Assembly (NCBI RefSeq): GCF_020382885.2
Contig: NC_058501.1
Location: forward strand, 15,762,501-15,826,500
Length of the DNA stretch: 64,000 nt
Source: Scatophagus argus
Lineage: Eukaryota; Chordata; Actinopteri; Scatophagidae
Direction: 5' to 3'
The notes under the pieces are model-generated. The model was given only the letters and a program-made list of their open reading frames with translations, was not told where the DNA came from and did not search any database. Made by a program: the position numbers and the translations under genes. Positions within the stretch are counted from its first letter, which is position 1, and every line of letters starts with the position of its first letter. Shown piece by piece: positions 1 through 64,000 of the stretch.

Positions 1-1510
1 TAGTATTGTCATGTATAATACTAATTTTACACGCTACTGCTGATAGAAGGAAAACAGGTCTCTCTCTTTCTATGTACATTCACATGAAACTAAATGCTTA
101 TGGTAACTTCCACTAAGTAGATTAGCCAAACGCTCCTAAGATGAGAACAATCTACTATGCAACTGTACAGAAAAAAAAAAATATTCACAACTTAAAAAAA
201 CCAAAAAAACCAAAAAAAAAAAACATAACAAAGGAAGTTCTTATATAGTCCTTATCAGAGGAGATATTGCTTTTAAAGACTGCATGAGTTCGCTTAGGTA
301 CGTACACAAGACAACATGGCACTTCTACAGAGCATTTGGGGCAAATCGATTCTAGTTTTCATTGCCTTTCCTCACCCCCCCCACCAACCCCAAACCGAGG
401 ACATTCTGATTGTCAATGCTCTGGAGCAAAGAGCGAAACATTCTCAAAGGCAGTCTGAAGTAAACAAAACACTTTTCCCCCACTTCTCCCTCCCTTCCCC
501 AGGAAGCAATACTGAAAATAGTCAACAATAAACATTCCTATCATGAATATATTTTGTTCATTTCTTTAGCAGACAGCACTCAGTCTTCAAAAAATAAGTT
601 CTTTCTTAAAACCTCATTAGAAATTCTCTTGCAGCGATGCCAAAATTCCTATCACTAAGCCCACCCCCTCCCCTGCCTATTCACTGGTACATAGCAGACA
701 CTGTCTTGGTAAAGCGAAGAAAAACCCCAACACTGTCTCGACAGCTTTTAACTGGTTCACTTCTCCTCGTGTCATTTCCCAAAGGTGCAATGTGACTTTG
801 AAAGCTTAACGATTAAATGAGGGTTCAATTGTGACCTAGTTAGGGGCCCAGGCTACATTTTTGTTCCCTCGGGCAGTTTGTGAACTCCTTGTCTCTTGGA
901 AACTTCAGAGTCGAAATGCTGTGTACCACACGTGTTCATTTTCAGTCTCCAAATGATGTCCGTCCTTCCCATTTTGCTTAAGGTGCCGAAGTAAGAGCAA
1001 TCAAAGTATGTGAGTTTATAGTGTGTCCACTCAGCGTACATACAGTCTTTAGTGTGCTTGTTCATCCAGCACTAGTGCAAATTCATTTCAGCTGGTCTGT
1101 TTCTTTCTTTCATCCAGGACAGTCTATCTCTGTTTCTATCATCCCTCGCCGCTTGGACAAAAGATCTGTTGCCATGGTTTCATCCTTGGGGTGATGCCCT
1201 TCAGAGCGCTAGGTTCAACACACTCATCTGTGAGTGAGTGAGTGAGTGAGATGTCTTTCTCGCGTTTTCAGCCACTATAATTCTCCAGCTCTCTCCTCCC
1301 TCTTCGTGCTGGCTCGCTGTGGCACCACTACTGTTAATAGCAGTGTTATGACATCAGTTCCTGTCCATCTGTCCAGTGGTGGGCGTGGTCCCTTTCTCAG
1401 AGTGGTCCCACCTACACAAAGGCAAGATACTTTCAACAAAATTATGCATGTAACTCTCTATAGTTCCCTCCTGTTTCTGTATGATGCTGGCCTCACCTCT
1501 CTCCATTAGC
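1..1510 (-). other. Probable 3' UTR or downstream flank of ash1l
   Basis: This stretch lies downstream of the proposed ash1l stop codon. No convincing exon is seen on either strand: open frames are short and lack splice context. It holds A-rich runs near 170-230 and a GTGA tetranucleotide run at about 1229-1250. No clear AATAAA was found on the minus strand, so the end of the transcript is not placed. In mammals ASH1L has a long 3' UTR, so UTR is the simplest reading. Confidence 0.4.
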
Positions 1511-2205
1511 TTATGAATGCTGCAGGGTCAAAAGTAAATCGTTCAACCGTTTCCTCCTCTGTTCTCTGCTGCAGATCTCCTCTTCCCCTCGTTTCTCTTC
1601 CTCTCCCTCCTCCTCTTGTCTGTTCTGGGTTTTGTTGGGCTGTGGTGAACACGTATGCACAATTAATTGCAAAAGAAGATTTTTATCTGAGCACAAATTT
1701 GCACTCTTGAAAGAAAAGATCTTTTGTTTTTTTGTGTGTTTTCTTATTTATGTGGGTGCTTTTGTTCACTCACACAGGGGCTGGCAGTGAGTAAGCTGGA
1801 AGTGTCCCGATTCTGATGGTGGGGGTCACTGCTGATAACCGTCACCTCCGACCCCACTGTCTGATCTAAAGGTCAGAGGTCAAACAGTTTTCTGTATGTT
1901 AGCGCAGAATGAAAGCAGCACGTCATTTCTCTTACAGATATATCTGTAATTATGCAAGTGTCCTTATTTCCCCCTTGATTCCTATCTGCCATCAGTCAGG
2001 GAGTTTTTTTGATGGAAACTGTGTGGTTTCACTGCTAATGGGGAAAGTCGATGCCTGCTGGGTTCTTGGACACCAAGAATGGATGACAGAAATGGGGAAA
2101 CATTTCTGCAGGCTGAAATTCTGCGGTTGGAAAACCACTTAGTTTGTGCTGCTGACTATGATATGGAGAGACAAGCTGAATATGAGGACAACGTGCCGTA
2201 AGCAG

Positions 2206-2241
<36 letters not shown>

Positions 2242-5200
2242 CACACGTAAGGTAAAAGACACAACAAAGGACCAAAGGACGGCAGAAGAAATCTAAAATC
2301 AATGTACAGTAAAAATGAAAATGTATAGAGTTCAACCACATACACGTATGCATACACAAACACCTACAGAAACAAAAACTAACACACACACTTGCTTCAT
2401 GGACCTGACTTGATGTGGCTCTCATCCCCACTGGCTCCATCACAGGACAGACGTCGTGAGTCTCCCTCTTCCCCCTCTGCATCTCTCTCTCTCTCTATCC
2501 TCAGTCGTATCTGTCTGTCTCGCACAAGCTCCCAGTTCCTCACAAGGAACACGTGGTGTTTAACCACAAAGCTCCTGGACCAGGGGCACAGAGGGGGAGG
2601 AACATAAACTTTCCACGCTGACATGAGTTCAGTAGCAGTGTATCAAGTAGTTTATCTTGAAATGATCATTGCTGTGTTCTTTCCATACCTCTCACTGCTG
2701 GTCAAAGGCTCCATGTCGAGGTGAGGAAACAGGCTGGTAATGTCACTGGAGCTCTCCTCCTGAAAAACGGAAATAAAAAGTAGGGATATATGCACGTTTT
2801 AACAGTTATCAAAGCTGCATTATTCACCAGAATGAATCAACCTCAAACCACATGGACTCACCGCTGTCTGGTGAGAGGATACAGCCCTCTCCTTCATCCG
2901 GCCTGAGTCAAAAGAGAGAGAGCGAAACAGCGAATGAGGGTATTGATTTGATCCATCAGCTAAACCTCAAGATAGCACATCCAATTCTGGCAACTCACAG
3001 TAACGCCGCTTCCTCTTCAGGGGGACAGACGGCTGCCTTTGAAGCTGTAGCAACACGACACAAGAATTACATGCACATTCAAGACTCTCCAAAAACCTCC
3101 TCTTTTATCTTCAGCTTGGCCTTCTAACTTCCTCATTCTGTGTTAGGGGGCTCCACTGTACCTGATTGTGCTGCCACAGCCACATAACATCATATGGTAA
3201 TTGGAAATGAATTCGCTTCAGCCTAAGGTACTTTCCTGGAGGACACAAAGGGAGTTTGGATGAACTTCCACTGCTACAACAAACTACAGCAGCATTTGCA
3301 TTTTCTTATATACTCACCAACATGTATGGGAGCAGGCAAAAGGCTGTAATCTTGCTCCCCAGGTGTGTATTCCATACTTTCTCTGCACAGCTTCTGGACT
3401 TGGGAGGGGGGACTAGGAAAGAAGCAAAATAACAAGATAAACAAAAATACTGATGACATAAGCAATGTTACAGCAGTTTGTTTATGAACTCAACTCACTC
3501 TGTAGTTTTATAATCATCAGAGTAAAGACCTGCCCTCAGAAACTTCTTCCTAGGAGGGCCATCTGCTCTCTCCTCTCTTTGGATGGTTACTGGTTGGGAC
3601 GGAGCCTGGTCAACATCTGACTGGCTAAAACATTCAGCGGCGGTGTCACCCTCAGGTTTATCCTCAGCGACACTAAAAGGAAAGCATGAAGAGAGAGATA
3701 GAATGATAGAGAGGAAAAAGAGAAAGAGAGAAAAGGCACTGGTTTAGCACACAGTGCTGAAAACGATGGGTTAATATAGCAGTAGTGAGTGGTTGTATTG
3801 AATTTTCAAGTCAACCAGCTCAGTTTTTTTAATGTTATGAGTGTTTACCTCTGATGACAAGGAGAGTCACCATGTTTTCTCTTTCGTCCCCTCTTCCTCC
3901 TGGCCTGCAGCTCAAGCTCTGTCACCTGCTGTACTATGTCACCTCCTCGATCTCTCTCTGGCACCCTTTCATCTTTTCTCCCTCCCGCTTCTCTCCCATC
4001 TCTGTTGTGGCTGTGTCCTGGCAAGATGTCAGGTGATGACATGGAGGGAGCTGCAGATGAGTGCGTGGGGGAGGACACAGTGGAGGGCAGCGGGTGCTTT
4101 CTGGGACGCCCTGGCCTTCTTTTGTTTTTCCCAGCCACACTGACTGGGGTTGGAACGCTTTTCTGCTGCCCCGAGCTTCTCGAGTCACCTTGTAAACCTG
4201 CAGTCATTGAAACAAAAAAGGGGGGGGGGGGGGTATATGTGGCAGAGAGGAAATGAGACAGATGTGGATCAGTGATTGAGCCAGCAGGAGGTGTGAGGTG
4301 AGGCCAGTCTAGGCTGAGTCATGCTGAACCACAGATTAGGTGAGTCACAACATTTCCTCTGACCAGATCACTTCTGGGAAACGCATTAAGAAATGATTTA
4401 TGTACACACACTCACACAGCTAAAAATCACAAGAATGGACACAAACACTGTGCAGAATGCATGCTTTTTAATGTGAGCATGCACACGTATACATTCTTGT
4501 ACTGTAATCCTAATGTGGAACACAATCTCAAAAGGCTGAGCAGACAAAGACAGAGAGAAAAAAGTGTGTGTGTGAGTGTGTGAGAGCTAGCGTGCTGTAC
4601 CTCAAAACACATGTGTGTTTAGTTAGATGATGAACTGATGTCAAATGTATTCCACCTCTTTTAAAAACATCTCTCCCCTCACAAGCTCTCTCTGCCCTCC
4701 ATTCTGACCTCTGTGCTATTCCTTCATCAATCACCCCTGAGGTCGTCTATCTTTTTGTTCCATTTTCCACAGTCCCCAGCAAGACTGGCCACTCTTTCCT
4801 TACTGGATTTTTCCAAGTCAAATAGGCCCTTCTGGCCAGCAGTGAGGGATAGGCCGGGCTTTAAATAGCCAATCTGGTGGTTAACTAATGACTGTGTTCA
4901 CTGGGTAGCCCTGGTCTGTAACAGTGTGCGGTTCGCTTCAGACCGGGCAGATTTCAAAGATTTTCTGGAAGATTTCCATCAAGATGCTGCACTCATGGTA
5001 TAACACTTTTTAAAAAATTTCCAACAGAGAGTGGTTGCTGAGTGGTTGCATTTGTGTGTATGTGTGTGTGTGTGTTTGGCATGTCCCCTGCACAGCAGAG
5101 GGAGTCTGAAATTGGCTATAAAAAGAACAGAGTCTGATTTCCTCTCAAACACCCTCCAGGCTTTGATATGTGGCTCAACAACACCTGAGAAAAAGCAATG

Positions 5201-8200
5201 CTGTCACTATATTGGGAGATCTATTGGTGCCACGTTCTCATCTCCACATTGTGCAAATTTAAAAATCTGTCATACTGTGCAAGTAAAAAGAACCCCTTGG
5301 CATAAACTCACTTAGCTATCTGTCATGATTTGGGTGGTATTGATGTATTTCTGTGGTAAGCACAGTAATGTTAGATGTCCCACGTTATCTAAATTACTTT
5401 CCATATTCTATCTATTCATATTTTCAGCCAGTGAAATAATCACACATATAATACAACTATGCATTCGCAAAACCGAAGAAGAAAAAGCAATCATGACAAT
5501 GGAGATATTTGTGGCATTTAGCAGCCGCCTGAGAAACACTAACATCGTGTTAGCACCAACTTTGGCACTAATGCTAACATAACCTCACACTGAGGCATTA
5601 AACAGAAGGATGCGCATCTCGGTGCTCTATTAAATAACACAATTATAGATCAATTCATGCATTCTCACCTGTTTCTCTCCTCTCTGTCCACGCTGGCTCA
5701 TCTCTCCTCCTTGATCTGTCTCCACTTTCCAGACTCCTACCAGCAAAACGGCTCCTCAGACCCCTCTCCCCTTTTGCCATTGCAGCAGAGGTGAACAGGT
5801 TGGTGTGTGTTGGGGAAGGGGATGTCCGGTGCAGATGTGACTCTTGTACATCCTCATCGTCTTCATCCTCTCCATCTGATGCTATCAGTTGGCTTGCAGG
5901 TTGATCCCCGGTGAAGCCTCTCCAGCTGAGGTTTGAGTTTCCAAATCCTGCTCCTCCTAGGCTCCCGAATTTTGTCCAGTTCTGGCCCAGGCCGCCCCAG
6001 CCTCCTCCAAATGATGACAGGTGAGACGAACCCAGCCCCAGTGAGGTGAGAGAGGTGTGTTTGTACCTCTCTGCTGAAGATGAGGATGATGTGGCAGCTG
6101 CAGCTGAGCAGAAGGTATCATTTCCGCTCTCACATAACCAGGGCGATTCTTTAGACAGCATACTCCCCACTCCTCTTGCCTCTTTCCTTCCTCCGTCTCC
6201 TTGACCTAAAATGAACCCTGACCTTGGTTTTGAACTGGCTAATCTCTCTCTCTCTATTCCATCTTCCTCCTCATCGTCATGTAACTCCTCCTCGTCATCC
6301 ATATCTCGCTCGCAGTGCCTGTGACGATGTTTATGCTTGTGTTTGTGTTCGTTCCTCCCACAGCCACAAGGAAGGCTGGATGTGAACCCTGAGCTGAGGT
6401 GTGGGCCTCCTCCACTGCCTCCTCCTAAATCGCCCTCAACCTCTCCTCCTAAAGCTCCTTCCCTCAGCAACCTGCTCCTCCGCCTGTGGAATCTGGCAGG
6501 GTTGAGGAGGAAGTGGGTGTGATGGGGCTGATGGGGGGCATATTGGTGTGGAGAGGGAATCGGGTAAGAGTTGGGGACATGGTGGTAAAGTGCTGTGGCT
6601 GTTGGATAGCTACTATAAAAGCCCATATTTTCAATGGTCTCCTGGAACTTTGACGGGCAACCACATTGCCTGCGATCTGGCTTTCTGTTACAATGCACTG
6701 TCTGGCAGGGGTAGAAAGGCTGGGGGGAGAAGGCGGTATTTGCAGAGTAAGGTGAAGGATGGGGTGAGTAGAAGCCATTCAGATTGATCCTAAAGATGTT
6801 GGAGCGAAGAGAATGGGATGAGGAGTGATGGCGTCTTCCTCCAGCAGCATTCCCGCTCCCATCAAAGCCCTGTCCCAGCCCTGTCCTCGCCCAACCTCGT
6901 CGTCCAATATGAACCTCACTAAACTGACCGATCAGATCCTCTAGTTCAGCCAGAAACTCTGGGTCCTGCATATGTAGCTGCTGGTGCTTCTTCTTATGTT
7001 TATTTTTCTGTCTCTTCAGTGCATTGTGCCCAAGGCACGGGTAATAATCTGAATGAGTGCACTTGTTGTGACCTGGGCAAGAGCAAGGGCACAAGCAAGT
7101 ACACGAGGAGGAACAGTCATAATCCCTCCGCCTGTGCCTGTGTCTGTCCCTGTGCCGCTCCAGATTTGTTGCGTTGGTGATGGGGTTTGTGTGTCTGGGC
7201 ATATGAGAGAGGGGTGAAGAGACAGGAGAAGGACGATCCGCAAGGGAGGAGGGTTGCCGTTGAGCCCCGAGAATCACTCCTGCACCCTGACCCAACCTGA
7301 GTATGCCTCGGGCTCCCCTAATCTCCCCTCGCTCAGAAACACTGTTGTTATCCGTTCCAATCCCGCTGTCACTAGGCAGTGTCTCTTCACTGTGAGATTC
7401 ACTCCTGGGGGAGGGAGTGGCCTCTTTCAGGTGGCCAGGGGAGCCAGGTGTGTGATGTAGTGGAGGGGTGGGACTGGAGAGCTTACATGATGACTGGTGA
7501 AAGGGGAAATGATGCCTCCCCTGACATGGACAACTCTTCTTCACAAAGGGAGAGAGGGATGAGGAGGAGGGAGGACGGGGGGAGGTACAGGAGGATGAAG
7601 GGGAAGGGAGGGAGAAGTGGTGAGGAAAAAGTAGGGAGGATGTTGGTTCTGTGAGGCTGCCTTCACTATAAGGGCTCTGGGCCCCACTGGAGTGGGTAAG
7701 AGACGGGGAAGGAAATGGATGAGAGGAAGGAGGCTGGGGTTGGTTAGAGAAGAGAGATGTTTCAGAGGGACTGGTAAACAGAGATGACTGAGTGGAGTTC
7801 TGGGAGTTGGTTTGGGTTGTCGGAGCTGTTTGGGTTTTGGGTTTGCGTCCTCGCCTCTTGCCCATGTAGATGGTCCCTCTCTTGCTCACATTGATCTGAG
7901 GGCCCAGCTTACTCCCAAAGGAGGAGGACAGGGCTGTGAGTGTGTGTACTGCTGTAGCCTCTATCGATTTACACATTTTTAGAGAAGTCTCACCATCTGC
8001 CACCCTGCCTCCCCTTACCTCTTTTCCTGCATACCCAGACAACATTACCTTGTGAAGTCTCCTCTTCTTTCTTTTCTTCATCTCATTAATCAGTCTCCTG
8101 ATCTTTAGCTGCCTGTCCCCTCTTTCAGGAGGATGAAAATCTTTACTCCTGTCTGTATCATCAGTGCGATTCAGTGCATCTCCACTCTGGTCCTGGGGGA

Positions 8201-10212
8201 GGGGTCTTTTGGGAGGACGGCCACGCTTCTTGGGGCTGGATTTAGACTGAGTAGCACACTGCAGTATTGGACTTGGCTCCAGCGCAGGGGCTTTCTGAAT
8301 GCCGTCACACCCCAAAGGAGGCACCTCAGCCTGGATAGCATTTGGTGAAAGTTTAGGGGGAGGTTCGTCTAAGCTGGAGCTGTGCGATTTTGGGCGGCCT
8401 CTTTTTCGTGCAGGGGTTATGGGGCATTTGGAAGCAGAGGGGCTAGCATCTGACGTGGGGTGACTCTGCTTTGGGGATGGAGGTTTGGTAGTAGATGGGA
8501 GAGGGGAAAAGGTGCTGGTTAAGGAACTGGAGGGAGCAGGGTTTGACTCATCAGTCTGCTGAATAGTGGCTTTTACAGAAAGGGACATCTTGGTATTCTG
8601 TGGAAAAAGATTATGTTGGGAATCTGAAGGAGCTTCCTGATTTTCTGCCCTCTGAGCCCGGTGCACCAGCTTGGTCCAGCTGGGCCGTCTGGCTTTACGT
8701 TTCTTGAGCGGTCGGCTGTCCTGCTCTTGGGGAGAACATGAGGGAGAAATGGGTGCCCGGGCAGAAGGAGTGGGCAGAGAGGGAGGAGCAGAAAAAGAGG
8801 GGTGGCTTGGAGGCACAGCTGAATGTCTTGAAATGTCTTGTTCTTTTGATTTACTGGTGTCACCTGTTGCTGGCTCAGCTTGTTTAACTTGCTTGCAACT
8901 GTCATCTGTCTTGTCTATCTCACCAGGGCTGCCTGTATTTACTACTTTATAAGTTTTATCCAGTTTACCACTGTCAACTGTTTCACCACAGTTTGTATTA
9001 TTATCTTCTGTTCTTTGACTGTCTGGGCTTTGTTTATCCCTCTTTTTCTCAACCTTTCCTCTTTCAATCCTTAGTTCATCTCTCCATGTTTCATCAGTCT
9101 TATGTGTTTCCTCTCTTTCTTTAGCATGCCTTGATTTTCCATCCTTCCCTTTCTCTTTCTTCTTCTTCTTGCCTTCCTCTTTTCTGCTCTCACTCTTTGT
9201 TTTTTCAGGGTCCAACCTATCTCTTTTTGACTTTTTGACTTTCTTTTTGTCTTGTTTTTCTTTTTTTGCTTTCCTTTCTTTCTCTCTGTTCTTCTCTAGT
9301 GAGGGCTGTAGACAAGGATCCTGATCTTGGGATTGGGCTGAGGACACATCCACAGTGGGGGTGGACTGTGGTTTAGGGGTGACTGAGAGAGAGGAAGGAG
9401 AGTCTGGCCTACTCTTACTAGACAGGCTAAGTTCTTTAGGGGAGCTAGTGGAAACTGGAGGTCTTGTCGAGGAATCAACGGAAGACACAGAGGAGGAACT
9501 GCTGTGTTTTCTAATTTTGATTTTCGATGAGGTGGAAGTGCCAAGGATGTCGGTAGAGCCTTTCCCATTTGACAGTCCCTTCTGTTTTGTTGTCTGCACC
9601 AAACCATTATGTTTCTTGGAGGTCTTTCCTTCACTCCTGTTTTCTGATGCAGGTGGGGCTGGGATGCATTGGGAGGAAGGAGGAATTGAAGCTGTCTGTT
9701 CTCTTGTGGGTGAACAAGGTTTGTGCCCTGCAGGGACAGGCTGGCCATTGACACTTGGGAGCTTCTCTTTCTTCACTTTCTCAGATGAGCCATTTGAATT
9801 CAACTCTGTCTTATCAGCCAGCTTGATAGGAACCTGGGGAATGCAAACACAGAATCTCTGTCATAGACAACAATGGCTGTGACATCCACTAGTTTGCCAC
9901 TGACAGCAGTGAAGGACAATGGGGAAGAGACAATAACTAAAATGCTTTTGTTTTTGTCTGCCTATTAAAAGAGAGAGTGGGGACAAAATGACTCAATCAG
10001 GCAGAGAAAAGAGGGCATACTGAGGAGAAAGGAGAAAGTGAGGTGATGGAAACAGGAATGGGGTTGACACAGAAAGGAGAAATACAAAAGCAGAGAAACC
10101 GAGAGGAAGGGAGTGGGACAGGGACAGAAGGGGAGTGAAAGATAAATGAGAGCAGGTAGAGAAAAAAGGGGATGTAAAAATAGAAGAGAGAGACAGATAT
10201 AGAGAGGCAGGC

Positions 10213-10247
<35 letters not shown>

Positions 10248-11446
10248 GCTGTGCTACTGGCAGCTATAAATTGCCACTAATACAGATGAGAAGGCTTGAC
10301 ATTTCATACTTGTCCTGTAATTTTGGTATGCTGCAGCTTGAGTGGCGTTTGCGCAGCTAAAGCAATAAGCTTCCCCTTGGGCGATTGTCATAGGGACCCA
10401 TGGACCAATGTCTGTAATAGCTCCAAGTGGTTGCCGTGCTGTTGTCCTATTTATAGGTCTGTTTATTTAAGTGGGCTGCTTAGGTTACAGTATCGGGACA
10501 ATAGCTTATTTGACCTTATTACAACCGAACACAAAGCTAGGTGATTTTGCACCATACAAGTCTGTCTGGTGGTTTACTGTAAGAACCAAAACAACTACAG
10601 GACACAGAGTATGTGCCATTAATAATGTACGCATACCATCAGTCACTGCAACACTTGTTTTTTTTTTTTGTTTGTTCTTTTTAACTCACATTAATAGCAG
10701 GTTTAATAACAGCTGAAATGAACAAATCTGTATGAGACAAATAGAACATGTCCTTAACTTACCTGTTTGGCAGACTTGGTCCCTTGGCTGGTTATGGCAG
10801 GGACTGAGGCTGGACTGGAAGCTGTTGTAAATGTTGATGATAACGACGGTTGCTGTGATGATGAAGATGATGATGACGATGGTAATGATGATGATACGAG
10901 TGGTGGTGAAGCAGCAGATGCAGTTTGTTTGGATGTGGTCTGGACAGCATCCAAGCCTGAGCGTTGATCTCTGGTTGGCTCATCTGGGGTAGAGCTGGTT
11001 TTGCTTTGCTGTCCCACTCCCCCTTCTCCATCACCCCTCAGCAGTCCCCCCCTGCCTTGCCTCTGATAGGTCCGAATGGTGGGTTTGCAGACGTAGCTCT
11101 CTAAGATCTTGGGTGGTTTCTTGGTGCGTTTGGCCTGTAGTCCAATCCGAACTCGTACATTCCCTTCAGGGCAGCTTGTCTCTCTGCCAGAGATCTGAAG
11201 CGGTTGCTGCCCAGCACTTCCACAGCGCCCCTCAATGAGCAACTCCAGCACTGCCCCCTTGTCTCCTTCTCTCTTTCTCCCCGATCCCCTTTTCTCCTCC
11301 TCCTTTTCCCCTACGTCTCCATTCTCCCCCTCACCTCTCCTCTTTTTCTCTGCCACTTGGTCCTGTTCAGAGTCTTCGGGCGCAGAGGTGGGATCCACAG
11401 TAGAGTTTGTGGTAGGAGGGGTCCCCCCCTTCACTCTCTGGTCCAT
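1511..11446 (-). CDS. ash1l: ASH1L-like chromatin protein lacking SET, bromodomain, PHD and BAH
   Basis: ASH1L is normally a nuclear H3K36 methyltransferase. Coding exons in order: 11446-10763, 9833-5669, 4197-3849, 3672-3499, 3412-3318, 3235-3162, 3044-2999, 2902-2862, 2759-2689, 2574-2405, 1865-1774, 1639-1511. All have GT-AG borders and compatible phases, giving about 2,029 aa against about 2,969 in human. The start MDQR resembles human MDPR. Landmarks shared with human are [12 protein letters not shown] in exon 1; AT-hooks [15 protein letters not shown] and [10 protein letters not shown] in the giant exon; [19 protein letters not shown] (exon 3); [31 protein letters not shown]; and FQLPYD. 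The next human segment, AWS-SET-postSET, is absent: exon 3044-2999 leads within about 250 bp to the post-SET linker with [13 protein letters not shown]. Bromodomain, PHD and BAH are also absent. The last two exons are the least certain. A recent paralogue or an assembly deletion are the alternatives. Confidence 0.85.
2207..2239. repeat. CA microsatellite
   Basis: This (CA)n run lies in the intron between the ash1l exons 2574-2405 and 1865-1774. It creates spurious Cys/Val open frames on the minus strand. Confidence 0.9.
2405..2574 (-). CDS. ash1l: Exon of ash1l: conserved post-SET segment
   Basis: The minus-strand exon has acceptor CAG at its right border and a GT donor at 2404-2403. It encodes [19 protein letters not shown] and ends HIKS before a split codon, closely matching the human ASH1L stretch that follows the SET domain and ends NIKSD. 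Splicing to 1865-1774 regenerates the D codon. From memory, the MRG15-docking motif of ASH1L lies C-terminal to SET, so this segment may retain cofactor binding; that link is inference. The donor (gtccat) is not a strong consensus. Confidence 0.8.
4198..5668 (-). other. ash1l intron after the giant exon
   Basis: This 1.47-kb intron separates the giant exon from the RRPGRPRK exon. It contains a G homopolymer just above 4218 and a short TG run near 5055-5075. It was read for displaced SET-domain motifs (NHSCDPNC-like) and none were seen. Confidence 0.75.
9834..10762 (-). other. ash1l intron between first coding exon and giant exon
   Basis: The intron is bounded by donor GTAAGT (at 10762) and acceptor CCCCAG (at 9834), phase 0. 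It contains purine-rich sequence and a GA dinucleotide run at about 10219-10247. No gene is seen in it. Confidence 0.8.
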
Positions 11447-14426
11447 CAGAGAAGTCAGGGGGAAAAAGTTGGATGCTGTGGGGTTCCCAGTATAACACTT
11501 TTATATGCCCCCAGTGGGGTTAGTGGGGTCAGAGGCAAAGAGCAGAACGCAGGTGTTGGGTGAGTAAATTCCCAAACAATGTTCTATAACACTCCAAATA
11601 CAGTTGGGTCTCTTCATCCAGCGAAGGAAGGTCTCTCTCTTGTCCGTTTGGCTTGAACTGAGATGGATTAGGTTTGAGGCAGTGTGAGGGGGAAAAAATA
11701 CAGACAGACACAGACAGAAAGATAGAGAGGCCAGTAATTAGTCATTTCAGTGAGCTCAGATTCTGAGTAGCAGAAGTACAGGAATTGATGGGAAAGTCCC
11801 CTTCCTGTAAGCAGCTGTGGAGAGGTGCTAAAGTCTGTGTCCACAGAGATGATCTCATCATACAGAAAACCCAAGGGCCAATCAACCTTGCCGATTCCCA
11901 GAATATCAACTCAAACTCGAAGAAAGACCTGCTCACGTTCATAAAAAACAGCTTCAGCTAGTTCCCTATAACAATCTGTGAATAACCGCAGCTGTGACGG
12001 ACAGCAGTCACTCCTTAAACCTCTGCACTTTTACTTATGTTCTAATCCTTACTCTGCCCAAATCAATATATCAATCAATCACCCCCTGACTAAATCGAAC
12101 AGTTGATCAAGTCTCCTCCCCTCCTCTCACCACTGTCTTTGCGCCTTCTGTTCTTAGCTACTCCCACAAGCACTTCTCCCTCCCACCCTTCCCTCTGCTG
12201 TACTTTCTTTTCTCTCCGAAACTCCCCTTTTCATGTTTGGCAGAAAGCTTTTGCATGCATTCTCTATTAGTCCCATCCACTCTCTCGTCTCTCTCTTTCT
12301 CTCTCTGTAGACCACACAGTAAAATGGTCAACTCATACACTGTATCCATGTTAATCAGAACCATATTTCCTCCTCCACTTGGTTCTTTTCCTCCTCTCCA
12401 ACCTAAATCCCTCCATTCACGCTCCAACCATTCCCCTCCTCCCCTTTCAGTAGTGGTAACACAAATCCGTAGGAAAGGGTAAAACTTATTTTTGGAAAGG
12501 AGTGCAAATTCCTCCTCCTCCCATTGCTTCCTCTAAGTTAAGTAAGCTTTTCATTGACCCCATTGTAAATTGACTTTTAATGTGACATTACAGCAAGTAA
12601 CACACCCTAAAATAACATTCCTCTCACCAGACAAAACTTTCACTCTCGCTCACACAGATCAGCCCGGTTTTTAAAATATCGGAGGGTAAGCAGCATCTTC
12701 TGTCACGCTTCCTTCATTATACTCTCGCTCTCATTAAGGAAGACACTCATCCATTTTCTAATAAAACACACCCTACCAAGCCTTCGTGCAGCTCTCTCCT
12801 GAGAGCCTCTTATGAAATAGTTCTCCTGTCTCTCAACGCACTGAACTGCCCCCTTAAACTTACAAGAGCATCTCAGATAATGTTTTCATTTAAGAGCTCA
12901 GTGGGCTATCTCTCCTGCCTCTTGGTCCCTCCACACCCAAACGCTTTCCTTGAATCATACTGAGCTCAAATCAACATCTGTTCCAGTAACTGCTGTTATG
13001 TAACAGTTTTGGAAAGCAATTCCAAGGCCAAACCTCCTTACAATAAAATAAAAGGAGCATAGAGGAGGACAGTGGTCCTCTGCAGCCACTTTTATTGTGA
13101 CCTCTGCTCCTGAAGCCTGACTCATATGATAGAAGAGCAAACTGAAGAGGACACATAGCACGAGTCATATGAGTCATATGAGTCGTATGGGTTTCAATCT
13201 TGTTGTGCAAAGTAACTATAAGTAGAGAATAAGAGTGACAGGTTTTCAAACTTAAAAGGGCAGGCCTATTCAAGATCAGTCAAAGTGCATACTAATAGCT
13301 TTTTATACTCTCCTGCGCTATACCTCTCAAACATAATTCAAAATTATTCCAACATTAGACCAGAAGCTATTTCCAGTGACAGGATGATGGGTGGACTTGA
13401 CACTGTAGACAGTGGTTCCTCGGCAGCGCTGAGGCGACGATTAAATCAAGATAATGGCCCACCATATTTCCAGCCATCATCACCATCCCATGACGGTGTT
13501 ATCATCAATAACTACAACACCATTATCATCTGCCTGACAACAGCAGGAGCGCAGCTGAAAATCGGGGATGCTGTGATGGCATCTCAAAAAAATTAAATTA
13601 AATTAAAAAAAATATATATATACATATATATATTGAACCATTCAACCTCACAGACTCAATGCAGCCTCACTCCTCATACGCAGGGAAGTTTCTCACGTGA
13701 GTCTCCCTCCTCCTCCTCCTCCTCACACACACACACACACACGCGCGGACATACGCACACACACACACTTTCACGTTGTTAGTGTATAAGAAGTATATTG
13801 GTCGTACATTGTGTACCCAGGTCGCAGCTGCGTAGGCTGACTGATGTTGCTACTGTAGATACAGTATGGGCAGTGGGGGTGTTACTGCACTGGAGCAACC
13901 TATCACTGGTTTACGGACGACGTCAACAGGGGCTTCCTTCTCCATAATGACTCTGCGCACCTCTGAAAATCACTATCCGCCCGATGCTGTCGCACTTACA
14001 AATGATACACACGCGCACGTGTTGCTGTTGTCGTCACACCTATCTCCATGATAAAATAAAACCCACATTTAAGCTTCCTAAAACAGACTGCAGCTGCGAT
14101 TGGAAACTCAACGTGGAAGTGGGAAGCTACGTAGCATCAAAATGTGCCTGCTAGTGGTGTTTGTGATGTGGATTAGTCCCGAGCCACCTTTTCTCTCCTA
14201 TCTGTCCTCTGCCAGCCCTTCTGCTGGTGTCAGCAACATTGAAATGAGAAATATCACCATGCACGGGGAAACATACTCAGCAACAAGGGATAAAATTAGC
14301 GCAAAAAGCGGATGCACAAAATCTTCAATCACCTACTGTGCTGTGAGATCGCTGATGATGACAGGCCTACACACATTAATACAGACTGCCATGAAAATCT
14401 GTAATAAGGCTACGTAGGCTACTTAC
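11447..14426 (-). other. ash1l 5' UTR segment and first intron
   Basis: The coding exon probably extends upstream as 5' UTR to about 11475, where a CCACAG acceptor is seen. The rest is an intron running back to a GTAAGT donor at 14426. It contains an AT-rich run near 13590-13635 and CA runs near 13721-13770. No other coding exon is recognised. Confidence 0.55.
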
Positions 14427-14720
14427 CCGAGAGCGCGTCCCGGAGCCAACTGCGTTTAGGCAGGAGGTTAAGGTGTTGCTGTCCTGCTCTCCTCTTCGCA
14501 CCAACAGCAATCCGGAGCCTTTGGTGCATTAGATGTTGCTTTGATTACATAACTAAGGCCAGCGGAGGTTAAAACACCTCCTAAAACCGAGTTTCAGTCT
14601 CATCTGAGCGCAGAGCCTACTGTGCAACAACATTGGCGCGGGTGTTTTCATAATCATACAGTCGACAGATCTCCGTCGGCGCGTCTCCGCAGCTAGGTGG
14701 CGGACTGGTTACGCTGGATC
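14427..14720 (-). promoter_or_regulatory. Putative ash1l first noncoding exon and promoter
   Basis: A strong minus-strand donor, CGG followed by GTAAGT, sits at the left edge. Sequence to its right is GC-richer than the flanks, with several CpGs (for example near 14640-14690), as expected for a TATA-less promoter. The right boundary is a guess; transcript data would be needed to fix the start site. Confidence 0.45.
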
Positions 14721-17310
14721 TTATTTTGCCTCACTTCTCTCGGGGAAAGTTACATCTCTCCCGCCAGTAATAATGGCTCAGATCATGCCCTCGTTTGCAT
14801 ACAAGCCGTTAACGTGTCAGCACGGTGGGGTTGGGGGGCTGCAGTGTGTGTGTGTGTGTGTGTGCGGGGTTACTGGCTGACAGCGCGGAGGTTGGTGGAT
14901 GTGCGGGAATGCAATTGCGTGGCCATTTTCATGTGGCCAGAGGAGGAGATAAAACGGTGAACACAGCACAGGATCTCATTGCGGTTCATAATAGGCGATT
15001 GGGGAGGGCTATTTAGACGCTTAATAAAATGGCGACGACTTGGGCTAAAGTAGGCTGCTGGTAGGATTTGGGGAGCAGCTCAAAACTTGCGTCGCTGTAA
15101 TGTAATACGGAATTCAGCTCGTCCAAGTGGGGGGGAGGAAGGAAAGGCAAGCTGCAAGGCTGTGCAACGAGCACTCGAAAAGTTAATACGTGAGAGCTGT
15201 TTGTCATGAATCAGTTTAAAAGGAGATACTGATTCAAAACTACGAGCAATGTTTGTCCCCCCACTGGCACACTGGGAATAACACAAAATCCACGATACAG
15301 ACAAACACGGAACATATTTATAACATACAGACATATTTTAAATATATCCTTAAGCGTAAAGATTTTAAAATAAAGCTGTAACCGATTGGCACAGTCAGAA
15401 TAATAGTGACATTATTTTGTTATTATTATTTATTTATTTTATCTCTGTTTTTTATTACACACAGCCGGATTAACCCACTATGGGACCCCGGGACAAGATT
15501 TTAAGGGATTTTAAGATTTTGGGCCCCTACTGGCTCCATGTTTACTCTGGTCTCTTGTGTAGACTGTAACCACCAAATACCCATTAAGTGCTCTTAAGTC
15601 TGGGGTTTGCTGAATGTCCGATGTGGACTCGTAGATAATTAGAATTGTTTGCCTGGTAGGTTTTCATGTGGGTACAAGGAATTTAGATTGATATATTTCT
15701 GGATAGCAATTAACCTAGTATACCACCATAAATAAAGATGAAAGCAAGTACTCTAAGTCAAGGAGCATGAACAGAAAATTGACAATAACATATGAAAAAA
15801 TGTAAAAACTATATCTACAATATGACCACTATTTAAATGAAAGAGCTGCACAGTTTTGTAAAAGGATGTGCAAAATATTGAGCAGGGAAGGTGTGAAAGT
15901 TCACAGTCTATTAGGTATAAAGGTCATCTGCAATGTGCAAGATAGAGTCCAAGAGACACGCGTTAATGACGTAGGACGATTATTCATTTGTGCAGACTTT
16001 AAGTGGATGTAACACATGGAGGGTGGGGGACAGGTATGGGTAGTAAGGTAGTAAGGTAGGTAGTAAGCTGCAGATGAGATGAAACTGTTTTAATGGCATG
16101 ACGTTCACTGAGTTCTTTATGTAATATACAACCATCTCCACTAAGAGGAAAAACGCTGTTTTATTTGAGCATATGTACCATGTAAGGACAATGTTGCCAA
16201 GTTTTTAACACTAGATTCATGGGCTGTTGACAAGACACAGTATGAGATAATGATGCAGGACTCGTCATAAGGCCCTTGGCATTTAAATGAGGTATTGGCA
16301 TTTAGCACTGAATTAGATTTAAAAAAAGACACATACTGAACCTGATGCCAGGGCCAGGGTGACTCGAAGGCCTGGCCACACGCCCACTTGATCTGGGTGG
16401 TAAACCCAACACATGGCCAGGTTGACTGTTAATGGGGCCTCTGAAAAATGTACCTGGGCCCCTATGGTTCATCTCAAATCCTCACCTCACAACCATTTTG
16501 TGTATATGAGCCTTGTCAATTACAAGTTCCCATCAAGTCCAAGTACACTGAGGCTCTGGGCCAGTTGCCGTTTTGCTTATTTGTAATCTAACCTTGGCTA
16601 TACATTTCATATGAAGCACATTATTTAAAAGGTATCTCCTGTAGACTACACCTTTCCTGTTTTAGTGATGTTTGAAGATTTTGTACTGTGGTTAAAAACG
16701 TGAACTGCTTGGTTACCACCTCCATGGACTGTGCAGAATGCAAGTGATAAAATACAGAGGAATAAATAAGTAACTACTTTGGAATGTGAAAGAGGCCTAA
16801 AGGAGAGTATGAGACCTGACAATGACAAACAAAAAAGAAGCTTGTGACGTTTTAAAATATGAAAAACAGCCCATATTAAGTAAGCCTTCTTGATCATCTC
16901 TGAGAATTATGTAGAGTCATGTAAACAATTAAGCCGGTTTGTTTTTCATTATGGACACCTACTATGAACGTTACTTGTAACTTTCCTCTGAATCTCCAGA
17001 GAGCCACTACAGTTTTATTGATCAAATGAGACTGTGAACTGTCCACAACTGTCTTGCTATTGATTTATAAGACAAAGTGGGCAAAATCTCGCAGGAATCC
17101 TGTCAAAAGAGTTCTATTAAGAGCTTTAAAAAAAACACTGGCCTTCACCAAACAACTCATTGTGCAAAAAACACCCGCACTGTGTGTTTACAGCTCTCAG
17201 GAGTCTAACAGCATTAATTGTTATTACAGATGAATGTATCCAAACAGATAAACTCCATTTTACTCCGTTGTCAACGTATGTTTCGTGCCCCGTGATTGGC
17301 TACACAGAAT
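14721..17310. other. Intergenic region between ash1l and dap3 (head-to-head genes)
   Basis: No exon is supported here. The region holds a TG run near 14847-14866, an AT-rich block near 15420-15450, and otherwise unremarkable sequence. GGGCCCC-containing phrases at about 15520 and 16430-16460 may be fragments of an old repeat, but this is not strong enough to name. Confidence 0.6.
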
Positions 17311-17487
17311 TGCGATGGTGTACGTCACTTCCTCCTTTTTAACTGCATGATGGCGGTGTCCGTGACAGGTCTGGCACATTGATTTCGCCTGGCGTTGTGC
17401 CGTTTATCTTATCCTTAAACCTTCTCCGTCAGTTGCATGTGTTAACAGAAATCGTCGTCACTGAATATTGAACGAAGTGAATTGCAG
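17290..17487 (+). promoter_or_regulatory. dap3: dap3 promoter and noncoding first exon
   Basis: Compact housekeeping-type motifs cluster here: an inverted CCAAT box (GATTGG) near 17293, a CRE-like TACGTCA at 17321, an ETS-type CTTCCT just after it, and a YY1-like GATGGCGG near 17349. A donor follows at 17488 (TTGCAG then GTAAAC), so the first exon is noncoding and ends at 17487. The exact start site is inferred. Confidence 0.55.
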
Positions 17488-17695
17488 GTAAACACCTCTA
17501 ATAGCTCCGCATGGCTCACGTTGCCCGTAAAGTAGATTACGTGCCTTCTGGGTACCGCAGCTAGCTGTTAGCTAACGTTAAGTGTTCAGGCAAGGTTACG
17601 GGACGCTGCTGCGTATTTATTCACCGCCTACTTCACAGTCACTCGTTATTCCTTAAATGTAAGTTTAAATCATTTCGTCCACCATGTTTCAGATT

Positions 17696-20600
17696 ATGGC
17701 ACTCCACAGACTGTCCTTCAGACTACGGCAAACGGTAAGGTCACTATTTTCATTAGTGGGCAGTAAGTTGATTTGCATGTCCTACCAAAAAAACTTGCAA
17801 ATAAGGTTGTTCAAATAAATGACCATGCCTACGTTAGCCTATATGGTTATTTTTAAAGTTTACACTGTATTTATTAAGATAAACTACCCAGCTTGTAGTT
17901 GTAGGTACCATTATAAAACTGTCAATTGCATTTTTTTTCAGGAGAAATATTAAGCAAACCAAAATTTAGCACTTCAGACACTGGATGATTCCTTTCAGTC
18001 CCAGGGTTGAAATCTAGTTTAGTTAAAATCTATTTTTGTCTGATCAGCCATAAAGATGAACATTGTTTGACTTGGCTCAGTTTTTGCTGTAGGCTTTCCT
18101 TCAGTGTACCAAGCTGTTGTGTACTTAATTTGTTGTTATTTGACTCAGATTTTCTTTTTCTTTTATTGTTTGCCTCTGTTTGTGTGGTGCTGTCTTGTTT
18201 CATGTATTTAACACTTGAATAAAAGCATTCGTTTTGTTTCTCTTCTGTTTGCAGGTAACACATGTAAGGTCCCTTCACACCAGTGGATGTGGACAGCAGC
18301 AGGAGGCGGTGGCTGTAGATTCAGAACCTGAGCCCTTCTCATTTTTCAGAACACAGGAGAATGATCCGGTATGCAAATCTGTCTTTAACAGAGTTAATGT
18401 TGTCTCAATGCTAAGAGGTAGGGAAGAAAAGGCAGAACGGCTGCCTCGTTGCAGCAGATTGGTGTTTGTTAGCAGTTGTCTGTGCATTTGTATGATTTTT
18501 AGCTGTTGAGCTCACTCTTTATCTCTTTTCAGGCATGTCAGTCAGAGAAACACATCGGGCAGTTTTACACACTGCCCTCCACACACATTCGCACCGTGTT
18601 CCCTCATGGCCTCCCTCGGCGCTATCGTCAGCAGGTTTGTGTTTATGTCCTTGACTGCATGTACATTATCTTAAACTAATTAGCTTACAGATAGTTGTTG
18701 GTGACTTTTTTGTTCTTGTATGTGTTTAGGTGAAGACCTTTAATGAAGCCTGTATGATGGTGAGGTCGCCAGCCCTAGAGGTCATCTCTTACATGAAGAA
18801 AGCAGACTATAGCAAGCCTGCTGTGCGATATTTATTCTGTATCCTTTTAAACACCCACACAGATGAATACACTCTTCTTCTTTTCAGGCTTATGAATAAA
18901 ACTGTTGCTAACCTTATCAAGTTGTTCAGATGGGTTGAAGGGCAGTGGGAAAACGATGTCTCTCTGTCACACAGTGCACTTCTGTTATACACAAGGATGG
19001 CTGGTGCTGCACGTTCCAGATGGTGAGACACTAACACAGTGATGCACACTCGGTTACCACTTCTGAAGTACAGAAAGTGTCAACAGTGGCCATCTTACAT
19101 TTTCCCTGTGTTTGGGTTTTTTTTTTTTTTATAATGCAGCTCATCTCTGGGTGAAGAACTGTAAGGAGCTGCTGCCCTCAATTTATAACACATCTCGCTT
19201 TGATCAGCCATTACAAGCCAGCGAATGGTTACGCAACTTCAAAATCACCAATGAGCCGTTCCTTTCTAAGGTAATGATTTTTACGCAGTGTGTCTTTCTG
19301 AACATCACTCATTCAACAACATTGATATGGGCTGCAATTGTTAAGTGAATGTCTTAATATAAATAGTCAGATTAAGGCTTGTGAAGTATTACAGAATTCG
19401 TCACTATTAATAAGCATTCAGGCGTCTATGGACCTTAAATTAGCCTCGATCACATGCTGATATAAATAAAGATATTGAGCTGCTTGATGACACCACCTGA
19501 ATGCGTGACACAGTGGATGTAGAAAAGCATGATGGGGTTTGAGATTTATTTGAGGAAAACATTTTTCACTGATGTTTTAATGTAATGGAAATGGAGCATC
19601 TTAAGCATGTCACAGGGAATATGAATGGAAAAATAGAAAAGAATGTGGTGAGTATTCAAATTATATTAAACCTTCAAGGAAGCTGGGTTATTCTGGAATG
19701 ATCTTTTTGATGGATAAATCAAATAAAAACTTAAACTCCATCTTTAACATGCTAACACATAAAATTATGATTACAGTTATCATTAGACAGCTTTAAAATT
19801 AGGATTGAAATATTTATGAAAGTAACTGGTGTCATGGAGCAAACATTTTAAGCTTTATGCATGAATTAAAACATATAGACATTTGTAATGAATCTGTGCT
19901 TTTTCTAACCCAGATAAAGACAAAGCAGCGCTACATGTGGACAAAGAGAGAGTTCACTGAGGAGGGAAGCACACTAGGAGAGCTGGTGGATCAGGTGAGC
20001 CTTTCTCACAGTGCAGATGAGTGGGACTTCTTGATATTTCTGTCTCTGAGTATTTATTTGTGTTCACCGGAGATGTGGTTTATCTCACCCTTTGAGACGG
20101 TTTAATCAGTTTGTCGCGTTTTCTGTTGCCGTTTCTTTCCCTCCGCCCCACCGATTTCTCCACAGGGACCATTAAAGTTTCATCTTTCACATCGCCTGTG
20201 CTTAGTGCTGATCAATAGCCAATGACCCAAGCATGGTGATGGATCAGCACAATATGTTTGTACCCAACACACTGATAACGGCAGAAAAGAGCAGTGGATT
20301 TATGTTCACCCTGAACATAGGAAAACACTGAGATATCAGAGATCATTGCTGGTGTTGCTGTGGGTTTGTTGTAGGTTGTAATTAGAGTTGATATTAATAG
20401 CCGGCCTTGTGACAGCACATTATTAGACAAATCAAATCTGTTTCAGACCTCCTGCAGAGTCATCTGAATGAAACTGCTGGAAGTTTCCAGCCTTAAAACT
20501 AATGACATGGTGAACAGTGTTACTGTTTGCTCCTCTGACAGCTGACCATAAGTCAGTTTTTCAGATTTTGTGCCACAAAATTATGTGTTGTTACTGTTAA

Positions 20601-22296
20601 AAGAGTACACTGGGTTCTCACTGCAGTCCTGTGACGATTTTATAAAAAATGATGCAGCAGAATTAGATTTTTTTTTCTTCTTCTTCTTTGTCAAAACCTG
20701 GCACTTATATTACCCGCAGTGCAACTCCTCCACAGATGGTTTGGTTGGAGATTTGTGTGAGTTATGCTAGTTGCATCTAATGTAGCCTTGAGCTGCTAAC
20801 CTCAAGCAGAGACGAGGGGCAGGCTGCAATGGTCTGGTATTCCACACCCCCAGATTTTTTTCACTTTCAAACTTATAGTCGTTAGCACCAACTTTAGGCA
20901 ATTTAACAGACTTCACACAGCTCCCTTTGGAGAGACAAAAGACTACACGACTGCTTTAGCCTTCCTTTCATAAGAGATTGTAATCAGACTTGTGATGATG
21001 TTTTCTTTGCTGCAGGGCATCAGTCGTGTGAAGAGCAGCAGTGATGTGGTGGGGGCGTTGATGAAGGAGCTGCGTCTGCACAGTGGGCAGCCAGAGTCAA
21101 ACTTCCGCGTGGCCGTGGCTGTGGATGGCGTCAATGCACTGTGGGGAAGATCTACTATCAAGAAGGAGGATAAGAGTGCTGTGAGGAAACACATATACAA
21201 TCTGCCATGCCTCATGCTTGTCTCCATGCCTTTTCCACAGATAGAAATTCTAGTGTGTCTAACTGCCTTTGCTGTCCTTCAGGTGGATCCCGGGGAGCTC
21301 ACTTTGGTCCATAACCTGAGGAAGATGATGAAGAACGACTGGGTGAGCAGAACACACTCAAAGCAATGGCCACAGTTGCATGAGAATATTATATATCAGC
21401 ATTTTTCCATTGACCTACACTCTCTTTGTCCCAGACTGGCGGTGCTGTCATCACCACTCTTTCTCAGACGGGATCTCTCTACACCCCACAGTCTGCCTAC
21501 TTGCCCAAAGAGCTGCTGGGAGAGGTCAGAGGACATTTTTTATTGTATTTTATAATCAGCAGCACTTGTCCTCCAGTTCTGACAGCAGATAAATGTTTCT
21601 CTTTTTTAACCTGGTCTGGAGACTGCATCACTCCAAATATGAGGACTCATGGGCAGAAGATGTTTTCCATAATGAAATAAAGTGATTGATTTAAAAAAAA
21701 AAAAAAAGAAAGAAAAAGACTCTATGGTTATGCTTTGTTGTTGCTTTCTGATGAGCATTTACATTTTTTGTTGTCTGCCCACAACAAAACAGCCAGTATA
21801 TCAAGTATAATTGTGTTAGTTTGTCACCTTGTGCATACATGATATGATATGTATGTCTGTATTTTTATTGCACCTAAATTTTATTAATCTTGCATCTTGA
21901 TGTGCTATATCAAGCATCTTGATATACTGTGTAAAGGGACATATTTGATGTCCAATATGTTGACTTCCTGTCTGTGTCTCGCTCATCAGAGGGGCTTTGA
22001 CAGCATGGAGCCATTCATCCCAGTGTCAGTGCCCAACTACAGCGAGAAGGAGTTTGAGAGCTGTTACCTGTACTATACGGACCGTCACTGGCTGCAGCAT
22101 CCACAGAGTAAGTGGTGATACTGTGGATGCTTTGCTTTATAAAAAATACATTTTAGTGATTCTGTTTTGGTAGCCTTAAATTCTCTTTGTCATTTTTTCC
22201 CCCTCATCAGCTCAAACAGAGGAAGGAAAGAAAGAACTCATCTTTTTGAGCAACAGAAATCCGTCGATGTTGGACAGAATTTGTGCCTTCCTATGA
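17696..22296 (+). CDS. dap3: Death-associated protein 3, mitochondrial small-ribosomal GTPase mS29
   Basis: DAP3 is a GTP-binding protein of the mitochondrial 28S ribosomal subunit, also linked to apoptosis. Coding exons: 17696-17734, 18255-18368, 18533-18634, 18730-18838, 18930-19022, 19140-19270, 19914-19994, 21016-21180, 21283-21342, 21435-21524, 21990-22107, 22211-22296, giving about 395 aa (human 398). The N-terminus is basic and hydroxylated, typical of a mitochondrial presequence. The P-loop GLKGSGKT lies near residues 123-130. Family signatures include [43 protein letters not shown] and the C-terminal EEGKKEL. The ATG at 17696 was chosen because it follows the exon-2 acceptor directly and gives the conserved presequence start. 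No disruption was seen. Confidence 0.97.
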
Positions 22297-22437
22297 ATTT
22301 AAGTAAAGACTAGAATTCCACACATAAATATCACACACACACAAATATCAGTGTTGTATAAAAACCTCAACATGCAACTGTCCATGTCTATGATACGTGT
22401 CCTTCTGTAAATTATGATGAATGCATTTTTCTTTGAT

Positions 22438-22443
22438 AATAAA
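22438..22443 (+). terminator. dap3 polyadenylation signal
   Basis: AATAAA lies 142 bases after the dap3 stop codon, followed by T-rich sequence. Confidence 0.75.
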
Positions 22444-23292
22444 ATTTTGAATTAAGTAAAAAATATTTTTTGTTGTTTGATAACAGCTTAATTGTTGTAC
22501 ATCAATTTAAATCCACTGCACAAACTTTTTGTCTTTTTTTTTTTCTAAGCATGTAATCTTAAATTGAATGTAGGCCACAGTTAATTTTATTCAGACATAA
22601 GTAATGTGCATTAGAAAATCACTGTGGCATTGTGAAGTACATTCTTTTTAAATGCAATATTATTATTTGCTACCGAGTTATGACACTCTGCAAGTGACAA
22701 ACTGGGTGGAAAATGATGCAGAAGTGGAACAACTTTGTTTTAAATCAACATTTGTGAAGTATTATGTGTACGTTTGACGAAGCTATTATATTTGATAATA
22801 TTACTCAAATACACTCCAAGCTGTGCTGTGTAAAACGGTGGAAAACTCGCATCGAATGACGCCAGAGCAGCCACACCATGTTTAACAGCGACTCAAAACA
22901 TTCACCATCCCTTTCTGTGTCAGCACCACCTGGCGGCGGGCCGGATTATAGCATGTCTGGTCACGTGATACCTTCCGAAGTCACATGACTGGCTAAAAGT
23001 TAGTATTGCTCACCGAAACCAAGTGGCGTGTATGGCAGATTGGACAAAAAAGTGAAGTTGTTGGTCGAGTGTGAATACTTGCATTAACCCGTGGGACATG
23101 CCAGATTTTGTATTCTCCTCAAAGGCGAGTCCGTCTTTTCTAAAGTGCTCTGAATGAAATGACAATAACATGTGAGCTAATGTGTCAGCTAGTCGGGTGT
23201 TGGCTAACTTGCATTTTGATTGAATCGGTATAAATGTTAAAGAATCTGACATCTCTGTGGGCTAACACAGGTATTCTGTGTTTTTAGATAAC
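22444..23292 (+). other. dap3-gba1 intergenic region with gba1 promoter
   Basis: About 850 bp separates the dap3 polyadenylation signal from the gba1 start codon. The left half is AT-rich. The right half carries two E-box/CLEAR-like sites and presumably the gba1 start site. No other gene is seen. Confidence 0.7.
22960..22989 (+). promoter_or_regulatory. Tandem CLEAR-like E-boxes upstream of gba1
   Basis: GTCACGTGAT at 22960-22969 and GTCACATGAC at 22980-22989 each match the CLEAR consensus GTCACGTGAC at 9 of 10 bases. CLEAR sites bind TFEB/TFE3/MITF and drive lysosomal genes; GBA is a known member of that network. They lie about 300 bp before the start codon. Function is inferred from sequence and context. 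Confidence 0.7.
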
Positions 23293-26200
23293 ATGGCGTC
23301 GTCGTTGCCGTCGTCTGTGCTTCTGGCTCTCGTTTTCCTCACAACAGAAGTGACCGTCTTTACAGGTAACACCGAGAGGCAGGTAAAACACGGTGGGTGC
23401 AGGATTCAGATCTTTTACTCAAGTAAAAGTACTACTACCACATTGTGAAAGTCTTGCGTAGCTTAAGCAAAAACAATTACTCTATGCATTAAAACGACCC
23501 TTTTCAGTGTTTTATTTGGATGTTTATGGATTAGTGCTGCATTAATGTGCGTGTTGCATTTTACGACTGTAGATGTTTAAGGTTGAGGTAATTTCATCCG
23601 CTTTTTATATTGTAAGGTGGTTTGATCTACAGCAATGCATCATATTTAATCATGTGTCTGTAGGGTCGCTGCCCTATGAGACATGCGCATCTATAAAGAT
23701 TTGACTTTTCATGGCCTCAGGAAATCAGCCCTGTTTTCTTTCTAACAGGGTTCTTTAGTTGTTTACTTGGGCAAGGAAGCCTTTGGTTTATCACAGACAT
23801 TCACATTCAAAATCACTGAATCTGCAAAGGAACTAATCCTGTCAGACAAATGTAATCAAATGTAGTCAAATGAACAGTATTTTGCCCCTGAGATGTAGAA
23901 GACTAGAACTGTTAAGTGGAGTACAAGTACCTCATCTATATACTTGAACGTATGTACTTACTTACATCCCTGTGCTTCAAAACAACTGAAACTTCAAAAT
24001 GCTGGTATCCTATCTGTTAATCAGTTACAGTTGAATTCTATTTGTGTAACTTTTTCTCCATCCAGAAAGCACTGCATGTCTTCCCAGAAACTTTGGTCAT
24101 GACTCTGTGGTATGTGAGTGTAATTCAACCTACTGTGATAGTGTTGGCTCCATCACCTTGCCTCCTGTGGGTCAGTACTCCTCCTACATGACCAGCATGG
24201 CCGGCAGCAGGCTGGAGGCAGGCCAGGGCCAGATCCAGGTGAACGGGACTTCGACAGGTGAGTCATGAGGGCTCACATTGGGATGTCTGTAGTGTTGGAG
24301 CAGGTGCAGAGAGTCTCTTTTATTTATGGATCTCTTTCAGGCCTCAGGTTGACTATTGTTGCCTACCAGAAGTACCAGAAGATCAGGGGATTCGGTGGAG
24401 CTATGACAGACGCGGCAGCCATCAACATCCTGTCTCTCTCTTCTGAGGCACAGGACCAGCTGCTACGACAGTACTTCTCTCCTGATGGTACGTTAAGTCA
24501 AAGAAGAAGAAACTAGTTGGGTAATATGTCAGAAAGGCACACACATTTCTGATTCCTGTTGGTCTATTTTTAATGTGAAAAGGCATAGCAGCCAGGGTTT
24601 TTCACATAACAACGGTTGTCCTGCTCCAACGTAATGAAAAATACCTTTCACACATTCTGTGAGGTGTCTATACTGTATGTGCAGGTTAGCTTGTTTCCCA
24701 CATTAACAGCATCATCATCACCATTGGCACCCACATCGTCCAGCATCAGTCATTCGTGTGCCTGTGAGCCTGTGCTACGTGGTTCAGATCATCATGATAT
24801 TAATTCAGATATTTTTCTAAGCTTTCTATTTGTTGTAAAACTAACTTTAGTATTTAATTCTGGGTGACACCTTACTTTAACTCCAATATTTTTTATTTAT
24901 TTATTTCATTACTGCATTATAACCTTATAACCGAGGGTTTAAAGTTGCTGACAAATATATTAATAAACTCTTATGTCTGTTTACAGTTTGATTATAGTGT
25001 TATGAATTATTTATGAGTTGTTTGTATAGTCCAGTGTATTGAATTTGATAACAACTTGACCAGAAAATTAATATGGAAAACTGAGCTTGGTTAGTTATTT
25101 TTCATTGCAGATTTTCATAATATACAAAAAAACGGACAAAACAGTATACTGCATTATATATACTGATATTGATACACAAATTTGCACAAATACAACATGA
25201 TGGCATTAAAAAATATGTCACCAATTAAGTTAAACGTGAGTTATAGTAATTATGTGGAGGTTTCAGTTTTTAACAAATATCATCCAGATATTTTTCCTCT
25301 AAGCCGCTAAATGATCACTTGATGCTGTCTCTCCATGAGGTATCGGCTACACGGTGGTGCGTGTGCCCATGGCCAGCTGTGACTTCTCCACCCGTCTGTA
25401 CACATACGACGACACGCCTGGAGACTACAACCTGGACAATTTCACTCTGGCCCCTGAGGACATCAACATGAAGGTCTTTGTCTCTCTCTCACACACATAC
25501 ACATGCCCATCGCTCTCTGCCTCTAACCCGTCCTCCTCCTCCTTCTCCTCTTCCTCGTCTCAGATCCCTCTCCTGCAGCGTGCTCAGGCCTTGTCTCTTC
25601 GCCCCCTGTCTCTGCTGGCCAGTGCCTGGAGCGCCCCTGCCTGGATGAAAACTAATGGTGCACTCATAGGAAAAGGCTCTTTGAAGGGCCAGCCTGGGGG
25701 CAAAGAGCATAAAACCTGGGCTCGGTATTATATCAGGTGACATGTGGGCCTTTACCTGAGTGGGATGTCACATGCTGGTAATGTCTAATACATAGGAAAC
25801 TTACTCTAGTGGTCGCTTTATTCTTTCCTCTCAGGTTCCTTGAGGAATATGCTAAATATAACTTGACCTTCTGGGGACTGACCACAGGGAATGAGCCCTC
25901 TGCAGGACAGATGACGAACTACAGGTCTCATCTCACATCATATTACGCAGAACTAATCATCATCACGCCTCCTGAATTTTTTACAACAGACTGAGAAGCA
26001 TCTTTGTCTCGCTGTAGTTTCCAGGCTCTGGGCTTCACGCCTGAGGAGCAGAGGGACTGGGTGGCTCTGGACCTGGGCCCTGCCCTGCACGCTTCAGCAC
26101 ACCCACACACACACGTACTCATACTGGATGACAACCGCCTGCTGCTGCCTCACTGGGCTAAAGTGGTGAGTCCAAGGATGGTGACATAGTGGAAAAGGTC

Positions 26201-28344
26201 ACGGGGAACTCTGCTACATCTGCGGCCACATTGGTGGTGCAGACAAGAAATCAGGAAATAAATCAGTATAAGTAAAAGAAAAAATGGATTAATTCATACT
26301 AAAAGATAAGCCTAATGTCTAATACAGTGAAGTAGATATAAAGTAAGATAAATGTGCTTGCATAGTAGAGGAAAGCTAATATAAGTGAAGTTTGGTACCA
26401 TTCAGTCTGTAGAATTTTTTTTAATCTTGCAGCTTCACATCTTTGGGCTCTGAAGGGATATGGAAGAAAGAGTGTAAAAGTACAGATGTGTCTGAAGAAA
26501 GGCGTGTGTGTTCTGTAGTACCTGAGATAGGTTTTGTCTTTCACTGAGAGGCTCCTACACAACAAGACTGTGTCTACAACACAGGTTACTGCAGGATTCA
26601 TCGTGCTAAACTTAAGACATTTGAAGACGTTTTTATTATATACTACATTTTAGACACATAGACTGCAAAGTAATACAGGTTTCACAGTCATAACCACTAT
26701 GTATGGAAGTATGATGGAAAACCAGTAGTGATGATGTGGCCTAGAAATGTTTATTGTTATATATTTTCAGTGCATCCCAGCAGCATATTTCTTCTATGAT
26801 ATAATTATTTATGTTAATTTGACTGATCCAGATGAGCAGCATAGTCTGAATGGATACATTTTTAAAGTACATTTTTTTACTGTCTACAACAGGCAAGACA
26901 AAACATTAAAAACTATTCTAAATAAAATAGACTGAAATACCTAATAAGGCCTTTTATAAGACTTTTGAAGAGTTTTTAGTATCTGCAGATGAAAAACAGC
27001 AGTGCTCCTTTTTTTCCCATGGATTTTATGTGGAAACTCAGATTTATTTTCTCCTCCCCTTTGTCCCTTCAGGTCTTAAATGATATTCAAGCTGGACGGT
27101 ACATCCACGGTGTGGCAGTTCACTGGTACATGGACAGTTTTGTTCCAGCTGAGATCAGCCTGGGTGTCACCCATCATCTCTACCCAGAGTATTACCTGTT
27201 CGGCACAGAGGCCTGTTCTGGCTGGCACCCACTGGACAGAGGGGTGAAGCTGGGCAGCTGGCTCAGGGCTGAAAATTATGCGCATGACATCATAGAGGTA
27301 AGTTTGGTTTTTTTTGTTTTTTTTTAGCCAAAGTTTGACGGTTATGCATGTTCAGTCATATGTGTGAATTGACAGGCTGTGAGATGTTCCTGAAAGGTGA
27401 ATCTCGTCCCTCGATGTTGCAACGCAGGTTTACAGGTTGCAGTCTGCTGCACGGACTCTTGAGAAACTGCCTGCAGGCCATCAAAGCAAGCTAGAACTGG
27501 TGTTTTGTTTCTTCTCTCGTCACTCTCTCTCAAAGGAAATTGGACTCCCTCCATTCTATCCCTTTTACATGGGTGCATTCAGACAGCCCAAGAATCAGGA
27601 GGGATTTGCGTATGTAGATATATGCTATCCCTGTGACATTTAAACAAAACACCAGGCACCAGTCTGGATTCATTCAAACAAAAGAACACCTCTGACTACA
27701 AGGTTACGAAACGCAGGCTAGATAATAAACTGTGGGTGTTTTCTCCATGGCAGGACTTAAATCATTATGTCGTGGGTTGGACTGACTGGAACCTGGCGTT
27801 AGACCAGACTGGAGGACCAAACTGGGTTAAAAACTTTGTAGACAGCCCTGTTATAGTGGATGCACAGCGTGATGTCTTCTACAAGCAGCCAACTTTCTAT
27901 AGCATGGCTCATTTCAGGTAGCAAACTGGGCCTCATGTGATATTTGTTCTCAATGGATGACATATTTCACCTGTACTGTTATTAGAAGGAGGCAGTCCAA
28001 TGAAATCCACACAAATTCCCCTTTTTACACAGTAAGTTCCTGTGGGAGGGTTCTCAGAGAGTGGGCGTGTCCTCCAATCAGAAAACAAAGTTGGAATACT
28101 CTGCCTTCATCAGACCAGATGGCTCAAAAGTCCTCATCATACTCAACAGGTATGTGAAATGTGTTTTGTTTTTGTTTTTTTATTGTGTGTAGATGGTAGG
28201 AAATTCACTCCACGGAGCTGTGTGTGTGTGTTTTGCAGGTCACAGTCAGTGATCCAATTTGAAGTGTGGGATCCTGCTGTGGGCTACATCCCCTCCACTG
28301 CTCCGGCTCGTTCACTGCTCACACTCGCTTGGAACACGCAGTGA
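23293..28344 (+). CDS. gba1: Lysosomal acid beta-glucosidase (glucosylceramidase)
   Basis: The enzyme hydrolyses glucosylceramide to glucose and ceramide in the lysosome (glycoside hydrolase family 30). Coding exons: 23293-23365, 24066-24257, 24341-24487, 25340-25473, 25564-25736, 25835-25924, 26018-26165, 27073-27297, 27754-27917, 28033-28149, 28239-28344, about 522 aa (human 536). A hydrophobic signal peptide begins [16 protein letters not shown]. The mature N-terminus keeps the cysteine pattern ([18 protein letters not shown]). Conserved blocks are [21 protein letters not shown], the acid/base glutamate in GNEPSAG (about residue 260), HGVAVHWY, the nucleophile glutamate in GTEACSG (about residue 365), and [11 protein letters not shown]. 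All phases join and no disruption was seen; both catalytic residues are present, so the enzyme should be active. Confidence 0.97.
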
Positions 28345-28548
28345 TCTTTAATTAAAACCTGTCACCCGTTTGTTTCACCTGAATCACATAAGTATTTTAA
28401 TTTCAACATGCCACAAAAACTAAGTGATTTATGTTGGCAGCGTCTCATTACCAAAGCAGTTGTTACTTTAATGAACGAGAGCAAGATTATTTTTATCTGT
28501 CGTGTTTATCTGCACAGCTTTGGTAATTTCAGTGGTCACTTACATTAA

Positions 28549-28817
28549 CCCTAGAACACTAACGTTAAAATTAGTAACACCATCACTAACGTTGGGTATA
28601 TTTTACCCGATATAATATCTCGGATAAAATACAGTTTATCACACCAGCGTTCATCATGCCATATAGGACACACAGTGGCCACCTCTTGGTTTTTCTTTCA
28701 CAGCTGTACTGAGCACACATTTGGTCGAAAGTATCAACACATCCCTTCATTTGGTTGTAAAATTCGATCACTTCAAAATTGTGTGGGTGAAAATCACCCG
28801 ACGTTAGTGTTCTAGGG
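28549..28817 (-). mobile_element. Internally deleted piggyBac element
   Basis: The element is 269 bp, flanked on both sides by the TTAA target site (28545-28548 and 28818-28821). Its ends are inverted repeats: CCCTAGAACACTAACGTT on the left and the matching AACGTTAGTGTTCTAGGG pattern on the right, with one base differing. The minus strand encodes a 61-residue remnant with VDTFDQMCAQY and RKTKRWP, typical of the C-terminal half of PGBD-type piggyBac transposases. It is too short to be autonomous. It lies in the 3' flank of gba1. Confidence 0.9.
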
Positions 28818-29038
28818 TTAATGTCAACTCATTTCTCATCCAGAATCCTGAAATGCTTTTTTTTAAATGTGGGATGGCACCTGTGAGTAATGAAAGTCAT
28901 TTAAGAGAATGACCTATGTTGAAGTGTAACTGGTGCCTTGATTTCAGCATAGTGTTCTCACTATGTCACATCTGATCATATAAATAATGTACAGTTCGTA
29001 AATGACTTCTTCTGTTGCTATTTAATGTTCTAAGTTTA

Positions 29039-29044
29039 AATAAA
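29039..29044 (+). terminator. gba1 polyadenylation signal
   Basis: AATAAA lies about 700 bases after the gba1 stop, downstream of the piggyBac relic. If it is the one used, the relic is part of the gba1 3' UTR. An earlier ATTAAA-like sequence near 28351 could be used instead. Confidence 0.5.
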
Positions 29045-29152
29045 TATGATTAAGTTGAATGTTTTAAGTATCTTTGGCCATAAAGAGGATATAAAATGAC
29101 ACCTGGGTAAAAGGGGTCACAAACAATGCCATTCAACAGTTTTTCTTGTCAA

Positions 29153-29634
29153 TTTATTAATACATCATAGACATTTTTTCATATATATAATATACAGGTC
29201 GATAGCCGGGTATTTCACATTTGTGTCTCCATTCTCAATGTTTTTTTTTTTCCTTTTGCAAACCATAAGTTGTTGGACTAAAATTATTTACATCAAAAAA
29301 TGATAAAAATGTGGGGGGGAAACATAAACAGAAGGAATAAAATGACAGAGGGATGCCATCTGTTTCATAATATATACACCATGAGGAGTATTTTTAAATC
29401 TTAAGCATTACGTAACGGACCGAATGCTGTAATTTTTAAATTTCGCTGTGATGATGTTTGATTTTTTAATTTTGTTTTTTTTTTTCTCAGATGCGGAACA
29501 GTTCTGGAAGGCGTAAAAACTCCTTTGCTTTCACCCTATAAGACAGCTTCCATTTACGGACATTAAACAGCAGCCACCCAGAGTGAAAACCCAAAAGTAA
29601 AACATTATACCCTTCATTAACAAGACATTTATTG
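29153..29634 (-). terminator. rnf115 3' UTR end, candidate polyadenylation signals
   Basis: Minus-strand AATAAA hexamers occur at 29634-29629 and 29158-29153, downstream of the rnf115 stop. The distal one is only about 110 bp from the gba1 signal on the other strand, so the two genes end tail-to-tail. Confidence 0.5.
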
Positions 29635-30181
29635 CAGGTGTAAAGGTGTTCATGTTGTCAGATCCAGTCCCAGTAAACACCAAGAGTGAAAGTAACCACT
29701 TTAGTATTCAAATATGCCATACAGGGCTCAGTTGCAGGACTCAGTTAATTTGCTGATGAGTAAAGAGGATATGTATGATAAAAAGTTTGGCATTTCCTCA
29801 CAATAGTGTATCGCAGCAGTGCATTTCAAGAGAGAGAATAGAAGTTTGAAAGAAGAGAAAACATGGTCTTGATCATCAATCTAGGCTGGTTTGTTATTAG
29901 GCAAAAAAAAAAAAAAAAAAAGAATCCGAGACCTCAAGTGACTGTTAAGACGTCTGTACGAGTATCTGCATACATGGTTGATGAAAAAGGCATTAAAATA
30001 GAAAATAAAAAATACAAAAAAAAACAAACAACAACAACAAAAAAAGAACCATATCAAATATCAGACCGAGATGATTATGACGGCAACAGAGATGAAAAGA
30101 GGAAAGTGAGAAGCATTTCGCCTTCTCAGTGCGTTGTTGGATGTAGGCGGGGAGAACCGAGGGATGAGACAGGTGGGCGTC

Positions 30182-33100
30182 TCAGAAGGACCATCTCTCC
30201 TGTGTGCGGGGGTCCATGGAGAGGGAGGGGGACTCTGAAGGGGGCTGGCTGCTGCTGCTGTCTTCTCCGTTCAAACTCTTCCTACACACTGGACATGTGT
30301 CATGCTGTGCGGCCATGGAACAGAATATAGATAACATTAGCTTTGGGCAGTTTTAACAAGAATAACCCTTTTATTTTAGGCATATTTTACATGAAGCTCA
30401 GGCTGTAATGCACGGATAGTTCAGGGCAGCGTGGGTAAATTAATCCTGCATTTAGCAATCAAAAAAATGCACTGATTTAACTTATTTGGAAAAAAACAAC
30501 ACAGCTTTACTTAATTCTGAGGGTAAGACCGGAGACATGGTTTTGTTACTGTCAATAAATCTCATGAGAGGACCAAAACAAACATCAGGCTGATCCAACT
30601 AACTAATAAGTATTTCCTATTGAAATGCATAATAATGATTATTCCTCTGTGCCATTAACCTCCACTGTTGTCCAGAATCTATTAAGAACACATCACTGAG
30701 AGACGCTGATGCACCGGGTAGCAAGTTCCTTCAACACAATAAAAACAAAAAAAAAAAAAAGGAAAACGTCAAAACCGCTCATATGGTCCTGGTACAGTAC
30801 ATGCTCACTAAATGATAAATGGACTGCACTTGTATAGCACTATTCTACCTTAAAAAGCACTTTACAGTTTGTATCTCATTCATCCACATACACAGCCACA
30901 CACACACACACACACACACGACAAAGGCCTGCCATCAGGAGCAAGCCAGACCTCCGTATCTGCCTAAGGACCACTTTGACATGTGGACAGGAGGAGCCGT
31001 GGATCGCCAACCCAGATTTTACCTGACGACCTGCTCTGAGCCACAGCTGCCATCTACTGCACCAAATTTATCCACAAATGAAAACAGTCCCACAAAAAAT
31101 ACACAACTTATTCCTGTTAATAGCAATGTTTGCTAAAAACCTACACTGAAAACTTGCTACTACTACTATTAAAGATTTATGTCTTCAGCGTGACAGACAC
31201 TGGACACTGGACTAATGCATTGTTTGTTTTGGTCTTTTTTTTTTTTTTTTTGGACATGTTGACAAAAACAAAAATGTTAGAATATCGCCAGCCTAATCCT
31301 GTAATTTTCTGTGTGGATTACCAGGTAGCCAGCATGGATTCAAATTTCTTTGAGGTCTTAATTTCTCATCTACTGTATTACTATTTCATGGGTTATACGA
31401 CAATACAATTTATTACATTCTTTGTTGTGACTTACCATTTCCAGCCATGGTACTATACAGTCTGAATGAAAGAAGTGGTTACATGGTAGCTGTCTGACTG
31501 GCTCTCCCACTGTGAAGTCCTCTTTGCACACCGGACATTCCATACAGCAGTCTAAAGGAGAAAGAAGGTGATTTTTGCCACCGTTTCTATTACTAATTAT
31601 CAGTCACTTGGTAAGGTTTTAGTAAAGTACTAAAATATGTAATGCAACAAAACAAAAGTATGGGGGAAAAAAAGGGAATGTGGATTGTCATTTGTTCAGA
31701 TAATTCAGTTCTCAAAGTCACTGCAAAAGCTGGGCTGCACAGTTACAGCTGAGTGGTAAAATAGGACGACAAACTGAGAAGAGGAAGTCAAGGGGACCAG
31801 GGCTACAAGAGGACTTGGAAGAAAAACTGAGGATGTGAGAATATCAGCAGGCAAAAAACATGTCACTTTAAAGTAATTTATAAAACAAACTGTTGATAGT
31901 CTCATGGTTAATAGGCATTTTGTCCCAAACAGACACGGCTGCAGAAGTGTCTCTTGGCAGGCTATAAACATAAGTCACTTTTTTAACTTTTCATAATGCA
32001 TGTAAAGGCTGCAGAGTCTTCCAAAAAAATAAACATGTATTTATATCATGAGAATGTGTTATTTGTAATTATTTAAAAGGTGAGAGATTTTAAAGCTGCA
32101 ACCTGGCTTAAATCATTACTTTAAAACTAGCCAGCAGCATCTAAACGCATATTGATACCTTTACACACAAACTTAGTAATAAATTCACAAAGAGCCTGTG
32201 CAACCCAAGTTGAGTCACTACTCAACTTGGTCTAATGGTCTAAATACAGTTATTCCACACAGAGAATAAGACTGACAACTCCAACCATGCCCATGTGCAA
32301 TAATGCAATTTGTACTTCAGGAGCAAGTCCAGAGAAACATGAAGAGACCAAGTGAGACAAATGTAATTAAAAAAAAAAAGAAGAAAGTGCCGACCTGCTT
32401 GTTCCTGAGAGATACTGACAGTTGGGAGAGAAGAGATCTTCTCTTTCTCTGCTGGAGGAGGTCCTGCGTTCTCCAGCTGCCCTAGTAACTACACACAGAG
32501 AGACACACGTAAACTTCAGAGAAAAGAAAACACAACATAAAGTTGGAGTCAAGTTCTATTATATTCGATTTACCTGTGTTATCACAGCGTCTAACCCTCC
32601 CTGTCCCCAGGCGTAATCCCCGGGGTTAGAGTGCAGCATCCCCGTCCTGAGACAGACACAGACCAAACAAGTTAATAATAAGAAGAAGAAAAGAAAAAAT
32701 AGCTGTGTGACACTGTGAGGCTACTGTAATATCATCTTACCATGAGAGGGGAGGTGAGCCAGGGACCCCAGAACTGGCAAAGAGACCAGTAAGAAACTGT
32801 TGTACAATCCTGAGACACAGACAGAAAATATATAACAGTTAATGTCATTGCCAAACATAAGAACAGTAAGAACAGCTTGCAGGATTGTAAGAGCATAAAT
32901 AGCACTGTCATTATTATAAGTGGGAGTATGCAAATTGGAGAGGAGAGCCACTAGGTTGGTAAGGAAGACAGAAGAGGCAGAAGTCAAACTGCTCAATTAC
33001 TCACCCCTCCACAGCAGGTGAGCGGTCTGGCCTACTGCTACCTCTGGACCGGTATCTCCTCTGGCTGTGAAGGCGAGGGGGACGTCCTGGTCCCCAGTGG

Positions 33101-35132
33101 TCGCCAGTTCCTAGTAAACCCCCCATGGGTCCCCCTAGGCCTGCTGGGACTGACCCCCCAATTGGTCCCCCTCCCAATCCCCCCAGGTCACTGAGACCCC
33201 CCAAACGGCCTCCAGGGAGCCGAGGTTCTGAGTCAGGCGTGTCACCGTCTGTAAATGGCCGCTCCAGCAACAAAAGGTGCCATAGCTACAGGTATATCGG
33301 GATTAGACAGGATTGGGAGAATACAAAGGGATTTTTAAAGATAGGATAGCATGCAGCACAATGGGAAGCCAAGAGGGAGAGCCAATGTGCAACAACAAAA
33401 GAGAGGAGAGGGGAGACAACAGAACGGTGAGAGGAGAAGAAGACAGGAGAAAAGAAGATAAATTTAATCACAACACATAAACTGATTGTAATAAATCCTC
33501 TTCACCCCCTTCCCCACCCTATTCTCCCCAAAATCCTTCTGAGCAACTCGTACCTCTGCAAAGTGTGTGGCTGTGTCATCTATCCCATTAGCGCCACCCT
33601 CTAGGAGACTGAGGGGAAATGCGCACAGGGGGAAAAAAGGCACATTATTAGCATCATCCTCTGAATCCTGCACACATGTTCAGGTTCAGGTTCAGTGCGA
33701 GCCTGGGACAAAACTGCATCATGAGTCTATGAGTCTACAATGTTCTACAGCACAAGATATGGGTTTTTGTAAACAAACAACAAAAGCAGGCAGATGAGCT
33801 GTCAGACGTCTTTTCTTTTTTGGCTCTTGTTTACACGGAAACATCTGACAACTCATGTACCTGCTTTTGTTCCAGACTAACACTAAAAGGCCTTGACATT
33901 TCATGTTATTTTGGAGACATGAGGTAAATAGCCAGAATAACATATGTCCCTTACCTGGAGTCTTCTGTGACTTCCTCTATGAACCCTGAATCACATCTTG
34001 GACAGATGTACTCCTGGAAAGAGTCACCATAAAGGCTAAGTCACACAGGAGTCATGCAGCTTAGGAAAAATGAGCATTATTATTTCTAGAAGGCAACATA
34101 TTCAGATCTTTCAGTCATTCAGTCTTGTTTGTCTGAACGACAGTCCCCAGCCCAAAAGATATTCAGTTGACAACAATGAAATGCAGAGAAAAGCGGCAAA
34201 TTATTAAAACATTTCTGTTTTAAAAATGACTAAAACAAATGAATTATTATAAAAGGAGTCAGAGATTAATTTTCTGTCACTTCACCAGAGACTGACTGAC
34301 TAATTGTTTCAGCTCTACTTCAGTAAATTCATTATGTGCAGAAGTGTTATGACTTTGATATCCAAATGAAAAATCAAAAGTAAATAACAAGAACAAACAC
34401 ACAAAAGTAGATGCCTGTTGTTTTACACATGTAAAAGGTTCCACACTGTATTTGCCATGTTGTGATATATTTCTATCTGGAAAATATTATTTTATATTCC
34501 ATTCTTCATTGAATGGGATCATAAAAACATTATGGTGAGTGATTTGGAACAGAACAACATTTTGTCAGTCAGTCTTTGAAGGAAAACATTTAGATTTGTA
34601 TGTTGGCCAGTGATTTATGAATGTATCCTCGGAGGTAGAGCTGGTCCGCCAATCACACCTAAAGCATGTAGTGTAAGAGAATAAGAAAGGCACTATAGAC
34701 AGTTTGCACGGATGGATCTTATGTTGTCCCCTCAATATGTAAAATTTTAGGGATCAAAAACCAGGGTCATGGAGTCCTGATTGGCTGAGAAAGCCTTTGG
34801 TAAGCAAAAACAGTTTAAGTGAGCTGTGTGTCATTTTCTCACAGAAAGGATATCACATATATTGCATAAATAAGCAAATGACTGAGGGATGGTCCTTGGG
34901 ATTTACTGTCATAGTGTGGGGCGCTGCAACTCAATTCAATTCAATTCAGTTTATTTATATAGCGCCAATTCGCAACAAAAGTTATATCATGACACTTTCC
35001 AATTAGAGCAGGTTTAGACCAAACTCTTAATTAAATTGTAATATAGAGAAGGCAGAAACCTCAGACCAGACCCCGAGTCAAGATGGGCGGCCATCTGCCT
35101 TGACCGGTTGGGTCGAGAGAGAGAGCGAGAGC

Positions 35133-35177
<45 letters not shown>

Positions 35178-38100
35178 AGATAGACAGACAAAGGGAGAGA
35201 GGGAGAGGGGGGGTGAGGCGTGAGAGAAGGAGCACACAAGCAGAAATGCATAGCAGCAGTAATAATACCAGAAGTATTGGAACTGTAGATAATGATAATG
35301 ACAATGAAGTATACAGAAGGTATTACGGTGATTATGATAGCAATATTAGTAACAATAATAATGGTAGCAGCTGCAGCAGAGTAGTAATAGATTTAAGGTA
35401 GATTATGACTAAACAGTAGTAATCGCATTAAGTTTCGAGCAGGACCGCAGCAGGAGGTCCAACCACGATCCATGGGAACCTGCGAGACAAGAAAGCACAA
35501 GGACTCCAAGGAAGAAGTTGAGTTAGTGATATGCATTAATGGGACATAAATGTGTGCAGAAGGAGAGGGAGAGGAAGAAAGAGCTCAGTGCGTCATGGGA
35601 GGACCCCTGGCAGTCAAAGCGTATAGCAGCATAACTAGGGGGCCGGCCTGGGCCGGCCCTAACTATAAGCTTGATCAAAAAGGAAGCTCTGGTGGGATAA
35701 TAGGGAACTATCAACTCTTTAAGATATGATGGTGCCTGACCGTTCAGGGCTTTATATGTGAGGAGAAGAATTTTAAATGCTATCCTGAATTTTACAGGTA
35801 GCCAATGTAGAGAAGCCAGTACAGGAGAAAAATGATCTCTCATGCTGGTTCTTGTGAGTAATCTTGCAGCAGCATTCTGGATTATCTGGAGAGTCTTTAT
35901 AGATTTATTGGGGCAGCCTGATAGAAGGGAGTTACAATAATCCAGCCTAGAGGTAATGAATGCATGAACTAATTTTTCTGCATCTTTCTGACTCAGAATG
36001 TGCCTAATTTTTGCAATATTGCAGAGGTGAAAGAATGCAGTCTTTGAAATATTCGATATGTGTGAGTTAAAGGACATATCCTGGTCAAAGGTAACTCTTA
36101 AATTCCTCACAGTGTAGCTTGAGGCAACGGCTAAGCCATCTAGCATTGCTATATCACTGGATAATTTGTTTCTAAGGTGTTCAGGGCCCAGAACAATAAC
36201 TTCAGTTTTGTCTGAATTTAGAAGTAAAAAACTGCAAGTCATCCAGGTTTTCATGTCATGCCTGAAGTTTAGTTCAGTTAGTTCAGTTTAGCTGATTTGT
36301 TTCTTCTGGTTTCATTAACAAGTACAACTGTGTGTCATCTGCATAACAATGAAAATGTATGGGGTGTTTTCTGATAACATCACCGACAATGGGGAGCATG
36401 TAAAGGGTGAATAATATTGGCCTGAGGACAAAACCTTAGGGAACTCCATGACTAACTTTTGTGAGTGTGGACTATGTATCATTAACATGAACAAATTGAG
36501 ATCGATCTGATAAATAAGACTGAAACCAGCTTAATGCAGTTCCTTTAATGCCAATTAGGTATTCCAATCTGTGCAATAAGATGGACTGGTCAGTGGTGTC
36601 AAATGCAGCACTAAGGTCCAACAGTATAAGGACAGAGATAAATCCCTTGTCTGATGCCAGTAGGAGGTCATTTGTGACTTTGACCAATGCCATTTCTGTG
36701 CTATGATGAGCTCTAAAGCCAGATTAAAAATTTTCAAATAAGTTATTATTATGAAGAAAGTCACATAGCTGATTGGCGACTGTTTTTTCCAAGGCTCTTG
36801 GAAAGAAATGGAAGGTTGGATATCGGTCTATAGCTGCTTAAAACCTCTGGGTCAAGTGTGTGTTTTTTAAGGAGAGGTTTGGCTACAGCTACTTTAAAGG
36901 ACTGGGGTACATAGCCTGTTATTAGGGACAGATTGATCATGTCTAATAGACAGGTGCTAAGTAAGGGTAAAACTTCTTTGAGTAGCTTAGTAGAGATGGG
37001 GTCTAAGAGGCATATTGTTGGCTTGGATGGATATATAAGTGAACATAACTGATGAGGGTCAATAGGCTAGGAGAAAAGCAGTCAAGATGACTATCTGGTT
37101 CTACTGTTGTTTCTAAGGTTCCAGTGTTTGTATGTCAATCGGTACCAGTAGGTGTTGAATTTTGTCTCTAATGTTGCTGCAGTCTGTTGGCTCAGTGAAG
37201 ACATGCCACAGGACTGAGAGGGCCTGAGACAAGCAGGCCAGTTTAGAGTCAGTGACATGGCAAGCTGGAATGACCCTCAACCATACAATAAAAATACAGA
37301 TTCAGCTGACAAGATAATCTGGTGGACTGACTTACTGACGCAATGACTGCTGGCCAATAACATGCAATATACACTCAGTTGACGGTTTAAAAGGTATGAA
37401 CTCATTTATATCAACCAAGCTGGATTTAATATGAAATATCTCGGTATTAGAGCAGCAACTATTTTAATTATTTTCAATGATTAAGCTGCCAATAATTTGA
37501 TTATTTAATGAAGATTAAAATTCCCATCACAGTTTCCTAAAACATAAGATAACATCTTAAAATTGTTTCTTCTGTCCAACCAGCAGACTAAAACCAAAAC
37601 ATTAAGTTTATTATCAAAAACGCTATAAAAAAACAGCAACTCTTCATCCCTGACATTGACTGACATTGTCGTTTGATAATGATTACCCAGTTAATAGGTT
37701 ATCCAACATGTTGTCAATTCTCTTTTCACCAAGTGATAGACTAATCAACTAATCGTCTAAGCTCTTTTTGTTTTAATACAATATAAGTGAACAGGAATGC
37801 AAACTAGGGTTTTCAAAATGATCAGTAACTGAAATTAACACATTTCTACAACTGTTTAAACAAACCCATTATAACCTTCATGACCTCAGGATATACTACA
37901 GTGCTGATGTATTAGACTACTGTTAGCCAGGTGTACCTAATAAACTGGCAACTGGGTGTAAATAGGAAACCCTCTCAACTACTTAGGGTGTGAAAAGTGC
38001 ATGTTTAATTCATCCTGGGTTTAGTAAGTCTGACAAGATGTGGGTCAAGCCAGCGTTTAGCTCTAAAACTGAAACTAAAACGAACCTTGAGCTTAAATGT

Positions 38101-38670
38101 TTATATGTTCCTGAAAATTCCCCAGCTCGTCCTGGCAAATATTTGCCTCACAACAAACAAAAACAGAAAACAAAAGTAGCCAATTATCAGTCAGCTAACG
38201 TTAATACAGTCTATAATCATATGTCATGATAAAAACACAGACCCTCTTCTCTCAGCTGTTTGTGTTGTTTCGTGCAAAACACAAAATCCCCAAGCTGTCA
38301 AAGCAAGGCGTCAAGTACCGTGCTTGGACTAAACTGTCTCAGACATGCAAGCCCAACGAAACCTCGACATCTGCTTATGTTGCCTGTTTTTTGGACGAAG
38401 ACATTGGCGAGTGTCACGAGTTTATTTAGAGAGTTAACAACAACAAACGCTGCTAACTGCTAACTGGCTAGCTGGTGTTGAGCTGTAGCAAGCAAGCGAA
38501 ACAAACGGCGTTTTGGAGAAAGACCGACTTGTCAACCGCACATTTTATACAAAACAGTACGTCAGGCAAAGAAAGAAAAACATCGGCCTTACCGGGAGTT
38601 TGGGGTTCACTTCTCCCTTACAACAGTGACAGAAAAACCGATGCGGTGGAACAGCCGCAGCCTCCGCCAT
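30182..38670 (-). CDS. rnf115: E3 ubiquitin ligase RNF115 (BCA2)
   Basis: RNF115 is a cytosolic RING-H2 ubiquitin ligase acting in receptor trafficking and innate signalling. Exons: 38670-38593, 34013-33955, 33608-33554, 33285-33005, 32809-32741, 32646-32574, 32488-32395, 31551-31436, 30304-30182; about 315 aa (human about 304). An N-terminal zinc finger is split over exons 1-2 ([10 protein letters not shown], then [10 protein letters not shown]). [19 protein letters not shown] near residues 140-157 distinguishes RNF115 from RNF126. [18 protein letters not shown] is a family block. The RING at about residues 239-279 starts [19 protein letters not shown], has [12 protein letters not shown], and ends HDTCPVC. 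Exon 4 carries a Gly/Leu-rich stretch I do not recall in the human protein. Intron 1 (about 4.6 kb) contains a LINE. The start was chosen from conservation of MAEA. Confidence 0.94.
30814..31020. repeat. Teleost interspersed repeat in rnf115 intron
   Basis: The sequence starts AAATGGACTGCACTTGTATA and runs through a CA stretch to a TGGACAGGAGGAGCCGTGGA-like phrase. This phrasing recurs in many fish genomes from memory and is echoed in the polr3c intron near 41440-41580. The class is not assigned with certainty. Confidence 0.6.
34926..37280 (-). mobile_element. L2-type non-LTR retrotransposon, degenerate and 5'-truncated
   Basis: The minus strand encodes pieces of a reverse transcriptase: [20 protein letters not shown] (36472-36693), a YADDTQLYL catalytic block near 36310-36350, and a C-terminal part (35523-36254) with [14 protein letters not shown] and [12 protein letters not shown]. 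Frames are interrupted by stops, so it is inactive. The 3' end at the left carries the fish phrase TTTATTTATATAGCGCC and a short AATTC repeat tail (about 34930-34950). The right boundary is approximate. It sits in intron 1 of rnf115, in the same orientation as the gene. Confidence 0.85.
35127..35180. repeat. GA microsatellite
   Basis: A GA run (with a few substitutions) lies inside the 3' region of the LINE in rnf115 intron 1. Confidence 0.85.
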
Positions 38671-38900
38671 CTTCCCCCCTGAGCTACTCAAACACTGACG
38701 TCGGTCCTCCACAAACTGAAGGCAGCTGTCCACCTCCGCCCCGGCATGCACCGCGGCACTGCTGGGCAAATCCAAGCTAGCAAACCCAAAGAGCGGAAGC
38801 GTTGTTGTGCTGTCAACGAGAAGCCACATGTGTTCGATCCTCGGTGTGCGGGATGCTTAAAAGCAAGGACTTCATCTCTCCAGACACTTCACTCTCGAAA
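38661..38900. promoter_or_regulatory. Divergent rnf115/polr3c promoter with YY1 motif over the rnf115 start
   Basis: The rnf115 start codon is embedded in GAAGATGGCGGAGG on the minus strand (38674-38661), a near-perfect YY1 site. The polr3c gene runs the other way, with its coding start at 40512 preceded by an acceptor, so its first exon must be noncoding and probably lies around 38820-38900. The interval is richer in CpG than its surroundings. Start sites are inferred. Confidence 0.55.
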
Positions 38901-40511
38901 AGGTCTGTGAAATGTGAAGCAGAAGACGTTTCAGTTAGCTATCAGCTAGGTTAGCTTTTAAAGTGTTTCTCCAGTCTGGTCAGCCACCAGTTCACTTTTT
39001 TGCGACGGCAATAATAAGCTTTGTGCCCTTTAACTCTTTTATGCGTGTGTTCATGCCCGAGTGTCTGTGTATTCGTCTGTTTATAGTGTCAACACGAATG
39101 ACAAGCACTGTGTAATATTTATATCTACACTGTCAAGCAGTTTCTGTTTCTGTACAGCATAGTCCAACATTTAAACGGTTAGGAACTCATTTGAACTCAT
39201 GTTTTCTTATGTTGGAAATCACCTCCAATCAATCTAACGTGGACAATGGCCAGTTCAAGCTTCTTATCTCAAAGTTAACCATGGGTAATAACTTAAAGAA
39301 GCACTCAGCTGCTTTAGTACTGCTCTTCCGAACAGTTTTGAGAGACAAATAAACCAAAGAGTGGTTCAGATCAGAGCAGCATAAGTCGGGGTATGGTGGA
39401 CTAAGCAAGCTCCAAAAATGATAAAATCAAAATCTTATTGGTACTGAAAGGAAAAGTTTGTCTTTGGGTTTTGGGCTTCTGGTTGGACAAAACAAGATAT
39501 TTGGAGAAGGTACTTTAGCCTCTTGTAAATAGGCTTTGTTTACTCTCAGGTAAATAGGAAGTCACATTAAGGTAAATAATAATTGTTGGATGAGTCAATA
39601 ATGAAAACAGTCATTAGCAGCCATTATTGTTGCTATGTACAAAGTAGACAGAGAGCCTTTTTCTGTTTCAAGGTTCTTGATGGTTGAAAGCTTAATTCTC
39701 AAGACAACATCAATGCACCTGACACGACTTCTCCAAGTCTCAGTCTGACCACTTCTGGAGGAAAACAACACCTTCCAGTAAAGCACATGTGTAAATAATA
39801 ACATTTAACAATTAAATTAGTGATGGTTGAATTCTTTTGAGCTGCCTCCTACATTGTTGGGGTCCTGGTGCAGTTCATGCAGGCCCTCTTTCACACTGCC
39901 ATGGTGTGGCCATTTAGTGGTGGACACTATCAAAAGGAAATGTAGACTTTTTAAAATGCAATAGCGATATAATGCACGCGAAACCATATCGTGACTGATG
40001 GTCTTTCACTATTTGTTTCTGTAATATCTGGTAACAAGATGCAAATTTATAATTTCTCTTGGTATATTTTTTTATATGGGAGCACATAGCAACCAGTGGT
40101 TTGCCCATAGCAACAGTAGTCCTCCTCCAACATAATACATTTCACACATTGGGTAAAATAGACTTCTTTTCCTGTAAATTTCTTGCAGTCGTGACAGTCT
40201 GTGTTATGCCAGTATTTGCCTTCCATGTGTGACCCTTTCTTTGGCAGGCGTCTACTTCACACCTGTTAGTTGGCAAACACTTTGGTCCTAATTATGCTTT
40301 TATTTAGTGGTTTATTAGCAACATTGTCCTGGAAATGTTAAGCCCAGTCTACACTACATTATACTCTGTATATTAAAAGCACATAGACAGAGTTATACTG
40401 ACAGTTGTGGTCACACAGGTGTTTAGTGTAGGTTGCTGGGAAACTTGTATTCAGCCTAGACGTGAGACCTTTTCTTCACCTTTGTGTACTCTTGTGTGTT
40501 TGTGTGAGCAG
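38901..40511 (+). other. polr3c first intron (5' UTR intron)
   Basis: This is inferred from the acceptor (GAGCAG) directly before the polr3c ATG. No coding exon or named repeat is seen in it; ORFs on the minus strand here are short and without splice context. Confidence 0.5.
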
Positions 40512-43500
40512 ATGACTGCCCAGGAGGTGCGTCTGTGTGGTCTCCTGCTGCGGGAGCACTTTGGAGAAGTGGTGGAGAAAGTGGGAACACACCTGCTCAG
40601 AAGTGGAGCACAGAATTTAAGAACCCTCATTCATGAGACTGGCATCTCATTGGACCTGGTACCACTCCTACACTTACTGTCACCAGGCTCCTACTGTCTC
40701 TACTTCACACCATAAAAATATCATTACACATTATATCTTTAGCAGTATATACCCTACGTCTCAACATTTTTGAGCAGAGTTAACAGTCCAGCCTTTGTGA
40801 TTACATTGGTGGACATTCAAGCCATTGTAGGCATAATGTTCAGTGTGTTTACATACAATAATTATTCCACACTTGCAGCAAATTATGCAGTAGTTTTTGC
40901 ATCATCAGTTTAAAGGCAGAACTCAGTGTCTGTTCAAGAAGCCTGATTACATGGCCACATATAGCCTTAGCTGTGATTTTGAAATAATAATAAAAAAAAT
41001 ACCAGTTTTTATATGTTTTCTTCTTACTTGTTTCCCCTCCCCTTTTTTGTCTGCGTTGTAGGTTAAGAAGTCCCTGTGTGTGCTTGTGCAGCACGGGGCT
41101 TGTGTGTTCACCTCAGGCCGTAGAGGACCTGGGAGCCCCACAGAATATCGGGCCAGCTGTGATTGGATTCTGAGAATTCTGCGATACCCACGCTACATCT
41201 ACACAGCCAAAACCCTGTACGGTGACACCGGAGAGCTAATCATAGAGGAGTTACTGCAGAGAGGTGAAATGACCATGAGCAGTACGGTTAAGACAGTCGC
41301 TGACCGGCTCACACAGAACATGGAGGGTCAGTATATCTGTCTGTCTCAGTCACCCACGTTCATACACTGATGGCAGAGGCTGCCAGATACCTGCTTGCTC
41401 ATCAGGTGTGATTCAGTGCTTCCTATCCAAAACGCTCAATGATTTTTCTTTGCCATTCACCCACTCACACAGTGATGGAACAGCCATTTTGGGGCAAATT
41501 TGGGGTTCAGTATCGTACCCAAGGACGCTTGGAGATGTATCCGGAGCTGGGGATCAAACCATCGACTTTCCATATAAAGCTTTAATGTTGCCTGCAGATT
41601 TGTGAAGAAGTGCTTTGATTTGGGTTTACCCTCTCACTCCTCTCTTGGCTCAGAATCCATATTTGGTCAAAAGCCTGCCGTGGAAAGCAGGCAGGACCAC
41701 CTAACACCTGTCAGTCACGCAAAGATGCTCCGAAATACAAACTACTGCAGCAGTTTTCTCTCGTCTTTCCTGTTGCTCTAGATGGCTGCAGCATGGATTA
41801 CAGTGAAGTGTCTTCTGCCTTCGCCAAACTGGTGGAGACCCATTTTCTTCAGCGCTGCCCTCCAATGACAGGAGCAGGAACAGCAGACAGTGGCACTCCA
41901 GCTGCCCCTGCTACCCCTGCTATCCCCGCTACCCCCAGTACTCCTGCTAGCACTGCCTTGCCCACACCAGAGAGCTTCCCGGACTGTTACAGGGTTCCTC
42001 ATGTGACACTCATAGGGAAAGGCAAGCGGCGACTGTCCAGTGAGGATGGAGAGGACCAAAGGAATGCAAAGAAAGCAAAAACAGAATCAGAGGTGGGCGT
42101 TTGGTTAGTTACACTTTAAACACATTTGGAGAACTTTTAAAACTTCAGTTATCTAATTTCCCTGTCCTTTAAGTACATTGTGTTTCTTATCTTTTTGGTG
42201 ACCTCTCCATTTGCATGTTTCTTACGCTCAGACACACGGGGATGAAGGGATTTACTGGCAGGTGAATTTTGAGAGGTTCCATCTCCACTTCAGAGACCAG
42301 GCCATCATCAGTGCTGTAGCCAATAAGCTGGACCAGGTCAGGTTTACACATGGATGCTTCAATTACATTGTTTAAAAAATAGTCACTTACACTTACTGAC
42401 TTTCTTCCTTCAGTTATATAAGAATATTGTCATGTTATATGTAGCAGTCAGCAACTGGTTAGCTTAGCTTAGCATAAAGACTGGAAACAGGGGGAAACAT
42501 TTGCTGTACAGGTGGTATCAATTCTTGTCCCTTGCCTAGCAAGATAGCACCAGTTATTATTATGGTTATTTCTGATTTTAACTATTGTCTTTCTGAATAA
42601 TTTTGTCTTAATATCTCAGACTAGCAGTGAGATTGTGAGGACGATGCTGAGGATGAGTGAGGTTACGACCTCTCCCACAGCCACCTGCACAAAGCCCCTC
42701 TCAGCCAATGAGATCTTCAGGTCCCTCCCAAGTAGTTACAACATTGCAAGACCCATCTTAGACCAGTACCTCACGCTACTGGTTGATGACCCGGTATGAG
42801 CAGCTTGAGCCACTGGTTACCTTTTTCTAATCTTTTCTTCTCACAAGATTTTTCTTTAAAGGTGCTTGTCTTTCTTTTCCTAGATGGAGTTTGTGGGCAA
42901 GGCTGGTGAAAGTGGAGGAGGGATGTACGTTGTCAGTATCCTTTTTTTTTTTCTTTAAGAGGGTCCTTGTAGAGGAACCGAACCAGCACGCTGTTTTTGT
43001 GCAATTTAATTTAATGAAACACCAAGCATGGATGCTTTTCTTAATTCACCTCTCAGATCTACACAGAGCACTGGCAAATCTGGCTCGTGCCACACTTGAG
43101 TCTGTAGTACAGGAAAGGTAAGTGAGGGAGTTTTGAAATTGTGCAAACATGCAATTGTCTGATTTAATTAGTTTTAATCTGTCATCAGATTTGGATCCCG
43201 ATCAGCACGCATCTTTCGTCTGCTGCTAAGGAAACGTCACCTGGAGCAGAAGCAGGTGGAGGATTTTGCCATGATTCCAGCCAAAGAGGCAAAAGACATG
43301 CTCTACACACTGCTTTCACAGAATCTGGTCCAGCTACAGGTACATGCATCACATGTGAAGATGGTCTCACAAATCTTCTCTTAGCATCTGTGTGTTCTTA
43401 CTAAACTATTACCCAACTCTGTATTTTTAAGAAGAACTTTAGAAGTCGTCTTCCCTTCTAGCTGCTGCCAGACATGATTTGTAACTTTGACAAAAATAAG

Positions 43501-44662
43501 AGGACATGCTGAACGCTGTGATGGATTTAAATATACAAAAGCAAGTTTCGAATCTCTTCAGGCCAATTTTCTGAGTGAGTGACTGCCTGGAAAGTAGAAT
43601 TTATCCCAAAAAAACCCAAATCTCATCCAAAAACCTGCTTTGAAAATTATTTGGCATACGTTTTGAAGATGCACTGATTGAATGAGATATTTTTACAACT
43701 AGATATACAAAGCATCCCAGGCTTCTCTGTGGACAATGACACAGGAATATTTTGATAAAAGTGACTATTTTGCAGTTTCACTGACATGTTGAAAATTTAA
43801 ACAAGGACACCCAGACTGTTTGAGTCATCAGTTTGAGGGAGCAGCATTAGTTCTTGTTCTTTAATCTACCGACTCAGTCTCTCTGAACAGACATATTTTT
43901 TTTTAAACAGGAAGTGCCAAAGACTCCTGACTATGCACCCTCTCGTACCTTCTATCTTTACACTGTCAACCAGCTCCAGACTGCAAGAATGCTGCTTCAG
44001 AACTGCTACAAGGTAAAACAATGAACATGCTGTAAAAAAATTACTTCTAATTCTAATAACATGACTTTTTCCTGATTTTGCCCCCTCTAATGTCTAATGT
44101 TTCTGAACATTTTTCTCTGCAGACGGAGGCAAACCTCATAGAGCGACGCCTGTTTGAGACCAAAGAGAGCAAGTAAGTTCATCGTAACCGCCTGCCCCCG
44201 TGTTTGCTGCATCACTCTCTCTCTGTCCTTGCCAGGCAGATAATTTCACATGATCAGCTTTCAAAGTTGTCTTACTCGCACACTGTATCACAGATATGTG
44301 GCTGATTGGTTTTCTGCTCGCCTGACAGGCGTCTGCTGGAGAAATCCCAGCGAATTGAGGCCATTCTGGCATCTCTGCAGGCCAGTGGGGCTGAGCCTGA
44401 GCAGCTGACGGAGGTCGAGGAGATGATCACTGCCCCTGAAAAGCAACAGCTGGAGGCCTTACGGCTTCACATTAACAAGTAGGAGCACAATGCTAAACTA
44501 CAGCTCCATTTTCCGCAGGTTTCTCCACTTGGTGTCGTGTCTGTTGGTGTTACTATCCTCACTATTGTTCTTTTCCCTTCCAGGTTAGATTCAGCAGAGA
44601 ACCAGGTAGATGAAACCATCTTTATACTAGAATCGTACATCAACTCCACTGTCACAAGTTAG
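40512..44662 (+). CDS. polr3c: DNA-directed RNA polymerase III subunit RPC3
   Basis: RPC3 (RPC62) forms the Pol III subcomplex with RPC6 and RPC7 that acts in initiation at tRNA and 5S genes. Exons: 40512-40658, 41062-41326, 41782-42092, 42232-42336, 42620-42793, 42884-42935, 43057-43117, 43189-43339, 43911-44012, 44123-44172, 44329-44478, 44584-44662; about 548 aa (human 534). Tandem winged-helix blocks are recognisable: MTAQEVRLCGLLLREHFGE at the N-terminus, RYPRYIYTAKTLY, DYSEVSSAFAKL, IGKGKRR, LHFRDQAIISAVAN, SANEIFRSLP, EQKQVEDFAMIPAKEAKD and APSRTFYLYTVN. The coiled C-terminus ends in VDETIFILESYI. A Pro/Ala/Thr repeat in exon 3 explains most of the extra length. All phases join and the frame is intact. 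Confidence 0.97.
41430..41590. repeat. Teleost interspersed repeat in polr3c intron 2
   Basis: The sequence contains TTGGGGTTCAGTATCGTACC and a GGGGATCAAACCATCGAC phrase, related to the family at 30814-31020. It recurs widely in fish from memory. Confidence 0.55.
42430..42530. repeat. Teleost interspersed repeat copy (TTAGCATAAAGACTGG family)
   Basis: GGTTAGCTTAGCTTAGCATA followed by AAGACTGGAAACAGGGGG is a common fish repeat. Related copies are seen near 55480-55745 and 62920-63060. Confidence 0.6.
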
Positions 44663-44869
44663 GAGTCTGTGTGACAGCTCAATCACAGTGCTTTTGCTGT
44701 GCCTTTTTGTGTAAGAATGCTCAAGTGTGGCTGTTTTTATAGTTTATAAGATTGGATTGTTTCAGTTTTGAGTTAGATAAAATCTGAATAGATTTTTTAG
44801 CTTGTTATTGAATATATCAGCAAGCAGGAACTGAATAAACTGAGCACAAGAATACTTCTTTACAACAGT

Positions 44870-44986
44870 TTTAATTTCAATAAAGAACAAACATAAAACT
44901 GTAAGACAAACACAGGACAAAGTGTTGATTTGAAATGTAAAACCATGGATAAGTCTGTATATTAAATAGAAGAACTGTGGTTTAAT
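44870..44986. terminator. Convergent polyadenylation signals of polr3c and itga10
   Basis: polr3c has AATAAA at 44834-44839 and 44879-44884 on the plus strand. On the minus strand ATTAAA occurs at 44986-44981 and 44875-44870, downstream of the itga10 stop. The two transcripts therefore end tail-to-tail and may overlap by up to about 100 bases. Confidence 0.55.
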
Positions 44987-45221
44987 ACACTTTGTGTTTT
45001 CCTTAAAATAAGAAAAAGATCATTTACATAAGTGCTCCCGACCCTGGAAATAGCGGGTAGTGCATTTCTGTTGGACCCTCAAATGCTCTCTTTGGTCCTG
45101 GAGGTCCCTGTTGTGTATGATTGTCCAGTCCAAACCCAGGGCCATCTGTGTGCCTGGTATGAGGTGGACTCATGGTAGTCGCTACAGCGAGTGACTGTTG
45201 TGATGGCAGCAAAAGCTGGGC

Positions 45222-48200
45222 TCAGTCCTCATGGTTTTCATCCTCTCCTCTCTGTTTGCGTGTGAAGAATCCCAACTGAAAAGAAGTGAGGTAGAGATTA
45301 ATATTCTGTCCATAAAACTTTTGTTCTTCTGAAGAAATATGTGGGTAAGCGTGACATGAAAATACCTTCCATAGTATGAAAATGATAAGGGCCAATAGCA
45401 GCAAGCCTCCAATGATGCTACCAATCAGAATCCACAGCGAGATGGGAATGGCTCGGCCTCTTAGCACCTCCAGTACAGTCTACAGAAGAATAGATAAAGT
45501 GAGAGATTAGAGTTAGATAAAGTTAAGTTAAAGTAAGAGAAAGTAAATGCTACTCAAAATCCTGCTGCTGTCTTCTTACCTCCCTCCAGACTGTTTCTGT
45601 GCCCAGAGTGATGAGGTTAGTCTCCTGAGCTGCGAGGCGGTAGGCACCTATTATCCTGACTGACTTATATTTGGCCTACAAAAACAGAAATGGGTTATTA
45701 CCAGTGTTTGAGTCACAGGACAGAAAGAAAATGGTCTGAAATAAGAATCTGCGTGCTGTTGTGTGTCTCACTTTTCTGAAAAAATCATCATGAACTCTGC
45801 GGCTGACACGAATGACGGCAGCCTGCCCTTTTAGAAGCTGCTGGACCTCGCAGACGACTTCCGTGCACCATGACCTGCTACAGTTCTACACACATAAAAA
45901 CAGCAGCATTTTAACATGTACGCCAGTGCTGTGCAGTATTCAGTGGCTGCGGTGCCTTCAGGGGTCTTACCAGTATGTCATTCTGCATCATGTCTTCAGG
46001 ATGAAGGGCGCGTACGTCTCTCTGTCTGGCCTTCAGCTGGGCCAGATCACTCAGCACACTGCAGTTCACCCCTGTGGCCTATAGGGCAATTTAAATATGT
46101 CAGATACGATCTAAAAGAGAGACAGAAACACTCACGAGGCAGCACTACTCACGTTGTATGAAAAGACATCAGTGACAGTCATGAAGACTCTGTCTCCTGC
46201 GGCCACAGAGGGCAGATGCAGCCTGAGCTCCAGATTACTCACAGAGTAACAGCCGAGGTTCTGCAGCTACGGACACAAACAAAAGTGCTCTAATTTTCCC
46301 TTGTCTTGTTTTTTAGTGCAGTGATGACTCATTTTTTTGTTGTTTACTGGGAACTTTACAACAAATTGATGCCCTGGGTTTGTAAAATTAGCATGTGGGT
46401 CATAGCTTTACCCTGAGGTGTGTGTAGAACTCTGGTCCGATTGCCTCCGACACTGTTCGAGTGGGGTGGACCTCATATCGGTTCAAATTAGAGTCACTGC
46501 ACATTAAAAAAAAAAAAAAACAGAAAAAAGCACACAAATACGTAAACATAAACATATTTAACAGATAAATATATTTAAAGTAGCTAAAATATCTGATTGT
46601 AGAATAATACATAAAGTATCCTGTGTGCGAACATACCTGCTTATAAACAAGTCTGGTTCATACTGAACAAAACTCTGCAGCTGAACGCTGTTGTCCCCCA
46701 TAGTGTCATCTCGCTCCACACTGTCACTGTAAAAGAACCAGAGTGTTTTGTCAAGTGCACTTTAAGTCTCTTGCTGTGGAAAAATCCTAAATAATCTTTT
46801 GTTTATTTGCGTTTCGGGAATTCATGAACTGAGAGCTACCTGGCAGCGTTTAGCTTCATCTGAACTCGACTATGTAGAGATGTGCAGCTGAACTCAAATT
46901 CCAACATGAAGTTAACCTGCAAGCAAACAACAACAAAAAAAGAGAACAGGCTTCTGAAATGACACATTTCACCTGGAGGAAGTGAAGCATGAGTGGGCTG
47001 ACTTGAGAGAGTGATACAGCTATTTCCTCGGCACAGACGTACTTTTGACTGGGAGCGAAATACGGGATAGCTGACGTTACATGAGTGGCTGTTGGCACCA
47101 AGTGCTGTACACTCAATCTTGAAGTGGGCATCCTCCTACATGAAAAGAAAAGAAAGTGAGAAACAGAATTTGTGCTTTAGCTTGTCTGTCTGTGTAAATG
47201 TTTAGGGTGAGATGTAGGTGAGTTACACGTGCTGCATGAGTTAAGTGTATGTGTGTGGTTTACCCGAATGCTGAGGCTAGAGAAGTGCAGGTTGCGTGAA
47301 TAGTGCAGCGTCAGGCTGGTGTTGTAGGCGTTTTCCAGTCTGTTCTCAAGCTGCACCTCCACCGCCAGACGCCTACGAGGGCTGCGAATCACATAAGGCT
47401 TCTGTCTGCGGAGAAAACACAATGAAAACTCACTGAAATTCTGATTTTTATCAACTTCATGTGGAAAGAAAAGAGAACAGAGGATTATCTTAAATCTGTA
47501 CCTTGTCCCAGAGATGTCCATTTGAGCCTGCAGCACTAGGTCTGTTGTACACACATCATCCTCACCGCAGTCCTTAAAGAACTGGATCTGAACAGAACAG
47601 CATGTTTGATGGAGAAAAGACAAGGGAATACGATGCAGTAAAAACACAGAAAAATCAGTCATTGTTGTGCCACTCACAGATTTCTTGACACTTGTTGGCC
47701 AGCCTTCATCCAACACTGGACCGCTCTCTGTATTGTTGATCTTAAACCGCAGTGAGAAGCTAATTGGACGGATGTAATCTGCTGTGTCCTGTGATAAAGA
47801 GAGTAAAGAAACCTGGTGTCTCACTTTGACCTGCTGCACGCGTTAATGCCTGATGTTTTAGTGTCAGCCTTGTGGTTCATGTGTGTACCAACACTCACAT
47901 AGACATGGAAGGGCAGTTTGTAGCAGACAGTTTGTCCTGTATGAACCCGCACTGCCAGCTGGGTCTGTCGGTGGGAGCTGTCATCAAATAGTGCCCTCGC
48001 AGACAACTTCCTGTCATCCAACATGGCCGATACCCACAGGTCTGAGGAGGGAGAAGGCAGTCACGACAGATGGTGAGTGTGGGAGAATTCCCATCGTAGT
48101 CATTGGCGAGTTTAGCCAATTCAGAACACTGTGCAGTGATGGTTACAGGGATTGGAGAAGACAAGCCTGTGAATTCCGGATTAATAAAAAAACTAAAGTA

Positions 48201-51200
48201 TTATACCAAAGCTGTTGCTGTGTTGCCCAGGGGAGCGGGAGACAGTTGTGAAGCAAGCGGTGGCATTGAGGCAGGCTGATTCTCTGCCACCCCTCTGGCA
48301 GGTCTTCTGAATGACGTTGATGGAGTGCGGCTGGAAGGACAGACTCACATTGATCTGGACTATGCTTCGAGAGCTGAGGACGGGGGGAGAGTGGAGGATA
48401 AAAACTGGATTTAACTTCTAACTATGTGACACCACAGAAATGTAGAAGCCAGTAGATGATGATGATGAATCTACATATGGAATTAAATACGGATATTTGA
48501 TTTGATGTGATTTATTTTCTTTAATGTGGGAACTAGCTAGCTATAGTCAATGCATTTTATTTGTTGATTCAGTGATGGTCTAAAACAAGAATTGTTGTGG
48601 CAATGCACCTCTTTGCCTTTACCCACCTGAGCAGCACAGCGCTGCCCTGCGCTCCCACTGCCAAGTCTATAAGCTCATCTCCATCCAAGTCCAACCGAGC
48701 ACTCACACTGCGGCCAAAATACTGCAGGGAGGGGGAAATCGACGACCCTGGAATGCGCTAAGAGGAAACAAAAACAGAAATGATTTTGAATCCTCAAATA
48801 CACCAGTGACAATGTGACTGTAGGCAAAAGGCATGTACCTGCTTATAACTGTGGATGATGTAAATGCCGTCTCCGTGGTAGACATAGATGGCGCCCCTGT
48901 GTTCGTCCTCCAGCGGGGCTCCCACCAGCAGGTCAGTGAAGCCATCGTGGTTGAGGTCTGGGGCGGCTGCCAACGTATAACCAAACCTGGCATCCTGGGA
49001 TTTTTCCTCGGACTTCAGAGTGCCATTAGATACAAACACCTCCTCCTGGGAGAAAAGAAAGAGGAGGGGAACAAGATAGATTGAAGGGGATTAGAAAAAT
49101 AGATGCTATTGTCAGCCTTTTGAGAAAATAGCAATGGAAGCCTAACAAGGATTTGAGAAATGTTGTGTATTCTCATAACTAAGAATTATCAGTGCCACAG
49201 ATGTCTTACCCCGCTGAGGGTGTAGATGTAGACTCTGCCGGCCTCCTTGTTTCCTGAGCCAAGGTACATTGGAGCTGCAACCAGAAGGACGTCAGTGATG
49301 CCATCTTGGTCGATGTCCAGCCCGCACACCTCACTGCCATAGTAAGATCCAATCTACAGATGGAAACATGCTGTGTCAGCTCACTGCCAGTAGGTGGAGC
49401 CCTTGCTCTAATCTCGATAAAATGACATTCCTGCTGTTCTGTTCTCTGCTGCAAATAAATAAATAAAGGTGACCAAACAGAGAAGAGAGACTCATGAAGG
49501 GAGTTTTACCTGTTCTCCATTGAGGGCCTGTACGATGTTGACGTCGCCTTCATCACTGAGCTCAAACAGGATGACTTTGCCTTTGTGTTTGAACCGAGGA
49601 GCCCCAGCTACATACAGCCTCCTCCAGTCACCAACTATCACTGACGACACAGTGTAACCTGCAAACATACATAAACACACATCGTCCATCACTGTCACAT
49701 TGTTGATCTTATATTTTTGTCAGTGTTTGCAATCCCAGTCTTTTGTTGCCTCTGTCCCTATGTGTTTGAAATGTGTTGCATTAAAAATATCATACTGTTT
49801 CAATATATTAATTTGAGTATATATATCAAAAAGAATTATCAAATTATAGCATTCAGTTTTATTTATGTAGTCTTGGAGTTGGGGTAGTATAACTCAACCA
49901 ACTCGTAGGTGAGGGGAGGTGATATGGAGACCACAACTTATTTTTGTGCCTGGGTCCAATTCTGGGCTAATTTAGTCCTGCAGCCCTAAGTACCTCGAGT
50001 CTGGACCTCCCAGAAGACAGACCTCTAATATCAGTTCAAGCCATAACCACACAATAATCTCTGTGTAAAACTACAAATATGATCCTTTTGGCATTGCTGT
50101 TCAATGGTGTTATATATGGGTACCTAAATAAGCAGCGTGATTTTTGAGCTCCAGTGGAAATTCGCTTTCAAAAGCCTCTCTGGGTGGCATGATGCGTCCA
50201 TTGGCTCCTTCCTTCAACACTCCACCATCCCAGTCATACGCACCCACCATCCCGAACAGAATGCCATCCTGAAGAGTGAAGAAGCAAATGGATGAGGCAT
50301 AAAGAGGCAAAACACATGCACTTGACACAAAGGAAGAAGAACAGCTGACTTACATCCAGAGTGTGGGTGGAGAACCCGATCTGAGACATCTCCATGTGGA
50401 ACGAGCTCTCATTGTATCCCAGCGTGCCTACCAGTGGACACAAACAGCAAGTCAGTCTTCTCCTTCGTGCGGTTTCACATCTCCTCCCTTCCTTCCTCTC
50501 CCTCTCAGGACCTGATCTAGATGGCATCATCAGCACCCTCACTCACCATGAACACCACAGGTGGCAGACATGCCTCACCCTTTCCTTTCCTCCTGTACCT
50601 TCCTCTCTGATTTCCCTAAACATTTAAGGGGTGCCATTGCTTTTCAGCAGCTTTCTTCTCATGTTTCTGCAACTACTGTGATAGCTGTGCACCCCCTCTA
50701 TCTTCTTTTCCTTTCTTGCTTTCTCTGTTTATTTTCACACATGGACTCAATCCTGCTTCACTTTCTTCTTTCAGTCTTAAATATCTTTCTCCACTTCTGT
50801 GAGGAATGGAATATAATCAAAATAATTTGATTAATCTGACAGTGTATTCTATTTATATAGGCAAGGGAATACTGTTTTTCTATATATAAGAATTAAAGAT
50901 CAACTTGTAAAATATGACCAGAATTCAAAGCTAGCTCCAAAAAATACATGAGGCAGCATATCACCAGTGTAACTGCTCAAACTCACGTACACAGACGTAC
51001 AAAGTGTTAATGTGGGACAGGGCTGGCCGGGGTTAGCCAGTTAGCACTGTTAACATGTTTATAATGTTTGTTAAATATTTTCTCACCTATAATCTAAACC
51101 TATGGCCATACCTTACAAATTGCACCTTCCATGAGGTGATTTTAAATACAACTAACTAAATTAGCTATTGTTACTGCATTGTTGATTTACTGTTTATTAT

Positions 51201-54200
51201 AAATCAAATAATTGATAGAGATTATGTGTTCTCTAAGAGATAAATCACATAATATGACAAACTAAAGCTTTTAAAATTTTAAAATGAACCCGCTTGACAA
51301 TCTGACAATCAGGCATCCTTGGTGTCAATCATTCCAGACTGCTGCTTCATCTCTCTTTATGTAAACAGTGAATTTTTCATTAATCAACAAACCCTCCAAA
51401 GTGAAGATGCGATCTCCCAGGGCATCCACGATGTCATTGAGTGCAGCTTCATCGGTCACATTGAAGAAGTATTTGTCGTCAGGGTCGCTGGCAATATATT
51501 TGATCTCATTAATGAATGTCTCAGGGTCCTGCTGTCGGCGGATGTAATGACCAAGAACCTGGAGGCCAGCGTGACAGAGAGAGATGGAGGGGAAAAACAT
51601 GAAAAGTATGGAAAATGAATAACCAGATAACACTAGCCCACTAAAACATTGTTGGATTAAGCTGGATGCAGGAAAAGGAGGTGAAGGCAAGAAAAACAGA
51701 GTATAAACAGACTTTTTGGCATGAATCAGAGGAATTACTTCTCCATGTTTCTGAGGGACGGTGAAGATAGAAAGAGAGATGAAACAAAGTTCTCGGTGCA
51801 TCTTCCAGCACTTTGCAGCTGAATCAGGTGCTGCTCAGTTTAAGGATGGACACGTCCAAGGGAAAAGGGACCAGAGACAAACATTTCAGCACTGTCTATC
51901 ACTGTGTTAATCAAATTTGACCAGTAAGAACTAAGTAGTCCTTTAAACTGAGAAAATTGTCCTACTTCTTAAGCTAAATAAACTAATTTAAACTCTTTCT
52001 GGATTAGTTAAAAAATGCACTGTCACAAAGCTAAAAACGGGGCTGTTCTCACTGACTGGAACTGCAGGACTGAACTGTGAATAAAATGAACATGAGCACA
52101 GTTCACAGCCCATGTGATTTACTAGCAATTAAGCAATACCAAAAGACAACACACTGACTGGAAGACATAAGAACAGAGGAAATGGTAGCCGCCAGAGATT
52201 TGTAAATGAGGTGCACAGGTCTAGCTGTGAGGTGAAGAGATGACTGATGAGGAAGATGTACCATAGCAGAAGTGGCCTATGGCCAAATGCCTGAAGTACA
52301 AATGAGAAAATTCCATAAGAGAAACCAAACCCAAGAATCTCCCCTTGTGACTCCAGCTGCCAAGAAAACTAAGGAAATCCTCTTCTTTCAAAGGGTAGGG
52401 GATGTAGAGTGTAACATGAAGAGAGACTACATATAAATATGTACACTGAGATCTTATAAATGCTGAGAAATTCCACTCAACCTGCCGAGTACATAGTCAT
52501 GAACAGAGAAGAAGACAGAAAAAAAAAAGTCCTGTTAAAATATAAATTTCAAGATTTAAAGCATTTGGAAACACAATAGTGTTTGAATAAATGGATTAAG
52601 CGTACACACACATGCTTGCAAACAACTGCTTGCCGACCAACAAACACACTTCCAATCCCTGACCCTCCCTGATGTTTAAAACACACTCTGCGACCGAGCT
52701 CTTGTTTTGAAAGCCCTGCTGTCCCCTGTGAGCCATTTTGCAGCAGCAAAGAGAACGACATCAAAACATGGCTGCTGTTACAAGCAGCACTTACCTGTCA
52801 TCACTCTGACATTTTAGGCAAACACTCAACCACGCAGCCCACCCCAGGCTCGCTTGTTTTCTTTATCCTGTTTGGTGTTTTGTCTAATTTTCTCTGCTTT
52901 CCCTGAACGTATTCAGCTGTGACAGCCAGATCACTCCAATACAATGAAGAATTTCATATGTGGTGCCAAAACTCTCATGAATAGGGTTTTTTTTTTATTA
53001 TCTGTGAAATTCAGCCAACAAAACCATAATTTAAAGCTATTTTTAGCACAGCACAAGCCAACTAAACTTTGTAATAATTCAAACATCATGATTATGCAAA
53101 CAGGCGATCTGAATTTCTCCGTCCATAGATTAGTAGGTATATCTGAGTTCCACCACATACACATTTTTCTATAGTGGCACTTTGCCATTTCTCCTTCACG
53201 TTGGCTCGTGTTCTCCTCTTCTGTGGTTCTGGTGGAGTCTGGAGGTTCCCCAGCCTCTCTTGTGGCAAAGGGAGGGGTCTGCAACCATTCCTGCCTCTAG
53301 AGTCTGTCTGCCCCACTGACACTAAAACCTTGGCACCATTCAGCGTGTGTCTGTGTGTTAAGGGGGTCGGGCGGAGCTGGACAGGAAGACTTTTTGTTGT
53401 CACACGGCTATTTTAGTAGACCCAAGGGGTTCATTTGGTAATTTGGAGATGTTATTTTTGGGGGCGTGCAGCTGGTATTATGTGGTTGCTTGAGGGTAAA
53501 GATGGTCACCAGACCACTTTCACACAATGTGTGAGGAAAGTCAGGGATGCCCACCCCACTGATAATGGAGGTTAGTTTGTGTTTGTTTCCCACAGTTGTT
53601 TCATTCTTGCCATGGTAGAAAAATTTCCCAAATCAACATCTTGTGCATCATAAGGCACTAAAACTCTTGATGAGATGTACTCACAGCAATGGCATATCTG
53701 GTGATGTTTCTGTCCTTACACTCCTGCAGAGCATCTGATAACTCCTCCCCATCATGTGACTCTCCGTCCGTCACCACGATCATCACCTTGGTGGCGCCCT
53801 CCCTGGCTCCACGTTCAACGCTGAACGCCTCCGTGCTACAAATAAAGGAAGGTCAGAATGAGGTAAAGAACTTCATGATAGTTTGTCAAAACAACCAACT
53901 GAATGATCTTGAATCAAGACAGAAAGCGCAAGAAAGAAGGAGAGTGAAATAGAAGGAAAGTACAAGGAGCGAAAGAGCCTGAGGGAGAGGGACGATACCA
54001 GGGTGTATCACTCACTACCACTCGTTTCCTAAAATCTCAAATAAACATCCCCTATAAGATAATATACAATTTCAAGTGCTTCTCTGAGAAAATGAACACC
54101 CAGCAAAACACTGAGACACTGGATTTAAGTTTCTTCCCATCAAGTCAGATATAAACGTCCACATCACAACTGGACCTTTCCACAACTATATTAGTCAGAC

Positions 54201-54438
54201 TTGACACACATGCATTAGCTGCCAGTTGACTCAAATTGGTCATTGCATGCAGTGTGCATGTGTCATTGCACACAGCAACCGCATCTGTGCATTCCCATCC
54301 GGCTGTGCCATGATACAGAGAGGAAACCTAAATGACAAACACACGAACAGACCAAGCCGCACCCTGTTTGTCTGCAGGAAACCTGTTCTCAGTGGGACCT
54401 GCTTCAAGTGTTGCATAGGGTTGGTAAGCCTCAGACCA

Positions 54439-54501
<63 letters not shown>

Positions 54502-57500
54502 GAACTGGGGAGAGCAGTCACTGCCAGTGAACTCAGTCATTTTCAGGCCCAACTCCAGCCCTTGCTTAAATATAACATTGTGGTCAGCCGCAAGAAACTC
54601 AGAGTTAAAAACAACCATTTCCCCTATGCAGTCTGAAAATTACATAGGGAGCAGAGAAGAAGGAGTGGCAGAAAAATAACGGAGAGAAACAAATACAGGA
54701 GTGAAAGACTGAAGATGATGAGAACGATAGCTAACAGATAAATAATGTCTGAAAAGATAGAAAAACTAGTGAGGAAATAGTAAGAACGACTGGGAATGCA
54801 AATGAAAAGAATGATAGTAAAATGAAGTCAAATATTACATTTGGGAGGTGAAAATCCTGCTCTGATATGGTCTTAAGACTGCATGATGTGTACAACAAAA
54901 TAAAACTGGGAGGAAAGAGAGTTGAAAGAGATATGAAAGGGAGAAGAATGTTGCAGATGAGAGAAGAGGGACAGGAATGACGAAGACAAGACAGACAAAT
55001 AAAAACGGAAAAGAGGACAGAGCACAGAAAAAATTTAAGACACAAGGAGATGAGAAAGAGGGAAGGAGAGATGAAAGAGGAGAGAAAGTGAGTGGAGCTA
55101 ATTGGGAGGCTTGGTTGTATTTACAACCCATTTTATGGAGTCACAGCAGTGTGGTAATGACACAGCGCAGTGGTCTATGAGTGCACTTTTGTGTGTATGT
55201 GTGTGTGTGTGTGGGTGGGTGAGTGAGAGCGTCTCAGACGGGTGGAGCAATATAAAAATCGGTGGCTAATCCAATTGTAGAGGGCTGTTTGATGTCCATC
55301 TACTCTGCATTCAAACAGTCTTCTGTGCACTCCATTACTGTCATTTACAGCTCAACATCACACAAGTGCAGGTTCAAAGAGTCCCATTGGGAGCAATTTA
55401 TTTATTAGTAATTTATTCACGTCATTTGGAGGCCAAGGTTTTCCTTTCAATTCTGTGTATAAACAGTTACAGTTATATGTAAGGCTGAAAACAAATCTTT
55501 TCAAATGATTAGTTTGACATTTTGGGAAATCCACTCTTACTTGCTTGCAGAGATTTATATGAAAAGACAAATACCACTCATGTGGTGTGTGTGCAGATAG
55601 GTGAATGTGTGTCAGTGCTTTGAGCAGAAAAGTGGTACATATATATTAAAAAAAGGTCATTTACCATTTACCATAAAGACTGGATTTAGGGAGAAAGAGT
55701 TAGCCTGGCTTTGTCCAATGCTAACAAAATCTGCCAACCAGCAGCTTGAAAAAGAACTACCGTAATTAACTTGTTAGTTTAATCTGTATAAAAACCTAAG
55801 TATAAAAATAACACATTGCACAATGTTACAGGGAAATGTGTGTCTAACTACTTCTTGGCCATGAGCAGCTAGTCTCAAGACGTTTTTCTGTATTATGACA
55901 CATAACGTTTTAACGGAAATAAGATAACATTCCACTGTGTGGCTGTGTGACTTCAGTAAGCTAGCAATTAAAGAAGATTTCCTGTATTTGTGAACTGTTG
56001 CTCGCCTTTTGGGCCTTGCCTTTGCTCAACCTTCTGGTTTTGTTCACCTTTTCGAAATGTTTTCCTGTGTACCAAACCTCTGCTTGTAAATTAAAGAATG
56101 TGAGTTATTCAGTACCCAGATCTCTGAGTCCTGCTAGCCCTGACACTGTCTTAAGTCCACACCTCTGTGTGAGTGTGTACTGACAGTCCATGCAAGTCTC
56201 CAGGGAGATATATTTAGGAGTTATGTTGGCTAAGTACTTCTGTTTAGGGCTAAGTTTATAATAAGGACAAGGTTAGGGTAAAGGTTAAAGTTGAGGTTGA
56301 GGGTATTGGGGGACAAGGAATGAATGCAGTCAGTGTCAGACCGTGTAAGTACAGTAGTACAACGTGTGTATGTCGATTTGAGTGTACGGTGTGAGCCCTT
56401 AATATGTGTGTATGAATTCAACTGTGCATGGGTGTGTGTTTTTACAGCTGCAAGAGCAGCACTTGGCTGACCAGGCTGGGTCAGTCTGTGCCACACCTGC
56501 AGCCGTGCTGAGCCAGCAGCCAACTAAACCAAGTCAGCTAATCTCACTGTTTTTCTATCCTGTCCACCTGAGTGTGAGTGTGTGTGTTTGAAAATGTGAT
56601 TTTGAAAAAAAAAAAGAAAAGCAGAGCAAAGGGTCTACAGTATGTGTTTGAAGAACAAATCAAAAACAGGGTAAACGGGTTAAAAAGATAAAGACAGAAA
56701 CTAGATCCTACAGATCACAGTGCAATAGCAAACCACCACATCACCTGGCAATCAGAAGCAAACAGAATCTGTATATGTACAGTCTTTGTCTTTCCCACAG
56801 TCACCAACTCTGGCATGGTTGAAATTCACTACATTACATGTCAAATCATTTTGACCCTACATGATGTTTTCTGATATCTGTCCTCCTTTTCACTCCTCTC
56901 CCAATATTTTTATATCTAATGCTGTGAACTAACGGTTTATTTGTCCAATCAGAGATGATGATGTTGGAGCGGTAGAAATATGAGCCAAGCCTTTAAAATC
57001 ACCTCTCAGTACATTTCTTTTTAGTCATAAACATTGATGAGTCAACTCAGATCTCACAGGAGGGGAAAGGCGCAACAGTGTCTGGATTTTTTGTCAGTGG
57101 TATTTTAATGCCACAGGTACCCTATTTTCCTGGTTCCATTTTCCAGTCACTGCTTTTCAACTGCCTTTTAAACGTCCCTCCTAAACGTCGCCAACTTTTA
57201 CCGTTAAATGTACCAGAAAACAGGAACTCTCCAATTACCTGTGTGTGTGTGTATGTGTGTGCATGTAAGCATGTGTGAGTGTGTGTGTGTGTGTGAACAC
57301 ACAAGCACAGAGGTAGAACACCTCTCCAAGATACACATCCCAAAATGGAAGTCATGGCCACACATCAGGTCTGGGTGTGGTACTCTATGTGAGTGTGACT
57401 TTAATAAAGCAGGAATTTTATTTTGAAAAGAATGAGATATTTTAAGACTTAAAGGTTTTCATTTCACCAGTGACCCTCAACCTACAGAGCTGTTTCTTTA

Positions 57501-59832
57501 GACTTGGGTTACCAGGTTAAATACTCTCAGCATACTTCTAAGAAGAAAAGTCACAAAGGCGGTGAGAAACTGGGTCTCAGCATAGCCAGGAGAAGGTTAA
57601 AGAGAATTTCAAAGATGGGCTTGACATGGTGTCAGGATTCTATCATTTGCATAACTCTGCTCAGTAACTGGTAAATGTACATACCTGGAAAAAATAGATC
57701 AACATAAAAATATCTAACACAATCTAACTTTAATTAAATCTGCATTAAACGAGTTTTTTGGCAACAAGTTCTAAACACAGCATTGACAGATTATTTTCAT
57801 AAAGTCATTAGTTGCTTTTTTACCCCTCCAGCACAGACAGCGCAACATTATCCTTCATTTAAAGTCCTGTTTGTGTTCACCCGGCAAAGTACAATAATCA
57901 CTTTTCTTTGTAGCTCTGCTATTGGTCTCTCACAACTCCTGGGGGAAAAATCTGCCCCTTCAACTGCTAAATGCTCCTCTATGCAAGTCATTAACTGTCA
58001 CTGACATAAATGAATATGGATGACGCATTTTCATTTCCTTCCACTGTTCAAAAGCGAAGCCAAAATATCCCAGATATGAGTGACGGCATCTTGCACTGGT
58101 GACATCATTTGGAGCCAGAGTCAGCAGTAAACAGACGGTGGAGCCACAGGATGGACTTCCCACCCATATGTGGCCTTGAATGTATGGCCTTGAATTTCCC
58201 TCAGGATCAATAAAGTATCTATCTATCTATCTATCATACATCTGTCTGACCCAATCCCGAGCAATGTTAAGCTATCTGTCATGATATTCCACCACCTTTT
58301 CATCACATCAAGTAACTAATTAAAGCCAATCAGCATCAAAAGAGCTACCTAACATGACAGAAGCCATCTTTGGGAAAAAAAAATTATTTGACCTGCACCC
58401 TGAGTTTTTAATTTGGCCCATATCATCTCTGCTAATGTGGGGGGGCTTTATGACCTAAAGCCAGGCACCAGGGGGCGATACCCCACTAAGCCTGACTTGG
58501 TGAGTCATAAATCAGCCTGATGGGATCATATATATGATTAGAAAGAAGAACAGTCTCAAAGAAAATACATTATACAGTAATGTAGTCAGAGAAAACCGCT
58601 CACAGTGTTATACCAAAATCTAAACAGTCAGACAGTTTCCAGTTAGCCAGCCAAATCTTCAAGATGTTTTAGCACAAAGCACCTCAGCCAGTAAGAGTGA
58701 AGTAACAATAATTGACAGGCCTACCAGGCCATTTGGATGGCATATGCAGTGCGCGTCTCCCGTCCCTCCTGTCTGCTGATGTTCTTGGCAGCCTCCACCA
58801 CCTCCTGTGTGGTCTGGTAGTCCTTCAGAGACCACTCATGTACTGCTACCTCACCATACTGTAGTATACCAACCTGAATGTGCGCACACACACACACACA
58901 CACATACACAAACAGACAAGTATTTCAGCAATGCCCCATGTTCACGGTTGTGCTGGAACACAGTTGTGGAAACGTTTGAGACTCTTGTTTCTGTGGTGAA
59001 CTATCTCTTTAAGTAGCAATCCTGTTCTTAAAGCAAACAGTGCACTGAATAGTTCTTGAATTCATTCAGAAACCATAGCTATTTCCTTTTCACCTCGCTT
59101 TGCCTGCTAGCCCTCACCCCCTCCACCCTCCCCTTTTCAAACCCCAAACCTCTCACTCCTCCTGCCTAACTTCAGAATAATGTCCCCAGGCCCCCCAACC
59201 CAACTTTCATTCCTCACCAACCTCAGGCTAGCTTGGCTCATGTCCCTATACATTACTAAAGCAATTCATTCTGGCCATATTCTGCCAAAAATTTTTTTTG
59301 TGTGTGTGTGTCACTCTATGTATGTTTTCACTCAAAGGACTAGCTTGTCTTACTCTTCTGGGCAACAGCTAAGAGCTTCCAGCAGTTTAAGTGGGAGACT
59401 CACTCAAATTCAAATCCGCAAGTTTCCATTACCAATGTAAATAATATTTATAGGCCGTGCAAATACACATCAACTTGCACTTTTACCTGCATCTGGTCCG
59501 AACTGATGTGGAATTTGCTGAGGATGTTGCTGAGGAAGTTCTGGACCTCGTACCAGGGGTAGATGCTGTTGGAGCCATCCAGCACAATCACAATGTCCAT
59601 GTATGTGGAGCACCCTGCCACATGAGAGAGTTTAAAAATATTTGGTTATCTAAAGCAGGCCTGTGCAGCGTGTTTCTCTGCCTCAATTTGTGTGTGAGCA
59701 AATGTGTGGTTACTTTGTGCTGTTGGTGCAATGGTCTCTCTTGGTTCCAGGTCATCGCTGACAGAGGCACAGATGCCAGTGCTGAACATAGACGTGCCAC
59801 ACTCCTGAGACCACAGAGGAGCACATGCCTGC

Positions 59833-59870
<38 letters not shown>

Positions 59871-62518
59871 GCATCTGTCTTACAGGTGAAGCAATTTCGG
59901 GAGCATCTACAGACAATTTGAATGGTTTATGTTTTTAAGTATTTGTGTTCCGCTCACAAGACATTAGGTGGTTTTCTGGTTGTTATCAAAGGGTTTAAAC
60001 ACGTAGACAAACGTGGTTGGTTGACCCACAAATAAACACAGAAAAAAAGACTAAATGAGGGCAGACGGGGAACAAAAAGAAAACAAGTCATGAGAGGGAA
60101 TAAGTCATGGAAAAACTACAATGGTGTGGTTTCGGGGGGTAGAAAAAAGAAGCAGAGAGAGGGAGACTATTGTTGACATGTTGGCAGTCACTGTTGTCAT
60201 GAATGGTTTAACAGACTTGGAACAGCAGACCAGTAAAGCAATTTAAATCTGATTGTGTTAAACGTAGGGGAGTGAGCGTGGAGTTGGGGGGCATCATATA
60301 AAAGTATTTCAGTCTTCAAAGCGCGCTGCTCATTTGGCTTTCATAGCAAGAGGGTGGAATAAAGGAGAGAGTGTGGAAAGAGGAGATAAAAGAGAAACTG
60401 ACGCATACACCAGAGAGACAAAAGAGAGACAGAAAGTGGGGTGAAATGGGGGTAGAATTAGAGAAAGAGAAACATCCTGGTTTTGCTTGCCCTGTTATTA
60501 TGCACGGGTTTCTCCTCAGGCACACAGACAGGCTCGAGAAGATAGGATGGAAAGAGGGATGAGAGAAAGGAAGGAGGGACACAGCAGAGAAAAGCAAGAG
60601 AAGTACTATGGCTTTTGGTAGGTCTGTCATTAACAAAGGGCCGGAGACGCATTCCGATCCTGTTTTAGACCTGACCACTGGGGTTAAGATAAACACACAC
60701 ACTGAAATGGGCCAAGCTGGATGGCGTTCTTTCACCGTACACGACTCCACACCCGAAGCAGAAGGAAAAACCTGGCAAACACCAAACATACAAACACATA
60801 CAGCAACATAGACACAGCAACCAACATACAAACACACATAGAAAACACACACGTCTGCAATAGAACACAAACACTTACACACAAACCAGGACAGGAGAAC
60901 AAAAGCAAGATGTGTGTGTGTCAGTTAACAGACTTGAGATGTCAGACTCAGACTTAAATTGACTTCTCTCAGACCAGACTTGAGAAAAAAAAGCAATCAA
61001 ACCAATAACAACGTTACACTGCATGTTTGGTGCTTGCGTGTCTCATTCATAACAACACTTTTTAATTAATGTTAGATTGGAGACCTAATTTACCTGTTGG
61101 GCTACAAACTCAAGAAATGAGTTTAACAATATATCTTTCAACTTTACTGATATGGCTGAGAATGACAAACAATAAATACGTTTGTCAGTTTCTTCTACAG
61201 TCTCACAAAAATAGAACAGAAATTAGTCGTGCAGTACGACAGTGATTTCAGTATAAGTCATTACAAATCCAAACATCGTGGTCACTGTTTTTCTCTGTTA
61301 GCATTGTTGAACTGAATACATTTGGGATTTAGAGTGAATCTGAAGACATTACCTGGGGCCCTGGGAATTTCCTGACATTTAATACACTAATTTGATTATC
61401 ACATTAGTCCAAAAAAAAAAAGAAAAGTTAATTGACAAGCAGCAAAGACAGCTTACAGGTGGGCAGCAAAAGAATAAGCTTTGTGAACTGCTCGATGAAC
61501 AACACAATGAAAAGTGTGCTTTGAATATACTTAATGCAGCAGTGGAGCTGAGCTGACCGCCTGAACTATCTGACAGGCTTTGCTTCATTATGTAAAAAAA
61601 GAAAAAAAATACTGAGGTAAAATGGACCTTATGGACCTGAAAGACCTGCATCTTGACTTAACATGTATAATGTCTTGTATGTATAACATTACGCATGAAC
61701 ACTTAAAGACATTTGGGTTCTACAAGCAAATGATTAATCAGTCTATGTGTTTGACTTTGTAAGCGTGCATATGAAGCTCCAAAACATATCCAGGAAGTGG
61801 GAGGTCAGTAAACCACATATGGTCACATCTAATGACAGAAGAACACACACCAGCAGAGCTGATTCATTAAAATCCTGTCAAACAAAAAGTACCTGGTCTC
61901 CCAACATACCACATCCTTTCAGACTCCCACACATGTCCTAAATGCCCATGTAGTAAAAATAAAAATGTCTAGTTTGTCTTGAAAACACATACCAGGAAGC
62001 CATCAGGTGAGTCTGGAGTGAGCGTCATCCCCAGGTGAGAATTCCTCAGGTTTTTGGAAATGTTCTGGAGAGCAGTCTCACCTGGGACAATGAGACAGAG
62101 CAGTTAAATGGGTAAAGTATCTAAACTTGATGATTTTTTTCAGAAGAATATTTATTTCTCTCACCTAGATTCACTTTGCTGCAGTTGGAGTTCTTCGCCT
62201 CTCCCACAGTGCATTTGTACACATCTCCTTTCCTGTTATTGGGCGGCCCGTCCCAGGGAGCACCAACCAGCATCCTTCAACAGAACGACACAGTCAGTCA
62301 TCTATCTTTACGACATCACTGTACATCCTCTTTGTGTAAGAATTATGACAGCTTAATTATTAGTTGCTTTTTCTTTGTCTTTCATCACACACTCACACAC
62401 ACTTACGATTTCTCTCCGCCTGCCTCGTGTTGTAAAACAGAGAAGCCAAACAGAGCATCCTCTGGGCCGGTGAAGATACGAGGATGCTTTACATCTATGT
62501 TGAAACACTGACACAACT
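45222..62518 (-). CDS. itga10: Integrin alpha-10, collagen-binding I-domain alpha chain (first exon not in view)
   Basis: This membrane alpha subunit pairs with integrin beta-1 to bind collagen, mainly in cartilage. 29 exons are seen: 62518-62407, 62274-62165, 62081-61993, 59828-59714, 59614-59487, 58873-58725, 53835-53685, 51558-51393, 50427-50354, 50268-50124, 49658-49510, 49353-49210, 49045-48839, 48757-48627, 48373-48207, 48041-47899, 47788-47678, 47587-47502, 47405-47264, 47135-47043, 46916-46840, 46726-46637, 46496-46412, 46266-46153, 46078-45971, 45885-45772, 45675-45580, 45479-45366, 45275-45222. They give about 1,153 aa plus a missing signal exon (human 1,167). The inserted I domain has MIDAS DGSNSIYPW and TDGESHDGEE. 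Calcium-binding repeats are DIDQDGITD, DLNHDGFTD and DLDGDELID. The transmembrane helix precedes GFFTR and the tail ends ENHED. VHEWSL and GRETRTA point to alpha-10 over alpha-11, and neighbours agree. Confidence 0.94.
54443..54497. repeat. CA microsatellite, about 27 units
   Basis: An uninterrupted (CA)n run in the large itga10 intron, the longest dinucleotide run in the window. It is likely length-polymorphic. Confidence 0.97.
55480..55760. repeat. Teleost interspersed repeat copy (TTTGACATTTTGGGAAAT family)
   Basis: AGTTTGACATTTTGGGAAAT on the left, ACCATAAAGACTGG and a CCAGCAGCTTG phrase to the right match a repeat widespread in ray-finned fish, recognised from memory. It is old and diverged. 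Confidence 0.55.
58165..58236. repeat. Retroposon 3' tail with TATC microsatellite
   Basis: GAATTTCCCTCAGGATCAAT leads into AAAG and a TATC tandem run. This is a stereotyped retroposon tail in fish genomes; the parent family is not assigned. Confidence 0.6.
58885..58906. repeat. CA microsatellite beside an itga10 exon
   Basis: A short CA run lies about 12 bp upstream (on the minus strand) of the I-domain exon 58873-58725, inside the acceptor region. Confidence 0.85.
59829..61992 (-). other. itga10 intron between FG-GAP exons
   Basis: This 2.2-kb intron is purine-rich near 60050-60620 and CA-rich near 60690-60870. No additional exon or gene is supported. Confidence 0.75.
59838..59868. repeat. 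CA microsatellite beside an itga10 exon
   Basis: On the transcript strand this is a TG run lying directly before the acceptor of exon 59828-59714, so it replaces part of the usual polypyrimidine tract. Confidence 0.9.
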
Positions 62519-64000
62519 CTGAAAGACAAAACAAATGTGAGTATTACACAAATGACAAAGTCTTAAAAAGTCAAGTTTAATGTATTTATTTTAAATTCGC
62601 ATTACCATAACCTTAAACTTGTTCAGCCCCACAGAACTTTATGGTGTTCAAAGTTTCCAAAGACACCAAATATGTTGGACCGAATTTTGAGGAAATATAT
62701 ACATACAAAATGATTCATGAGAAATCTAGAATATTTCCATTTGATAAAATAGTGGGTTTCAATTTTTCACTCAGTGTAAACATAACATGGCTCAAACGTA
62801 GAGTTGGAATAAGCTGATATAGAATGTAGCTGTGGCTCCGTCAGACAGCGGAGTATGGGATGATTTTTTCACCCTTTAAAGAAAAGTAAAGGCAAATAAA
62901 ACTGGAAAACTGGACGTTAAATTAAAAGTTTGATAAACGCTTATTTGCTTTCTTGCTTGAGAGGTGTGATACCTCTCTTATATCTGTTTGTTAGTTATAG
63001 CTACAGCCAGCAGCACAAAGGCTGGATACAGGAGGAAACAGCTATCTTTACTATGTCTTAAAGTAACTAAATTTGATCACACGTTTAATTAACACATTAT
63101 ATATCATTTGTTTAATCCATAAAAAAAAGTAGTATAAAAATGACAAATTGCGGTCTTGTGGAGAATATGAGATGACATAAATAATGTTGGGAAGCTGTTA
63201 AAGTTTGTGAAAAAGGTGCAAAAAATGGAATGGGAAGCTGTGTGTACACGAGTGTACATCTACAGCGCAGATTATTATTTCCCCTCTTGGCCTCAAGAGA
63301 GGGGAATGATGGAAAAGAGGGGCTGAAAAAGATGGATAAACAGAGAGACCAAAGGCAACCTCTGAAGAAAAAGGGAGTTCAGTCTGAGGGGAAAGACGGA
63401 GAGGAGAGGGGAGAGAAGAGGAGAGGTAAGGCAGGGAAGGGTGTGGGTTAGAAAAACTATGGAGTATAATAAGTTCCCTGTTGTGACACACAAGCCTGCC
63501 CTTCATACAACAGCAGAAAGAGAGAGGTGAGACACAGAGAAGACAGAGAGCAACAAGATGGTGGTCAGACAGTTCACGGAGTTGTCAGCATTTACAGAAG
63601 CATGAAAACATGTTCCAACTGGCAAAATGAAAGCCACACAGATTTTCTATTCAGAGTCTGAAGGGGAAAGTCTAAATATGTTTCTCCAACACGAGAAAAA
63701 ATATATGAAGGTAGATTAACACACACCTTGGTAGATGAAATGTTAGGTTAGTCAGAGTGAAACTGAATGAACAAATGAAACAACAGTTACTGATGACCTT
63801 TTAGAATTCAAAATAACTAAGATTAAGTAATGTAGGCCTAATTCAAAATGTAACAAGTCGCACAGCTCTTATCTTGCCTTCATCAGGGTGCCTGTACAAA
63901 ATGTAATGGTGATCCATCTAAAAAAATGAAAAAGTAAAAGATGAAATGGACTACTGGCTATGTTTTTGTTCACATATATGACACTCCCAGATTGCACTTT
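62519..64000 (-). other. itga10 upstream intron or promoter region; first exon not located
   Basis: The exon 62518-62407 begins with two bases of a split codon, so a signal-peptide exon must lie further right. No hydrophobic ATG-initiated exon with a suitable donor was recognised up to 64000; it is probably outside the window. A diverged fish repeat copy is seen near 62920-63060 (GCTTATTTGCTTTCTTGCTT, then CCAGCAGCACAAAGGCTGG). Confidence 0.55.

Follow-up and report, generated by a model that had tools for sequence, protein, structure and literature searches.

The ash1l-like gene in the 64,000-nucleotide stretch of Scatophagus argus DNA analysed here (the window) encodes an intact ASH1L-derived protein without the enzyme and without the reader cluster. 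The two most constrained C-terminal segments of this protein appear to correspond to the mapped docking sites of the Ash1-MRG15-Caf1 (AMC) complex, that is, the FxLP motif and the Caf1-binding motif (CBM, for Caf1/RBBP4-7). Judged from these sequence comparisons, a non-catalytic ash1l paralogue has probably been kept as an enzyme-free scaffold able to hold MRG15 and Caf1.

The gene lies on the minus strand of the window and runs from 11446 to 1511 in 12 coding exons. The assembled frame is complete, codes for 2029 amino acids, and contains a single terminal stop (1513-1511) and none internal. Its parts are as follows.

10763..11446, minus strand: coding exon 1, 684 bp, aa 1-228; start codon, N-terminal ASH1L block and a second block; aligned to SET-bearing ash1l
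5669..9833, minus strand: coding exon 2, the giant exon, 4165 bp; disordered ASH1L N-terminal half with KRGRP/GRKPK AT-hook-like motifs and a Cys-rich insertion
3849..4197, minus strand: coding exon 3, 349 bp; carries a short motif; from the gene model
3499..3672, minus strand: coding exon 4, 174 bp; from the gene model and alignment
3318..3412, minus strand: coding exon 5, 95 bp; from the gene model and alignment
3162..3235, minus strand: coding exon 6, 74 bp; predicted MRG15-docking FxLP motif, matching PDB 6ine and 6ago
2999..3044, minus strand: coding exon 7, 46 bp; first junction, with about 225 residues of AWS-SET-postSET missing
2862..2902, minus strand: coding exon 8, 41 bp; post-SET linker remnant, aligned near RLKEKRKSKH
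2689..2759, minus strand: coding exon 9, 71 bp; from the gene model and alignment
2405..2574, minus strand: coding exon 10, 170 bp; predicted CBM; ends in HIKS, the second junction
1866..2404, minus strand: intron, 539 bp; about 500 residues including bromodomain-PHD-BAH missing here
1774..1865, minus strand: coding exon 11, 92 bp; variable acidic/serine-rich tail
1511..1639, minus strand: coding exon 12, 129 bp with the stop; C-terminal tail

All 11 introns are bounded by GT-AG, and the exon phases are compatible throughout. Across exons 3-12 (412 complete codons) the frame was open in none of 20000 base shuffles, and chance is thus ruled out as the source of this open frame. The N-terminus, giant exon, FxLP exon and tail of the window protein all match in alignment with ASH1L, and the deposited Scatophagus argus protein P0020 shows 100% identity, with 80% of the query region covered. 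There is also an alternative acceptor at 3756 (minus strand, TTTCAG/CACTGTGTGCTAA) which, joined from the exon 3 end at 3849, yields S-T-V-C-stop. The same ending is seen in isoform X2 as deposited for Scatophagus (P0020, 1736 aa), which lacks both FxLP and CBM.

An earlier, sequence-only reading of this DNA had placed the segments that flank the missing catalytic block in the minus-strand exons 3235-3162, 3044-2999, 2902-2862, 2759-2689 and 2574-2405, closely spaced and with joining phases. The gene model agrees on each count: the segments lie in these exons, the four introns separating them measure 117, 96, 102 and 114 bases and are bounded by GT-AG, and the reading phase carries across each. 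The positions were therefore right, but the kept C-terminal tail and the full span 11446-1511 had been overlooked, and the surviving segments were correctly listed without being recognised as MRG15 and Caf1 docking motifs. The disappearance of AWS-SET-postSET is confirmed, as profiles match neither the assembled protein nor any of the six frames of the 64 kb; as a description of domain loss it was incomplete, since bromodomain-PHD-BAH has gone as well.

Alignment to the SET-bearing turbot protein P0162 (2968 aa) locates both losses. At the first junction PLKRKRRYC (turbot PLYKKIRSN, 2025-2033) runs into RMKERAVS (turbot RLKEKRKS, from 2259), an AWS-SET-postSET deficit of about 225 residues. 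At the second, HIKS (turbot NIKS, ending 2351) runs into RRKRLND (turbot RDRLNK, about 2910), with a bromodomain-PHD-BAH deficit of about 500 residues; here, at the 539-base intron 2404-1866, the HIKS-D join gives the residue matching canonical NIKS-D.

Profiles for AWS, SET, postSET, bromodomain, PHD and BAH were made in this study from SET-bearing ash1l proteins. Among the matches listed they recognised 42 of 42 SET-bearing proteins (BAH 41 of 42), which served as the positive control, and none of 126 SET-less proteins, window included, of which 47 are fragments or truncated models stopping short of the FxLP exon, leaving 79, window included, as the informative number. The same six profiles matched no six-frame piece of the 64-kb window, introns included, and Pfam, with E up to 1 allowed, assigned no family to any of three relatives. 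The idea of leftover SET or reader exons, whether inside introns or at other places in the window, was rejected, as six frames of the 64 kb hold none. Of the features of the ASH1L methyltransferase (KMT2H), the window protein thus has neither AWS-SET-postSET nor bromodomain-PHD-BAH; by descent it belongs to the ASH1L family, with which it has N-terminal and central blocks in common and in whose ash1l tree it has a place.

The same contracted structure recurs in at least 78 clusters of database proteins, which range from those of pike and salmonids up to those of percomorphs. Among the matches listed, the SET-less relatives are about 1,700-2,050 aa long and derive from percomorphs, squirrelfish, opah, burbot, Aplochiton, pike, mudminnow and char; no name from zebrafish, eels or arowana occurs among them. 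Many are labelled “histone-lysine N-methyltransferase ASH1L(-like)”, and all lack precomputed Pfam domains. In two protein searches a break in score separates them from the SET-bearing matches ranked below. The distance from FQLP to the CBM likewise divides the matches listed: 76 SET-less rows have 68-110 residues between the two (median 69), 42 SET-bearing rows have 291-309 (median 298), and the ranges do not overlap. Both forms are named in at least five species, Echeneis naucrates, Anabas testudineus, Umbra pygmaea, Lampris incognitus and Scophthalmus maximus, the SET-less entry of the last being a truncated model, and from such species we infer that Scatophagus argus itself carries a SET-bearing copy. 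The notion of a frame-keeping, non-catalytic ASH1L paralogue is hence upheld by the clusters, by the five species with both forms and by the separate SET-less clade described below.

Two proteins from the “lgn” source contain the junctions in one frame: P0016, whose 2026 aa come from a contig of 6680 bases, and P0024, whose 1966 aa come from one of 7725 bases. Given that the window gene extends over about 10 kb and that even its largest exon encodes 1388 aa, we read both as spliced transcripts.

Two motifs carry the argument for a scaffold. First, in fly and human the single FxLP motif to which MRG15 binds lies about 40 residues ahead of AWS; MRG15 activates the enzyme, and substitution of RxRP for FxLP abolishes co-purification of MRG15 (PMC5963871). 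Exon 6 of the window matches the ASH1L chains of PDB 6ine (E 2e-18) and 6ago (E 1e-12), and its FQLPYDV satisfies the MRG-binding signature FxLP(x)2-3-hydrophobic (PMC8701324). FQLP is present in all 79 SET-less rows that reach exon 6, window included, among the matches listed, and V occupies the matching hydrophobic place in 97% of 69 rows that were chosen for carrying FQLP. The window FQLP is thus a predicted MRG15-docking FxLP motif. The residue before it differs between the two forms: among the matches listed, Asp precedes FQLP in 42 of 42 SET-bearing rows versus 10 of 79 SET-less rows (H 57, N 11, P 1).

Secondly, Caf1 binds residues 1582-1616 of fly Ash1, where E1591, V1595, F1601, L1602, R1604, N1605 and K1608 are conserved, and either E1591A or R1604A abolishes the binding (PMC10148413). 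We assigned residues to these positions by spacing. The offsets 0, 4, 10, 11, 13 and 14 land on E, V, F, L, R and N in window exon 10, so that six of the seven residues are kept, and position 17 (K1608) is L, not K. The exon 10 motif is a predicted Caf1/RBBP4-binding motif. It occurs in 76 of the 79 SET-less rows reaching the FxLP exon among the matches listed, with F, L, R and N invariant in the 76; as for the three rows without it, P0076 ends earlier, and P0031 and P0052 are altered models. D replaces E at the E1591 position in five of the 76, from pike, mudminnow and salmonid, and could weaken Caf1 binding there. The K1608 position again separates the forms, with K in 40 of 42 SET-bearing rows versus none of the 76 SET-less rows (L, M, W, A or R) among the matches listed. 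This drift around both motifs, like the D for E, speaks against the scaffold reading.

Mean identity to the commonest residue, taken over 80 unfiltered rows with gaps left out, makes the FxLP block (0.937) and the CBM (0.930) the most conserved stretches of exons 6-12; the comparison values are 0.714 for the exon 8 linker, 0.764 for the rest of exon 10, 0.759 for exon 11 and 0.813 for exon 12. An earlier conservation test had used 68 relatives picked for FQLP and the CBM, which biases those positions, and the 80 unfiltered rows agreed with it. For the six CBM residues that PMC10148413 names, the mean is 0.985, versus 0.802 for aa 1863-2029, a level that none of 100000 random draws attained. 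It is protein conservation of this kind that argues for selection on the SET-less gene.

Several blocks of the giant exon are as conserved as the docking motifs or more so, and exons 1-2 hold most of the strongest blocks, two examples standing at 0.99 and 0.99; the main function may lie in the blocks of the giant exon. In addition, that exon codes for a Cys-rich insertion at aa about 1137-1168 of the window protein. The SET-less rows shown have it, in a shorter version in pike and char, and the six SET-bearing rows shown do not; near it, where the SET copy has the AT-hook KKRGRPPK, the SET-less copy reads RRQCGCPSK. From its composition, the insertion is conceivable as a metal-binding module. 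These conserved blocks, the clade-specific insertion and the altered AT-hook would all suit a protein in which the N-terminal disordered half is the main worker, by binding DNA or co-factors in a new role, and in which MRG15/Caf1 docking is kept as a secondary trait. We regard this as unlikely, however, in that exons 6 and 10 hold the docking motifs near-invariant while the neighbouring linkers drift.

In the AlphaFold model of a goby relative, P0122, 936 of 1061 residues are under pLDDT 50. The modelled helices are a short one (881-888) directly after FQLP, a long one (940-981) over the CBM, and two others. The 2029-aa protein of the window is almost wholly disordered by prediction, and the pattern in P0122 is as would be expected of a scaffold with linear motifs.

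As regards descent, a tree of 751 well-aligned columns and 43 rows united 19 SET-less rows in one clade (SH-aLRT 100) and 20 teleost SET-bearing rows, otocephalan and euteleostean, in another (support 97), with bichir and tetrapods outside. The rows were chosen by us, 18 of 125 SET-less and 24 of 42 SET-bearing proteins being taken, and a Synaphobranchus row (297 columns) was dropped. In both tree sets the SET-less clade received SH-aLRT 100 and the teleost SET clade 97-98. The tree puts the split of the two forms before the parting of Otocephala and Euteleostei, with weaker support on 751 columns and a long stem branch (0.64-1.0) to the SET-less clade. Judged from the tree, the window gene is most likely the second ash1l copy from the teleost genome duplication, but the long stem calls for caution over this placement. 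Branch lengths point to rapid change of the SET-less copy within its stem, and its later evolution, over 15 pairs, is 1.4-6.5 times faster than that of the SET copy, a point against the scaffold reading. The relatives fit a domain loss before pike/salmon and neoteleosts parted.

A rival date, for which the long stem speaks, is a younger duplication inside Euteleostei, with long-branch pull having set the SET-less clade too deep. Every SET-less protein with a readable name among the matches listed belongs to Euteleostei, and the AU test on 751 columns does not reject this history (p 0.088). With 1392 columns and 22 rows it is nonetheless rejected (p 0.0037), as is a grouping of the SET-less clade with otocephalan SET copies (p 0.0035), and we find the younger date improbable.

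That the gene is a decaying pseudogene whose frame is still open seems very improbable, even though the SET-less copy evolves faster than the SET copy and has lost all folded domains. Structure and open frame are shared by the clusters from pike and salmonids to percomorphs, FQLP is retained in every informative row, and full-length frames occur on contigs so short that the sequence must be spliced. Because protein prediction favors open frames, the case here rests on conserved length and motifs and not on absent stops. A recent pseudogene was likewise rejected on protein conservation across relatives and on the unbroken frame in the window. A collapse, gap or deletion in the assembly that took SET and reader exons out of a normal ash1l, which the earlier reading had named as its refuting case, can be dismissed with near certainty: independent assemblies of many species have the same junction, P0016 and P0024 carry it in frame, and SET-bearing ash1l forms a separate clade.

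If the gene encodes an enzyme-free scaffold, as we favor, the SET-less protein would bind chromatin via its AT-hook-like motifs, and would bind MRG15 and RBBP4/7 side by side, at sites 69 instead of about 298 residues apart. The resulting assembly would be AMC-like and enzyme-free, with no H3K36 methylation. By competing for Caf1 and for MRG15, which activates ASH1L, it would tune ASH1L; since MRG15 raises the activity of human ASH1L about sevenfold (PMC5963871), a competitor for MRG15 would damp it, a decoy role that we consider less likely than not. Alternatively, the protein would serve as an adaptor, delivering MRG15/RBBP4 assemblies to target sites of its own and adding no H3K36me2 there. 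More tentatively, and with some doubt, we suggest a natural dominant-negative or enzyme-free trithorax complex kept since before pike, salmon and percomorphs parted, in which a DNA-binding scaffold would withdraw MRG15 and RBBP4/7 from ASH1L and so limit H3K36me2 at ASH1L targets such as HOX genes.

The window protein resembles ASH1L/Ash1 (KMT2H, the H3K36 methyltransferase of AMC) in its N-terminal blocks, most AT-hook-like motifs, FxLP, CBM and C-terminal tail, and in its place beside teleost ash1l in the tree. It differs in having no AWS, SET, postSET, bromodomain, PHD or BAH, in not keeping the K1608 position, in the shortened distance between docking motifs (69, not about 298 residues) and in the extra Cys-rich segment. 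Catalytically dead fly Ash1 (the R1464A transgene; PMC5963871) is comparable in that Ash1 is present without normal enzyme activity, but it is a laboratory point mutant with all domains present, whereas the fish gene is a natural domain loss. Among pseudoenzyme and decoy paralogues generally, the TASOR pseudo-PARP scaffold (PMC7532188) is also an enzyme relative retained for assembly and not for catalysis; there the dead fold is kept, whereas the fish ASH1L copy has lost the fold and retains short docking motifs. We regard the gene as a pseudoenzyme-like paralogue from which even the enzyme fold has disappeared, with the docking motifs left in place.

In the literature as covered by titles, the starts of abstracts and passages, a scope outside which most subscription papers fall, we found no description of a SET-less ash1l. 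In the parts used, a zebrafish SET survey gives one ash1l, the SET-bearing gene on chromosome 19 (PMC2200798), and a tilapia bromodomain survey also gives one (PMC9454494); domain surveys cannot see a SET-less copy. The label under which many of these proteins are deposited misleads, and surveys of fish methyltransferases and of disease-model genes would be skewed by it. If our reading is true, the gene is a natural separation-of-function experiment in which catalysis and histone reading were removed and partner docking was kept. Fish with both genes would give direct access to a methylation-independent role of ASH1L, a possibility that the authors of the fly R1464A study left open as an HMTase-independent function of Ash1 (PMC5963871), and a way to ask whether MRG15 and Caf1 limit H3K36me2.

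In pike P0121 and mudminnow P0125 the C-terminal tail is longer, with SGG...MRRRGDILV resembling the canonical last stretch EEGSGRRLRRRTLG; this part is lost from the window protein. Elsewhere in the window, the neighbours of the gene are DAP3, POLR3C and an integrin alpha with I-domain.

20974-21555, plus strand: DAP3/mS29 exons, by PDB sequence match
41619-42119, plus strand: exons of RNA polymerase III subunit RPC3, by PDB sequence match
51325-51834, minus strand: exons of an integrin alpha with I-domain, by PDB sequence match

DAP3 presumably adjoins ASH1L in human too. A 254-aa open frame at 35523-36287 on the minus strand resembles what we take to be a LINE reverse transcriptase fragment.
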